The translations under genes and the position numbers were made by a program. A DNA stretch of 41,561 nucleotides, from IMG/VR virus record IMGVR_UViG_3300028800_002458, positions 1 to 41,561 of that record; one strand, 5' to 3'. The DNA is from a virus. Shown piece after piece: positions 1 to 41,561 of this stretch (position 1 is its first letter; each line of letters starts with the position of its first letter). The notes below the pieces were generated by a model that saw nothing but the letters and a program-made list of their open reading frames with translations, was not told where the DNA came from and made no database searches.

Positions 1-129
1 CGGGCCTTGACCCGGGCCGGTGCCCTTGCGGTGCGGGCGCGGCGCGGGGTTCTTTGAGGGGCTCGGCGGCGGCGGGGGTTCGCTGATATTGTCGCCCATA
101 TCGAGCTGCAGCGGGTCGTTCTTGATCAT
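1..129 (-). CDS. Partial small proline-rich protein cut by the left edge
   Basis: Forty-three codons are visible, from an ATG at 129 reading leftward off the window. The protein begins MIKNDPLQLDMGDNIS and then becomes proline-, serine- and lysine/arginine-rich. AAGGAAG lies a short distance upstream of the ATG as a Shine-Dalgarno sequence. It is the last visible gene of the leftward head-gene operon, after the small membrane protein. The function is not recognised; its position after the capsid genes suggests a virion or morphogenesis protein, which is inference. Confidence 0.6.
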   Translation of the reverse strand, partial: MIKNDPLQLDMGDNISEPPPPPSPSKNPAPRPHRKGTGPGQGP

Positions 130-163
130 GATTTCGCTTCCTTATCGTCTTGTGCGGCCACGT

Positions 164-367
164 TTAATGCAACCACGGGCGCCCAGTACCGCCCGCGCCT
201 TCGATCAACGGGGCAAACATCCACACCACGATCAGGATGCAGACCACCAGGAAGATCACCCGCACCACCGTGGGAAAGGGCGGCGGCAACGGAATCAGGG
301 TGATCAGGTAATAGATCAAGCCCAACACCAGCACCGCGACCAACAGGGACACCAGTAAGCCGATCAT
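164..367 (-). CDS. Small membrane protein with two transmembrane segments
   Basis: This 67-residue protein has two strongly hydrophobic stretches, about residues 2-24 and 35-54, separated by a proline-rich turn (IPLPPPFP). The start is supported by TTTAGGAGCCCGAC immediately upstream of the ATG. Small two-span proteins of this kind are common next to phage head genes. A holin is possible by topology, but the gene is not beside an endolysin and lacks a clearly charged C-terminal tail. I call it a membrane protein of unknown role. It lies just downstream of a minus-strand terminator, so it may depend on read-through or its own promoter. Confidence 0.7.
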   Translation of the reverse strand: MIGLLVSLLVAVLVLGLIYYLITLIPLPPPFPTVVRVIFLVVCILIVVWMFAPLIEGAGGTGRPWLH

Positions 368-393
368 GTCGGGCTCCTAAATAAGTCAGTTCA

Positions 394-435
394 GAAAAAG
401 AGACCGGGGCTGCGGAGACAGGTCCCGCCCCGGTC
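394..435 (-). terminator. Intrinsic terminator after the capsid cluster
   Basis: Read on the minus strand, the perfect 9-bp arms GACCGGGGC and GCCCCGGTC (plus-strand positions 427-435 and 402-410) enclose a 16-base loop and run into a U-rich tail CTCTTTTTC. It lies directly after the stop of the small virion protein downstream of the major capsid gene. This is a classic position for ending a highly expressed capsid transcript. Confidence 0.8.
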
Positions 436-454
436 CTGGCTCTCACCGAAACTG

Positions 455-808
455 TTAGCCGATCGCCTCGATCACGAACGTCGAGCTGGCGGCCATGGTC
501 ACCGCATCGAGCGTGATGCTGCCCCACTGGCCCGCGGTGGTGTTGACCGTCACGCCGTTGGTCACGCCGAGCGTGCCGACCCCGGTCGAGCCGACCTGAT
601 GCACCGAACTGTTGGCGGCCATCCCCTCGAACCACGTATCCATGATCATTCCCGTCAAGTCATAGACACGCACGATGCGCGGCAGGAACCCGACGTTAAA
701 GGTCTGGGGGATGGGCGTGCCAGCATCGGTCGAGACGTTGATCAGGGCGTGGTTATAGACGCCATCGGTGTTCGACTGCGAGTTAATCGTCAAAACTTGG
801 TTGGCCAT
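455..808 (-). CDS. Small putative virion protein downstream of the major capsid gene
   Basis: The protein has 117 residues, no signal peptide, and a composition rich in Thr, Val, Ser, Asn and Gly, as expected for a beta-structured protein. The start is supported by TTTTAGGGGTTCATC before the ATG. It lies 45 bp after the major capsid gene and before a strong terminator, so it should be co-expressed with capsid. A decoration or head-completion role is plausible from position and composition. I do not recognise a named family, so the role is inference. Confidence 0.7.
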   Translation of the reverse strand: MANQVLTINSQSNTDGVYNHALINVSTDAGTPIPQTFNVGFLPRIVRVYDLTGMIMDTWFEGMAANSSVHQVGSTGVGTLGVTNGVTVNTTAGQWGSITLDAVTMAASSTFVIEAIG

Positions 809-852
809 GATGAACCCCTAAAAGCCGCGTAAATAATCGAACCTTAAGACCC

Positions 853-1890
853 CTAGGCCGTGGCGCAAACTTCCGCGCGGCACATCCAGGCGTCATTGAG
901 GATCACTGCCGTTGTCATCGCCTTCCAGCCCACCGTGCCGCGCTGTGCGAGCGGGTCGCCGGGCGCTGGTTTGGGGTTGACGACCATCGGCACTAAGGAG
1001 TCCTTACCTTTCAATGGCACAATTCCGAATGCGTCGCGCCCGAGGTACAAAATCGGGTAGATGTCCGCGGAAGTGCCACTGGTGGAGCGCATCAAGCCCA
1101 TCGCGCCGCCCGCATCGGGCCAGGGTGCAAACACCGTCGACTGCAAATAGCGCACGGTTTCCACCGAGCCGATCTCGTTTTCGAACGGGGTGACGGTGCC
1201 GTACTGCTTGGTCGGGATGAAGCCGGTCATGTTGCGGATATCCGACTCCAGATCCGGATGGGTCAGGGCGATAAAGGCCGCCTCGATCGGCTCCGTGCGG
1301 AAGTCCGGCGTCGATTTCACCACCAGCGTCAGGCGCCGGGCATTCTGGCGCGTCAGCGCGGTGGTGATCTTGCGCTGCAGCGCCAGCGTGATCACCGAGG
1401 TGACCCCGACGCGGGTGGTGCCGTTGGCGTAGAACACGTTGACGCCCGCTTTCAGGATATTGAAGCGGATCGTCTCGATGGTCTGCGCGGCCGACTCACC
1501 CAGCGCTTCGGTGGCTTGCGCGAGCACCTGATCCTCGGCGGTGTCCAGCACCACGTCGGTGATCGTCATGTAGTCACCGTATTGCACCAAGGTCACGGTG
1601 TAATCGGTGTTGGCCAGGCGTTTGCCGGTCGGCGTCACGCCTTCCAGCAAGGGGGTGGTCGCCAGTGGCGTGTTGAACGCTTCGGCCGGATTACCATCAC
1701 CCGCACCGCCGGTCGCGCCGACCAGGTAGTAGCGCCGGAATTTGGCGATCTTGGTGCTGTTGGTCGGGATCGGATAGGTTTGACCGAATTTCTCGATCAC
1801 CAAGAACGGCAGGCCGCGCTTGAGCAACTGCGATACCGCATAAGCGGCGACCCGCGGCGATATATCGCCATAAAGTGTGACTGCGGCCAT
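853..1890 (-). CDS. Major capsid protein, N4-gp56 family
   Basis: This 345-residue protein forms the icosahedral head shell. It reads like the N4-gp56 major capsid family from end to end. Landmarks are GDISPRVAAY near the start, LLKRGLPFLVIEKFGQ (about residues 22-37), the KFRRYY segment (about 50-55), TVTLVQYGDYMTITDVV, the conserved asparagine/proline region HPDLESDIRNMTGFIP, and the C-terminal GIVPLKGKD and NPKPAPGDPLAQRG blocks. The length fits the family, whose members are usually about 300-400 residues. The start is chosen because CATTAGGAGCTGGTC precedes the ATG. A 32-nt hairpin lies in the leader just upstream. No frameshift or truncation is seen. Confidence 0.93.
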   Translation of the reverse strand: MAAVTLYGDISPRVAAYAVSQLLKRGLPFLVIEKFGQTYPIPTNSTKIAKFRRYYLVGATGGAGDGNPAEAFNTPLATTPLLEGVTPTGKRLANTDYTVTLVQYGDYMTITDVVLDTAEDQVLAQATEALGESAAQTIETIRFNILKAGVNVFYANGTTRVGVTSVITLALQRKITTALTRQNARRLTLVVKSTPDFRTEPIEAAFIALTHPDLESDIRNMTGFIPTKQYGTVTPFENEIGSVETVRYLQSTVFAPWPDAGGAMGLMRSTSGTSADIYPILYLGRDAFGIVPLKGKDSLVPMVVNPKPAPGDPLAQRGTVGWKAMTTAVILNDAWMCRAEVCATA

Positions 1891-1910
1891 GACCAGCTCC
1901 TAATGAAAGG

Positions 1911-1942
1911 CTGCAAATTGTTAGGACAGCTAACGTTTGCAG
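1911..1942 (-). promoter_or_regulatory. Hairpin in the leader of the major capsid gene
   Basis: The minus strand reads CTGCAAACGTTAG, then CTGTC, then CTAACAATTTGCAG, forming a nearly perfect stem-loop that ends about 20 nt before the capsid start codon. It has no U-tract and so is not a simple terminator. Its core of 15 bases, GTTAGCTGTCCTAAC, recurs exactly on the plus strand at 11124-11138 in the early leader. It could be an operator, an RNA-binding site or an mRNA 5' stabiliser. Confidence 0.55.
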
Positions 1943-2013
1943 TGCCGGACAGCTCCCGCTTGGATGGGACTGGCGCAGTGCGCAGTACAACTGGTGCAAC
2001 AATACTACCTTGT

Positions 2014-2253
2014 CTATACGTTCGCAATGGCCAGGGCCACCGCCTTAAACGGCAAATCGACTTTACGCGTCTCGATCCCGACGCGGGTTGCGGTGCCCGC
2101 GAGCAGCTCGCGGCAGATCGCTTTCTCGTCGAGGCTGATCTGCGCGGCGTTAATCGAAAGCGCGGTCGCGCTGTGATCGTTGAGCTGCACGAGCAGATTG
2201 CGCGCCGGCTGCGAAGTCGCAGCACCCTGAATTGCCAGATCGGTAATTGCCAT
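2014..2253 (-). CDS. Small protein between scaffold and capsid genes
   Basis: The protein has 79 residues and begins MAITDLAIQGAATSQPARNLL. The ATG at 2253 is chosen over an upstream in-frame codon because CTAGGAAGACCATC gives a good Shine-Dalgarno sequence and the longer form would run into the scaffold gene. It has no signal peptide or membrane span. Being between the scaffold-like gene and the major capsid gene suggests a head assembly role, but no family is recognised. Confidence 0.65.
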   Translation of the reverse strand: MAITDLAIQGAATSQPARNLLVQLNDHSATALSINAAQISLDEKAICRELLAGTATRVGIETRKVDLPFKAVALAIANV

Positions 2254-2263
2254 GATGGTCTTC

Positions 2264-3310
2264 CTAGCTCTGCGCGGCGATCGCTTCTTTGAAAGCGCCG
2301 TCGTAATCGTTCGGGTCCGGCGTCGTGACCGGCTCACTGCGGCGCGTCGGCACCACCCGCAAAGAGGCGGCAGCGGCCACCGCGGCCGGGCTTAGCGGCG
2401 CGGTTGTGGCTGCGGGGGGCGTTGCGGGCGTCGCTGCGGGGAGAGCGGCGGCACTTCCGGCGGGGGCGGTAGGGGCGACTGCGGCATAGTGCGTCTCCGT
2501 TTTAAAGCGGCTGATCAAATCGACCACATCCTGGGCCGAGCCCTTGCTGGCGACCTGCTGATAGGCGGTTTTCAGAAAGCCGGGCTGCGTCTCAATCCAG
2601 GCCAGGGTGGCCGCGCGCACGGCATCGTAATCGGGCACCTGGGCCACGATCTCTTGATACTGGCTGCGGCTGGAGACGGTCTGAGTCTGCGCCTCCAGTT
2701 GCTCGAAGCGCGGCTGTAGCTGGCTGAAAATATGCGACACCAGATCGCGGTACTCGGCGCGCCGCATGAGCGACTCGCCGCGCGCCACATCGGGCCATTC
2801 TTTCAGGTAACTGTCGACGGCGCCCTGCTCATCGGTGGTATAGACCGGCGGCGGCGCGGGCTTTTCAACCACCGGCGCGGGCGCGGGGGCGGGCGTCGCC
2901 TGGGCGCGCTTCGTCTCGGCCAGCTCGGCGCGCAGCGCGGCCAATTCGGCCGCCCAATCCGTCGCGGGGGCCACGGCGGGCGCGGGCGTCTCGACCGCGG
3001 GCGCCTCGGTCGCGGTCGGGGTTTCCGGGGTCGCTGCCGTAGCCGCAGGCGTTTCCACCGCCGGGGCCACCGCCGGGGCCACCACCGGGGCCACCACCGG
3101 GGCCACCACTGCGGCGACCGGCGCGGGCGTCTCGGGGGTCCCGGCCGCGGGCGTCTCGACCGCAGGCGTCGCAACCGCCGGCGTCTCAACCGCTACCGGG
3201 GTTTCCGGCGCTTCGGGCACGAGCGAATCGGCGAACGCGGCGGCGTATTCGTCGTCGGGGTTGGGCGCGGCGGCAGGTGCGGGCGCGTCAGTGGGGGTCG
3301 GTGTCGTCAT
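2264..3310 (-). CDS. Putative head scaffolding protein
   Basis: The protein has 348 residues. Residues 1 to about 120 are a low-complexity Pro/Ala/Thr/Val/Glu region with short repeats (VVAP and VETPA types) encoded by degenerate 12-bp units near 3060-3120. The middle, about residues 120-260, is helical and charged (AAELAALRAELAETKRA and FSQLQPRFEQLEAQTQ) and could form a coiled coil. The end is again Ala/Pro/Thr-rich. A helical, low-complexity protein between portal and major capsid is the usual setting for a scaffold, so the call rests on position and composition. No clear Shine-Dalgarno sequence precedes the ATG; only a distant TTAGGCGAA is seen. Confidence 0.6.
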   Translation of the reverse strand: MTTPTPTDAPAPAAAPNPDDEYAAAFADSLVPEAPETPVAVETPAVATPAVETPAAGTPETPAPVAAVVAPVVAPVVAPAVAPAVETPAATAATPETPTATEAPAVETPAPAVAPATDWAAELAALRAELAETKRAQATPAPAPAPVVEKPAPPPVYTTDEQGAVDSYLKEWPDVARGESLMRRAEYRDLVSHIFSQLQPRFEQLEAQTQTVSSRSQYQEIVAQVPDYDAVRAATLAWIETQPGFLKTAYQQVASKGSAQDVVDLISRFKTETHYAAVAPTAPAGSAAALPAATPATPPAATTAPLSPAAVAAAASLRVVPTRRSEPVTTPDPNDYDGAFKEAIAAQS

Positions 3311-3341
3311 AAAGGTGTTCTATTCGCCTAATGGGCTATTG

Positions 3342-3617
3342 TCAAGGAGTGCTTAGGAATATCTCATCGAGCAGCTTGTCGTAAGTGAAGGCTTCCGCCT
3401 GGAGCGCTGCGAACTCAGCCGGTAGGCATCGCCGTAGGCGGCGGTCCGAGCGCTGCAGGCGCAGCTGCAAGAGCTGCCGGAGCGACCATAGACCCGGCTC
3501 CTCCCGCGCTGCCCGAATCCGACGCAGCAAATCCAGCTCCTGCGCCCGCATTTGCAGCACCGCTGGCGGCTCCGCTGGCTGCATTCCCCCCGCTCCCACT
3601 TCCGTTAGGTCCGCCAT
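3342..3617 (-). CDS. Small helical protein overlapping the portal 3' end
   Basis: The protein has 91 residues, with a charged helical body (VLQMRAQELDLLRRIRAA and LPAEFAALQAEAFTYDKLLDEIF). It overlaps the last 203 bp of the portal gene in another frame. A near-consensus GGAGG six bases before its ATG supports real initiation. It has an ordinary, non-repetitive composition, whereas the portal frame across the overlap is a Gly/Ala/Ser-rich low-complexity tail. This suggests that this frame is the constrained one and the portal tail was extended over it. The function is unknown; it may be a head or portal accessory protein. Confidence 0.55.
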   Translation of the reverse strand: MADLTEVGAGGMQPAEPPAVLQMRAQELDLLRRIRAAREEPGLWSLRQLLQLRLQRSDRRLRRCLPAEFAALQAEAFTYDKLLDEIFLSTP

Positions 3618-5763
3618 TCTGTCCTCCGAGTAAGTTCTTCGGGCTCACCTGGTTGGGGTCTAAGCCCTTCTCCAGCGCCCCCAAAATCACATTGGCGCTG
3701 GTCGCCTCGGCCATCGCGCTATTCTTGCCCGCCTGCGACAAGTCTTTCAAGGCGCCGGCCAGCAACTCGCGGATCTGCGCCTGCAGCATCTGCTGCTGCT
3801 CTTGCTGCTGTTGCTGCTGTTGCTGCTGGGCGGCCTGGTCGATCGCGTCACAGCGCGCGTCGTCATAGACGATATCGGCGCTGTCCAGGTCACGCACGCG
3901 CACCCGGGCGCGCGCCAGAGCGCGCATGTTGATGTACTGCTTTTCCTCGTCCGTCAGGGTCTGCGCCAGGTTGTCGAGCTGGATGCCCAGCACTTCCTTG
4001 GCGATCAGGCTGGTGGCGCCGCGCGCCACCGCTTTGAAGTCGCCGCGCATCGCGGGGTTGGTGTTGAAGTTCTTGTTGAACACGATCAGCGAGCCGATCA
4101 CCGATTCAGTGAAGCGATCGAAATTGCGCACCACGTCCTTAAACGGCAGCGCCGCGTCGCCACGCAGCATCGAGGCGCCGGCCGCGGTGCGAAACGGCTC
4201 GGACGGCCCTTTGGACATATCGCCGCCGGTGGTCGGGCCGACAAAGGTCTCCTGGTCAGCGAAGTCCTGGAACACCCGCAGCAGCCCGGTCAGCTCCTCC
4301 AGATGCAGCGGCATCTCGATCGGGCGGATCGCCGGGTACTGGGCGGTGGCGGGGGAGTCGTCGTCGCGGTAGAAAATCTTGTCGGGGTTGATCGCGGTGA
4401 TGTCCTGGCCAGGACTGAGCAGCATGGTGTTGAACTCGAACACGCGCTGCACGCTGCCGTTGTCGAGCGCCATGCGGGTCGCCGCGCACACCCCCAGCTG
4501 CGAGTCGCGCATAATCGCGGGCAGGCCGTTGCCGAGCAAAAAGGTCTCGTCTTCCTCGAACACGAAGTGGTGATAGGTGGCCATCTGGCCTTCGCTCTTG
4601 AGGCTGCTCCAGGGGCTCAGCTCGGCTTTCACCACGTAGTTGCCCAAGAGCCACACGATCGCGTGCAGGTCTTGCTCGCGCTGCGCGTCGGTCACCGGCA
4701 CGCCGCAGGCGGCCAGGTCGGTGCCCGCCACATGGCCTTCCCAAACGATCGCCTCGTACTTGTTGCGCACCGCCTGCGAGACATTGATCGCCACCCCCAA
4801 GCTACGCAGTTCGGTCTCGAACGCCCGGCGCACATAGTTGCCCTGCGGCGACTCGCGTAAAAATGCGTCGATCTGATCGGCCATGAAGTCGGGCCGCTGC
4901 TTGAGCATCACCACCTGGTGGCGATTCATCACCACCCGCTCGAACTGGCCCTCCATCTGGTGCAGGATCTTGGCGGACATATCCGGGTAGTAATCCCACA
5001 GCGACACGTACTCGTAATTGGGCCGAAACGCCTGGTAAGGCACCGCTATCAGGTGACCGTTGGCGTCCGGCTGCCAGCGCCGCATCGTCTCCTCACGCAC
5101 GAACGGCCCTTTGAGTACGCCCGCGCCGTACTGGATGCCACTCGCCAGCACCTGCCGGCACAACGAAACATAGTCACAGGAGCGGTTGCCGCCCAGCTCC
5201 TGCAGCTGGTCCTCGATCTCCAGCTCCAGGCGCTCGGCACGCTTTTGCGCAAATTCGCGGATCGCCTGCTCGATCACGTCGTCGGCGGGCGGCGTGGCGG
5301 GGGGCGGGGCGGCCATCCCCGGGGCAGCCATCGCAGCGCCCGGCGGCGAAGGGGGGCTCAGGGTGTCGAGCACCTGCTGCAAGTCCTCGGTGTTCAAATC
5401 CGGCACCGCCGAGGGGCTCACGCTCCAATTCTTGTCGTCGGCTTGGAACAGCAAATTCATGAGCCGCGAGAGCATCGAGACGCACTTCACGCGCGTGAGC
5501 TTGGGGTAAGCGCGTGAGCGGTTGAGGTCCATCTTCAACTCGATGTCGGGGTCGTACACGCCCAGGTACTGGCGCGCGTTGCGCTCCCATTTCAGCTCGG
5601 CCAGGCGCCGGTCGGTCTCGTATTGCTTGAAGCGGCTGCTGAGCTGGTCGCCCAGCGCGCGCCGCCCTTGCGGGTCCAGCGTCACGCCCGGGGCGTCGGG
5701 CGCAGGGCTCCCGGAAGGCGGGGTGGCCAGCGGGGTGGGGGCTGTAGCGACCGATGAAGTCAT
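3415..5763 (-). CDS. Portal protein
   Basis: This 782-residue protein would form the dodecameric portal at the packaging vertex, through which the terminase translocates DNA. The body (residues about 30-640) looks like a large podovirus portal: SSRFKQYETDRRLAELKWERNARQ at the N-terminus, an SLWDYYPD segment, and a helical C-terminal part ending in a polyglutamine run (about 650-665, CAG-rich DNA near 3787-3830). The last 80 residues are Gly/Ala/Ser low complexity and overlap the next gene. The start is supported by TGAGGATTCCTG before the ATG. It lies directly after the large terminase gene. Confidence 0.82.
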   Translation of the reverse strand: MTSSVATAPTPLATPPSGSPAPDAPGVTLDPQGRRALGDQLSSRFKQYETDRRLAELKWERNARQYLGVYDPDIELKMDLNRSRAYPKLTRVKCVSMLSRLMNLLFQADDKNWSVSPSAVPDLNTEDLQQVLDTLSPPSPPGAAMAAPGMAAPPPATPPADDVIEQAIREFAQKRAERLELEIEDQLQELGGNRSCDYVSLCRQVLASGIQYGAGVLKGPFVREETMRRWQPDANGHLIAVPYQAFRPNYEYVSLWDYYPDMSAKILHQMEGQFERVVMNRHQVVMLKQRPDFMADQIDAFLRESPQGNYVRRAFETELRSLGVAINVSQAVRNKYEAIVWEGHVAGTDLAACGVPVTDAQREQDLHAIVWLLGNYVVKAELSPWSSLKSEGQMATYHHFVFEEDETFLLGNGLPAIMRDSQLGVCAATRMALDNGSVQRVFEFNTMLLSPGQDITAINPDKIFYRDDDSPATAQYPAIRPIEMPLHLEELTGLLRVFQDFADQETFVGPTTGGDMSKGPSEPFRTAAGASMLRGDAALPFKDVVRNFDRFTESVIGSLIVFNKNFNTNPAMRGDFKAVARGATSLIAKEVLGIQLDNLAQTLTDEEKQYINMRALARARVRVRDLDSADIVYDDARCDAIDQAAQQQQQQQQQEQQQMLQAQIRELLAGALKDLSQAGKNSAMAEATSANVILGALEKGLDPNQVSPKNLLGGQNGGPNGSGSGGNAASGAASGAANAGAGAGFAASDSGSAGGAGSMVAPAALAAAPAALGPPPTAMPTG

Positions 5764-5770
5764 CAGGAAT

Positions 5771-5784
5771 CCTCACTAATGAGG
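5771..5784 (-). promoter_or_regulatory. Small hairpin covering the portal Shine-Dalgarno sequence
   Basis: On the minus strand CCTCA and TGAGG flank a four-base TTAG loop. The 3' arm contains the GAGG that serves as the portal ribosome binding site. Pairing would hide the site, so portal translation may be tuned by folding or by ribosomes ending on the terminase gene. This is a short structure and only a suggestion. Confidence 0.35.
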
Positions 5785-5790
5785 GCGAGT

Positions 5791-7233
5791 CTAGCGCATT
5801 ACGTAGCTGTTGCCCACGGATCGTTGACGTTTCTGCTGGGCTTCACCCACGCGGCGCCCGGCGCGATCCTCGCCGGACTTGGCATAGCGCACCAGGTAGG
5901 TGAACGCGTCGGCCACATGCGAGTGGGCGTTTTTGTCAGGAATATCGCGCGGCGTGCCGTCGTTGCCCTTGGCCACCGTGTAGCGATAGCCGCCTACCAG
6001 CGCGCGAATCAGCTTAATGCAGCTCGGGTCGATCTCCAGCGCTGGCCCCTCGCCGGTGAGCCGCATCATGTAATACTGGGCCGGCGCCAAGCGGGACTCG
6101 ATCTGGTTATTCAGGTCATAGGCCACCGCGAAGTGCTTTTTCAGCTCATGAATCACGCTCGACCCCTGCTTCGCGCTGCTTTCGGCCGCACTCGCCGGGT
6201 CCGGGATCAGCAATAGCTCAAAACCGCGGTATTTACGCGCGAGCAGCGGCTTGAGCTTCTCGCTGATCATGCGGTCGGTGGCGAAGTGCTCCAGGCACAG
6301 CTCATCGAAGATCCGCACGCGCCCCACCGAGTCGTCATATTGCCCCAGCACCAGCGCGCTCATCACGCCCGGGTCGTAACCGGCCAGCAGCTGGCGGTTT
6401 TGGTTGGGCGTGAGCGCGTGGCGCGCCACATGCAGCTCTTTTTGGAACATCGGAAAGACCGGCTTGCCGGCCATCGCATAGCCCCACTCGCACTCGATAA
6501 ACTGCTTGATCCAATGGCGCGTCTTGCCCTTGGCGAGGTTGGTGTAGTAGTCGCGCTTGCCCGGCAGATTTTCGGTGTTCTCGGCGGTGTCCAGAAAGCC
6601 CGAGGGTTGCTTGAAGTAGGTCCAGTTCACAGGCACGGGCTGGTCCGGCGGCAACAGGGTGGGGTCTTCCAGCATCGGATACCACCAGTCGGCCTCCATG
6701 CCCGGGTTGCTTGCGCCCCACATGCCCCAGTTGGTGGCGCCCCCTTCGATCTCGGGCGGATAGCGCCCGCAGCGCGCCGAGAGCGCTTCGACGATCGCCT
6801 GCGGCAGCTGCACGAACTCATCGATGATGGCGAACGTCACCTCCAGCGAGAGCACCCGGTCCACGTCATCGGGGTTGTCGAGCGGGCGAAACAGCACCTC
6901 ACATTCCACGTCGCCGTAGCGCAGGATAAAGTCTTTGGGGGTGGCCTTCCACTGCCCGGCCACGCCATCCTTGAACCAGTAGCCAAACGATTTGATGGTG
7001 GTGTCGTTGAGCTGCGAGCCGGTGTTGCGCACCACCACGCAGCGCGAGCGGCGCAGGCCGTCGATCGGCGAGGGCGCCTGCAGCTGCGCCATCACGATCA
7101 GTTTCATAAAGAGCCCGGTGGTCTTGCCGCTGCCCACGGGACCGACGATCCAATCGAGGAACAGCTCGCCCGGCGTGTAGTGCTTGATAAACGCTTTGAC
7201 GGTGGGCGGCGGGGTGTAGTGGATGGTGGTCAT
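5791..7233 (-). CDS. Terminase large subunit
   Basis: This 480-residue protein is the packaging motor ATPase and nuclease. Walker A is GPVGSGKT at residues 31-38. Walker B is AIIDE at 135-139 with catalytic Glu139, and a coupling-type SNPG is at 175-178. The C-terminal RNase H-like nuclease shows the expected acidic residues in GYDPG (Asp287), IPDPA (Asp345) and HSHVADAF (Asp442). The start at 7233 forms an ATGA overlap with the upstream gene, implying translational coupling. An in-frame start 33 bases upstream would overlap further and has no better signal. It is followed after 27 bp by the portal gene. Confidence 0.92.
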   Translation of the reverse strand: MTTIHYTPPPTVKAFIKHYTPGELFLDWIVGPVGSGKTTGLFMKLIVMAQLQAPSPIDGLRRSRCVVVRNTGSQLNDTTIKSFGYWFKDGVAGQWKATPKDFILRYGDVECEVLFRPLDNPDDVDRVLSLEVTFAIIDEFVQLPQAIVEALSARCGRYPPEIEGGATNWGMWGASNPGMEADWWYPMLEDPTLLPPDQPVPVNWTYFKQPSGFLDTAENTENLPGKRDYYTNLAKGKTRHWIKQFIECEWGYAMAGKPVFPMFQKELHVARHALTPNQNRQLLAGYDPGVMSALVLGQYDDSVGRVRIFDELCLEHFATDRMISEKLKPLLARKYRGFELLLIPDPASAAESSAKQGSSVIHELKKHFAVAYDLNNQIESRLAPAQYYMMRLTGEGPALEIDPSCIKLIRALVGGYRYTVAKGNDGTPRDIPDKNAHSHVADAFTYLVRYAKSGEDRAGRRVGEAQQKRQRSVGNSYVMR

Positions 7234-7766
7234 GCGGCGTGCCTGCGGCGAAACCACCACGGGCAATACGCCGGCCGCTCAGCCTCCGCATCGAGGCGCG
7301 CGTACAAGGCGTCGAGGTCGACGCCATGCACCGGATAGCCATCCCAGCCGTCCGCCTCATCGGCGCGCAGGGTGCATACCGGCGTGTGGGGCGTGGGTGG
7401 CGCACTGGCGCGGACCTTGGCGCGAGGGGGTGGCGGGGGTGGCGCGGCGCGAGGGGGCGGCGGGGGCGGCGGCGTGGGGCGGAGCTGTTGCATGAGCCGC
7501 CGGTAGCGGGCCTGCGATGCGGCGTGTTCACGCTGCTCGATCTGCTCGCGCACCCGCTTGAGTTCGGGGATGGCGTCCAAGTCCGCGCCGATACGGCGGT
7601 AGTGACGTACCAGCGCCTCCAGCTCGGCGCGCCGCGCCTGGTCCCGGTCGCGTTGGTACGTCAGCACCGCCTCACCGGTGAGCACCAGCGGGTCGCCCTG
7701 AAAGCCGGTACAGGACGGCCGGAACGACCCGACAATAAATCCTTCACTATCGATCTCGACCGTCAT
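7230..7766 (-). CDS. Proline-rich protein upstream of the large terminase
   Basis: The protein has 178 residues. The N-terminal part is charged and helical (QRDRDQARRAELEALVRHYRR and LKRVREQIEQREHAASQARYRRLMQQL). Residues about 95-125 contain two runs of seven and six prolines, and the C-terminal part is acidic, then aromatic. The ATG at 7766 is preferred to a GTG three codons earlier because GGAG lies eight bases before it. It overlaps the large terminase start as ATGA and is itself coupled to the preceding gene by ATGA. A packaging accessory role is possible by position; no domain is recognised. Confidence 0.65.
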   Translation of the reverse strand: MTVEIDSEGFIVGSFRPSCTGFQGDPLVLTGEAVLTYQRDRDQARRAELEALVRHYRRIGADLDAIPELKRVREQIEQREHAASQARYRRLMQQLRPTPPPPPPPRAAPPPPPPRAKVRASAPPTPHTPVCTLRADEADGWDGYPVHGVDLDALYARLDAEAERPAYCPWWFRRRHAA

Positions 7767-8041
7767 GGCGACCACTCCGAAGGCGGCCAGCTATGCACCG
7801 GCCAATCCCAACGCGGTACACCCGCAGGCTGCGGGGATTCCGGCGGATAGCGCATCACCGCGTGGCGCGCAAACAAGTCGCCTTGCGCGTCGAACACCGA
7901 CACATTGATGCTCCAATCGCTCCACACATGCACGACGATCGCGGCCAGCGGCTGGCCGTTCGGCGCGGCCATCAGCTTGTCGTACTCGCCGGGAAAATAG
8001 TCGACCACGTTCCCAACCGCGACGGGAACGTGAGCGCGCAT
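7763..8041 (-). CDS. Small conserved-type phage protein
   Basis: The protein has 92 residues and begins MRAHVPVAVGNVVDYFPGEYD. A central segment, AIVVHVWSDWSINVSVFDAQG, looks like paired beta strands. No signal peptide or membrane span is seen. It is coupled to the next gene by an ATGA overlap at 7763-7766. The Shine-Dalgarno sequence is weak (TAAGGG well upstream). I do not recognise a function; similar short proteins are often found near phage terminase genes. Confidence 0.6.
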   Translation of the reverse strand: MRAHVPVAVGNVVDYFPGEYDKLMAAPNGQPLAAIVVHVWSDWSINVSVFDAQGDLFARHAVMRYPPESPQPAGVPRWDWPVHSWPPSEWSP

Positions 8042-8055
8042 GGTGGAGACGACCC

Positions 8056-8304
8056 TTACGGGGTGGTCGTGCCGGCAGCCGGGCCGCCCGGCGCGGCCGG
8101 CGTATTGGCCACCACCGCAGCGGCCAAGGCGGTTGCGCTGGAGCTGAGTTGTGCGCTCAGTGCCACCAGCGACGAGTCCGGATTCGGCGAAGCGGCAATC
8201 GCTGCGGTGAGTTGCGAGGCCAGGCCCTGAATCAAGGCGAGCGCCGAGCCTTCAACGGACGTGTTGGCGGCGACTTGGGTTTGCAGATCGGTTAGTGCGG
8301 TCAT
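8056..8304 (-). CDS. Small alanine-rich helical protein
   Basis: The protein has 82 residues, MTALTDLQTQVAANTSVEGS onward, helical and Ala/Ser/Leu-rich, ending in a flexible Pro/Gly/Thr tail. The ATG at 8304 is chosen because CTGGAGTACATC gives a good Shine-Dalgarno sequence. An alternative GTG at 8403 would form a GTGA overlap with the upstream gene and add 33 residues; that longer form cannot be excluded. The pattern DLQTQVAANTSVEGSALALIQGL recalls a widespread short helical phage protein of unknown function. Confidence 0.6.
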   Translation of the reverse strand: MTALTDLQTQVAANTSVEGSALALIQGLASQLTAAIAASPNPDSSLVALSAQLSSSATALAAAVVANTPAAPGGPAAGTTTP

Positions 8305-8399
8305 GATGTACTCCAGGAGTTGAAGGATTAAAGTCAGCTGTGCCGCGCTGGGTTGCGCGCCAGTGAGCTGCGGGGGGGCGGTGCGTCGCTCAAAGAGGT

Positions 8400-8669
8400 T
8401 CACGACCGGCTCCCCGATGGGTGCGGCTGGTGCGGGTCGGCCTCAACCGGGCTCATATCGAAGTAGTAGTACGCCCCGATCACCAGATGTTCAAAGGCGC
8501 GCGGGTTATCGATCTGAAACTCGGCCGTGCCGTTGGGGGTGGCCTTGCAAAAGCGCCGGTCCTCCTCGGTCTCGGGGTCGTACTCGCAGTTGAAGATTGC
8601 TTTCACGCCGCCCCATTGCTGGCCAACGACGGCGTTCAGGCGCATCTTGCAGCGAATCGTAGTGGGCAT
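8400..8669 (-). CDS. Small protein with a beta-barrel-like pattern
   Basis: The protein has 89 residues, MPTTIRCKMRLNAVVGQQWG onward, with two cysteines and a C-terminal segment AYYYFDMSPVEAD. The start is well supported by TAAGGAGCGCCTC before the ATG. It ends in a GTGA overlap with a possible longer form of the next gene. No domain is recognised. Its place among small genes upstream of the terminase gives no clear role. Confidence 0.65.
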   Translation of the reverse strand: MPTTIRCKMRLNAVVGQQWGGVKAIFNCEYDPETEEDRRFCKATPNGTAEFQIDNPRAFEHLVIGAYYYFDMSPVEADPHQPHPSGSRS

Positions 8670-8699
8670 GAGGCGCTCCTTACGGGTTAAGTGTGATGG

Positions 8700-9284
8700 T
8701 TAAGGGAGGGGTCTCGCCGGGGGCGGCGTGCCCTCGGCGATGCGGTACTGGAACACGCCCGGGCGCCCTGGCACCGGGATCAAGTTCGGGTCTTGGCTGG
8801 GCTGTGCCACTTGGGCCAAGGGCGGCACGGCAACGCTTTGACTAGCGACCGGGCGACCCGCGGGGGTGCAGGGCTGGCTGGTTTTGTCGGCGGCCGCGCG
8901 AAAGTCGTCCTCGGCGCACATGATCTGAAACGCCACATCATGGCGATCCATGCGCCACGCCACCGCCGCATTGAGCCGGTGATTACAGTCCAGGTCCTTG
9001 ATGGTGGCGCCCAACGTCGCACCCACCCCAATCACCGAGACACCACCACTGACTGAGCCCCAGCACGTCTCGGACATCGAGGCGGTCAGGCCCGGTGCAT
9101 AGACGGTCGGCGCACTTTTGACGGTGTAGCTGCCGTTGTAACCCACCTCGGAATTACCGCCGCTCGGAAACGCGATGCTGTTGTTGATGCTCGACTGCTG
9201 CTGCGAGGTCGAGGTGGTGCCGGTGGTGACCTGTGCAAACGCGGGTAGGCTGAGTAAGGCGGCCACTAACGCTAACATTTTCAT
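8700..9284 (-). CDS. Secreted protein with Sec signal peptide
   Basis: The protein has 194 residues. MKMLALVAALLSLPAFAQV is a clear type I signal peptide with a likely cut after AFA. The mature part starts with a Ser/Thr/Gln/Asn-rich stretch, then SYTVKSAPTVYAPGLTASMSETCWGSVSGG, a glycine-rich hydrophobic stretch (SVIGVGATLGAT), and paired cysteines (CWG, DCN, MCAED, QPC). It has a proline-rich tail. The start is supported by TTTAGGACTCCTATC. It follows a strong minus-strand terminator and so may have its own promoter or rely on antitermination. It would act in the periplasm or envelope; the role is unknown. Confidence 0.75.
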   Translation of the reverse strand: MKMLALVAALLSLPAFAQVTTGTTSTSQQQSSINNSIAFPSGGNSEVGYNGSYTVKSAPTVYAPGLTASMSETCWGSVSGGVSVIGVGATLGATIKDLDCNHRLNAAVAWRMDRHDVAFQIMCAEDDFRAAADKTSQPCTPAGRPVASQSVAVPPLAQVAQPSQDPNLIPVPGRPGVFQYRIAEGTPPPARPLP

Positions 9285-9296
9285 GATAGGAGTCCT

Positions 9297-9330
9297 AAAA
9301 GAACGGACGCGACCGCGAAGCCGCGTCCGT
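9297..9330 (-). terminator. Strong intrinsic terminator between two secreted-protein genes
   Basis: On the minus strand the perfect 9-bp arms ACGGACGCG and CGCGTCCGT (plus-strand 9322-9330 and 9303-9311) flank a 10-base loop and are followed by TCTTTT. It stands right after the stop codon of the Gly/Ser/Thr/Asn-rich secreted protein and before the start of the next signal-peptide gene. Confidence 0.85.
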
Positions 9331-9338
9331 ACCTGGGA

Positions 9339-9851
9339 TTAGCCGCCGGTGCCCGTATTGGCGCTGTTCGTGTTGAAGGTGCCGAAGCCCTCCACCCCGC
9401 CACCGAAGCCGCCCATCGAGCCCGTCGAGGTCGCCACGCCTTGGCCGTTGGCGCTGACGCTGCCACTGACAAAGCCGTTGTTGGTGTTGCTGGCGATGTC
9501 AGCCGTGCCAAAGTTTTCGCTGCCAGCGCTGGTGTTGACCGTGAAGCCGTTGCTGGTGCTGCCCACCGTGGTGCTGGTGGGGGCGGCGCCTGCCGTGGCA
9601 AAACCGATCGCGGTGCCGGCAAACGACTCATTGCCTGCGGTGTAGCTGCTGGTGACCGTGCCCGGGCCGTTCAGCGAGGCGGTAAAGCCACCATTCACCG
9701 ACGAGACCGCGCTGTTGGCCACCCCTGCGCTCACAAAACCGACTGCTCCTGCCACCCCTGCGCTGCCCGTTCCCGTCGAGGAGCTGCTACCGGCTGCCAT
9801 TGCCAGCCCGCTCACCAACGCCAACATCAGACCACAAAGTTGCTTGTTCAT
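9339..9851 (-). CDS. Secreted Gly/Ser/Thr/Asn-rich repeat protein
   Basis: The protein has 170 residues. MNKQLCGLMLALVSGLAMAAG is a Sec signal peptide. The mature chain is almost free of charge and built of loose repeats of the type NGGF or SNGF or NNGF followed by six to ten Ser/Thr/Asn/Val residues and a Gly (NGGFTASLNG, SNGFTVNTSAG, NNGFVSGSVSANG). This suggests a beta-solenoid or amyloid-like surface protein. The ATG at 9851 is chosen over a longer frame because TTGGAGACAGGGCA precedes it. It is followed by a strong terminator. The role, perhaps on the host surface of a lysogen or infected cell, is inference. Confidence 0.72.
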   Translation of the reverse strand: MNKQLCGLMLALVSGLAMAAGSSSSTGTGSAGVAGAVGFVSAGVANSAVSSVNGGFTASLNGPGTVTSSYTAGNESFAGTAIGFATAGAAPTSTTVGSTSNGFTVNTSAGSENFGTADIASNTNNGFVSGSVSANGQGVATSTGSMGGFGGGVEGFGTFNTNSANTGTGG

Positions 9852-9923
9852 TGCCCTGTCTCCAAAAGTTGAGCGCGAAATACAAGTGCGGGACGGCGCT
9901 CTAACGCCCCACACAGGTTGGTT

Positions 9924-9957
9924 AAAAAGGCTTGCCCGGTCCGCGATCGTCGCGCGG
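9924..9957 (-). terminator. Possible weak terminator in the 9852-9970 gap
   Basis: On the minus strand, CCGCG and CGCGG arms are followed by a short GGC-AA-GCC hairpin and TTTTT. It lies after the small gene that ends at 9971. It is less convincing than the other terminators because the T-run follows only a three-pair stem. I see nothing else in this 119-bp gap. Confidence 0.35.
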
Positions 9958-9970
9958 TGGCGGGCGGTGC

Positions 9971-10141
9971 TTAATTCGGCGCGCGCGGCACATTGAGCAG
10001 CAGCGTCGCGGTCCATTCGCCTTGGTTGCGGTCCACGCCTGGGCAGCGCGTGACGCTGAGCAGAAAGTCGAGCAGCGTAGCGGTGTCGAACGACTTGGCA
10101 TCGGTGGCGTCAATCACGAGGTGCTGCGGGTGCTCTTTCAT
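9971..10141 (-). CDS. Small 56-residue protein of unknown function
   Basis: The protein reads MKEHPQHLVIDATDAKSF and ends VPRAPN. It is likely a single beta-alpha-beta unit (HLVIDATDA, TATLLDFLLSVTR, EWTATLLLNV). The ATG at 10141 lies six bases after the stop of the upstream gene; only a weak GGA precedes it, so translation is probably coupled. Good codon composition and tight spacing support it as a real gene. The function is unknown. Confidence 0.55.
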   Translation of the reverse strand: MKEHPQHLVIDATDAKSFDTATLLDFLLSVTRCPGVDRNQGEWTATLLLNVPRAPN

Positions 10142-10146
10142 GGCGG

Positions 10147-10575
10147 TCATCCGGCTAAGTTGATCTGGATGTTGAAGGCGTTGCCCGGTCCGCTCTCGAC
10201 CTCTTTCGCGTCGTAGCCGGCCCAGCGCACGGTGTTTTTTATTAAGTCGCCGCGCACCGCATCGCTGGTGCCGGGATTTTGCACCATCGCAAACGAGGTG
10301 CCGAGATAGGCTTCGGCCTGCAAGCGCGCCTTGAGTTTGAAGCTCATGCCCTCGACTTTGAGCATCTCCACCGCTTCTTGGTACGCCTTGACGAACACTG
10401 GGTGCGCGATCAGCACGGCGAACTCGGCACGCGCCAAACCATACACGCGGCAGATGTTGGCCGGGGTGTCGGTGTGCATCGCCAGCTCCAGCGGCAGCAT
10501 CGGCGGAAAGCCGAGTTCGGCCGGGTCGCGCGGCTTAGCTTGTCGAGTGGGGAGGGGGGCTAACACCGTACTCAT
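10147..10575 (-). CDS. Possible terminase small subunit
   Basis: The protein has 142 residues. Residues about 28-70 (LPLELAMHTDTPANICRVYG then LARAEFAVLIAHPVFVKAYQ) have a helix-turn-helix pattern like that seen in phage small terminase subunits. The centre is a helical, positively charged segment that could mediate oligomerisation. The ATG at 10575 is chosen because AAGGAA precedes it; upstream in-frame ATGs lack a ribosome site. It is the promoter-proximal gene of the leftward packaging operon, the usual place for the DNA-recognition subunit. Another DNA-binding role is possible. Confidence 0.5.
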   Translation of the reverse strand: MSTVLAPLPTRQAKPRDPAELGFPPMLPLELAMHTDTPANICRVYGLARAEFAVLIAHPVFVKAYQEAVEMLKVEGMSFKLKARLQAEAYLGTSFAMVQNPGTSDAVRGDLIKNTVRWAGYDAKEVESGPGNAFNIQINLAG

Positions 10576-10910
10576 TGTCTCGTATTCCTTATCAATGTTG
10601 AGGAGCATATACCATCGAATCAAAAATGGGGCGGGCTGACGGCCACTATATTTTGGCGGGTCCGTCAAGCGGGCGTTTGCGGCGTGTAACTAAGGGTAAA
10701 TCGGGTGAAAATTTTCAGGTCGAAAAATCGCTCGGATGTAACTAAGACCTTTTGTTAGGAATACTTTATATACGGTGGTGGATAGATAGAGCCCCCACCC
10801 TCCGCGCCAACCCCCTCGGGGGGGTCGCCTGCCAGGAAAAGAATTACTCTCAGCCACTAGGGACAGGACGGAAACCCAGCAAACAGCAGGGCTTTTGCAC
10901 TTTCACGAGC

Positions 10911-10938
10911 TTGTATCAGCCCATGCCTTACCTATACT
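10911..10938 (+). promoter_or_regulatory. Sigma70-like promoter for the early leader
   Basis: TTGTAT and TATACT are separated by 16 bases. The same arrangement (TTGTAA, 16 bases, TATACT) is found at 13805-13832. It would start transcription near 10945, giving a leader of about 510 nt before the first early gene. Confidence 0.6.
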
Positions 10939-11294
10939 GAAAGCCTCACCTCGGCTCTTGAGTGTGAGTGACAGGCAACCCCCAAAGCCGATAGCAGTAA
11001 CAAGCGGGGCTAGTGCAAGCGGTCTAGCTGGATGGTACGAACTACGCGTATATCGGGCTAGGTGTAGCGTTACAGGCACGCATCAGCGGCAAGCTAGGCA
11101 ATCGGGAACCAAGCACAGGCTAGGTTAGCTGTCCTAACGTGAAACCATGATTGCGCCTCACGTTCAATCTGTGAGGATTCGGGTACAAGTGAGAACCCTA
11201 TAACGTGTTACGTCACGCTAGGCTACCTCATCCCTTACCCTGAATAGAGCACGAAGCCCCTCATTGCTCTGAGATTGTAGGGGGCAAAACGTCA

Positions 11295-11320
11295 TTGCCC
11301 TAACGTGACATGTTAGGCAA
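11295..11320. promoter_or_regulatory. Near-perfect palindrome in the early leader
   Basis: The core CCTAACGTGACATGTTAGG (11299-11317) reads as CCTAACRTG-W-CAYGTTAGG and is flanked by TTGC and GCAA, with one bulged C. It could be a dimeric repressor operator or a transcript hairpin. The half-site CCTAACGTG also occurs at 11133-11141. Confidence 0.5.
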
Positions 11321-11364
11321 TACGCGCATGGTTACTAGCACTTTCTGTGTGCCCCCTAAGATTG

Positions 11365-11389
11365 AACCCTTACCTGATCCGCGAGTGTG
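11365..11389 (+). repeat. Left arm of a perfect 25-bp inverted repeat
   Basis: This arm begins AACCCTTACCTGATCC and ends GTGTG. Its exact reverse complement lies at 12074-12098. The pair brackets the terminator hairpin, the ribosome site and the whole first early gene, a 734-bp unit. Confidence 0.9.
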
Positions 11390-11393
11390 ACTC

Positions 11394-11429
11394 ACCAAGC
11401 GCATTGCACCCTGTAGTGCGCTTGGTTTT
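11394..11429 (+). terminator. Terminator just upstream of the first early gene
   Basis: Arms ACCAAGCGCA (11394-11403) and TGCGCTTGGT (11417-11426) pair perfectly over a 13-base loop and are followed by TTTC. The U-tract is short, but the 10-bp stem is strong. It stands 28 bases before the ATG at 11457, so read-through or antitermination would be needed for expression from the upstream promoter. Confidence 0.65.
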
Positions 11430-11456
11430 CCGCACTTACTTATCAGGAGCAATACC

Positions 11457-12053
11457 ATGTCACAAGCTCAAACTTTCACCCTTGCAGGCAAGGCCGATTT
11501 AGCCGCTTTCATTGCTCACATCGGCCGTAATGGCGTGCAAATGGATCGCATGATCCAGCTTGCCGCCGTGCATGCGATTGGGCACGCCATCCAGTTCGGC
11601 GATATCGTGTATGCCAATCGCCTGTTTGAGGCGATGCCCAAAGGCGCACGCTTGCAAGCAATGGTGAAGTATCTGGAAAAGTACGGCCCGTTTATCTACG
11701 TGGCAGCCGCGAAGGAATTCATGTTCGACAAGGCTCACAAGCGGGTTTTTGATGGCGTGAAGCTGATGCAAACGCCGTGGTACGAAGTCGATGCGGGTAC
11801 GGTGCAAATCAAGTCCACGCTGGATGTGCAAAAGATGGTCGATGCCATGATCAAACGGCTGGAAACCGCCATCGAGAAGGACGATCGCACGATACAGCAC
11901 AGCGATTTGCTGGACGAACTCAAAGACACGGCCATGAAATACGCGGCTAAGCAGTACGTCGATGGGTCCTATTTCGACTGGACGATACCCGCCGCGCCAG
12001 TGGTTGCCGCCGTACCGGATGCCACCGCACCCGAAGTCGAAAAGGCCGCCTAA
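11457..12053 (+). CDS. First early gene; conserved-type phage protein
   Basis: The protein has 198 residues and is predicted soluble and helical, beginning MSQAQTFTLAGKADLAAFIA. The layout, with a short N-terminal KTFTL-like strand, helices with AVHAIGHAIQFGDIVYANRLFEAMPKGARL, and a C-terminal Ala/Val/Pro tail, resembles a hypothetical protein common in podoviruses; I know no proven function. The start is supported by TATCAGGAGCAATACC. The gene sits alone between the two arms of a 25-bp inverted repeat and behind a terminator hairpin, so its expression is probably specially controlled. Confidence 0.8.
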   Translation: MSQAQTFTLAGKADLAAFIAHIGRNGVQMDRMIQLAAVHAIGHAIQFGDIVYANRLFEAMPKGARLQAMVKYLEKYGPFIYVAAAKEFMFDKAHKRVFDGVKLMQTPWYEVDAGTVQIKSTLDVQKMVDAMIKRLETAIEKDDRTIQHSDLLDELKDTAMKYAAKQYVDGSYFDWTIPAAPVVAAVPDATAPEVEKAA

Positions 12054-12073
12054 GCGTAGCCCACAGCGCGTTA

Positions 12074-12098
12074 CACACTCGCGGATCAGGTAAGGGTT
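12074..12098 (-). repeat. Right arm of the perfect 25-bp inverted repeat
   Basis: This is the exact reverse complement of 11365-11389, 21 bases after the stop codon of the first early gene. Bases flanking the two arms do not match as a target-site duplication. Confidence 0.9.
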
Positions 12099-12132
12099 TT
12101 CACAGTAGGTCAACATGTTAGGAGATAACCGT

Positions 12133-12348
12133 ATGTATGCTGATGGGCCGTTTTGCCGGATTGAAATCACGCATAGTCACATGCATGGCGTGCAAATATG
12201 GGGCGTGCGAGATCCCCAGCATCGGATCGAGTCGGCGCGCACCTTGGTCAACACCTTGTACGCGCGGACGGAAAGCTTCCACCCGCAATGGTATCGAGGC
12301 GCGATGCGGGCGTCGTGGTATGTATTGGTCGCTGAGATCACGGCATAG
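12133..12348 (+). CDS. Small protein of unknown function
   Basis: The protein has 71 residues, MYADGPFCRIEITHSHMHGV onward, rich in His, Trp and Arg, with no signal peptide or membrane span. The ATG at 12133 is chosen because GTTAGGAGATAACCGT precedes it; an earlier TTG in frame lies inside that signal. The stop codon lies within the first unit of the 27-bp tandem repeat. The function is unknown. Confidence 0.65.
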   Translation: MYADGPFCRIEITHSHMHGVQIWGVRDPQHRIESARTLVNTLYARTESFHPQWYRGAMRASWYVLVAEITA

Positions 12349-12450
12349 TTGCATAACGTGTTAGGAGACGCATAGTTGCATAACGTGTTAGGAGACGCAT
12401 AGTTGCATGACTTGTTAGGGGACGCATAGTTGCATGACTTGTTAGGAGAC
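12343..12450 (+). repeat. Four tandem 27-bp repeats carrying the stop/Shine-Dalgarno cassette
   Basis: Units are 12343-12369, 12370-12396, 12397-12423 and 12424-12450. Units 1 and 2 are identical. Units 3 and 4 differ from them by TGACTT in place of TAACGT, and unit 3 has one further A-to-G change. Each unit starts GCATAGTTGCAT and ends GTTAGGAGAC (GTTAGGGGAC in unit 3), so each holds a copy of the intergenic TAACNTGTTAGGAG signal. Units 3 and 4 contain ATG ACT TGT TAG, a three-codon minigene. No full-length gene follows. Confidence 0.9.
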
Positions 12451-12453
12451 CTT

Positions 12454-12479
12454 ACCCGTACCGCGAAATCGGTACGGGT
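12454..12479 (+). terminator. Hairpin ending the first early unit
   Basis: ACCCGTACCG and CGGTACGGGT form a perfect 10-bp stem with loop CGAAAT. Only TTCTT follows, so it is a moderate terminator. It comes directly after the tandem repeats. Confidence 0.6.
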
Positions 12480-13142
12480 TCTTACCGCGTTGCGCGCAAC
12501 GTTAACTTCCAACCGGCTATGTGAAATCCCAACCGGCTATGCGGGCGAAAAACCGGTTAACTATGGTTAACTATCCTAAATATAGTTACACGTTATGCGT
12601 TATAGCAACTTGTTACTAAGCGTGAGCTTATGCGGGACAGATGGCAGATGCCCAGCCCGCAAGGCGCAACCCGCATAGTTACGAATCATCTGACCCCCAA
12701 GCTTAAGGGGCGCGATTACGAGCGTCTTCCACGGATGCCCAGCCAGCAAGGCTTTCCAGAAAAGCGCTTAATCTTTTAAACTCAATAAACTTAAAAAGCT
12801 CACTTTTTATAGGGTCTACTATAGAAAGCGGACATAACCGGTAGATTACAACCGGCGATGTTTTACACTCTGTCAGCTTCCCGTTAGTTACACGTAATGT
12901 CAGCATAGTTACACGTAAACGCGTTGAAAGGAAGCTATATGTGTGGGGGGTATGTTTTAAAACGCGTATATCGAGGATTTTTAAAACGATGTAGACGGGA
13001 CCTGGCTGTAAACCCTGATTTGTTACATGTGTTTATATTTCAGCGTTTATACTAGAGCTTATTTAGCCGCTATTTTAAGCATAGCCGGTTATATTCTACC
13101 GGTTATGTTCATTTTCCCTCCTGAAATGGGGTTCTTTTCGTT
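12480..13142. promoter_or_regulatory. AT-rich non-coding region with iteron-like repeats
   Basis: No convincing gene is present in 663 bp. The region is markedly AT-richer than its surroundings. ACCGGYTATG or its complement occurs at 12512-12521, 12532-12541, 12833-12842, 12851-12860 (one base off), 13080-13089 and 13098-13107, with a partial copy at 12552. Two pairs are inverted with exactly 8 bases between them. TAGTTACACGT occurs at 12583, 12885 and 12906. Such clustered repeats in AT-rich DNA suggest a replication origin or a multi-site operator; which is not decided by sequence. Confidence 0.6.
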
Positions 13143-13652
13143 ATGCGTAAATTGGACCTCACTGGAGTCCGCCAAGGAAAATTGGTGGCCCAGGTGGCAA
13201 TCGAAAGCCCCGTGAAAGGTAAAACATACTGGCGCTGCTTATGTGACTGCGGCGCCACGCACGACGTGCGCACCGATACTTTCGTGTTCGGCCAAGTGCT
13301 GGCCTGCGCCGCCTGTGACGCGCAACCCGAGCCCGTGTTACTCAGCCTGCACTATCACGAGCGGCGCACCGAGACCGTGTTAATCGGCTACGCCGGCTTT
13401 GTGGTGGCCAACCGGAGCGATGTGCAACTATGCGTCAGCCCGTGGCTCACGGCGACCGACCACGGCCAACGTAAGCTGCCGTTTGCCTATGTGGCGGCGG
13501 CCTGGGTGGCCGGTCAAGGGCATTTGCGCTGCTTGGCCAATCAAGCTGCCGTGCGCGGCTGGCTGCGCCGTCACGCCGATCAGGTCGCGCTGCACCCGTA
13601 CCCCAATGAGGCGGCAGTGCGCGCCGTGTTCGCTTCGTATGCCCCGATTTGA
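13143..13652 (+). CDS. Zinc-ribbon protein
   Basis: The protein has 169 residues. The N-terminal part, LTGVRQGKLVAQVAIESP then YWRCLCDCG then QVLACAACD, matches the small zinc-binding N-terminal module found in many phage homing-endonuclease-like and DNA-binding proteins (CxCDCG and CxxC). No HNH or AP2 motif follows; the C-terminal 110 residues have no recognised domain. The ribosome site is weak (GGGG 12 bases upstream). A nested palindrome follows ten bases after the stop. A DNA-binding role is plausible but unproven. Confidence 0.65.
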   Translation: MRKLDLTGVRQGKLVAQVAIESPVKGKTYWRCLCDCGATHDVRTDTFVFGQVLACAACDAQPEPVLLSLHYHERRTETVLIGYAGFVVANRSDVQLCVSPWLTATDHGQRKLPFAYVAAAWVAGQGHLRCLANQAAVRGWLRRHADQVALHPYPNEAAVRAVFASYAPI

Positions 13653-13662
13653 ATCCGCCTGG

Positions 13663-13726
13663 GATTAACGAGATAGTCCGCGTAGTTAATATACGTATCA
13701 TTATGATACGGATTATCTCGTTAATC
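13663..13726. promoter_or_regulatory. Nested 64-bp inverted-repeat (cruciform) element
   Basis: Outer arms of 18 bp (13663-13680 and 13709-13726) match at 17 positions. They begin GATTAACGAGATA and end TATCTCGTTAATC. Inside lies the perfect palindrome CGTATCATTATGATACG (13694-13710). No T-run follows, so it is not an ordinary terminator. It lies in the non-coding gap 13653-13975 along with another CATAGCCGGT copy (13753-13762) and a promoter. Confidence 0.8.
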
Positions 13727-13804
13727 GTAATGCGCCCGTAAGATAATCGCAACATAGCCGGTCAGTCCGCGCAGTTTCAAGGGTATGCCCTGCATTAACT
13801 TCGC

Positions 13805-13832
13805 TTGTAAAGCTGTAAGGTTTCCCTATACT
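13805..13832 (+). promoter_or_regulatory. Sigma70-like promoter for the second early block
   Basis: TTGTAA and TATACT are 16 bases apart, almost the same as the promoter at 10911-10938. Transcription would begin near 13840 and read the gene starting at 13976. Confidence 0.6.
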
Positions 13833-13975
13833 CAAACACCCGACCTTAGATATTTGTATAGCAGATCTTAAGGTTATGTGTGGGTTATGGGATACTGCAG
13901 TTCTATATCAGGATTTATTCAGGCTCACTAAGCGGATTTAGAATAAGCGTCTCGGTGGTTATTCGGGGAACATTC

Positions 13976-14317
13976 ATGTACCTGATTTTCAGCAACGGAT
14001 TTATTCAGCCCGCCGAAGCGTTTGCCAATGACGACGCGCTGGATACCTTGGTGAAGGCCGCCGCGAAGCGCCGCTTTCCGGTTTGTGGGGTGCGCAGCGT
14101 GCGTTTTGTGGCTGGGGGCCTGCAGATCGAGTTCATTGATAGTCAGGGCACCAAGCTCGCCAAGCAGGCCACCGGGTGGCAAGCCACCGGCACGCGCACC
14201 CTGTATGCGCCGTTGCAGCCACGCGATGGCGTGTCACCCGCCGTATTGATTCACGCAGTAGCTTACGGGGACTACATGGTCGAGGACCAGCCCCGTGAGG
14301 GTGGTAAGGAAGGCTAA
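13976..14317 (+). CDS. Small protein of unknown function
   Basis: The protein has 113 residues, MYLIFSNGFIQPAEAFANDD onward, soluble and mixed alpha/beta. The ATG at 13976 is preferred to one at 13880 because GGGGAAC precedes it and the upstream extension is non-phage-like and AT-rich. It is the first gene after the promoter at 13805-13832. Its TAA stop is the first codon of the intergenic cassette TAACTTGTTAGGAG. Confidence 0.65.
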   Translation: MYLIFSNGFIQPAEAFANDDALDTLVKAAAKRRFPVCGVRSVRFVAGGLQIEFIDSQGTKLAKQATGWQATGTRTLYAPLQPRDGVSPAVLIHAVAYGDYMVEDQPREGGKEG

Positions 14318-14334
14318 CTTGTTAGGAGAACGTG

Positions 14335-14610
14335 ATGAAAACGAAGCTGATGTATGTGGTGCTGGTGCATGAGGACGGCTGTGACGCCTACGTGACGGTC
14401 GTCTGCTACACCAAGGAGCGGGCGCACGGCCGCGCGAAGCTGCGCGCCGAGGAGCTGCTGGCTCAGGAGCGCCGTGTCGTGGGTGACGCGAAAGCCGGTT
14501 ACACCATCGAGCAGCAAGGGGAGACGTGGCTGTTGAGCCTGCATGACGTGGGCGTGATCGCACGGGTGGAAGTGCAATCGGTGATGGTGGACGCTGGGGA
14601 GTCGTCATGA
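14335..14610 (+). CDS. Small protein of unknown function
   Basis: The protein has 91 residues with a beta-strand-rich start (KLMYVVLVHEDGCDAYVTVVCY), a helix (KAKLRAEELL-like) and more strands. The start is supported by the GTTAGGAGAACGTG cassette. It overlaps the next gene as ATGA at 14607-14610. No function is recognised. Confidence 0.7.
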   Translation: MKTKLMYVVLVHEDGCDAYVTVVCYTKERAHGRAKLRAEELLAQERRVVGDAKAGYTIEQQGETWLLSLHDVGVIARVEVQSVMVDAGESS

Positions 14611-14918
14611 ATACCTCAAGGCTCGATGATATGGAAGCGCGGGCCGTGAACCGCTTCGCCGACGCGGTATTTATCCAAGCCGGCGCGTGCAATCCCAGTG
14701 GTGTGGCGCGGGCGCTGGTACGTGCGATCAATGCGTGCCTGGACGAAAAGATGGACACCAACACCGTGCGCGCCGATCCGGCCGTGCGCTTGATTTGCCA
14801 CCAGTTGGCGTTTTTGCTGGGTGTACCCGAGATCGACGACGCACCCCTGGTCTATTGCCACTTGCTCGACTATTGCGAAGCGCATCAAGCCACCCCTCAA
14901 ACCGGGAGCCCCACATGA
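14607..14918 (+). CDS. Small helical protein
   Basis: The protein has 103 residues, helical, MNTSRLDDMEARAVNRFADA onward. It is coupled at both ends by ATGA overlaps with the previous and next genes. It contains several cysteines (GACNPS, NACLD, LICHQL, YCHLLDYCEA) without a clear zinc pattern. The function is unknown. Confidence 0.68.
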   Translation: MNTSRLDDMEARAVNRFADAVFIQAGACNPSGVARALVRAINACLDEKMDTNTVRADPAVRLICHQLAFLLGVPEIDDAPLVYCHLLDYCEAHQATPQTGSPT

Positions 14919-15400
14919 AAGAGCGTTCGATCGTACTGTATGACTGGCACGGCATGGAGCAGTTCGGCGTCAAGTATCTGACCGGCGAGAGCTGCCGCTA
15001 CGCGATGCGTGCGTTATGCGACCTGAACCAAGCGGGGCGCGAGTTGATGGTGGACTATTTTGGCCTGGGCGCGGGTCCCTTGGCGCGACCGTGGAACAGC
15101 AGCGTGAACGAGCAGCCCAGTGTCGCCAGCATCCTGCTGCATCGTGACAGCCTGCCGCAAATCGCGCAGTTCGCGCTGTTTCGTGCTGGTGCGCTGGCCG
15201 TGCTGATGGCCCAGCAACGCTGGGAGCAACACGGGCTATTCGAGAGCCAGCTGATTCTGGACTACACCGAGCTGATCGAGCGCCAGATCGCGCAAGACGG
15301 CAAGACCGATTACACCCTGGTGCGCAATTATGGGGCGGACACGAGCGCCCCGCACCTGGGCACGCGCATGCTGCATGCGATGAGCGGGCGCACGGTCTAA
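14915..15400 (+). CDS. Protein of unknown function
   Basis: The protein has 161 residues, MKERSIVLYDWHGMEQFGVKYL onward. The ATG overlaps the previous stop as ATGA and has GGGAG eight bases before it. The frame is open further upstream, but those codons lie in the preceding gene. The middle, SVASILLHRDSLPQIAQFALFRA, looks helical. No domain is recognised. Confidence 0.66.
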   Translation: MKERSIVLYDWHGMEQFGVKYLTGESCRYAMRALCDLNQAGRELMVDYFGLGAGPLARPWNSSVNEQPSVASILLHRDSLPQIAQFALFRAGALAVLMAQQRWEQHGLFESQLILDYTELIERQIAQDGKTDYTLVRNYGADTSAPHLGTRMLHAMSGRTV

Positions 15401-15404
15401 CGCG

Positions 15405-16076
15405 ATGTACACCAAACGCTCCGACGCGTCCATCAAGCAGATCACTGAGAGCCCGCAATGGACCTTGGCGACGCTGCAGGTGTATCTGTCCAAGGTGGGC
15501 GATGAGCGCGATCGGACTTACCAGCAGCGCTGGGAAGCATCGGAGGAAGCCACGGCCACGGCCTTGATCGCGGCCAAGGAAGCGGTGGCGATGGCGCTGC
15601 AAGCGCAAAAGGAAGCGGTAGCTACCGCATTCATTGCGCAAGAGAAAGCGGTAGCGGCGGCGCTCGCCTCGGCTGAGCGGGCCGTAACCAAAGCCGAGCA
15701 AGCGGCCGAGAAACGGTTTGATTCGGTCAATGAATTTCGCGCGCAGCTCTCGGATCAGGCGGGGACCTTTTTCCCGCGCGCCGAGTTTGATCGGGCCGCG
15801 TCGGCGATCAATGACAAGATCGAAGCGCGTGCTGCGTCGCAGACGGCCAAGATCGAAGCGGCGATCAAGACCCTGGAGGGGAAGATCGACGCCAATGGAT
15901 TGAAGATTGAAACGTCCGACAAGCATTTTGCCGGGCGCATTGAAGACCTGCGTAGCTCACGCGACACGAGCACGGGCAAGTCGAGTGGTTTGAATGCAGG
16001 TTGGATGTATCTGCTCGGGGCGCTCTCGCTGGTACAGGTGGGCGTCGCGCTGATGTTGTTGTTGTCCAAGCATTGA
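15405..16076 (+). CDS. Coiled-coil protein with C-terminal membrane anchor
   Basis: The protein has 223 residues. Residues about 45-105 are repeats of an eleven-residue Ala/Glu/Lys helix (ALIAAKEAVAMALQAQKEAVATAFIAQEKAV is read across 15560-15660 in pieces), followed by EKRFDSVNEFRAQLSDQAGTF, more coiled coil, and a single hydrophobic anchor near the end (WMYLLGALSLVQVGVALMLLL). This layout is widespread in phages and often lies near lysis or structural genes. A role is not established. It probably forms a long membrane-tethered helical rod. Confidence 0.75.
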   Translation: MYTKRSDASIKQITESPQWTLATLQVYLSKVGDERDRTYQQRWEASEEATATALIAAKEAVAMALQAQKEAVATAFIAQEKAVAAALASAERAVTKAEQAAEKRFDSVNEFRAQLSDQAGTFFPRAEFDRAASAINDKIEARAASQTAKIEAAIKTLEGKIDANGLKIETSDKHFAGRIEDLRSSRDTSTGKSSGLNAGWMYLLGALSLVQVGVALMLLLSKH

Positions 16077-16101
16077 CCTAATTAAATCCGGGGGTTTCAT
16101 C

Positions 16102-16308
16102 ATGACTTACAAACTGTTAGCTGTTCTCCTGTTGGCGGCTGTGGGCGCCACTAGCGCGTTCGCGTATGACAACGATCACCGCGACGTGGTGGTCGTTCAC
16201 CGTCACAACACTATGCAAATGCACCATAGCCGCCAGCGTGCCCACAACAATCGGCCCGTGCAGGTGTATCACGGCGACCAGCACCGGGACACCGTAATCG
16301 TGCATTGA
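16102..16308 (+). CDS. Secreted histidine-rich small protein
   Basis: The protein has 68 residues. MTYKLLAVLLLAAVGATSAFA is a Sec signal peptide with a likely cut after AFA. The mature peptide is very rich in His and Arg (HRHNTMQMHHSRQRAHNN and YHGDQHRDTVIVH). It could bind metal or anionic surface groups in the periplasm. GGGGG precedes the ATG. The function is unknown; a host-derived lysogenic conversion gene is possible. Confidence 0.65.
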   Translation: MTYKLLAVLLLAAVGATSAFAYDNDHRDVVVVHRHNTMQMHHSRQRAHNNRPVQVYHGDQHRDTVIVH

Positions 16309-16385
16309 GTCGAGCAAGCTAACCCGGCTACGAACCAGCGGGCGGTGTGCCCTGATGTTCGGGGCCACTGACGGAGGACGCCGTA

Positions 16386-16691
16386 ATGCAGAAGAATGCC
16401 CAACTCAAATTGCCCAGCGATTGGATCAACCCTTCGCAGCAGGCTGTGTTGCAAGGGTACGCCGGGGGGGAGTTCGCCTACCTGGCGCAGTGCCCCACCG
16501 AAGACGCGTACCGCGCCGAGCTGGATGTATGCGGGGATGCCTTGTTGAAGTTTTTGCTGTTGGAAATTTCGGCGCGTGAGGAGTGTGAGTCACGCGAGGA
16601 AGCGGTAGCGCGCATCGAGATCGCCACCCGCGATCTGATGTCGGTGACGGGCTACCTGCGCCGCGCTCCCGATTGGCGGGAACCGCGGTAA
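16386..16691 (+). CDS. Small protein of unknown function
   Basis: The protein has 101 residues, mostly helical, MQKNAQLKLPSDWINPSQQA onward, with a GYAGGEFAYLAQCPTEDAY stretch. A strong GGAGG lies before the ATG. It has no signal peptide or membrane span. The function is not recognised. Confidence 0.7.
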   Translation: MQKNAQLKLPSDWINPSQQAVLQGYAGGEFAYLAQCPTEDAYRAELDVCGDALLKFLLLEISAREECESREEAVARIEIATRDLMSVTGYLRRAPDWREPR

Positions 16692-16720
16692 TTGTTGGCT
16701 AACTTGTTAGGAGAAAGATC

Positions 16721-17146
16721 ATGAGTGCATGGGTCTGTAGTGAGCGTCATATCAACCTGATCGCGTCTTATGCTGCGGCCCACCAGTTGGTGGTGACGTG
16801 GCGTGACGAGACGATAGCCTGCGCGGTGTCACAGCAGCGCGTGGTTACCGTCCTGATGGAGGAGAACCACCGCTCGGTCAATCACCGCTACAGCGAGGAC
16901 GACCACGAGGCCATCACGTTCGAGGCGCTGGTCACCAGCGTGACCCCCGTCTTCATGCTCAAGCAGCTGGCGTGCTATGACTATCAGGCGTGCGAGTGTG
17001 ATGACTACGACGCGACGCTGGCCAAGGCCATCGTTGAGGCGTGCATCGCCGAGGTGTGCCGGCGGGCGGGGCGCACCGTAGAACAGATGCGTGGAGCGCG
17101 GAACTGCGGCAACGCGGAATGGCAAGCTGCACCGTGGGGGATCTGA
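16721..17146 (+). CDS. Conserved-type hypothetical protein
   Basis: The protein has 141 residues, with MSAWVCSERHINLIASYAA at the start, ENHRSVNHRYSED in the middle and LACYDYQACECDDYD later. This three-block pattern is typical of a family widely seen in phages and bacterial genomes with no known activity. The start is preceded by the TAACTTGTTAGGAGAAAGATC cassette (16700-16720), the clearest copy in this block. Confidence 0.78.
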   Translation: MSAWVCSERHINLIASYAAAHQLVVTWRDETIACAVSQQRVVTVLMEENHRSVNHRYSEDDHEAITFEALVTSVTPVFMLKQLACYDYQACECDDYDATLAKAIVEACIAEVCRRAGRTVEQMRGARNCGNAEWQAAPWGI

Positions 17147-17151
17147 TCAAT

Positions 17152-17256
17152 ATGGAGGACCATCAGTACCACGATTACAGCGACGAGGACCGCACTGAGA
17201 TGCGCCACCGCATTGCTGACCTGGAGCTGGTGTTTAGCATGGGGAGAACAGCATGA
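17152..17256 (+). CDS. Very small acidic protein
   Basis: The protein has 34 residues, MEDHQYHDYSDEDRTEMRHR onward, acidic and histidine-rich. GGGG precedes the ATG, and the stop overlaps the next start as ATGA. This tight coupling is the main reason to accept it. The function is unknown. Confidence 0.55.
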   Translation: MEDHQYHDYSDEDRTEMRHRIADLELVFSMGRTA

Positions 17257-17609
17257 TCGATATCGAAGCGCTTAAGAAAGAGTTGTTGATGTCGAAGATG
17301 ACGCACAACTTCACGTTCTCACGCGACGAGGTAATGCAACTGTTGGGCGGCCACGTCAAGGTGCTGGGGTCGCTGAGCAAACTCGCGCCGCTGACCAACG
17401 AGGATAAGGCGACCCTCCTACATATTGACGCGGCGCTCGGGGAGCTGGACGACGCGCTGGGCCGGCTCTCGGAGTCGAGCATGGCGCGGTTGGTCGAATG
17501 GACGCAAGACCACCCCAACGGCGGGGGCGGGGGGTTCGACACGACGCAATTGGTGTCGATGGCCAGGGAGGAGTTTGATGCTTTCATGCAGGCGTATCGG
17601 GAGAGTTAA
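17253..17609 (+). CDS. Helical protein, paralogue of the next gene
   Basis: The protein has 118 residues. Residues about 50-105 (ALGELDDALGRLSESSMARL, then a glycine-rich loop PNGGGGGFD) align with the next gene. GGGGAG lies before the ATG, which overlaps the preceding stop. It is soluble. The function is unknown. Confidence 0.7.
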   Translation: MIDIEALKKELLMSKMTHNFTFSRDEVMQLLGGHVKVLGSLSKLAPLTNEDKATLLHIDAALGELDDALGRLSESSMARLVEWTQDHPNGGGGGFDTTQLVSMAREEFDAFMQAYRES

Positions 17610-17612
17610 GTC

Positions 17613-18020
17613 ATGAACACCAACACACTGGCGCCCACTGATCGGGTGGCCGTCCAACAGATCGAGCAGGCATTCGTGGGCTTGGTTGACGCCCTGGACT
17701 TACTCTCTGAGCCGGGCATGGCGCTGCTGGCCCAATGGGCGCAGTTCCAGGAGGCACGGCCGGGTGGGGGTGGCGGCGCACTGCAATCGCTGCCGCTCGC
17801 GGTGAAGAATTTTGGCAGCTTCGTGCGGGGTATCGATTGGGGAGAAGCAGCGGCATTGGTCGCGCCCTTGACCGAGGCTGAGATCGCAATTTGGGTGTGC
17901 GATCGGATCGATAACGGCGACTGGGGACCGGAAGATATCCCCATGCGCTTAGCACGTTATGGCTTGATGGACCCGCAAATGTTCATCAACGAAATACGCG
18001 CGCGCATGGGAGGGGAGTAG
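17613..18020 (+). CDS. Helical protein, paralogue of the preceding gene
   Basis: The protein has 135 residues. The first half (IEQAFVGLVDALDLLSEPGM, then RPGGGGGAL) mirrors the preceding gene and implies tandem duplication. The second half (EAEIAIWVCDRIDNGDWGPE) is extra. GGGAG lies before the ATG. The function is unknown. Confidence 0.7.
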   Translation: MNTNTLAPTDRVAVQQIEQAFVGLVDALDLLSEPGMALLAQWAQFQEARPGGGGGALQSLPLAVKNFGSFVRGIDWGEAAALVAPLTEAEIAIWVCDRIDNGDWGPEDIPMRLARYGLMDPQMFINEIRARMGGE

Positions 18021-18144
18021 GCCGTGAGCCCCTAGGATAAATGTGAAGTACCCGTCTAATGGACGTTTTTCATTTGTTAATCTTCCTATACCATATTGTG
18101 GTCCTTCATTTAGGGACCCACCTTGTCGGATAACAGGACATACC
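18021..18144 (+). promoter_or_regulatory. Regulatory gap with weak terminator and hairpin
   Basis: CGTC-TAATG-GACG followed by TTTTT (18053-18070) may end the previous unit weakly. Downstream, TATACC (18087-18092) could be a -10 box but lacks a good -35. An imperfect GTGGTCC/GGACCCAC hairpin (about 18098-18121) precedes the ribosome site AGGA at 18135-18138. Together these suggest a new transcription start before the gene at 18145. Confidence 0.35.
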
Positions 18145-19407
18145 ATGGCGCATCCCTACCAGCAAACTCAGCAACGACAGAAGGCAAAGACCCCCACCAA
18201 ACCCAATGTAGTTTGGGACGACCGAGAAAAGCATTTGGTCGCACAGGCATCCTTTCGCATCTTGCTAGAGACCCCCAGCTTGTCGCAACTCACCGCGGTG
18301 ATGCGCGGCCAACTGCGCGCGCTACCGGAAAACCGCCACCGCGAGGTCAGCACCTTTGGCAAGTTCTCACCGTGGATCAAGCCGCTGTGGGAAGCGCTCG
18401 CTGCGGCTGAGCTAAAGGCACAAGGAGGCATCGCACCCGAGTCGACACCGGAGTCGGTAGTGGCACCCGAACCTAGCACTACGGTCGTGCCTGATGTGGT
18501 CGCTGAGCCTGCGCGTAAATTTCGCGGCATGATACCGGGGACCACGGTGGTGCGCTGGAAGACGGGTGAGCGTGACCTGTTAGGCCGTAAGGTGCATGCG
18601 CTGCGCAAGTCATTCCCGGATATGAGCCCGATCGACGCGCTGCGCAAGGCGATGGAGATCGAACTACCGGCGAATCGGCAACGCGAACTCACGCATTACG
18701 GCCTGGTCCGGGACTGGCTGGCACCGCTCCTCAAAGCGCTGGATGAGGCGGACGCCTTGGCCAAACAGCAGGCGAGAGAAGCGGCGGCGGCGGCGCGCGA
18801 AGCCCGACGTGTGGCCGAGCAAGCGACGCCCGAAGTCGAGGTGGTGGCTAAGCCCGCCGAAGCCTTGCAGGCTTACAGCGCGCCCTTATGGTCGGCCCCG
18901 ACGCACGCTGAGCCGGGCCTGGGCCTAGAGGCGATCATGCAATTGTTGGCCGAGCGCTTGGCGACCACCTTCGTGAGCGCGATTGAAGTGGCCTTGCGTC
19001 GCGTGATCACCGGGCAATTGGCGAACGTGCTGCCGGCGCTCGCTGCGGTCGCCCTACGTCCGGCGGTGGCCGTGCCGCCGCGCACTCGCCAGCCCCGCGT
19101 CACAGTGGTGGGGCTGTTGAATCAGCAGGAGGAAGACGTGCGGCGCGCCTTCGCGGGCGTGATTGACTTTGTGTTTGTCAAATCGCAGCAGACCGGCGGC
19201 AATGGCCACGGTGGCGCGGGCATGGTGACCAAGAGCGCGACCTCAGACCTGGTGATAGCGATGGTGGGTCACTGTGGCCACGATGTCGAGAGCCATTCTA
19301 AGTACCTCAAGGTGCCGTTTGAGCGGGTCAACGGCAGCGCGACCGGGCTCAAGCGCTGGTTGACTAACTGGTTAGCGGGGACACAGCCGCAAAGCGAAGC
19401 CGCATGA
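18145..19407 (+). CDS. Putative regulator: duplicated N-terminal domain plus DUF2325-like C-terminal domain
   Basis: The protein has 420 residues. Residues about 22-90 and 135-204 are two copies of one helical domain: LPENRHREVSTFGKFSPWIK in the first aligns with LPANRQRELTHYGLVRDWLA in the second. An Ala/Arg/Glu helix follows (about 205-230), then an amphipathic segment. Residues about 317-410 (RVTVVGLLNQQEEDVRRAF, SDLVIAMVGHCGHD, NGSATGLKRWLTNWL) have the Rossmann-like VGLL, D-LV and H-GH pattern I associate with DUF2325-type domains. The ATG at 18145 has AGGA six bases before it; an upstream GTG adds 34 poor residues. It ends in ATGA with the next gene. Confidence 0.7.
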   Translation: MAHPYQQTQQRQKAKTPTKPNVVWDDREKHLVAQASFRILLETPSLSQLTAVMRGQLRALPENRHREVSTFGKFSPWIKPLWEALAAAELKAQGGIAPESTPESVVAPEPSTTVVPDVVAEPARKFRGMIPGTTVVRWKTGERDLLGRKVHALRKSFPDMSPIDALRKAMEIELPANRQRELTHYGLVRDWLAPLLKALDEADALAKQQAREAAAAAREARRVAEQATPEVEVVAKPAEALQAYSAPLWSAPTHAEPGLGLEAIMQLLAERLATTFVSAIEVALRRVITGQLANVLPALAAVALRPAVAVPPRTRQPRVTVVGLLNQQEEDVRRAFAGVIDFVFVKSQQTGGNGHGGAGMVTKSATSDLVIAMVGHCGHDVESHSKYLKVPFERVNGSATGLKRWLTNWLAGTQPQSEAA

Positions 19408-19658
19408 GTGAGCCCGATCCCGACGATGACGGCGGCCTGGATGCCGCGATACGCGGGTTAGCGCGACTGCTGGCCCGCACGCTGCCGCGCGGCTATGGGT
19501 TCGGCCTGGTGCTGTTTGAGCACAACGACACCGAATTCGGGAGCGCGGCCTTCATGACGAACGTGCCCCGCGAAGACGCGATAGTGGTAATCAAAGAGCT
19601 GTTGGAGAGCATGGAAAGGGATAAATTTTCGCGGCGCTCGACGCAGCCCTTGCAGTAA
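19404..19658 (+). CDS. GYGF-type small protein, copy 1 of 3
   Basis: The protein has 84 residues. The core LARTLPRGYGFGLVLFEHND, then AAFMTNVPREDAIVVIKELLE, is shared with the genes at 19681 and 27947. The pattern is a helix, a strand, a beta hairpin and a terminal helix. It begins in an ATGA overlap with the putative regulator. Proteins of this type recur in phages; the function is unknown. Confidence 0.7.
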   Translation: MSEPDPDDDGGLDAAIRGLARLLARTLPRGYGFGLVLFEHNDTEFGSAAFMTNVPREDAIVVIKELLESMERDKFSRRSTQPLQ

Positions 19659-19680
19659 CCATAACGGAGAGCGAGGCCAT

Positions 19681-19926
19681 ATGAGTGATCACCAACCGCT
19701 TGAAGATGCCACGCACGAAGCAATGAACGACATCGCGTTGATGTTGGACAGTTTGACGCCCGAGGGGTACGGCTTCACGTTGCTGATGTTCAAGATGAAC
19801 GGTAAAGGCGACGGACGTATGAACTACATCAGCAACGCGAGCCGCGAGGATATGCTCGCGGCCCTCAAAGAGTTGGTGGCGAATTTTGAAGGGCGGGTGC
19901 AACACGCACCCAGCAGTAAGCAGTAG
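19681..19926 (+). CDS. GYGF-type small protein, copy 2 of 3
   Basis: The protein has 81 residues, with LDSLTPEGYGFTLLMFKMNG and then RMNYISNASREDMLAALKEL. It is the copy closest to the common phage form with MNYISNA and DM--A-KE. GGAG lies 11 bases before the ATG. It follows copy 1 by 22 bp, so the two arose by tandem duplication. Confidence 0.72.
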   Translation: MSDHQPLEDATHEAMNDIALMLDSLTPEGYGFTLLMFKMNGKGDGRMNYISNASREDMLAALKELVANFEGRVQHAPSSKQ

Positions 19927-19948
19927 AGGAACCGGGCAGGAGGGCGAC

Positions 19949-19964
19949 GCGCCCCGATGTCCGG
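19949..19964 (+). repeat. 16-bp element inverted relative to 23460-23475
   Basis: GCGCCCCGATGTCCGG is the exact reverse complement of the sequence at 23460-23475. Both lie in gaps immediately upstream of a stop/Shine-Dalgarno cassette, and both sit in local hairpins. Confidence 0.6.
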
Positions 19965-19965
19965 C

Positions 19966-19989
19966 TAACTGATTAGGAGAAAGATCATG
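19966..19989 (+). promoter_or_regulatory. Three-frame stop plus Shine-Dalgarno cassette (full copy)
   Basis: TAACTGATTAG has TAA, TGA and TAG at offsets 0, 4 and 8, one in each frame. It is joined to GGAGAAAGATC and the ATG at 19987. Other full three-frame copies are at 25947 and 27624. Confidence 0.8.
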
Positions 19990-20241
19990 AGCGCGAGTGT
20001 CCTGGCGGTAAGGGAAGCGGATAGAAAGGACGAGGCTGACAAGGGGTATCTGCTGATCGTCACGATGAGCAGTGGCCGTGTGTATCGCGGGGCTAGTCGG
20101 AGGTGCGAGGGGCGAGACGGCGCCCACGCGGTCGACACGCTGATATTGGAAGTGAACGAGCAGGATAAACATGGGCTAGAAAGTCGCACGCTTTACCTCA
20201 ACGAGCGGGCGATAGAGTGCGTTGAGGTTGAATACTACTGA
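19987..20241 (+). CDS. Small protein of unknown function
   Basis: The protein has 84 residues, mostly beta pattern (GYLLIVTMSSGRVYRGASRR, then LILEVNEQD and RTLYLNERAIECVEVEYY). It has no signal peptide. It is started by a full three-frame stop cassette, and its own TGA stop lies inside the next cassette (20236-20245). The function is unknown. Confidence 0.68.
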   Translation: MSASVLAVREADRKDEADKGYLLIVTMSSGRVYRGASRRCEGRDGAHAVDTLILEVNEQDKHGLESRTLYLNERAIECVEVEYY

Positions 20242-20255
20242 TTAGGAGAAGCGTC

Positions 20256-20477
20256 ATGAATGAGTATGTCGCGGATTACAGATGCAAGAATATCTACCTG
20301 CGGGCCACCGTGTATGCCGAGACGCGCTATGCGGCGCAGCAGCAGGCCGCTAAGCAGCTCAAGGCGAGGAAGTCCTGTGAGGTGTGGGTGGCACTGCGCG
20401 CGACCGAGGTGCCGATGGGCGAGGATGGCAAGCCGACCGGTCCCGGCACGCCGGTCGGCCATTGTGTAGTGGACTAG
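20256..20477 (+). CDS. Small protein of unknown function
   Basis: The protein has 73 residues, MNEYVADYRCKNIYLRATVY onward, with AQQQAAKQLKARKSCEVWVAL. The strand-helix-strand pattern is common in short phage proteins of no known function. The cassette ATTAGGAGAAGCGTC precedes the ATG. Confidence 0.68.
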   Translation: MNEYVADYRCKNIYLRATVYAETRYAAQQQAAKQLKARKSCEVWVALRATEVPMGEDGKPTGPGTPVGHCVVD

Positions 20478-20516
20478 GAGCACGCAGCACGTAGGTTAAC
20501 TGGCTAGGAGCACATC

Positions 20517-21191
20517 ATGGGTGAGCTTTTACAGGAACCGGAAACGGAGCACGACGAAGACGAACAAACCGAATTTAGCTTTGCCGAGTTGAGTCCCGAG
20601 GCGCAGGCGCGGGCCTTGGACAAGTATCGAGAGGGTGTATGGGAGGACTGGGAGCCGAGCGACGAGCTGGAGCACATGGCTGGGTGCCTGCGCCTGCTGG
20701 GTATCGATCTCGATACCTGCGACGTACCGCTGATGAATGGTAAGACGCGCAGCGAGCCGGACATTCATTACCGCCTCAGTTACTGCCAAGGCGATGGCGC
20801 GGCATTCACCGGCAATTGGAGCGCGAAAGACTTAAGGTTGGCGCAGCTGGCGGGGGAAGTCGCCGACGACGACGTGATACATCGCTACGGCGCGGAGCTG
20901 CTGGCGGTGTACTTGCGCTACCCCAAGGCGGAGTGCCGCATCGCCCGCGGGATGGGGTTGCTTAGTCTTAGTGTGGAAGTCGATCACGAGACGCTCGACC
21001 TGGATGAGGATGCGCACTGCGAGGAGATTGCCGATCTCGCTGAGCAACTGCAAGATATCTTTAGGGCGTGTGCCCAGTGGATATATGACCAGCTACGCGA
21101 CGAGGCGGACTATCAGACCAGCGATGAGAACTGCCGCGAGGGGATCGAGGCGAACGAGTATTTGTTTGACGGAGACGGGGATCGGCTATGA
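20517..21191 (+). CDS. Acidic conserved-type phage protein
   Basis: The protein has 224 residues and is very acidic at both ends. FSFAELSPEAQARALDKYRE (about 20-39) followed later by YCQGDGAAFTG (about 88-98) is the signature of a broad phage family sometimes labelled as an antitoxin-like protein; that label has no support I can see here, and no toxin partner is evident. TAACTGGCTAGGAGCACATC precedes the ATG. It ends in ATGA with the next gene. Confidence 0.75.
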   Translation: MGELLQEPETEHDEDEQTEFSFAELSPEAQARALDKYREGVWEDWEPSDELEHMAGCLRLLGIDLDTCDVPLMNGKTRSEPDIHYRLSYCQGDGAAFTGNWSAKDLRLAQLAGEVADDDVIHRYGAELLAVYLRYPKAECRIARGMGLLSLSVEVDHETLDLDEDAHCEEIADLAEQLQDIFRACAQWIYDQLRDEADYQTSDENCREGIEANEYLFDGDGDRL

Positions 21192-21445
21192 AAACCCTCA
21201 CCGTGATGCATGGCTCGACGCGCGCCGATGAGGTGCGCTACTACGAGATCGTGGCGGAGCCGGTTAGTTTGGATGTGGGCGAGGTGCATGTGCTATTGGG
21301 CGGGGCCTTGGTGGCCATCAAGAATGAGTGCGTCTATGCGGTATTCGATCAACAGTTGGGGCCGACCTTTTTTGAGCTGTGGGGCGGCTGCACCTTTCAC
21401 TTTGTTATACGGAGTTGGCCGCGTGAAGACACCGTTCCCACCTAA
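21188..21445 (+). CDS. Small protein of unknown function
   Basis: The protein has 85 residues, MKTLTVMHGSTRADEVRYYE onward, with beta-strand character. ATGA overlaps the preceding gene. Its last 23 bases overlap the start of the membrane-protein gene. The function is unknown. Confidence 0.62.
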   Translation: MKTLTVMHGSTRADEVRYYEIVAEPVSLDVGEVHVLLGGALVAIKNECVYAVFDQQLGPTFFELWGGCTFHFVIRSWPREDTVPT

Positions 21446-21728
21446 ACCGCCGCTCGTGCCGGACTATCTACTGGACCGTGGCACCGCGAGCCTGGTCAGC
21501 GCGTACCTGTTCGCCTTTTCGCTGAGCGGAGGGATGGCTATGTGGGCTGTCTATACGGACAGCCGGGTAATTCTGGCGGTAAACTGCGGCGCGCTGGCGA
21601 TCAACCTGATGTCAGGCGCCGACTTTGCGAGCTGGGTGTTCAAAGCGATCTGGTTGCAGGTTCGGATGCGACGCGTGTGGGAGCAATTACGGGCCGTGCA
21701 TGAGCGGCAGCAACGGGGGGGATCATGA
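21423..21728 (+). CDS. Small membrane protein, GTG start
   Basis: The protein has 101 residues with two hydrophobic segments (ASLVSAYLFAFSLSGGMAMW and VILAVNCGALAINLMSGADF), then a basic cytoplasmic helix (LQVRMRRVWEQLRAVHERQQ). The GTG at 21423 is chosen because CGGAGTTGGCCGC gives good spacing; the longer open frame upstream lies in a neighbour's shadow. It ends as ATGA with the next gene. Two spans suggest an inner-membrane role, perhaps holin-like or superinfection-related; this is speculative. Confidence 0.65.
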   Translation: MKTPFPPKPPLVPDYLLDRGTASLVSAYLFAFSLSGGMAMWAVYTDSRVILAVNCGALAINLMSGADFASWVFKAIWLQVRMRRVWEQLRAVHERQQRGGS

Positions 21729-22099
21729 TGTATTACGTGCTGATTGAAGGGGAAACGGTGCCCGTCACCGACGTCAAGCAGTGGGCGGTGTGGATGGATC
21801 TGGCCCGCAAGAATGACCTGATGCGGGTGGACCGTACCGAGGTCGGAGAGGGCTGCGTGTCGACCGTGTTTCTAGGGCTGGATCATTCGTTTTTCGACGG
21901 GCCGCCACTGCTGTTTGAGACCATGGTGTTCGATTCCGAATTTCATGGTGATGAGCAGTGGCGTTACACCACGCTGGCGCAGGCGCAGGCGGGGCACGAT
22001 GTAGTGGTAGCGGATCTGCGGGCGCGCATGGGCGTGGCCGAGCGCGAAGCGCAAGCGATCTTGACTCAGGCGCAGGCGCCAGTAAAGGACAAACCGTAA
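21725..22099 (+). CDS. Conserved-type phage protein of unknown function
   Basis: The protein has 124 residues. The block STVFLGLDHSFFDGPPLLFE followed by TMVFDSEFHGDEQWRYTTLA and AQAGHD is a distinctive pattern seen in many phage genomes without known function. Two adjacent ATGs (21725 and 21728) are possible starts; the first overlaps the upstream stop. The last base of its TAA is the first base of the next ATG. Confidence 0.78.
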   Translation: MMYYVLIEGETVPVTDVKQWAVWMDLARKNDLMRVDRTEVGEGCVSTVFLGLDHSFFDGPPLLFETMVFDSEFHGDEQWRYTTLAQAQAGHDVVVADLRARMGVAEREAQAILTQAQAPVKDKP

Positions 22100-22326
22100 T
22101 GGACACGTTGAACCGCGCAGTGCGCGAGCGCATTCGTTTTATCGATTGCTTGCTGGAGCAATACGGCGCGGTCAACCGCGCCGTGATCGTCAAGTATTTT
22201 GGGCTGTCGGTGCCGCAAGCCGCGCACGATTTGGCGACTTATAAGCGCGTCGCGCCGGGCAATATGGAGTACGACGCCAGCGCCAAGCGCTACGTGCGCG
22301 GCGTTAACTTTGTGCCGCTGAAATAG
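22099..22326 (+). CDS. Stand-alone winged-helix protein resembling the CapW/BrxR N-terminal domain
   Basis: The protein has 75 residues. RIRFIDCLLEQYGAVNRAVI, then VKYFGLSVPQAAHDLATYKR and APGNMEYDASAKRY, match the winged helix-turn-helix that starts CapW/BrxR-type WYL regulators (FID--L---G-VNR, FG-S-PQA--DL--Y, YD---K-Y). The WYL effector domain is absent, so it is either a minimal repressor or a DNA-binding decoy. It starts by a TAATG overlap and is followed 15 bp later by a strong terminator. It is the last gene of the early accessory block. Confidence 0.75.
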   Translation: MDTLNRAVRERIRFIDCLLEQYGAVNRAVIVKYFGLSVPQAAHDLATYKRVAPGNMEYDASAKRYVRGVNFVPLK

Positions 22327-22341
22327 TAATGTGACCCCTTT

Positions 22342-22370
22342 CTCGCCGCCCGTTCGGGGCGAGTTTTTTT
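22342..22370 (+). terminator. Strong intrinsic terminator ending the early accessory block
   Basis: CTCGCC and GGCGAG arms (22342-22347, 22358-22363), extended by inner GC pairs, are followed by seven T residues. The gap 22327-22464 otherwise holds an orphan CTTAGGAGTCC signal near 22382 with no gene behind it. Confidence 0.88.
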
Positions 22371-22464
22371 AACGCAGCATTACTTAGGAGTCCAATAATC
22401 AGATAGGAATTGAGGGTGCGGGCCGCGAGGCCCATTGTGACGATGTACTAATTAGGAGTTCGAA

Positions 22465-23454
22465 ATGAGTAATATACGAAATATCAACCTGTTGTATTGC
22501 CCGGCCTTGTCGGTGTGGGGCGCGCACAAGAAGGACAAGGCAGCCAGCCGCCAAGTGACCAAGAGCCACGGGGCCAAGGAGGGCGCGGCCAATGTCTACA
22601 AGGAGCTGTTGCCCGATAGCGCCGAGCTGGACGCCGTGCAGAAGTGGAGCGGCAATTTCCGCAACTGGGTCTATCACAAAACCCTGCCGTGGAGCGACAA
22701 CGGCTGGCGCATCGGCGCGGCCGTCGCGCACATGGACTTCATGGCCGAAGCGGGCGAGCGCATCAATGTGGGCATGGCGCTGGTGGACACGTTCCTGCAA
22801 GCCTACCAGCATGAGATCGAGAAGGCCAAGCAGGCGGGTGATGGCTTGGGCGATCTGTTTGATCCGGCGGATTACCCCACCGAGCGCCAGCTGCGCCAGA
22901 AGTTCAGCTTCACCATTGAGGTGCAGGTCATGCCGCTGGCCGAGGATTTGCGCATCGTCGAGGGCGTGCCCCCTGAGGAGGTCGAGAAGTTGGTCAAGGT
23001 CGCCGAGGCGGACTATGGCAAGCGCGTCGCCGACGCCATGCACGACGCCTACCGCCGGCTCTATGAGGTGGTGGGTAAGCTCGCCACCACCCTGGAGCAG
23101 TACGGGGATAAGACCGTGAAAAGTTTTCACGACACCCTGGTGGATAACCTGCGCGGTCAGCTGGAGGTGCTGCCGGCCTTGAACCTGACCGGCGACCCGC
23201 AGCTGACCGCGCTCGCCGAGCGGGCGAGCGCCTTGACCCTGTATGAGCCCGCCCGGTTGCGCAAGAGCGAGCAGCTCCGGCTCGCGGCCATCATGCAAGC
23301 GCACGAGTTGATGGCGCAGTTCCCCGCGGCGATCACGGGCGTGACACTGGCCGCGCCGCCGGCACTGGTACTGGTGCCCACTACCGTAACTCAGCTGGGG
23401 ATGATCCCCACCGAGGCCGTGAGCAAGCGGGCGTTGTTTGCCGATATGTTGTAG
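22465..23454 (+). CDS. DUF3150-like protein upstream of a MoxR ATPase
   Basis: The protein has 329 residues and is soluble and helical. The start (NLLYCPALSVWGAHKKDKAA then SRQVTKSHGAKEGAANVYKE) and the block LPWSDNGWRIGAAVAHMDFM resemble a phage protein family I associate with DUF3150. TACTAATTAGGAGTTCGAA precedes the ATG and is almost the same leader as at 30705. It is the first gene after the strong terminator and heads the ATPase/metallopeptidase group, so it may be their substrate or adaptor; that role is inference. Confidence 0.7.
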   Translation: MSNIRNINLLYCPALSVWGAHKKDKAASRQVTKSHGAKEGAANVYKELLPDSAELDAVQKWSGNFRNWVYHKTLPWSDNGWRIGAAVAHMDFMAEAGERINVGMALVDTFLQAYQHEIEKAKQAGDGLGDLFDPADYPTERQLRQKFSFTIEVQVMPLAEDLRIVEGVPPEEVEKLVKVAEADYGKRVADAMHDAYRRLYEVVGKLATTLEQYGDKTVKSFHDTLVDNLRGQLEVLPALNLTGDPQLTALAERASALTLYEPARLRKSEQLRLAAIMQAHELMAQFPAAITGVTLAAPPALVLVPTTVTQLGMIPTEAVSKRALFADML

Positions 23455-23459
23455 AGCAC

Positions 23460-23475
23460 CCGGACATCGGGGCGC
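23460..23475 (-). repeat. 16-bp element inverted relative to 19949-19964
   Basis: CCGGACATCGGGGCGC begins a local hairpin (GACATC 23463-23468 with GATGTC 23484-23489) just ahead of the CAACTGATTAGGAG cassette. Confidence 0.6.
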
Positions 23476-23515
23476 CTCGTCCTGATGTCTCCCCCAACTG
23501 ATTAGGAGAACGATG

Positions 23516-24622
23516 ATGGCGATCAAACTGAAAGAGCTACCCCCGATCCTGGTGCGCAACTACCTGGCCGGGGTCAACACCGGGATCTTCGGCAAGCCGG
23601 CGATCGGCAAGACCGTAACGATCGAGGAGTTCTGTGCTCGGATGCAGGCCAAGATCGAAGGCTTTCGCTGTTGGACCTTTTACGCCAATACGATGTCACC
23701 GATGGACATCCAGGCGAGCTGCCCGGATCAGGAGACCGGCCTGCTGCGGCTGTATAACAACGAGAGCCTACCGAATCATTACCGCAACCCGGACGCCAAG
23801 GGCATCCTCTTTATTGGTGAGTTCTTTAGCGGCGACCCTCTGACCAACAAGCTGTTGCAGAAGTACATCAACAATGAGGATATGTCGGGGGTGTTGCGCA
23901 AACCCAAGGGCGTGGTGGTGGTGGTGGACGGCAATGCCATCGAACATAAATCCGGTGCCCAACAACAGAGCCGAGCGTTGATGTCGCGCATCGAGCAGCA
24001 CGAGGTCTACACCGACGCTAACGACAACATCGAGCATGCGTCCAAGCATGGCTGGCACAGCACGGTGCAGCTGTTCATGGAGAAGCACCCGGCGCTGATC
24101 GACAACTACGATGAGGTGTTTCAGACGCGTGACTCGCCGAACACCGCGCGCACCGAGGGGCGCGACCAGATGAGTGAGGAGGGTAAACGCGGCATCTGGT
24201 CCAACATGCGCAGCTGGGACCGGATCAGTAATAAGGAGTTTGTGGCCGAGGACATCGCCTCCCCCGTGACGCTGGCCGAGGCGATGGCCAGCTTAGGCTC
24301 GGGCGTGGGCCGCGCCTATGACACGTACAAGCGCGAGCTGCGCGACCTGGTGCCGTTCGCGCAGATCATGGCCGACCCGAGCGGGGTGGCCATACCGAGT
24401 GCGGTCGACGAACGGTATGCGCTGGCGATGATCGTCGCTAAGCGCTGCGGCGAGGAGCAGATGCCGGCGGTGAAAATCTTTGGCGAACGGCTGCCGATCG
24501 AGCTGCAGGCCATGATCATCCACCATGTGCAGCTGCGTAAGGCGTTTTACTTGGCGGGCACCGACGCCTACATCCAGTGGGTCGCCAACCCAGCGTTGTC
24601 CAATTTGATGGTGGGGGTCTAA
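23516..24622 (+). CDS. MoxR-like AAA+ ATPase
   Basis: The protein has 368 residues. Walker A is GKPAIGKT at 26-33. The Walker B position is ILFIGE at 97-102, where the usual Asp before Glu is Gly. VVDGN (sensor 1 Asn140) and SRALMSRIE (arginine-finger region, about 152-160) follow. MoxR ATPases act as chaperone-like remodellers partnered with VWA proteins, and a VWA protein is encoded at 26302. The second of two adjacent ATGs is chosen because it gives the seven-base spacing used by other cassette copies. ATP hydrolysis may be slow if the Asp loss matters. Confidence 0.82.
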   Translation: MAIKLKELPPILVRNYLAGVNTGIFGKPAIGKTVTIEEFCARMQAKIEGFRCWTFYANTMSPMDIQASCPDQETGLLRLYNNESLPNHYRNPDAKGILFIGEFFSGDPLTNKLLQKYINNEDMSGVLRKPKGVVVVVDGNAIEHKSGAQQQSRALMSRIEQHEVYTDANDNIEHASKHGWHSTVQLFMEKHPALIDNYDEVFQTRDSPNTARTEGRDQMSEEGKRGIWSNMRSWDRISNKEFVAEDIASPVTLAEAMASLGSGVGRAYDTYKRELRDLVPFAQIMADPSGVAIPSAVDERYALAMIVAKRCGEEQMPAVKIFGERLPIELQAMIIHHVQLRKAFYLAGTDAYIQWVANPALSNLMVGV

Positions 24623-24625
24623 ACC

Positions 24626-25342
24626 ATGCGGCCAAATCCGACACAGGCTGCGCGCGAGGGGGACCCGTGGGGCGATCATGAAGATCATGACTTGCTCGAC
24701 GCCTGGACCAGCAACCGGTTCACCGTGCAGGATTTGGCGCAACGTCATCAACGGGTCGCCAACGCCATCGTGACGCGGCTGCGCACGAAGCGCTGCGCGG
24801 ACGGCGCCATGCGGTACTTGGAGTATTTACGCGCGCACCCGGAGGTGCATTCAACCACGTCTTTCTTGGAGGATCCGATGACCCGACGCCGCATATACGA
24901 CGAAGTAAAAGCGCTGCTGCAGCTGATCAATGTGGAGACGCCCGGCAAATACTCTACTGCGCTCACCCTAGGCGCTCGGATTGACGTGAACGCCACCACG
25001 GCCGGCAGTGCGGCCAGTCGTCTGGTGGCACAGAAGCTCGCCGAGGAGACCAAGCTCACCGAAAACGGCCGGCGTTCGTGCTTCGCGTATCGCTGGATCG
25101 TGCCGCAGGTGACGATGGTGCCATTGTCACCGGAGTCGCTGGGAAAACTGTTAGCGGTGTGGGATGAGGACGAGGTGCAGCCGGGCTCGCCCCAGGCGTC
25201 CCTGCCACTGTTGTCCGAGGTGTCCGACATGGGGCTGCGGGTGCTGATACAGGGCCGCGTGGTGTGGCTCACGATGGACGAGGCGGCCGACGTGTATTGG
25301 AGGCTGGAGCGGCACAAGCATTCGTTTCAGAAGTCAACGTAA
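24626..25342 (+). CDS. Helix-turn-helix protein in the ATPase group
   Basis: The protein has 238 residues. Residues about 18-56 (DHDLLDAWTSNRFTVQDLAQ then RHQRVANAIVTRLRTKRC) form a tri-helical DNA-binding pattern of the kind seen in Myb/GcrA-like phage proteins. A second helical region (TTAGSAASRLVAQKL) lies near 130. It starts three bases after the ATPase stop. It may regulate this group or bind DNA during replication; neither is shown. Confidence 0.65.
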   Translation: MRPNPTQAAREGDPWGDHEDHDLLDAWTSNRFTVQDLAQRHQRVANAIVTRLRTKRCADGAMRYLEYLRAHPEVHSTTSFLEDPMTRRRIYDEVKALLQLINVETPGKYSTALTLGARIDVNATTAGSAASRLVAQKLAEETKLTENGRRSCFAYRWIVPQVTMVPLSPESLGKLLAVWDEDEVQPGSPQASLPLLSEVSDMGLRVLIQGRVVWLTMDEAADVYWRLERHKHSFQKST

Positions 25343-25367
25343 TACCTTACTGGTTAGGAGAACGATC

Positions 25368-25715
25368 ATGTGTAAGCACTGTACGGAGCACGAGAAGCTA
25401 CGCGACACGCCGCTCGATGCCAACGAGCTGGCGTGGCTGCGCCGCTTGCGCGAGATGGACCCGGCCAAGTACCCGGCGCTGCTGCCGGCCTACATCAAGA
25501 CGCACCTGCGCTTGGGGTCGCCGCCCGAGCGGCACCCGTTCAAGCCGGGCGAGCCGCCGGTGTATCCGGGCTGGATCGCTGGTTGCGGCAAGTGGCAGAC
25601 GCGCGAGGAGGCGGCGGCCTTGCGCCAGTACCCGGTGTTTGTGGGGCAAAGCGTGGCCGACTACGTGGGCACGTTCGAGACCCTGAACCGCTTGCGCAAA
25701 GGAGAACCATCATGA
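25368..25715 (+). CDS. Small protein with an N-terminal CxxC
   Basis: The protein has 115 residues. MCKHCTEHEKL has a single CxxC plus His; the middle is basic and proline-rich (HPFKPGEPPVYPGWIAGCGK). The TACTGGTTAGGAGAACGATC cassette precedes the ATG. It overlaps the next gene as ATGA. The function is unknown. Confidence 0.66.
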   Translation: MCKHCTEHEKLRDTPLDANELAWLRRLREMDPAKYPALLPAYIKTHLRLGSPPERHPFKPGEPPVYPGWIAGCGKWQTREEAAALRQYPVFVGQSVADYVGTFETLNRLRKGEPS

Positions 25716-25942
25716 TTCACGAGTATGCGTTTGATGTGAAGCTGTACGCCGCGATCCGCGTGCGGGCCGAGAGCGTGGAGGCAGCGCGTGAGCTGTTGGA
25801 TGAGACAGTGCAAGCGGCTGACGCCAACTTTGGTGCATGGCCCGATGGCGAGCCCATCCTCGCCGAGGTATCGGTGGCCGGTGAGCACAACCCCTGCTTC
25901 GAGGTCGACGGCGAGACGGATCACCCCGACTGCGACGCGTAG
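25712..25942 (+). CDS. Small conserved-type phage protein
   Basis: The protein has 76 residues, MIHEYAFDVKLYAAIRVRAE onward, then ADANFGAWPDGEPILAEVSV. This strand-helix-strand form with GAWP-G-PILAEVS is common in small phage proteins of unknown function. AAAGGAGAACCATC precedes the ATG, which overlaps the upstream stop. The long open frame upstream is a shadow. Confidence 0.72.
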   Translation: MIHEYAFDVKLYAAIRVRAESVEAARELLDETVQAADANFGAWPDGEPILAEVSVAGEHNPCFEVDGETDHPDCDA

Positions 25943-25946
25943 CACT

Positions 25947-25970
25947 TAACTAATTAGGAGAAAGATTATG
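25947..25970 (+). promoter_or_regulatory. Three-frame stop plus Shine-Dalgarno cassette (full copy)
   Basis: TAACTAATTAG carries TAA, TAA and TAG in three different frames and runs into GGAGAAAGATT and the ATG at 25968. Confidence 0.8.
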
Positions 25971-26318
25971 TCTGCACCTTATGACTACAAGGCACTGATC
26001 GACGGCATCGAGGATGATGCCCCGTGCCGGTGTGAGGATTGCGAATGGGTGGGCGTGTTCACGGACCTAGCGCCCATCGAGGACTGTTGCCTCACGCCGG
26101 GCGACCCGTCGCCGGCTGGGCGCTGCCCCGAGTGCGACACGCTGGCGTATGTGGTGCAGGTCGAGCGCCGGGAGCTGGCCGATGCGCTGGACGCGTTGAA
26201 CGATTGCAACTGGCTGGATGAGAGCCCGACTGGCACGCCGGAGCTGGCGGCGGCACAAGCAAAAGCGCGCAACGTCCTGGCCGCTTATAAGGAGACCCAT
26301 CATGATTCCACAAACTAA
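25968..26318 (+). CDS. Zinc-ribbon-like acidic protein
   Basis: The protein has 116 residues. Cysteines in CRCEDCEW, DCCLTPGDPSPAGRCPECD make a probable zinc ribbon (about residues 20-58), followed by a helix and an Ala-rich tail. The TPGDPSPAGRCPEC block is typical of a phage family of unknown function. Its 3' end overlaps the next gene by 17 bp. Confidence 0.72.
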   Translation: MSAPYDYKALIDGIEDDAPCRCEDCEWVGVFTDLAPIEDCCLTPGDPSPAGRCPECDTLAYVVQVERRELADALDALNDCNWLDESPTGTPELAAAQAKARNVLAAYKETHHDSTN

Positions 26319-27462
26319 TATCGCCGCTGCCGCAGCGGTGCGCCTCACGCTACACCATAGCTTCTTTGCCGAGGTGTTCTATAGCATGACCATCCTGGAG
26401 GCCACCCCCGAGCAGGTCGCGGGGGGGCTGCTAACGCAGGCGACCGACGCGCGCTCGATGTGGATTAACCGCGAGTTCTTTACCTCGATCCCGCTGCTGC
26501 AGCAAACCACCGAGGTGGTGCATGAGCTGCTGCATAAGATCCTGTTGCACCCGACGCGACGGGGTAGCCGTGACCCCAAGCTGTGGAATATCGCGTGCGA
26601 CTACGCGGTGAATGCCATCATGAAACTGAGTGGCTTTACCATTCCCAGCGACTGGCTGTTGGATATGCAGTACAGTGGCATGCTGGCCGAAACGATCTAT
26701 GCCGCGTTGCTGAAACGAGTCAAAGAAAATCCGCAACAAGCGCAGCCGCAACTGGCACCCGGGCGCTATGATGTCAAGGAGCCGCAGCAAGATGGCAAGC
26801 CCTTGAGCCCCGAGCAAGTCACGCGGTTCGAGGATCAGATCAAGGCGGTGGTGGAGCGGGCGACCGCGAACGCCGAGGCGATCGGCGCGCTGCCTAAGGG
26901 CTTGCGTTTGGAGGTGGCCCGGGCATATCAGGCCACCGCTGAGCCCTGGTACAACCACCTGCACCGCTATATGCAATCGTTGGCCACCGCCAGCTATAAC
27001 TGGACGCGCTTTAACCGTCGGGCGATGTTGACCCACGGGGTGTTTGCCCCCGCGCACTATGTCGAGGCGCTGGGTGATGTAGCGCTGTTTATCGATACCT
27101 CGGGGAGCTGTTATCAGGCCGCGCAGCAGGCGCAGTTTGCCATGCACCTGAATGCGATTCTGGCCGAGGCCCGCCCGCACCGTCTGCACCTGTATTACTT
27201 CGATGGGCGGGTGTATCCGGGCGAGGTGATCGAGGCCGGCGAGCTGGACATCGAGACCCGGCCACGCGGCGGGGGCGGCACGAAGTTCGAGCCGATCTTC
27301 GAGCAGCTGGAAGCCGACGACGTGGTGCCTGAGGTGTGTATCATCCTGACCGATCTGCTGGGGACGTTCCCGGACGATGAGCCGGAATATCCGGTGGTGT
27401 GGGCGAACGTGTTGGGGTGGGGTGAGGCACCGTTTGGAGAGACGATTCATGTGGTCGACTGA
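26302..27462 (+). CDS. Zinc-metallopeptidase-like and VWA-domain protein (DUF2201 type)
   Basis: The protein has 386 residues. HELLH at 74-78 is a HExxH zinc motif, followed by HPTRRGSRDPKLWNIACDYAVN, the form expected in DUF2201-type putative metallopeptidases. The C-terminal half is a VWA-like domain with the metal-site motif DTSGS (265-269), a GGGGTKFEP threonine loop and ILTDLLG. The ATG at 26302 is chosen because AAGGAGACCCATC precedes it. It pairs with the MoxR ATPase upstream. The ATPase is expected to remodel it or act through it on a metal-dependent target; the substrate is unknown. Confidence 0.85.
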   Translation: MIPQTNIAAAAAVRLTLHHSFFAEVFYSMTILEATPEQVAGGLLTQATDARSMWINREFFTSIPLLQQTTEVVHELLHKILLHPTRRGSRDPKLWNIACDYAVNAIMKLSGFTIPSDWLLDMQYSGMLAETIYAALLKRVKENPQQAQPQLAPGRYDVKEPQQDGKPLSPEQVTRFEDQIKAVVERATANAEAIGALPKGLRLEVARAYQATAEPWYNHLHRYMQSLATASYNWTRFNRRAMLTHGVFAPAHYVEALGDVALFIDTSGSCYQAAQQAQFAMHLNAILAEARPHRLHLYYFDGRVYPGEVIEAGELDIETRPRGGGGTKFEPIFEQLEADDVVPEVCIILTDLLGTFPDDEPEYPVVWANVLGWGEAPFGETIHVVD

Positions 27463-27476
27463 GCGGGGAGCGGGTG

Positions 27477-27626
27477 ATGACCGTGAAGTATGAATATACG
27501 GCCGACGTGAGCACCTACGAGGGCGAGACCGCGACCGTGACCGTACTGGCCACGAGCCCGGAGCAAGCGGCGCGCCAGTTACTGCTGATGGGCTATGCGC
27601 AAGTAAGTAATGTGATCAAACTTTAA
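27477..27626 (+). CDS. Small 49-residue protein
   Basis: The protein reads MTVKYEYTADVSTYEGETAT onward and ends NVIKL. It has a ferredoxin-like half pattern of strand, helix (SPEQAARQLLLMG) and strand. GGGGAGCGGGTG precedes the ATG, and its TAA is the first stop of a three-frame cassette. It resembles other short strand-helix-strand proteins in this phage (20256, 25712). The function is unknown. Confidence 0.62.
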   Translation: MTVKYEYTADVSTYEGETATVTVLATSPEQAARQLLLMGYAQVSNVIKL

Positions 27627-27645
27627 CTAACTAGGAGCTGTGATG
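27624..27645 (+). promoter_or_regulatory. Three-frame stop plus Shine-Dalgarno cassette (full copy)
   Basis: TAACTAACTAG has stops at offsets 0, 4 and 8, the first being the real stop of the 49-residue gene. GGAGCTGTG leads to the ATG at 27643. Confidence 0.8.
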
Positions 27646-27960
27646 GAACTCGAAATGAAGAAGCTGGAAGAAATCAACATGCGCATGATTCGTACCGAGT
27701 CGCGTCTGGTGCAGCTGGGCGATCACGTCGGCGCGAACCTGCGCACCAAGATGCGCATCGAGGTGTTCTTTAAGGAGGACAAGCAACCCTATGTCGAGGT
27801 CGACGCGTTGGATGTGTCGATGTCGCGCGTGGTGACCTCGCTGCACGAAGCGGGCGTGCGCATCGGTGCGGTGCCGGTCTATCTGAACGGCGAACTGCTG
27901 GCCACCATCCACCCCGGTATCGTAACCAAACGGAGAGACCACCAACATGAGCAACCCTAA
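27643..27960 (+). CDS. Small protein of unknown function
   Basis: The protein has 105 residues. The N-terminal helix (MELEMKKLEEINMRMIRTES) is coiled-coil-like; the remainder is mixed, with YVEVDALDVSMSRVVTSLHE. It overlaps the next gene by 14 bp. No domain is recognised. Confidence 0.66.
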   Translation: MELEMKKLEEINMRMIRTESRLVQLGDHVGANLRTKMRIEVFFKEDKQPYVEVDALDVSMSRVVTSLHEAGVRIGAVPVYLNGELLATIHPGIVTKRRDHQHEQP

Positions 27961-28222
27961 CCTGGAAGACTTGATCCCGCCCGAGCAGCCGGTGGCTGTG
28001 GCCAAGGTACTGGACGCGCTGCCCGGCATCGTGGGGGGGTTGGACAGCATGCTGCGGGATCTGTGCGGCCAGAAGATGCCGTTCGTGCTGCTGGTGTTCG
28101 CGCAGGGCGGCGCGATGCACGCCACCAACATTGTGCCGGCGTCGCAGGCGATCGAGGCGGTCAAGCAGCTCGCCGAGCAGTGGGATGTGGAGCTACCGCA
28201 AGCCCAGCCGCGCGCCCATTAG
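27947..28222 (+). CDS. GYGF-type small protein, diverged copy 3 of 3
   Basis: The protein has 91 residues. LDSMLRDLCGQKMPFVLLVF followed by MHATNIVPASQAIEAVKQLA aligns with the two proteins at 19404 and 19681, with GYGF replaced by KMPF. GGAGAG lies before the ATG. It is a dispersed paralogue about 8 kb from the tandem pair. Confidence 0.66.
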   Translation: MSNPNLEDLIPPEQPVAVAKVLDALPGIVGGLDSMLRDLCGQKMPFVLLVFAQGGAMHATNIVPASQAIEAVKQLAEQWDVELPQAQPRAH

Positions 28223-28231
28223 GAGAGCGTT

Positions 28232-28522
28232 ATGGCAAAGAAGGAACTGATAGCGAGTGAAGTCGACGCTGCCTGGGCCGCGTTTCGTGACCAGCGTGAC
28301 GACGCCTTGCGCACCCTAGACTTGCACTGGGCGCGGCATATCGACCCGAGCGCGAGCGACGAGGTGCTGTTGCTGGCCTTGCACAAGGCGCGTTATTTGC
28401 TGGTCGACTTCGATCCGGTGCTGCGTCACGAGAGCGCGGCATGGCTACGCGCAGGTGGCCACGACCAGCTGCACGGCTTCCCTCTGCTGCCCGAGGGCGA
28501 GCTACCCACTAAGTGGAGTTGA
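28232..28522 (+). CDS. Small protein of unknown function
   Basis: The protein has 96 residues, helical, MAKKELIASEVDAAWAAFRD onward, with LLALHKARYLLVDFDPVLRH. CATTAGGAGAGCGTT precedes the ATG. No domain is recognised. Confidence 0.64.
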   Translation: MAKKELIASEVDAAWAAFRDQRDDALRTLDLHWARHIDPSASDEVLLLALHKARYLLVDFDPVLRHESAAWLRAGGHDQLHGFPLLPEGELPTKWS

Positions 28523-28524
28523 TC

Positions 28525-28701
28525 ATGCCCGCGACGCCCCCTAGCAATACCCTACAGCGCCTGATGGCCTTTACCCCCGAGGACTGGGACCGCGCCTACG
28601 CGCAGTACCTCGCTAACCGAGTGCAGGCGGGCGAGACGGAGCGCTACACGCGGGCCGAATACCCTGCGCAGTGCGTGGCCTGGGCCAGGGAGTTTCCCTA
28701 A
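28525..28701 (+). CDS. Small 58-residue protein ahead of the DNA polymerase
   Basis: The protein reads MPATPPSNTLQRLMAFTPED onward, helical. GTGGAGTTGATC precedes the ATG. The last base of its TAA is the first base of the polymerase ATG (TAATG), so the two are translationally coupled. The function is unknown. Confidence 0.6.
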   Translation: MPATPPSNTLQRLMAFTPEDWDRAYAQYLANRVQAGETERYTRAEYPAQCVAWAREFP

Positions 28702-30593
28702 TGGATCTCGTCACGCTCGACTTCGAAAGTTTTTGGTCCGACACCTATTCGCTGTCGAAGATGACGACCGAAGCCTATGTCAGGGACGACAGGTTTGAGA
28801 CGATCCTGGCCGGCATCAAGATCAACGCCGAGGCGCCGTACTGGGTGCCGCGCGACTCGGTAGGGGCGGCGCTGCACGACCTACACCTGGAGCGGCGCGC
28901 CGTGTTGGCGCATCACGCCCATTTTGACGGGCTAATTCTTTCGCACCACTATTCAATTAGACCTAAGGTGTGGTTCGATACGCTAGGCATGGGGCGCGCC
29001 TTGCATGGCGCGCACGCGGGGCTGTCGCTGGCCAAACTGGTCGAACGCTACCGCCTGGGGGCCAAGGGCGACGAGGTGCTCAGCGCCAAGAACCTGCGCT
29101 TCGCAGACTTTAGCCCGCAGCAGCTGCACCGTTACGGGAATTATTGCTGCAACGATGCTAAGTTATGCTATCAGTTGTTCGAGCGTATGGCGCCGCACTT
29201 CACGCGCCACGAGCTGGCGCTGCACGACCGCGTGATCCGTATGTTTACCGAGCCCGTACTGCTGCTGGATCAGGCTATGCTGCAGCAGTACGCGGCGCGC
29301 TTGCACGCTGAGAAGCTGGCGCTGATGCTGGAGGCCGGCATGCAGCGTATGGACCTGATGAGCAATGATATGTTTGCGCTCGCATTGATTGAGCTGGGTG
29401 TCGAGCCGCCGATGAAAATCAGCCCGAGCTGGCTAAAGCAAAACCTGCCGGGCCTGCCGAAATATATTTACGCGTTTGCCAAAACCGACGCGGGCATACA
29501 GGCGCTGCAGGAGCACCCCGACACACGCGTGCAGGTGCTGGTCGAAGCGCGCTTAAAGAACAAGACGACCAGTGCCGAGAAGGGCGCTGATCGGCTGCTG
29601 GGGATGGCGGCGCGCGGGCCGGCAACCATCTACCTCAAGGTCAGTGGCGCGTCGGGCACGCATCGCCTGAGTGGGGGCGACAATTTTAACTGGCAGGCGA
29701 CTGAGCGGGGCGGCGCGATACGCGATGCGGTGATGGCGCCGCCGGGCCACCAGATCGTGGTGGGCGACTCGGCCAACATCGAGGCGCGCTTGCTGGACTG
29801 GTTAGCCGGCGAGGAGGACATGCTCAAGGTGTACCGGCGCTATGACCAAGGTCTTGGCCCTGACGTGTACTGCGTGATTGCCGAGCATATCTACGGTCGG
29901 CCGATCACGGCGAAAGATAACCCGGCCGAAAGAGTCATCGGGAAAAAGTCGAAACTCGGATTAGGCTACGGCATGGGTTGGGAGCGGTTCCTGGCCACGG
30001 TGCGCGGCGAGGCCAAGGGGGCAGACGGTCGGCCGTTGGTGTTGACGATCGCCTTCGCACGGCATGTGGTCGATGTGTATCGGCAGCTGCACTTGCAGGT
30101 GGGTAAGCTCTGGAAGCGTGGTGATGATGCGCTCGCTTATATCAGCCGCGGTGAGCAGGGCAACGCGCTGGACTATCGTGGAGTCGTTCGGACCTGTGCG
30201 GACGGCCTGCTACTACCTGGGGGTTTGAAGATACTCTATCCCGAGCTGCGGCGCGAGAAGGACCCGAAAACCGGGCGCCTGGAGTGGGTGTTCTGGAATG
30301 GTCGCAAGGCCGAGCGCATCTATGGCGCGAAGGTCATCGAGAATGTGGTGCAATGCTTGGCTCGCGTGGTGGTGCTGGACCAGTGCCTGGTCACCGCGGA
30401 GCAGGCGCGCAACGAGGCGCGCTGGGTGCATAGCGTGCATGACGAGGGGGTGTTCGTCACGCCTGACTTTTACGCGGCCTGGTTGACCGAGTTGTTGCTG
30501 GCCAATATGCGTGTGCCACCCCCTTGGGCTCCGGACTTACCCTTAAACAGCGAGGGGGGTTTCCATGCTCGCTATGGCCGCGCTAAAGCGTAA
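28701..30593 (+). CDS. Family A DNA polymerase with 3'-5' exonuclease domain
   Basis: This 630-residue protein copies the phage genome. The proofreading domain shows DFE (7-9), Asp76 in HFDGL and Asp152 in YCCNDAKL. The polymerase domain has motif A DSANIEAR (355-362, the phage variant of DYSQIELR), motif B with Arg410, the GKKSK lysines and GYG (421-423), and motif C HDE (579-581). There is no 5'-3' exonuclease domain. The ATG at 28701 is chosen because it overlaps the preceding stop and has AGGGAG upstream; a start 30 bases earlier lies in the previous gene. Confidence 0.93.
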   Translation: MDLVTLDFESFWSDTYSLSKMTTEAYVRDDRFETILAGIKINAEAPYWVPRDSVGAALHDLHLERRAVLAHHAHFDGLILSHHYSIRPKVWFDTLGMGRALHGAHAGLSLAKLVERYRLGAKGDEVLSAKNLRFADFSPQQLHRYGNYCCNDAKLCYQLFERMAPHFTRHELALHDRVIRMFTEPVLLLDQAMLQQYAARLHAEKLALMLEAGMQRMDLMSNDMFALALIELGVEPPMKISPSWLKQNLPGLPKYIYAFAKTDAGIQALQEHPDTRVQVLVEARLKNKTTSAEKGADRLLGMAARGPATIYLKVSGASGTHRLSGGDNFNWQATERGGAIRDAVMAPPGHQIVVGDSANIEARLLDWLAGEEDMLKVYRRYDQGLGPDVYCVIAEHIYGRPITAKDNPAERVIGKKSKLGLGYGMGWERFLATVRGEAKGADGRPLVLTIAFARHVVDVYRQLHLQVGKLWKRGDDALAYISRGEQGNALDYRGVVRTCADGLLLPGGLKILYPELRREKDPKTGRLEWVFWNGRKAERIYGAKVIENVVQCLARVVVLDQCLVTAEQARNEARWVHSVHDEGVFVTPDFYAAWLTELLLANMRVPPPWAPDLPLNSEGGFHARYGRAKA

Positions 30594-30704
30594 GTAAAAT
30601 TCAACCGAATCGGGGGGGCGGTTCCTCCTGAGCGGCGGCTATACTTGCATAGCAGTATCGTTAGTTAACCGAAGTAATTTGATAGATATACTAAGGAGTT
30701 CGAA
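30594..30704 (+). promoter_or_regulatory. Gap with a possible promoter
   Basis: TTAACC (30665-30670) and TATACT (30687-30692) are 16 bases apart, a modest sigma70-like site overlapping the ribosome site. AACCG and CGGTT arms around a G-run (about 30613-30636) form a hairpin without a T-run. The 3' end TAAGGAGTTCGAA repeats the leader of the gene at 22465. Confidence 0.35.
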
Positions 30705-30947
30705 ATGAGCGCACCAACCAACCCCGCCACGCCGGCCACGCCGACACCCGCTGCCGCCACGCCGGCTCCGGCGACCCCTGCTGCGGCCACGCCTACTACG
30801 GGCACGGCTGCTGGTGCTGCTACGCCAGCCAAGACCGCCACGCGGGTCAGCCTGCTGAACCGCATTGATACGCTGGCCAAGACCATTGAGGGCGACGCCA
30901 GCACCGAGATACGCAAGCTGATCACGAAGCTGCGCGCGCTGCTCTAA
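30705..30947 (+). CDS. Ala/Pro/Thr-rich protein with helical C-terminus
   Basis: The protein has 80 residues. Residues 1-44 are almost only Ala, Pro, Thr and Gly in short repeats (PATPAT, AAATPAP). Residues 46-80 (RVSLLNRIDTLAKTIEGDAS then RKLITKLRALL) form an amphipathic helix suited to oligomerisation or partner binding. A strong TAAGGAG lies before the ATG. The function is unknown. Confidence 0.62.
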   Translation: MSAPTNPATPATPTPAAATPAPATPAAATPTTGTAAGAATPAKTATRVSLLNRIDTLAKTIEGDASTEIRKLITKLRALL

Positions 30948-30971
30948 CGCGTAAGCATCACAAGGCCCATC

Positions 30972-31166
30972 ATGACCCAGTGGTATTTGCAGTCCACCAA
31001 AGCGGTGGGGCTGCGCTTTCGCATCGTCTCGCTTGACCGGGAGACGAAGCGGGCGCGGCTGTTGGGTGACACCGGCGTGCCGTTCGAACGCATCCTAAGC
31101 GACGAGGTGCTGATGAAGTATGGCTACGTGGTGGTGGAAGTGCCCGACGAACCGACTGAGGAGTAG
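30972..31166 (+). CDS. Small beta-rich protein
   Basis: The protein has 64 residues, MTQWYLQSTKAVGLRFRIVS onward, with RARLLGDTGVPFERILSDEV and an acidic tail. AAGG precedes the ATG weakly. The function is unknown. Confidence 0.62.
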   Translation: MTQWYLQSTKAVGLRFRIVSLDRETKRARLLGDTGVPFERILSDEVLMKYGYVVVEVPDEPTEE

Positions 31167-31169
31167 CCA

Positions 31170-31379
31170 ATGAGAATTATCCAACTCGCCGTTGCGATGG
31201 CCGATGACAGCCAAGAGAGCCTCTACGCCCTGACGGATACGGGCGAGGTGCTGGTGCGGCGTTGGGCGATGGACCCGATGCGCAACCGGGCAGGGCAATC
31301 GCTCGACGGCTGGACCGAGGGCTGGGTGAAGGTCGCCGATAACTTTTCCGAGGCGGTCAAGTTACCGGACAGCCTATGA
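31170..31379 (+). CDS. Small protein of unknown function
   Basis: The protein has 69 residues. IIQLAVAMADDSQESLYALT then DTGEVLVRRW resembles a short beta-propeller-blade-like phage protein often found in replication regions. GAGGAG lies before the ATG. It overlaps the nuclease gene as ATGA. Confidence 0.66.
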   Translation: MRIIQLAVAMADDSQESLYALTDTGEVLVRRWAMDPMRNRAGQSLDGWTEGWVKVADNFSEAVKLPDSL

Positions 31380-32059
31380 CCACTCCGTTGCCGTGGAGCC
31401 ATAGCGCATTGGCCGCGTTTCAAACTTGCCCGCGCCAATACTCTGAGGTCAAGGTGATGCACCACTTCAAGGACGCCAAAGGCGCGGCGGCGTTGTGGGG
31501 TGACGAGCTGCACCACGCGGGCGAGAAGTTCATCGTGGACAACGTGCCGCTGCCGTCCAACATGGGGCACTACGAAGCGTATTTCCAGAGCTTCAAGGCC
31601 CGAGCCGGCGTGACGCGGGCCGAGCGTAAGTATGCGTTGACCCGGCAGCTCATGCCGTGCGACTTTTTCGCGCCCGAGGTGTGGTGCCGGGGCGTGCTCG
31701 ACGTGCTGACCTTAGACGGTACGGTGGCCTGGATTGACGATCACAAATCAGGGAAAAGAAAAAAGGATATGCAGCAGCTGATCGTCTCAGCGCTGTTGAC
31801 CTTTTATCACCACCCCGAGATCAACACTTGTCATACCGCATTCCATTGGCTACAGGAGGGGTTCGAGGAGACCGCCAAGGACCGCGAGACCTATACCCGT
31901 GCGCAGATCCCCGAGTTGTGGGCGATCTTGGTGCCTAAGCTGGAGCGCTATCGGGCCGCGTTTGTGGCGGGCGTGTTTCCCGCCAAGCCCAGTGGCTTGT
32001 GCAAGAAGTTTTGTGTGGTCGACACCTGCGAGTATTGGGGCAGCGGGAGTCGGCGATGA
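31376..32059 (+). CDS. RecB/Cas4-like PD-(D/E)XK nuclease with a cysteine cluster
   Basis: The protein has 227 residues. The active site is visible as GVLDV (Asp109) and DDHKSGK (Asp122, Lys124), followed by the helix with MQQL. Cys18 (FQTCPRQY) plus Cys209, Cys213 and Cys218 (LCKKFCVVDTC) match the layout of the iron-sulphur cluster of Cas4/AddB-type nucleases. It probably trims or resects DNA ends in phage recombination. It is coupled by ATGA to the gene before and lies next to a second nuclease and a helicase. Confidence 0.85.
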   Translation: MTTPLPWSHSALAAFQTCPRQYSEVKVMHHFKDAKGAAALWGDELHHAGEKFIVDNVPLPSNMGHYEAYFQSFKARAGVTRAERKYALTRQLMPCDFFAPEVWCRGVLDVLTLDGTVAWIDDHKSGKRKKDMQQLIVSALLTFYHHPEINTCHTAFHWLQEGFEETAKDRETYTRAQIPELWAILVPKLERYRAAFVAGVFPAKPSGLCKKFCVVDTCEYWGSGSRR

Positions 32060-32075
32060 GCCGTGACCGTGCCGG

Positions 32076-32378
32076 ATGATGACCCCTGAGGGTCGGGTCA
32101 AGGCGCGCATCAAGGCGCTCTTGAAAGCCTTCGGGGCGTATTACCACATGCCGGTAATGAACGGCATGGGCGAACCGTCACTCGATTTTATCGTGTGCGG
32201 GGATGGCATCTTTATCGCCATCGAAGCCAAGGCGTGGGGCAAGCATCCCACCCCGCGGCAGTTGATCACCATCGCGGCTATGCAATCCGCGGGGGCTTTT
32301 GTTTTCGTTGTGTCCTGTGAGGCCGAGTTCGCACGGCTGGAAGCGACCTTGCATTTGCTGTTGCACTTTGAGAAATAA
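32076..32378 (+). CDS. VRR-NUC domain nuclease
   Basis: The protein has 100 residues. SLDFIVCGDGIFIAIEAKAW carries the Asp and Glu-x-Lys of the VRR-NUC fold, followed by TPRQLITIAAMQSAGAFVFV, typical of the short phage and bacterial stand-alone form. Such enzymes act on branched or flap DNA. A SNF2 helicase follows after 11 bp, a pairing common in phages. ATGs at 32076 and 32079 are both possible. Confidence 0.87.
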   Translation: MMTPEGRVKARIKALLKAFGAYYHMPVMNGMGEPSLDFIVCGDGIFIAIEAKAWGKHPTPRQLITIAAMQSAGAFVFVVSCEAEFARLEATLHLLLHFEK

Positions 32379-32389
32379 CTGGTGCCACC

Positions 32390-33985
32390 ATGATAGTCCA
32401 CACCCCATCGAAGTCGCTGCTGTTGAAGGTGCGGCCCGAGGCCCTAGCCACGCTGCGCGGCATCTTCCCCGCGCACAGCAAGCTGCTGGACTACGACGGC
32501 CACAACCTGGCCTTGCCGCATAACTTGGCGGTCACGAAGATCCTGCGCAACATGAACATTCGCGCGCCGAGCCCGATCCGCTATTACTATGACTGGCCCC
32601 ACCCCGCGCGCTTTGAAAAGGTCTTCGACCACCAGTACACGACCTCGGAATTCTTGACCCTGCACCCGCGCTGCTACTGCCTTAATGAGCAAGGTACGAG
32701 CAAGACGGCGAGCGCTTTGTGGGCGGCCGATTACCTGCAACAGTTGGGCATCGTCCATCGTGTGCTGATCGTGGCCAAGCTCAGTACCTTAGAGCAGGTC
32801 TGGATGTCCGAGATATTTGACTGCGTGATGCGCCGCACCGCGCTGCTGCTCACCGGCGACGCTGACCGGCGGCGCATACGCTTGAGCAAGCCGGTCGATT
32901 TTTATATCATCAATCATGAAGGACTACATATCATTGCCAAGGACTTGATCGCGCGCAGTGACATCGATCTGGTGATCGTCGACGAAGCCGCCGCTTACCG
33001 CAACTCGCAGACCCTGATGTATCGGACCCTGCAGAAGGTGATCAAGCAGCGCAAGTTATGGTTGCTCACCGGCGCGCCGTGCCCCAATGCACCGACCGAT
33101 GCCTGGGCCTTGGCGCGACTGGTCGATCCGTCGCGCGTGCCTGAATACTATTCCCAGTTCAAACGCGCCACCATGCACCAAGTCACCGCGCACCGTTGGG
33201 TGCCCGCGCCCGGCAGCCACGAGCTGGCGTTCGAGGCGATGCAGCCGGCGATCCGGTTTAAGAAATCGGACTGCCTGAGCCTGCCGCCGGTCACCTTTAG
33301 CAGCCGCGCAGTGCCGCTCTCGGTCGAGCAGCAGCAGTCTTATCGGCAGATGATGTTGCACTGCGTGGCGGACGCGGCGACCACGCAGGTTCAGGCGGTC
33401 AACGCCGCGGACAAGATCGGCAAACTGCGGCAGATTTTATGCGGTGCGGTCAAGGACGCCAAGGCCGACCGTTACTTGGTGCTGGATCACGCGCCGCGCT
33501 TGAAGGTGCTGTTGGAAACGATCGAGGAGGCGAGCGCGAAGATTTTGATTATCGTGCCGTTCAAGGGCATCGTCGGTGTGCTGCGCCAGGAGATCCAAGC
33601 GTGGCACGACAAGCGCCACGACGGGCGGCGCTGCGCGTTGGTCAACGGCGATGTGTCGCAGACCCAGCGCAACATTATCTATGAAGACTTCCGCGAGGAC
33701 CCGAGCCTCACCGAGCTGGTGTGTCACCCGCGCGTGATGGCGCATGGTTTGAATCTCACCGAGGCGGACCTGTTGATTTTCTATGCGCCGATCTACAGCA
33801 ACGACGAGAGCATCCAAGTGATGGACCGGTTCAACCGGCCAGGTCAGACCCGCAAAATGACGGTCGTGCGCCTGGTCGCCAACAGTTTGGAGAGCAGTAT
33901 TTATGCCCTGGTCGAGGGGCGTGCGTTAACGCAAGAAAACATTCTGTCGCTGTACAAAAAGCAGTTGGAGGAGTTTGCCGCATAA
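32390..33985 (+). CDS. SNF2-family helicase/translocase
   Basis: The protein has 531 residues. Motif I is EQGTSKT (100-106), where related phage proteins usually have EQGTGKT, so one loop glycine is Ser. Motif II is DEAA (198-201), motif III LLTGAP. In the second RecA lobe are a VNGD region, the HGLNL segment and motif VI (DRFNRPGQTRK). It would move along double-stranded DNA and probably works with the VRR-NUC nuclease in replication-fork or recombination processing. The start has no strong ribosome site. Confidence 0.87.
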   Translation: MIVHTPSKSLLLKVRPEALATLRGIFPAHSKLLDYDGHNLALPHNLAVTKILRNMNIRAPSPIRYYYDWPHPARFEKVFDHQYTTSEFLTLHPRCYCLNEQGTSKTASALWAADYLQQLGIVHRVLIVAKLSTLEQVWMSEIFDCVMRRTALLLTGDADRRRIRLSKPVDFYIINHEGLHIIAKDLIARSDIDLVIVDEAAAYRNSQTLMYRTLQKVIKQRKLWLLTGAPCPNAPTDAWALARLVDPSRVPEYYSQFKRATMHQVTAHRWVPAPGSHELAFEAMQPAIRFKKSDCLSLPPVTFSSRAVPLSVEQQQSYRQMMLHCVADAATTQVQAVNAADKIGKLRQILCGAVKDAKADRYLVLDHAPRLKVLLETIEEASAKILIIVPFKGIVGVLRQEIQAWHDKRHDGRRCALVNGDVSQTQRNIIYEDFREDPSLTELVCHPRVMAHGLNLTEADLLIFYAPIYSNDESIQVMDRFNRPGQTRKMTVVRLVANSLESSIYALVEGRALTQENILSLYKKQLEEFAA

Positions 33986-34007
33986 CCATACTCATTAGGA
34001 GTGCATC

Positions 34008-34448
34008 ATGGATCAAGCCACGTTGGATCAGTTTCTCGCCACCATCCCGGCGATGTCGATAGAGAAGCGCGTCAAGCTCTACATCCGTACCCGTAGCGCC
34101 AAGTCGGCCGCGCAGAAGGTATTCGACGAGCAAGAGGCGCAGTTCAAGGTGATCATGGATTTGTGTGAGAACACCATGTTGCGCGAGGCGGACACGCAAG
34201 GGGTGACCGGCTTTACCACGCCGTGGGGCACCACCTACGCCGCCGAGACCATGAAGCTGTCGATCGCCGACGACACCGCGTTCGAGGGGTTCTTGCGCGC
34301 GCAGGCCAACCCCTTCCTGTTCTTTGAACGGCGCATATCCAGCACCCACGTACAAAAATTCATGGAGCTGTCTGGTGGCCTCCTGCCGCCAGGGCTCAAT
34401 GCGTTCCGCGAGCGCGTCATGCGCGTCCGCAAGGCAGGTGACAAATGA
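34008..34448 (+). CDS. Helical protein of the replication module
   Basis: The protein has 146 residues. The helical start (EKRVKLYIRTRSAKSAAQKV) and the segment VTGFTTPWGTTYAAETMKLS, then FLFFERRISSTHVQKFMEL and LPPGLNAFRERVMRVRKA, match a phage family common beside ssDNA-binding and exonuclease genes. The function is unproven. TACTCATTAGGAGTGCATC precedes the ATG; it ends in ATGA with the next gene. Confidence 0.72.
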   Translation: MDQATLDQFLATIPAMSIEKRVKLYIRTRSAKSAAQKVFDEQEAQFKVIMDLCENTMLREADTQGVTGFTTPWGTTYAAETMKLSIADDTAFEGFLRAQANPFLFFERRISSTHVQKFMELSGGLLPPGLNAFRERVMRVRKAGDK

Positions 34449-35047
34449 GCTTAGATACTATCTTGGACGACCTCGGCCTCAAAGAGGTCGCGGCAACCGA
34501 CGCGATGCTCGACCTGGAAACCCTGGGCACAGAGCCGTATGCACCCCTGCTGTCCATCGGTGCGTGCGCGTTTAGCTTCGACGAGGAGCCTATTGTTGAT
34601 GTGTTTTACCAGTGCGTCGATGTCGAGTCGTGCCTGGAACTCGGCATGCGCGCCTCGGGCAGTACCTTGAAGTGGTGGATGGCGCAGGGGGATGCGGCAC
34701 GCAGCGAGGCGTTTAACAGCGAGTCTGCTGTGAGCCTGCCGCTCGCGCTCGATGCCTTTACGGACTGGTGGGATAGCCGGCCGCTGTGCCTGTGGGGCAA
34801 TAGCAGCCGCTTCGATTGTGGCTTGTTGTCGGCAGCCTATAAGGTGTGCAACAAAGAGTTGCCGTGGTTTTGGGTGCGCGAGCGCGACTACCGTACCGTG
34901 AAGAACTTGCCCGGTGCGCGCCAGGTCCCGATGCAGCGCATCGGCACGCACCATAACGGCCTGGATGATGCCATATCACAGGCCGAGCATTTGCGCGCAA
35001 TCTATCGCGCGTTGAAGTTGAACCCGTTGGCTGACGCCACGGTTTAA
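34445..35047 (+). CDS. DnaQ-like 3'-5' exonuclease
   Basis: The protein has 200 residues. The catalytic set is MLDLETLG (Asp23, Glu25), WGNSSRFDCGLL and HHNGLDDAISQA (His and Asp of the ExoIII motif). The length and spacing fit the phage form related to Rv2179c-like 3'-5' exonucleases. It may process RNA or ssDNA during phage replication. It is coupled by ATGA to the preceding gene. Confidence 0.87.
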   Translation: MSLDTILDDLGLKEVAATDAMLDLETLGTEPYAPLLSIGACAFSFDEEPIVDVFYQCVDVESCLELGMRASGSTLKWWMAQGDAARSEAFNSESAVSLPLALDAFTDWWDSRPLCLWGNSSRFDCGLLSAAYKVCNKELPWFWVRERDYRTVKNLPGARQVPMQRIGTHHNGLDDAISQAEHLRAIYRALKLNPLADATV

Positions 35048-35067
35048 TTTACTGTTAGGAGTACGTC

Positions 35068-36345
35068 ATGAGCAATACCACTGCTATAGGTTTTCTGAAT
35101 AACGCCGATGTGCCGGCGCACATAACCGCCTTGTTCGGCGACGACGGCAACATCGCGCCGCGGGTCAATATCAATCAGTTGTCCTACAAGGGGCGGACGT
35201 GGCGGCGGATTGTTGACGGCGAGGAAACGCCACTGACGCGCCTGGATAAGGACAGCGGCGACACGGTGGCAATCCCGATCGTGAATCTGGTGGTGCTCGA
35301 CTACAACAAGGCCCGCAGCCGCACGTACTACGTGGGGGGCTTTGACGACGCGGCCAACAAGAAGCCCGCGTGCGCCAGCGTCGACGGCGTGACGCCGGAC
35401 GCGGAGTTCAACGCGCCCTATGCGCCCACCTGTGCGAGCTGCCCGTTTGCGGTGAAGGGTTCCGAGATCACGCCACAGGGCAAGCAGGTCACCGCCTGCA
35501 AGCCCAACAAGCGGATTGCCGTGGTGCCCAGCCAAGCCATCGGCACGCACCCGCCGATGCTGTTGCGCATCGCCCAAACGTCCGTGTGGGACAAAGACAC
35601 GGTGACTGACGGCACCGGCTGGTATGCCTGGGATCAGATGTTGGATGTGTTGCGCGTGCATGGCATCAAACACTCGTCCGCGATCGAGGTCAAGGCGAAG
35701 TTCGATCTCAAAGTCGCGTACCCGAAGCTGCTGTTCTCGCCGTCGCGCTGGCTCACTCCTGAGGAAGGGGCGGCAGCCAAGCAGGCGCGCGCCACGCACG
35801 CCGATGCGATCAATACCATTCTGAACGGGCGCGCCGACCAGGATGGTCTGATGGGCGAGGCGGGGGTGCCGCCCGATGGGCTCGTGCCGGATGGTCAGGC
35901 CGTGCCCCCGGCGCGCACCGCCTCTAGCCTGGAAGCGGCAGCGGCAGCAGCGGAAGCGGCGAGCGCCACGGCAGCGGCCTCGGCCTCGGCCAGTGCGGCC
36001 AGCGACAAGGCCAAGCGCGCCGCGGCTAAACAGGCCCGCGTTGATGCGGCCAATCAAGCGGCGGCAGCAGCAGCGGCAGCAGCGGCAGCGGCGGCTGGCC
36101 CCGATGATGAGGACGAGGAGGCGGACGCCGGCAGCTGGGGTGGCACGCCAGCCCCCGCCACGCCCCCGGTAGCCGCTGCTGCGGCCCCGGCTAAGGCGGC
36201 CCCGGCCCCGGCTAAAGCAGCAGCACCGGCCGCAGCCGCGCCCGCAGCGGCAGCACCTGAGGCCACGGTAGCTCCGGCCACCCCGGTGCTGGCCAACACC
36301 CCCGCGGGACTGCAAAGCCTGCTGGAAAACTGGGACGATCAATAG
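35068..36345 (+). CDS. Putative ssDNA-binding protein with zinc site and acidic tip
   Basis: The protein has 425 residues. The N-terminal 230 residues are a beta-rich domain with four cysteines (102, 122, 125, 144; CASCPFAVKG and QVTACKPNKR) likely to bind zinc. Then follow an Ala-rich charged helix (about 290-350), an acidic patch, a Pro/Ala linker and the end LLENWDDQ, like the acidic tip of single-stranded DNA-binding proteins that recruits partners. The position among replication genes supports this. No direct match to a named family is claimed. TACTGTTAGGAGTACGTC precedes the ATG. Confidence 0.65.
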   Translation: MSNTTAIGFLNNADVPAHITALFGDDGNIAPRVNINQLSYKGRTWRRIVDGEETPLTRLDKDSGDTVAIPIVNLVVLDYNKARSRTYYVGGFDDAANKKPACASVDGVTPDAEFNAPYAPTCASCPFAVKGSEITPQGKQVTACKPNKRIAVVPSQAIGTHPPMLLRIAQTSVWDKDTVTDGTGWYAWDQMLDVLRVHGIKHSSAIEVKAKFDLKVAYPKLLFSPSRWLTPEEGAAAKQARATHADAINTILNGRADQDGLMGEAGVPPDGLVPDGQAVPPARTASSLEAAAAAAEAASATAAASASASAASDKAKRAAAKQARVDAANQAAAAAAAAAAAAAGPDDEDEEADAGSWGGTPAPATPPVAAAAAPAKAAPAPAKAAAPAAAAPAAAAPEATVAPATPVLANTPAGLQSLLENWDDQ

Positions 36346-36354
36346 CGCCCCCTA

Positions 36355-36376
36355 GCGCGTGCCAGCTGGCCCGCGC
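36355..36376 (+). terminator. Possible terminator after the ssDNA-binding gene
   Basis: GCGCG and CGCGC flank the self-complementary GCCAGCTGGC with one mismatch, then TTCTTAT follows. It may reduce transcription into the next gene; the T-run is weak. Confidence 0.4.
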
Positions 36377-36394
36377 TTCTTATCGAGACTCATC

Positions 36395-36745
36395 ATGACA
36401 CGCATCATCACGGCGGCACGCCGCCAACAAATCGCCGACGCACGACTCGCCGACCCCGACGCGCTGGGGCCGATCCTGGGCGAGCTGGTTATCGAGGGCA
36501 ACGTCCCGGTGGGCGCGGTCGCGCAGCTGATGGGCGTGTCGGCTGTCACCGTGTACCGCTGGATGTACGGCACCGTGGTGCCGCGCGAGCCCAGTCGGCT
36601 GAACAAACTAGAACGCTTGCTGACCGTGCTGCGCAAGGCCAAACGCGCACACACGTTGCCGCTGGGCGGCTCGGTGCCGGACCGCATTCAAGCGGTGGCC
36701 GCGCTCGTGATCGCCCATCGCCCGGCGCCCAAGGCCGCCGGGTAG
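36395..36745 (+). CDS. Helix-turn-helix DNA-binding protein
   Basis: The protein has 116 residues. VPVGAVAQLMGVSAVTVYRW (about residues 38-57) followed by MYGTVVP is a clear helix-turn-helix. The remainder is helical and basic (LNKLERLLTVLRKAKRAH). The ATG at 36395 is chosen over an upstream GTG inside a hairpin; the ribosome site GAGA is weak. It may regulate the replication operon or mark the origin. Confidence 0.7.
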   Translation: MTRIITAARRQQIADARLADPDALGPILGELVIEGNVPVGAVAQLMGVSAVTVYRWMYGTVVPREPSRLNKLERLLTVLRKAKRAHTLPLGGSVPDRIQAVAALVIAHRPAPKAAG

Positions 36746-36769
36746 GAGCTGCGTCAACGCCGTCGGTCG

Positions 36770-36787
36770 CGCAGGCCGAAGCCTGCG
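36770..36787 (+). promoter_or_regulatory. Stable hairpin upstream of the primase-helicase gene
   Basis: CGCAGGC and GCCTGCG pair perfectly around a CGAA loop, 19 bases before the ATG, with AAGG between. There is no T-run. It may set expression of the long gene downstream. Confidence 0.45.
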
Positions 36788-36806
36788 TTACGCATAAGGC
36801 CGCGCT

Positions 36807-39746
36807 ATGATGAATCTGCTGGATTTTCTTAACGTTGTGGTGCCCACCTCGGGGGTGATGTACACCGCCACCAACGCCAAGCGCGGCTGGCACAACACGG
36901 CGCACACCACCTTGGATGAGGCGGTGCAGCACGTCAACGATCTCACCTTCGAACACCTCCCCGCGTACTTCTCAGTCGCCAGTTACGAGCTGGCGAGCTA
37001 TTGGGACCCGGTGGCCCAGCGCACGCGCACGCGCACCCAACACAATGCCCGTTTCCTCAAATCGTTTTTCCTCGACTTGGATGTCGAGCCCGGCAACCCG
37101 CTCAAGTTCGCCAGCAAACTCGAAGCCCTGACGGAATTGAAAGCCTTCGTGCAGCAGCTCGGTCTGCCGCGCCCGTTGCTGGTCGACTCGGGCGGCGGCC
37201 TCCATGCTTACTGGCCCCTGACGGCCGAGGTCACGGTGGCCGAGTGGCGCCCGGTGGCCGAGCGCTTCAAGGCGTTGTGCCTGGCCCTGGCGTTTCGTGC
37301 CGACCGCTCGCTGACCTCGGATCACGCGCGGGTGCTGCGTGCGCTGGGCGGCTACAACACGCGGCGCGATGCGCCGGTGCGCTTGATTGCCGGCGCCCCC
37401 GCGATCAGTCTGGTGGATTTCTCGACCCGCTTAAGCCAGTACGCGCCGCCCGGCATCATCGTGCCGGCGCGTACCACGCCGCTCTTGGCCGGGGTGCCGA
37501 ATACCGTGTTTGGTGACGAGGATAACCTGGGTGCTGCGAGCGAGCCGCTGCACATGGACCGCATCGTGTTTGCCTGCGCGCAGCTGCAGCTGCAGGCCGC
37601 AGTGCGTGGGGCGGGCGCAGGCGAGCCGCTGTGGCGCGCCATGCTGGGGCTGGCCAAATTCTGCAGCGATCCGGTGGGCGCCGCCCGTCAGGTCTCGGAC
37701 GGCCACGCGGAGTATAGCGAGGCCGCGATGCGCACCAAGCTGGATAACTGGCACGCGCCCCCCACCACCTGCGCGCACTTTCACGGCTTGAACCCGCCCG
37801 TATGCGAAGCCTGTCCGCACTGGGGCACGATCACTTCCCCCGCGCAGCTGGGGCGCCAGGTCATCACCGGACCGGAGCCGCTCGCGCGGGTCGTGAGCGC
37901 GGGCCTGGATGTCGTGGTTACGGTGTCGAGCCTGCCCGGCGGTTACAGCCGCCGCCAGGACGGCGCCATCGTGATCGAGACCGAGGACAACGAAGGACGA
38001 CCCCATTTCCAGGTGGTCTGTCCGTATGACTTCTTTCCCCTATCAATCCGATCTCAGAGCGGGGTCGACGCGGCGATCGACGAGCACAGTCTCTGGCGCG
38101 TGATGCTGCCGCTGGAGAAGGATCAGCCGCTCGCGGCGCGCGACATCGACGTGCCGATCGGCCTGCTGTCGGACCCGCGCGGGCTTTCCAGGCTGTTGTA
38201 CTCGAAGGGCATCATCTTGCAAGCGGAGCAATTCAAAATGACGCACCACTATATGAGCGCGTATCTGCAAAAGCTCGCCCGCGAGTCCGGGCGCGAGCAG
38301 CTCTACGAGCGCCTCGGCTGGCACGACGATCACCAGACTTTTGTGATGGCGGACCGCGTGTACCGCACCGATGGCACGATCACCCCGCACACCCCGAGCC
38401 ACGCCATCACGGCCACCACCAAGGGGTTGCTGCATCCCGGCGGCAGCTTGGGCGGCTGGCAAGCGGCGATGCAGTTCTACGCGCGCCCGGGTTACGAGGC
38501 GCACCGCTTCTTGATCTACCTGAGCCTGGGCACGATCCTCTTGCACATGAATCAGACGGGCAACAAGGGCGTCGTGATCGCGGCCACCGGGGCGTCGGGG
38601 CGCGGTAAGACCACGGGCTTGCGCGCGGTCAGCTCGGTGTGGGGCCACCCGGACGCGACGATGCTGAACGGCAACCGCGAGGGCAGCACCGTCAACGCCA
38701 TGTATGCCCACATCGGCACGCAGCACTCACTACCGATCTGTCTTGACGACACGACCGAGCGCGACGAGGGCGAAATGCGCAGGTTGTTGCTGAACTTTCC
38801 GCAAGGCGAGGGCAAGCGCCGCATGCAAGCGGACGGCACGGCGGTCGGGCGGCTAGACAGCTGGGCGACGTTCTGCTTTTTGTCGACCAACACCGATACG
38901 CTGAGTGCCTTGATGGCCGGTGGCGCGGACGTGGGGCCGCACCTGATGCGTATCCTCGCGGTCGAGTTCGGTCTGGTCGACACCGGGCCGCAGGCGAAGA
39001 TCGACGCCGACCATTTTATCCGCTCGCTCGGTGAGCACTACGGCCACGCCGGGCCGCTGTTCCTGGAGCTGGTGATCAATCACTATGGGGCAGTGCAGAA
39101 GGGCTACATTAAAAACGTCGAGCTGATCGACCGGCGCATGGCCAGCACCGATGCGGCGGCCGAGCGCTTCTGGTCTTCCACGATAGCCAACGCCTATACG
39201 GTCGGCCAGTTGGCGTGTAAAGCGGGCATCCTCGATTTTCCCTACGAGAGCGACCTGATCTGGATGCTGGGCATGGTGCAACGCCAGCGCGACACGATCC
39301 GCGAGTCGAGTGAGAGCCCGCTCGAATGGTTGGTCGGGTTCCTCAACGCGCACCTGCGCCACACGCTAGTGGTCAGTGCCAAGGCCAGCTCGCACATCGA
39401 TAACGTCGCGCAGCGCCCGACCGACTCGCTGCTGGTGCGCCATGAGTTGGACCGCGGCCTGGTCTTTATTCACCGCGGCGCGGTGCTCGCGTACTGCGCG
39501 GAGACGCGCACCAACTTTCGCGCGATGGAGACGACGCTGCGGCAAAGCAAGGTGATCATCGACCATCTGGCGCAGAAGGTGCTGGGCGCCGACACGACCT
39601 ACCGCACCGGCCAAAACCGCTGCTGGCAAATCGACGGCACGCGCCTGGCGGGTGCTGCACTCAGCGGCCTACTCGGCGGTGGCGGCGGCCCGGCTCAACC
39701 CTATAGCAACGTAGTGTCTATTACCCCTGGAGGTAGCAAACCATGA
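36807..39746 (+). CDS. Primase-helicase (archaeo-eukaryotic-type primase plus DUF927-like helicase)
   Basis: The protein has 979 residues. The N-terminal primase shows FFLDLD (DLD, 90-92), SGGGLHAYW (128-136) and DHARVLRALGGYNTR (about 172-186), the three motifs of the AEP/PrimPol fold. A cysteine/histidine block (TCAHFHGLNPPVCEACPHWG, 321-340) could bind zinc. The C-terminal ATPase has Walker A GASGRGKT (595-602) and Walker B ICLDD (644-648), resembling DUF927 helicases. One protein would therefore prime and unwind. Two adjacent ATGs are possible starts. It ends in ATGA with the next gene. Confidence 0.88.
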   Translation: MMNLLDFLNVVVPTSGVMYTATNAKRGWHNTAHTTLDEAVQHVNDLTFEHLPAYFSVASYELASYWDPVAQRTRTRTQHNARFLKSFFLDLDVEPGNPLKFASKLEALTELKAFVQQLGLPRPLLVDSGGGLHAYWPLTAEVTVAEWRPVAERFKALCLALAFRADRSLTSDHARVLRALGGYNTRRDAPVRLIAGAPAISLVDFSTRLSQYAPPGIIVPARTTPLLAGVPNTVFGDEDNLGAASEPLHMDRIVFACAQLQLQAAVRGAGAGEPLWRAMLGLAKFCSDPVGAARQVSDGHAEYSEAAMRTKLDNWHAPPTTCAHFHGLNPPVCEACPHWGTITSPAQLGRQVITGPEPLARVVSAGLDVVVTVSSLPGGYSRRQDGAIVIETEDNEGRPHFQVVCPYDFFPLSIRSQSGVDAAIDEHSLWRVMLPLEKDQPLAARDIDVPIGLLSDPRGLSRLLYSKGIILQAEQFKMTHHYMSAYLQKLARESGREQLYERLGWHDDHQTFVMADRVYRTDGTITPHTPSHAITATTKGLLHPGGSLGGWQAAMQFYARPGYEAHRFLIYLSLGTILLHMNQTGNKGVVIAATGASGRGKTTGLRAVSSVWGHPDATMLNGNREGSTVNAMYAHIGTQHSLPICLDDTTERDEGEMRRLLLNFPQGEGKRRMQADGTAVGRLDSWATFCFLSTNTDTLSALMAGGADVGPHLMRILAVEFGLVDTGPQAKIDADHFIRSLGEHYGHAGPLFLELVINHYGAVQKGYIKNVELIDRRMASTDAAAERFWSSTIANAYTVGQLACKAGILDFPYESDLIWMLGMVQRQRDTIRESSESPLEWLVGFLNAHLRHTLVVSAKASSHIDNVAQRPTDSLLVRHELDRGLVFIHRGAVLAYCAETRTNFRAMETTLRQSKVIIDHLAQKVLGADTTYRTGQNRCWQIDGTRLAGAALSGLLGGGGGPAQPYSNVVSITPGGSKP

Positions 39747-40018
39747 TGAACCCGATACCCGAGGAACATGTGCTGGTGCGGCTGGTGGCGCGCCAACTCG
39801 CTGACGCGATCCACGCCGACCGCGTGCATGGGGCTGGCACCCCGAGCCCGAGCTGCGAATTAGGACCCTTGGCCACGTCGATTGTCGCCGAGCTGGTGGG
39901 CGCAGCACTGGGCATGCACCCCATGCCGCTGCCCCCGGTGCCTCCGGTGGAGCCGGAGGACTACCTGCGGCGCATGCGCAAATTCCTGCGGTTACCCGGA
40001 CAAGGCGACAACAGCTGA
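39743..40018 (+). CDS. Small protein downstream of the primase-helicase
   Basis: The protein has 91 residues, MMNPIPEEHVLVRLVARQLA onward, with a proline-rich centre (MHPMPLPPVPPVEPED) and a basic end (YLRRMRKFLRL). GGAGG lies before the ATG, which overlaps the upstream stop. The function is unknown. Confidence 0.65.
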   Translation: MMNPIPEEHVLVRLVARQLADAIHADRVHGAGTPSPSCELGPLATSIVAELVGAALGMHPMPLPPVPPVEPEDYLRRMRKFLRLPGQGDNS

Positions 40019-40058
40019 GCCGCGCGTTATCTTCTCTCACCTAAAGGAACCGAACACC

Positions 40059-40250
40059 ATGATAATCCTTGACCTTCTCACCCCCGACGAAGTGGCCGAG
40101 CTATTAAAAGTCGGCCGGCGCGTCTTTATCCGCACCGTCTCCAAGCAACCGGATTTTCCCAAGCCGGTGCGCTTGGGCGGGCGCGTGCTGCGCTGGCATA
40201 GCGAGGAGATTGAGCAGTGGGCGCAAGGGCGTTACCGGCCGCGTCGGTAA
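40059..40250 (+). CDS. AlpA/excisionase-like winged helix protein
   Basis: The protein has 63 residues. LTPDEVAELLKVGRRVFIRT then FPKPVRLGGRVLRWHSEEIE and QWAQG is the MerR-like AlpA/Xis helix-turn-helix layout. AAAGGAACCGAACACC precedes the ATG at 40059; the longer open frame overlaps the previous gene. It probably acts as excisionase or as a regulator of the integration module. Confidence 0.82.
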   Translation: MIILDLLTPDEVAELLKVGRRVFIRTVSKQPDFPKPVRLGGRVLRWHSEEIEQWAQGRYRPRR

Positions 40251-40288
40251 CGCCCGCCAACGCCCGTTAGTGCCCGCGCGCTTGACTT

Positions 40289-40531
40289 TTACGCCGGGGC
40301 GGTTTTCGATTTGCGTGGCTTTTTCGCGTCCGTGTTCGGTGGACATAGGAGGTCGGACACCGGCCGGCTTTCGGCCCACTCCTCGACCTCCCGCACGAGC
40401 CACGCGACGCGCCGCCCGGACAGCAGCCGGGGTTGGGGAAATTGGTTTAGCCGCACCAGATTCTGCACGGTGGATTCGGATAGCGATAGGGCGGTGGCCA
40501 AGGTCGGTAGATCGAGATAGAGCGGTTTCAT
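40289..40531 (-). CDS. AlpA-family regulator next to the integrase
   Basis: The protein has 80 residues. LPTLATALSLSESTVQNLVR then FPQPRLLSGRRVAWLVREVE and EWAESRP is an AlpA-type DNA-binding domain, with a basic tail (KKPRKSKTAPA). AGGACATTAAA precedes the ATG. It lies one base after the integrase stop and faces the AlpA-like gene at 40059. It could be the excisionase with the other a repressor, or the reverse. Confidence 0.82.
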   Translation of the reverse strand: MKPLYLDLPTLATALSLSESTVQNLVRLNQFPQPRLLSGRRVAWLVREVEEWAESRPVSDLLCPPNTDAKKPRKSKTAPA

Positions 40532-40532
40532 T

Positions 40533-41561
40533 TTAATGTCCTGGCGCGCTTGTGAATCGGGCGGACAGCTCCTGCGGGGTCGGGTTATAGTAAATCTGCA
40601 GGCTGTCGAGGTCGCGGTGCCCGATCACGGCGGCCAGCTCCATGAGGTTGAACACGCGGGCTAAGCGTGTGCAGGCTTCGTGGCGCGTGTCGTGAAACCA
40701 CAGCGTGCGTATGCTGGGCACCAATTTGGCGGCGCGCGCGCGCCCCTTGCGGTAGAGCGTGTCCACGGACGCGGCGCTCACGCCCAACAGGGGGTCGAGC
40801 GCAGCGGCATTAGCGGGGCGCGCCGCGCGCAGGGCGGCGATCAGCGTCATGGCGCGCGGCGAGAGCGGCACTGGGCGCGCGTCATCATTTTTGGTATTGT
40901 CCAGATAGGCGACATCGCCGATCACCTCGGCATCCAACAGGCCGCACATTTCGCCGGTGCGCATCCCACTCTCCACCGCCAACTCGAAGGCCAGGGCCAC
41001 GCGCTGCTGTTTGGTCTTGATCGGCGCGCCCTCCCGATAGCCTAGCGCGGCCATCAAGGCGTCGTGCTCGTGGGGGGCGATGCGTCGCACGCGCGGCTTG
41101 CCGTTACGCGGGGTCTTCACCTCGGCAAAGGGCATTTCCTTGAGCCACTTCCATTCCGCGCGAGCGATCTTAAAGACGTTATGCAGCAGGTTCCACTCGC
41201 GCCGCACGCTGCTTTCTTTGACGCATTTGAGGCGCGCGTCGCGCCACTCGGCGATGTCGGTGGCGGTGACCTCGCTGATGATCTTGTCGCGGCAGGCGAG
41301 GTCGCGCCCGAACTTGAGCAAGCGCACCAGCTCCCAACGCGCGCCCTTCTTTTTGGGCGAGACTTTGATGGCGTAGTCTTTGAGGGCATCACTCACCGTC
41401 TTCTTGGGGAAGCCGCCGCGTTTGCCCGAGAGCAGTTCGCCCTCGCGGTGGGTGGCCCAGGCGAGGGCCTCGGCTTTGGTGGGGAAGGTTTTGGATTCGC
41501 GCACCCCGAGCTTGTCGATCTCGGCGGTCCAGCCGGTGCTTTGCTTGCGGTAGTGGGCCAT
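40533..41561 (-). CDS. Tyrosine integrase
   Basis: The 342-residue protein is complete, its ATG being the last three bases of the window. An Arm-type N-terminus and a SAM-like core (about 55-150) precede the catalytic domain. Catalytic residues are Arg201 (SGMRTGE), Lys224 (NTKNDDARP), His290 and Arg293 (FHDTRHEA), His315 (IGHRDL) and Tyr324 or Tyr325 (QIYYNPT). It inserts and excises the phage genome. The ribosome site and attachment site lie outside or cannot be identified here. Confidence 0.92.
   Translation of the reverse strand: MAHYRKQSTGWTAEIDKLGVRESKTFPTKAEALAWATHREGELLSGKRGGFPKKTVSDALKDYAIKVSPKKKGARWELVRLLKFGRDLACRDKIISEVTATDIAEWRDARLKCVKESSVRREWNLLHNVFKIARAEWKWLKEMPFAEVKTPRNGKPRVRRIAPHEHDALMAALGYREGAPIKTKQQRVALAFELAVESGMRTGEMCGLLDAEVIGDVAYLDNTKNDDARPVPLSPRAMTLIAALRAARPANAAALDPLLGVSAASVDTLYRKGRARAAKLVPSIRTLWFHDTRHEACTRLARVFNLMELAAVIGHRDLDSLQIYYNPTPQELSARFTSAPGH

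Follow-up and report, generated by a model that had tools for sequence, protein, structure and literature searches.

The question raised by this locus is what a virus of bacteria does with three neighboring genes: D, for a DUF3150-like protein; A, for a MoxR-type AAA+ ATPase; and V, for a protein combining a metallopeptidase motif with a VWA domain. The window, meaning the whole stretch of DNA analyzed, is a virus record of 41,561 bases. An earlier note on this DNA had placed D, A and V in that order at 22465–27462, and in our ORF check all three frames were open and co-directional on the plus strand, with motifs as described and an AGGAG-type ribosome site before each gene. The features of the locus are as follows.

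853–1890, minus strand: capsid gene
22347..22370, plus strand: terminator-like hairpin with a T run, 5′ of the trio (CGCCCGTTCGGGGCG AGTTTTTTTA)
22465..23454, plus strand: D, DUF3150-like, 329 aa, ribosome site TTAGGAG
23513..24622, plus strand: A, MoxR-type AAA+ ATPase, 369 aa (phrog_1297, alignment and profile)
24626..25342, plus strand: ORF of 238 aa, called HTH in the earlier note
25368..25715, plus strand: small ORF of 115 aa
25712..25942, plus strand: small ORF, start inferred
25968..26318, plus strand: small Cys-containing ORF of 116 aa, overlapping the V start by 17 bases
26302..27462, plus strand: V, metallopeptidase-VWA, 386 aa (PF13203 zincin domain and PF09967 VWA-like domain)
28671..30593, plus strand: family-A DNA polymerase (phrog_17, 9.4e-56), first gene of the replication module 3′ of the trio
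40533–41561: integrase gene

The trio thus sits just upstream of a plus-strand replication module (from 28671). The hairpin at 22347..22370 suggests that D is the first gene of a new transcription unit, and is weak by itself, as nine terminator-like sites were found in comparison with 7.1 expected. None of the four ORFs that separate A from V had a relative in the loci searched first, and they lie outside the conserved set. For the ORF at 24626–25342, searches of Pfam, PHROGs, NCBIfam and PADLOC gave no support to the HTH label and returned phrog_18209 (function unknown) and a weak Cas6 match.

We begin with V, which matched PF13203 at 1.3e-27 (97.5 bits, Pfam cut-off 23.2) and PF09967 at 9.1e-18 (65 bits, Pfam cut-off 26.4). 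Its start at 26302, behind AAGGAG, is more likely than the one at 26218. The residues of its two sites are listed below.

26521..26550, plus strand: HELLHKILLH, with H74, E75, H78 and H83 of V
26599..26601, plus strand: Asp100 of V in WNIACDYAVN, kept in 164/164
27094..27108, plus strand: MIDAS motif DTSGS, with D265, S267 and S269 of V
27280 and 27352, plus strand: Thr327 and Asp351 of V, respectively, completing the MIDAS

The third histidine of V lies five residues past HELLH. H74, H78 and H83 were present in 164, 164 and 163 of 164 aligned members, respectively, and the D, S and S of the MIDAS in 165/165. The earlier description of V as a VWA partner carrying a zinc-peptidase motif was borne out: HELLH, the third histidine and a full MIDAS are present, and across some 165 relatives the zinc-ligand and MIDAS residues hardly vary. 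The full loss of zinc-site residues in homologues that the note had raised was absent. Asp100 is a possible further metal ligand. The glutamate of HExxH was kept in 154/164 and lost in 10/164 members, most of them belonging to a group of Desulfobacterota-type genomes; peptidase activity would therefore not extend to the whole family. In the structural model of V (mean pLDDT 90.9), the VWA half resembled VWA domains of known structure (VIA Z 12.6, rmsd 2.6–3.3 over 127–155 residues); the fold search with whole V was filled by this half, so that the zincin half was barely probed.

The ATPase matched phrog_1297 ('ATPase') at 3.6e-28 and aligns with gp24 of Escherichia phage N4 and with plasmid ATPases. 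By itself, the A of the window matched no Pfam model, AAA and MoxR models included, while among 11 aligned members AAA_5 was found in seven and AAA_3 in one. The best solved relatives of the A profile were midasin chains, and in midasin an AAA+ ring and a MIDAS domain are likewise coupled, a parallel that we used as a lead only. Two nucleotide-binding motifs were located.

23591..23614, plus strand: Walker A GKPAIGKT, residues 27–34 of A, placed by alignment
23816..23821, plus strand: Walker B Gly102-Glu103 (Gly for Asp), in the motif ILFIGEF

The Walker A lysine was kept in 150/150 aligned members and the sensor asparagine was invariant; the A of the window retains Walker A, the Walker B glutamate, the sensor-1 asparagine and a conserved arginine. 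The glycine that the earlier note had pointed out in Walker B is indeed present in the window, but it does not characterize the system. Just before the Walker B acid, 144/151 aligned members have Asp and 5/151 have Gly (the window, L003, L007, L018 and L019), and the closest relative, L002, has Asp at this position, making the glycine a local trait of a few sequences. The Walker B glutamate is replaced by Asp in 55/151. A dead ATPase as the meaning of the glycine was set aside, given the Asp of L002 and the retention of the catalytic glutamate, Walker A and the sensor residues.

For D, the label 'DUF3150-like' held as a distant likeness, based on profile, fold and the same genetic place. PF11348 itself did not match the D of the window at E 0.1 and matched 1/9 aligned D members tested (0.0039), but the D profile aligned with true DUF3150 proteins in the N-terminal half (hhalign E 9e-5), and the predicted D fold matched that of a phage protein bearing the DUF3150 name (Foldseek E 1e-15). 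This fold consists of two long helices and short N-terminal strands. A search of the PDB library with it returned nothing at E 0.001, the VIA rows (Z 9.2 and below) being uninformative helical bundles, and the D profile gave only weak helical matches to solved structures. The D family alignment (97 members) contained no stretch sufficiently conserved for a scan query, and tblastn with D returned just three phage records.

The linkage of the three genes was determined in loci retrieved by searching with V; V was thus present by construction, while neither A nor D entered the selection. The presence of A and D was counted in loci flanked by 4 kb or more on either side of V, with A scored within 6 kb on the same strand. 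A lay near V in 39/39 viral loci, 18 of which also had D, and in 53/58 genome loci, 41 of which also had D. The strands agreed in 156/156 loci for A and V and in 93/93 for D and V, which is beyond chance. In cellular loci (n = 55), D was at most 150 bp from V in 49 and from A in 47. Co-occurrence of the three genes is hence widespread, and the pattern named in the earlier note as a refutation, neighborhoods in which they never co-occur, was absent. Roughly half of the viral loci, among them that of N4, lacked D, which is therefore not always needed. When 30 viral records, picked chiefly for lacking D close to V, were searched whole, D was found in one, whose locus already contained it; D is thus truly optional. 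Two families near the pair in viral loci, X and Y, were considered as replacements for D and showed no resemblance to it.

The trio is common to phages, conjugative plasmids and other bacterial mobile DNA. Thus, of the phage-encoded MoxR/VWA system that had been described, the virus-encoded part stands, whereas the set is not specific to phages. The search with V matched 530 phage records, and among the matches listed the best score was 181 bits for Burkholderiales plasmids and 132 bits for cultured phages. The V of the window clustered with three viral contigs in a tree built from 81 V proteins, on which the label switched between viral and cellular eight times, two of these switches being forced by supported branches. 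Exchange between viruses and cellular replicons has therefore occurred, although it was not rampant.

In viral loci, genes on the strand of V included DNA polymerase (34 loci), PD-(D/E)XK exonuclease (23) and helicase (21), and the large terminase was on the opposite strand in 19/19 viral loci showing a terminase. Type IV secretion genes adjoin the trio in 20 cellular loci, and in Acidobacteria its neighbors are PRTRC genes, RNase HI and Gp157.

The pair of A and V is already known from N4 gp24/gp25, from jumbo phages and from the CobST-like pairs of archaeal viruses. No published description of a phage trio with DUF3150 was found, and DUF3150 is unnamed in the literature searched. In N4, gp24/gp25 (core genes of the Schitoviridae) likewise encode an AAA+ ATPase followed by a zincin-VWA protein, gp25 matching V at 2e-28 with about 28% identity, but no D gene was found anywhere in N4. 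N4 gp24/gp25 are middle transcripts (PMC4193335). The MoxR/metallopeptidase-vWA pair of group 2.2 jumbo phages has the same two-component domain layout, but no third gene was described and the proposed role is virion assembly (PMC7824862). Conjugative plasmids of Burkholderiales (e.g., L013) carry an operon for an ATP-binding protein, a hypothetical protein and a VWA-like protein; D and V are homologous to those of the window by direct sequence search and A by iterated profile. The plasmid order is A-D-V in contrast to D-A-V in the window, and the plasmid set adjoins a type IV secretion system.

A more distant, cognate trio (ATPase, PF11348 DUF3150 and VWA with invariant HExxH) was found on pCAR1, IncC pR148 and four other plasmids, where it mostly adjoins ssb, bet or RecT, and lambda exonuclease genes. 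The blocks of IncC, IncP-7 pCAR1 (ORF101-103) and SXT/R391 encode the same three kinds of protein, with HExxH and MIDAS in V; the pCAR1 block and its spread have been noted before (PMC2642839). The cognate V is longer than that of the window and CobT/NorD-like, and the cognate D and V are related to those of the window in profile comparison only. By such comparison, the relation was clear for the ATPase (2e-12) and weak for D (9e-5) and V (0.002). In SXT, the recombination operon from s089 is switched on with transfer (PMC4344509), and deletion of s067, s068 or s070 lowers transfer 10-fold at most (PMC2791158). Judging by the IncC gene order, s067 and s068 are probably D and V.

As the best explanation, held tentatively, we propose that the trio is an AAA+ remodeling machine of mobile elements that works early to mid infection on a DNA-handling protein. 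In this scheme, A would form a MoxR-type ring consuming ATP, and V would dock on it through its VWA/MIDAS half and present the substrate to the zinc-binding, peptidase-like domain, either cutting the substrate or merely holding and remodeling it. The mostly helical D would be a third subunit, most likely for substrate selection or for regulation of the pair. The machine would be made together with the replication genes, its substrate would be a DNA-handling protein of the host or of the element itself, and the outcome would be that incoming DNA establishes, replicates or recombines. That the trio is placed with replication genes, has the terminase on the opposite strand and also occurs on plasmids speaks for early action on DNA-handling proteins rather than for late virion assembly, although the proximity to replication genes is circumstantial. 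Also in favor are the co-directional clustering in phages, plasmids and bacterial genomes, the conserved ATPase, zinc and MIDAS residues, the profile links to the cognate plasmid set with its recombination-gene neighbors, the SXT operon switched on with transfer, the middle transcription of N4 gp24/gp25 and the PRTRC, RNase HI and Gp157 neighbors in Acidobacteria. The viral loci without D, the members lacking the HExxH glutamate and the small effect on SXT transfer count against the machine. A broader claim is that one establishment machine (AAA+ ring, zinc-armed VWA and DUF3150 subunit) would serve phages, conjugative plasmids and SXT-type elements alike and remodel the same class of host DNA-handling protein for each; we regard it as rather doubtful.

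The earlier note had suggested three roles: maturation of the phage's own proteins, disarming of a host protein, and lysogen-encoded defense; of these, gene placement speaks against late virion maturation, and no defense model matched. Among the alternatives, the one that survives best, though still unlikely, is an anti-host weapon, in which a host protein of defense or repair would be unfolded or cleaved by the machine at an early stage of infection or of plasmid entry. Such a role is consistent with the early or middle gene setting and with a spread over phages, plasmids and other mobile DNA that share no virion or transfer apparatus, but no partner or target was seen in our analysis, and the published SXT assay, in which loss had a small effect (PMC2791158), speaks against it. 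Improbable in our estimation is a chaperone-protease for virion assembly, with A and V processing or folding structural proteins, as Iyer et al. proposed for the jumbo-phage pair by analogy with the ATV tail system (PMC7824862). Roseophage RPP1, with a second structural module near its gp24/gp25 homologues (PMC4193335), fits this proposal, but the trio runs with the replication genes, opposite to the terminase and to the capsid gene of the window, and conjugative plasmids, which make no virion, carry the trio or its cognate.

An element-borne defense or superinfection exclusion system, akin to the MoxR-vWA ternary systems that are predicted conflict systems (PMC7159879), appears quite improbable. 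The plasmid relative L015 is located among Sir2, DUF262 and WYL genes, and the integrase of the window makes lysogeny possible, both of which would suit defense. However, no PADLOC defense model matched A, D or V; the third protein of ternary systems is of VMAP, inactive STAND or FtsH type, whereas D had no P-loop or STAND match in Pfam; and V has no C-terminal extension or variable C-terminal effector, the latter being the hallmark of these systems. Very unlikely is a CobST-like chelatase, in which A and V would join host CobN as CobS and CobT and raise cobalamin for nucleotide synthesis: viral CobS/CobT of archaeal tailed viruses and cyanophages are also an AAA+ and VWA/MIDAS pair, this role is published for viral cobST clusters, whose cobT frequently carries a peptidase annotation (PMC8651126), and the cognate plasmid V matches CobT weakly (PF06213, 5e-6), but the V of the window is a PF13203/PF09967 protein matching neither CobT model (PF06213, PF11775), CobN was not found in the records of the window and seven relatives nor ribonucleotide reductase in those of the window and four relatives (these records may be fragments, and a host could supply both), and the scheme has no part for D.

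The gene set links several conserved gene sets that have long been unexplained. N4-like phages have the pair among their core genes, and the cognate trio belongs to the IncC and SXT backbones; with one gene set tying the phage and plasmid sets together, N4, as a tractable laboratory phage, may be used to learn the role of this proposed, widely conserved mobile-element machine.

For this zincin-VWA protein, PHROG 1314 carries the description 'HNH endonuclease', and several phage records use the same name, N4 gp25 included. V had no HNH match in Pfam. As judged from its sequence, the protein is a zincin joined to a VWA domain, and the label is misleading and is corrected here accordingly.

Two protein families recur beside the MoxR-type ATPase and metallopeptidase-VWA genes in viral loci fetched with the window's metallopeptidase-VWA protein. 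The first, about 225 aa long with the N-terminal start MATVRMS, was found in 30 viral loci, either between the two genes or directly behind the latter; it gave weak PHROG matches and otherwise no known family was found. Several loci lacking the DUF3150-like gene carry a longer paralogue behind the metallopeptidase-VWA gene. The second family, about 230 aa, lies upstream of the ATPase gene and is confined to viral loci without the DUF3150-like gene (0/21 with it).

L064:2466-3143 and L078:9203-9904, members of the ~225-aa family (28 further viral loci)
L041:4531-5424, example of its longer paralogue
L056:1931-2617, ~230-aa family upstream of the ATPase gene (20 other viral loci)

Ten metallopeptidase-VWA relatives (L124, L129, L131, L132, L139, L148, L152, L156, L168 and L172) retain the metal-binding His and lack the HExxH Glu; because of this loss, they are probably not peptidases. 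The domains matched by the metallopeptidase-VWA family, PHROG 1314, are zincin and VWA. PHROGs names it 'HNH endonuclease', as do several phage records for individual relatives, e.g. N4 gp25 (NC_008720.1).

In cellular replicons, PRTRC ThiF and PRTRC protein E genes lay ≤8 kb from the three-gene set in Acidobacteria loci L100, L101, L103, L104 and L108, where RNase HI and a Gp157 protein often follow the metallopeptidase-VWA gene. The neighbourhood of the ATPase/metallopeptidase-VWA pair on a Sphaerotilus plasmid (L015:878-12750) is defence-like; Sir2, DUF4804, WYL and DUF262 genes surround the pair.

Two nuclease-related genes lie within the window's plus-strand replication module.

31376-32059, PD-(D/E)XK nuclease
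34445-35047, Rv2179c-like 3'-5' exoribonuclease domain

A MoaE-like molybdenum cofactor protein is annotated near the three-gene set in the cyanophage MinM2 record (L010:494-808).
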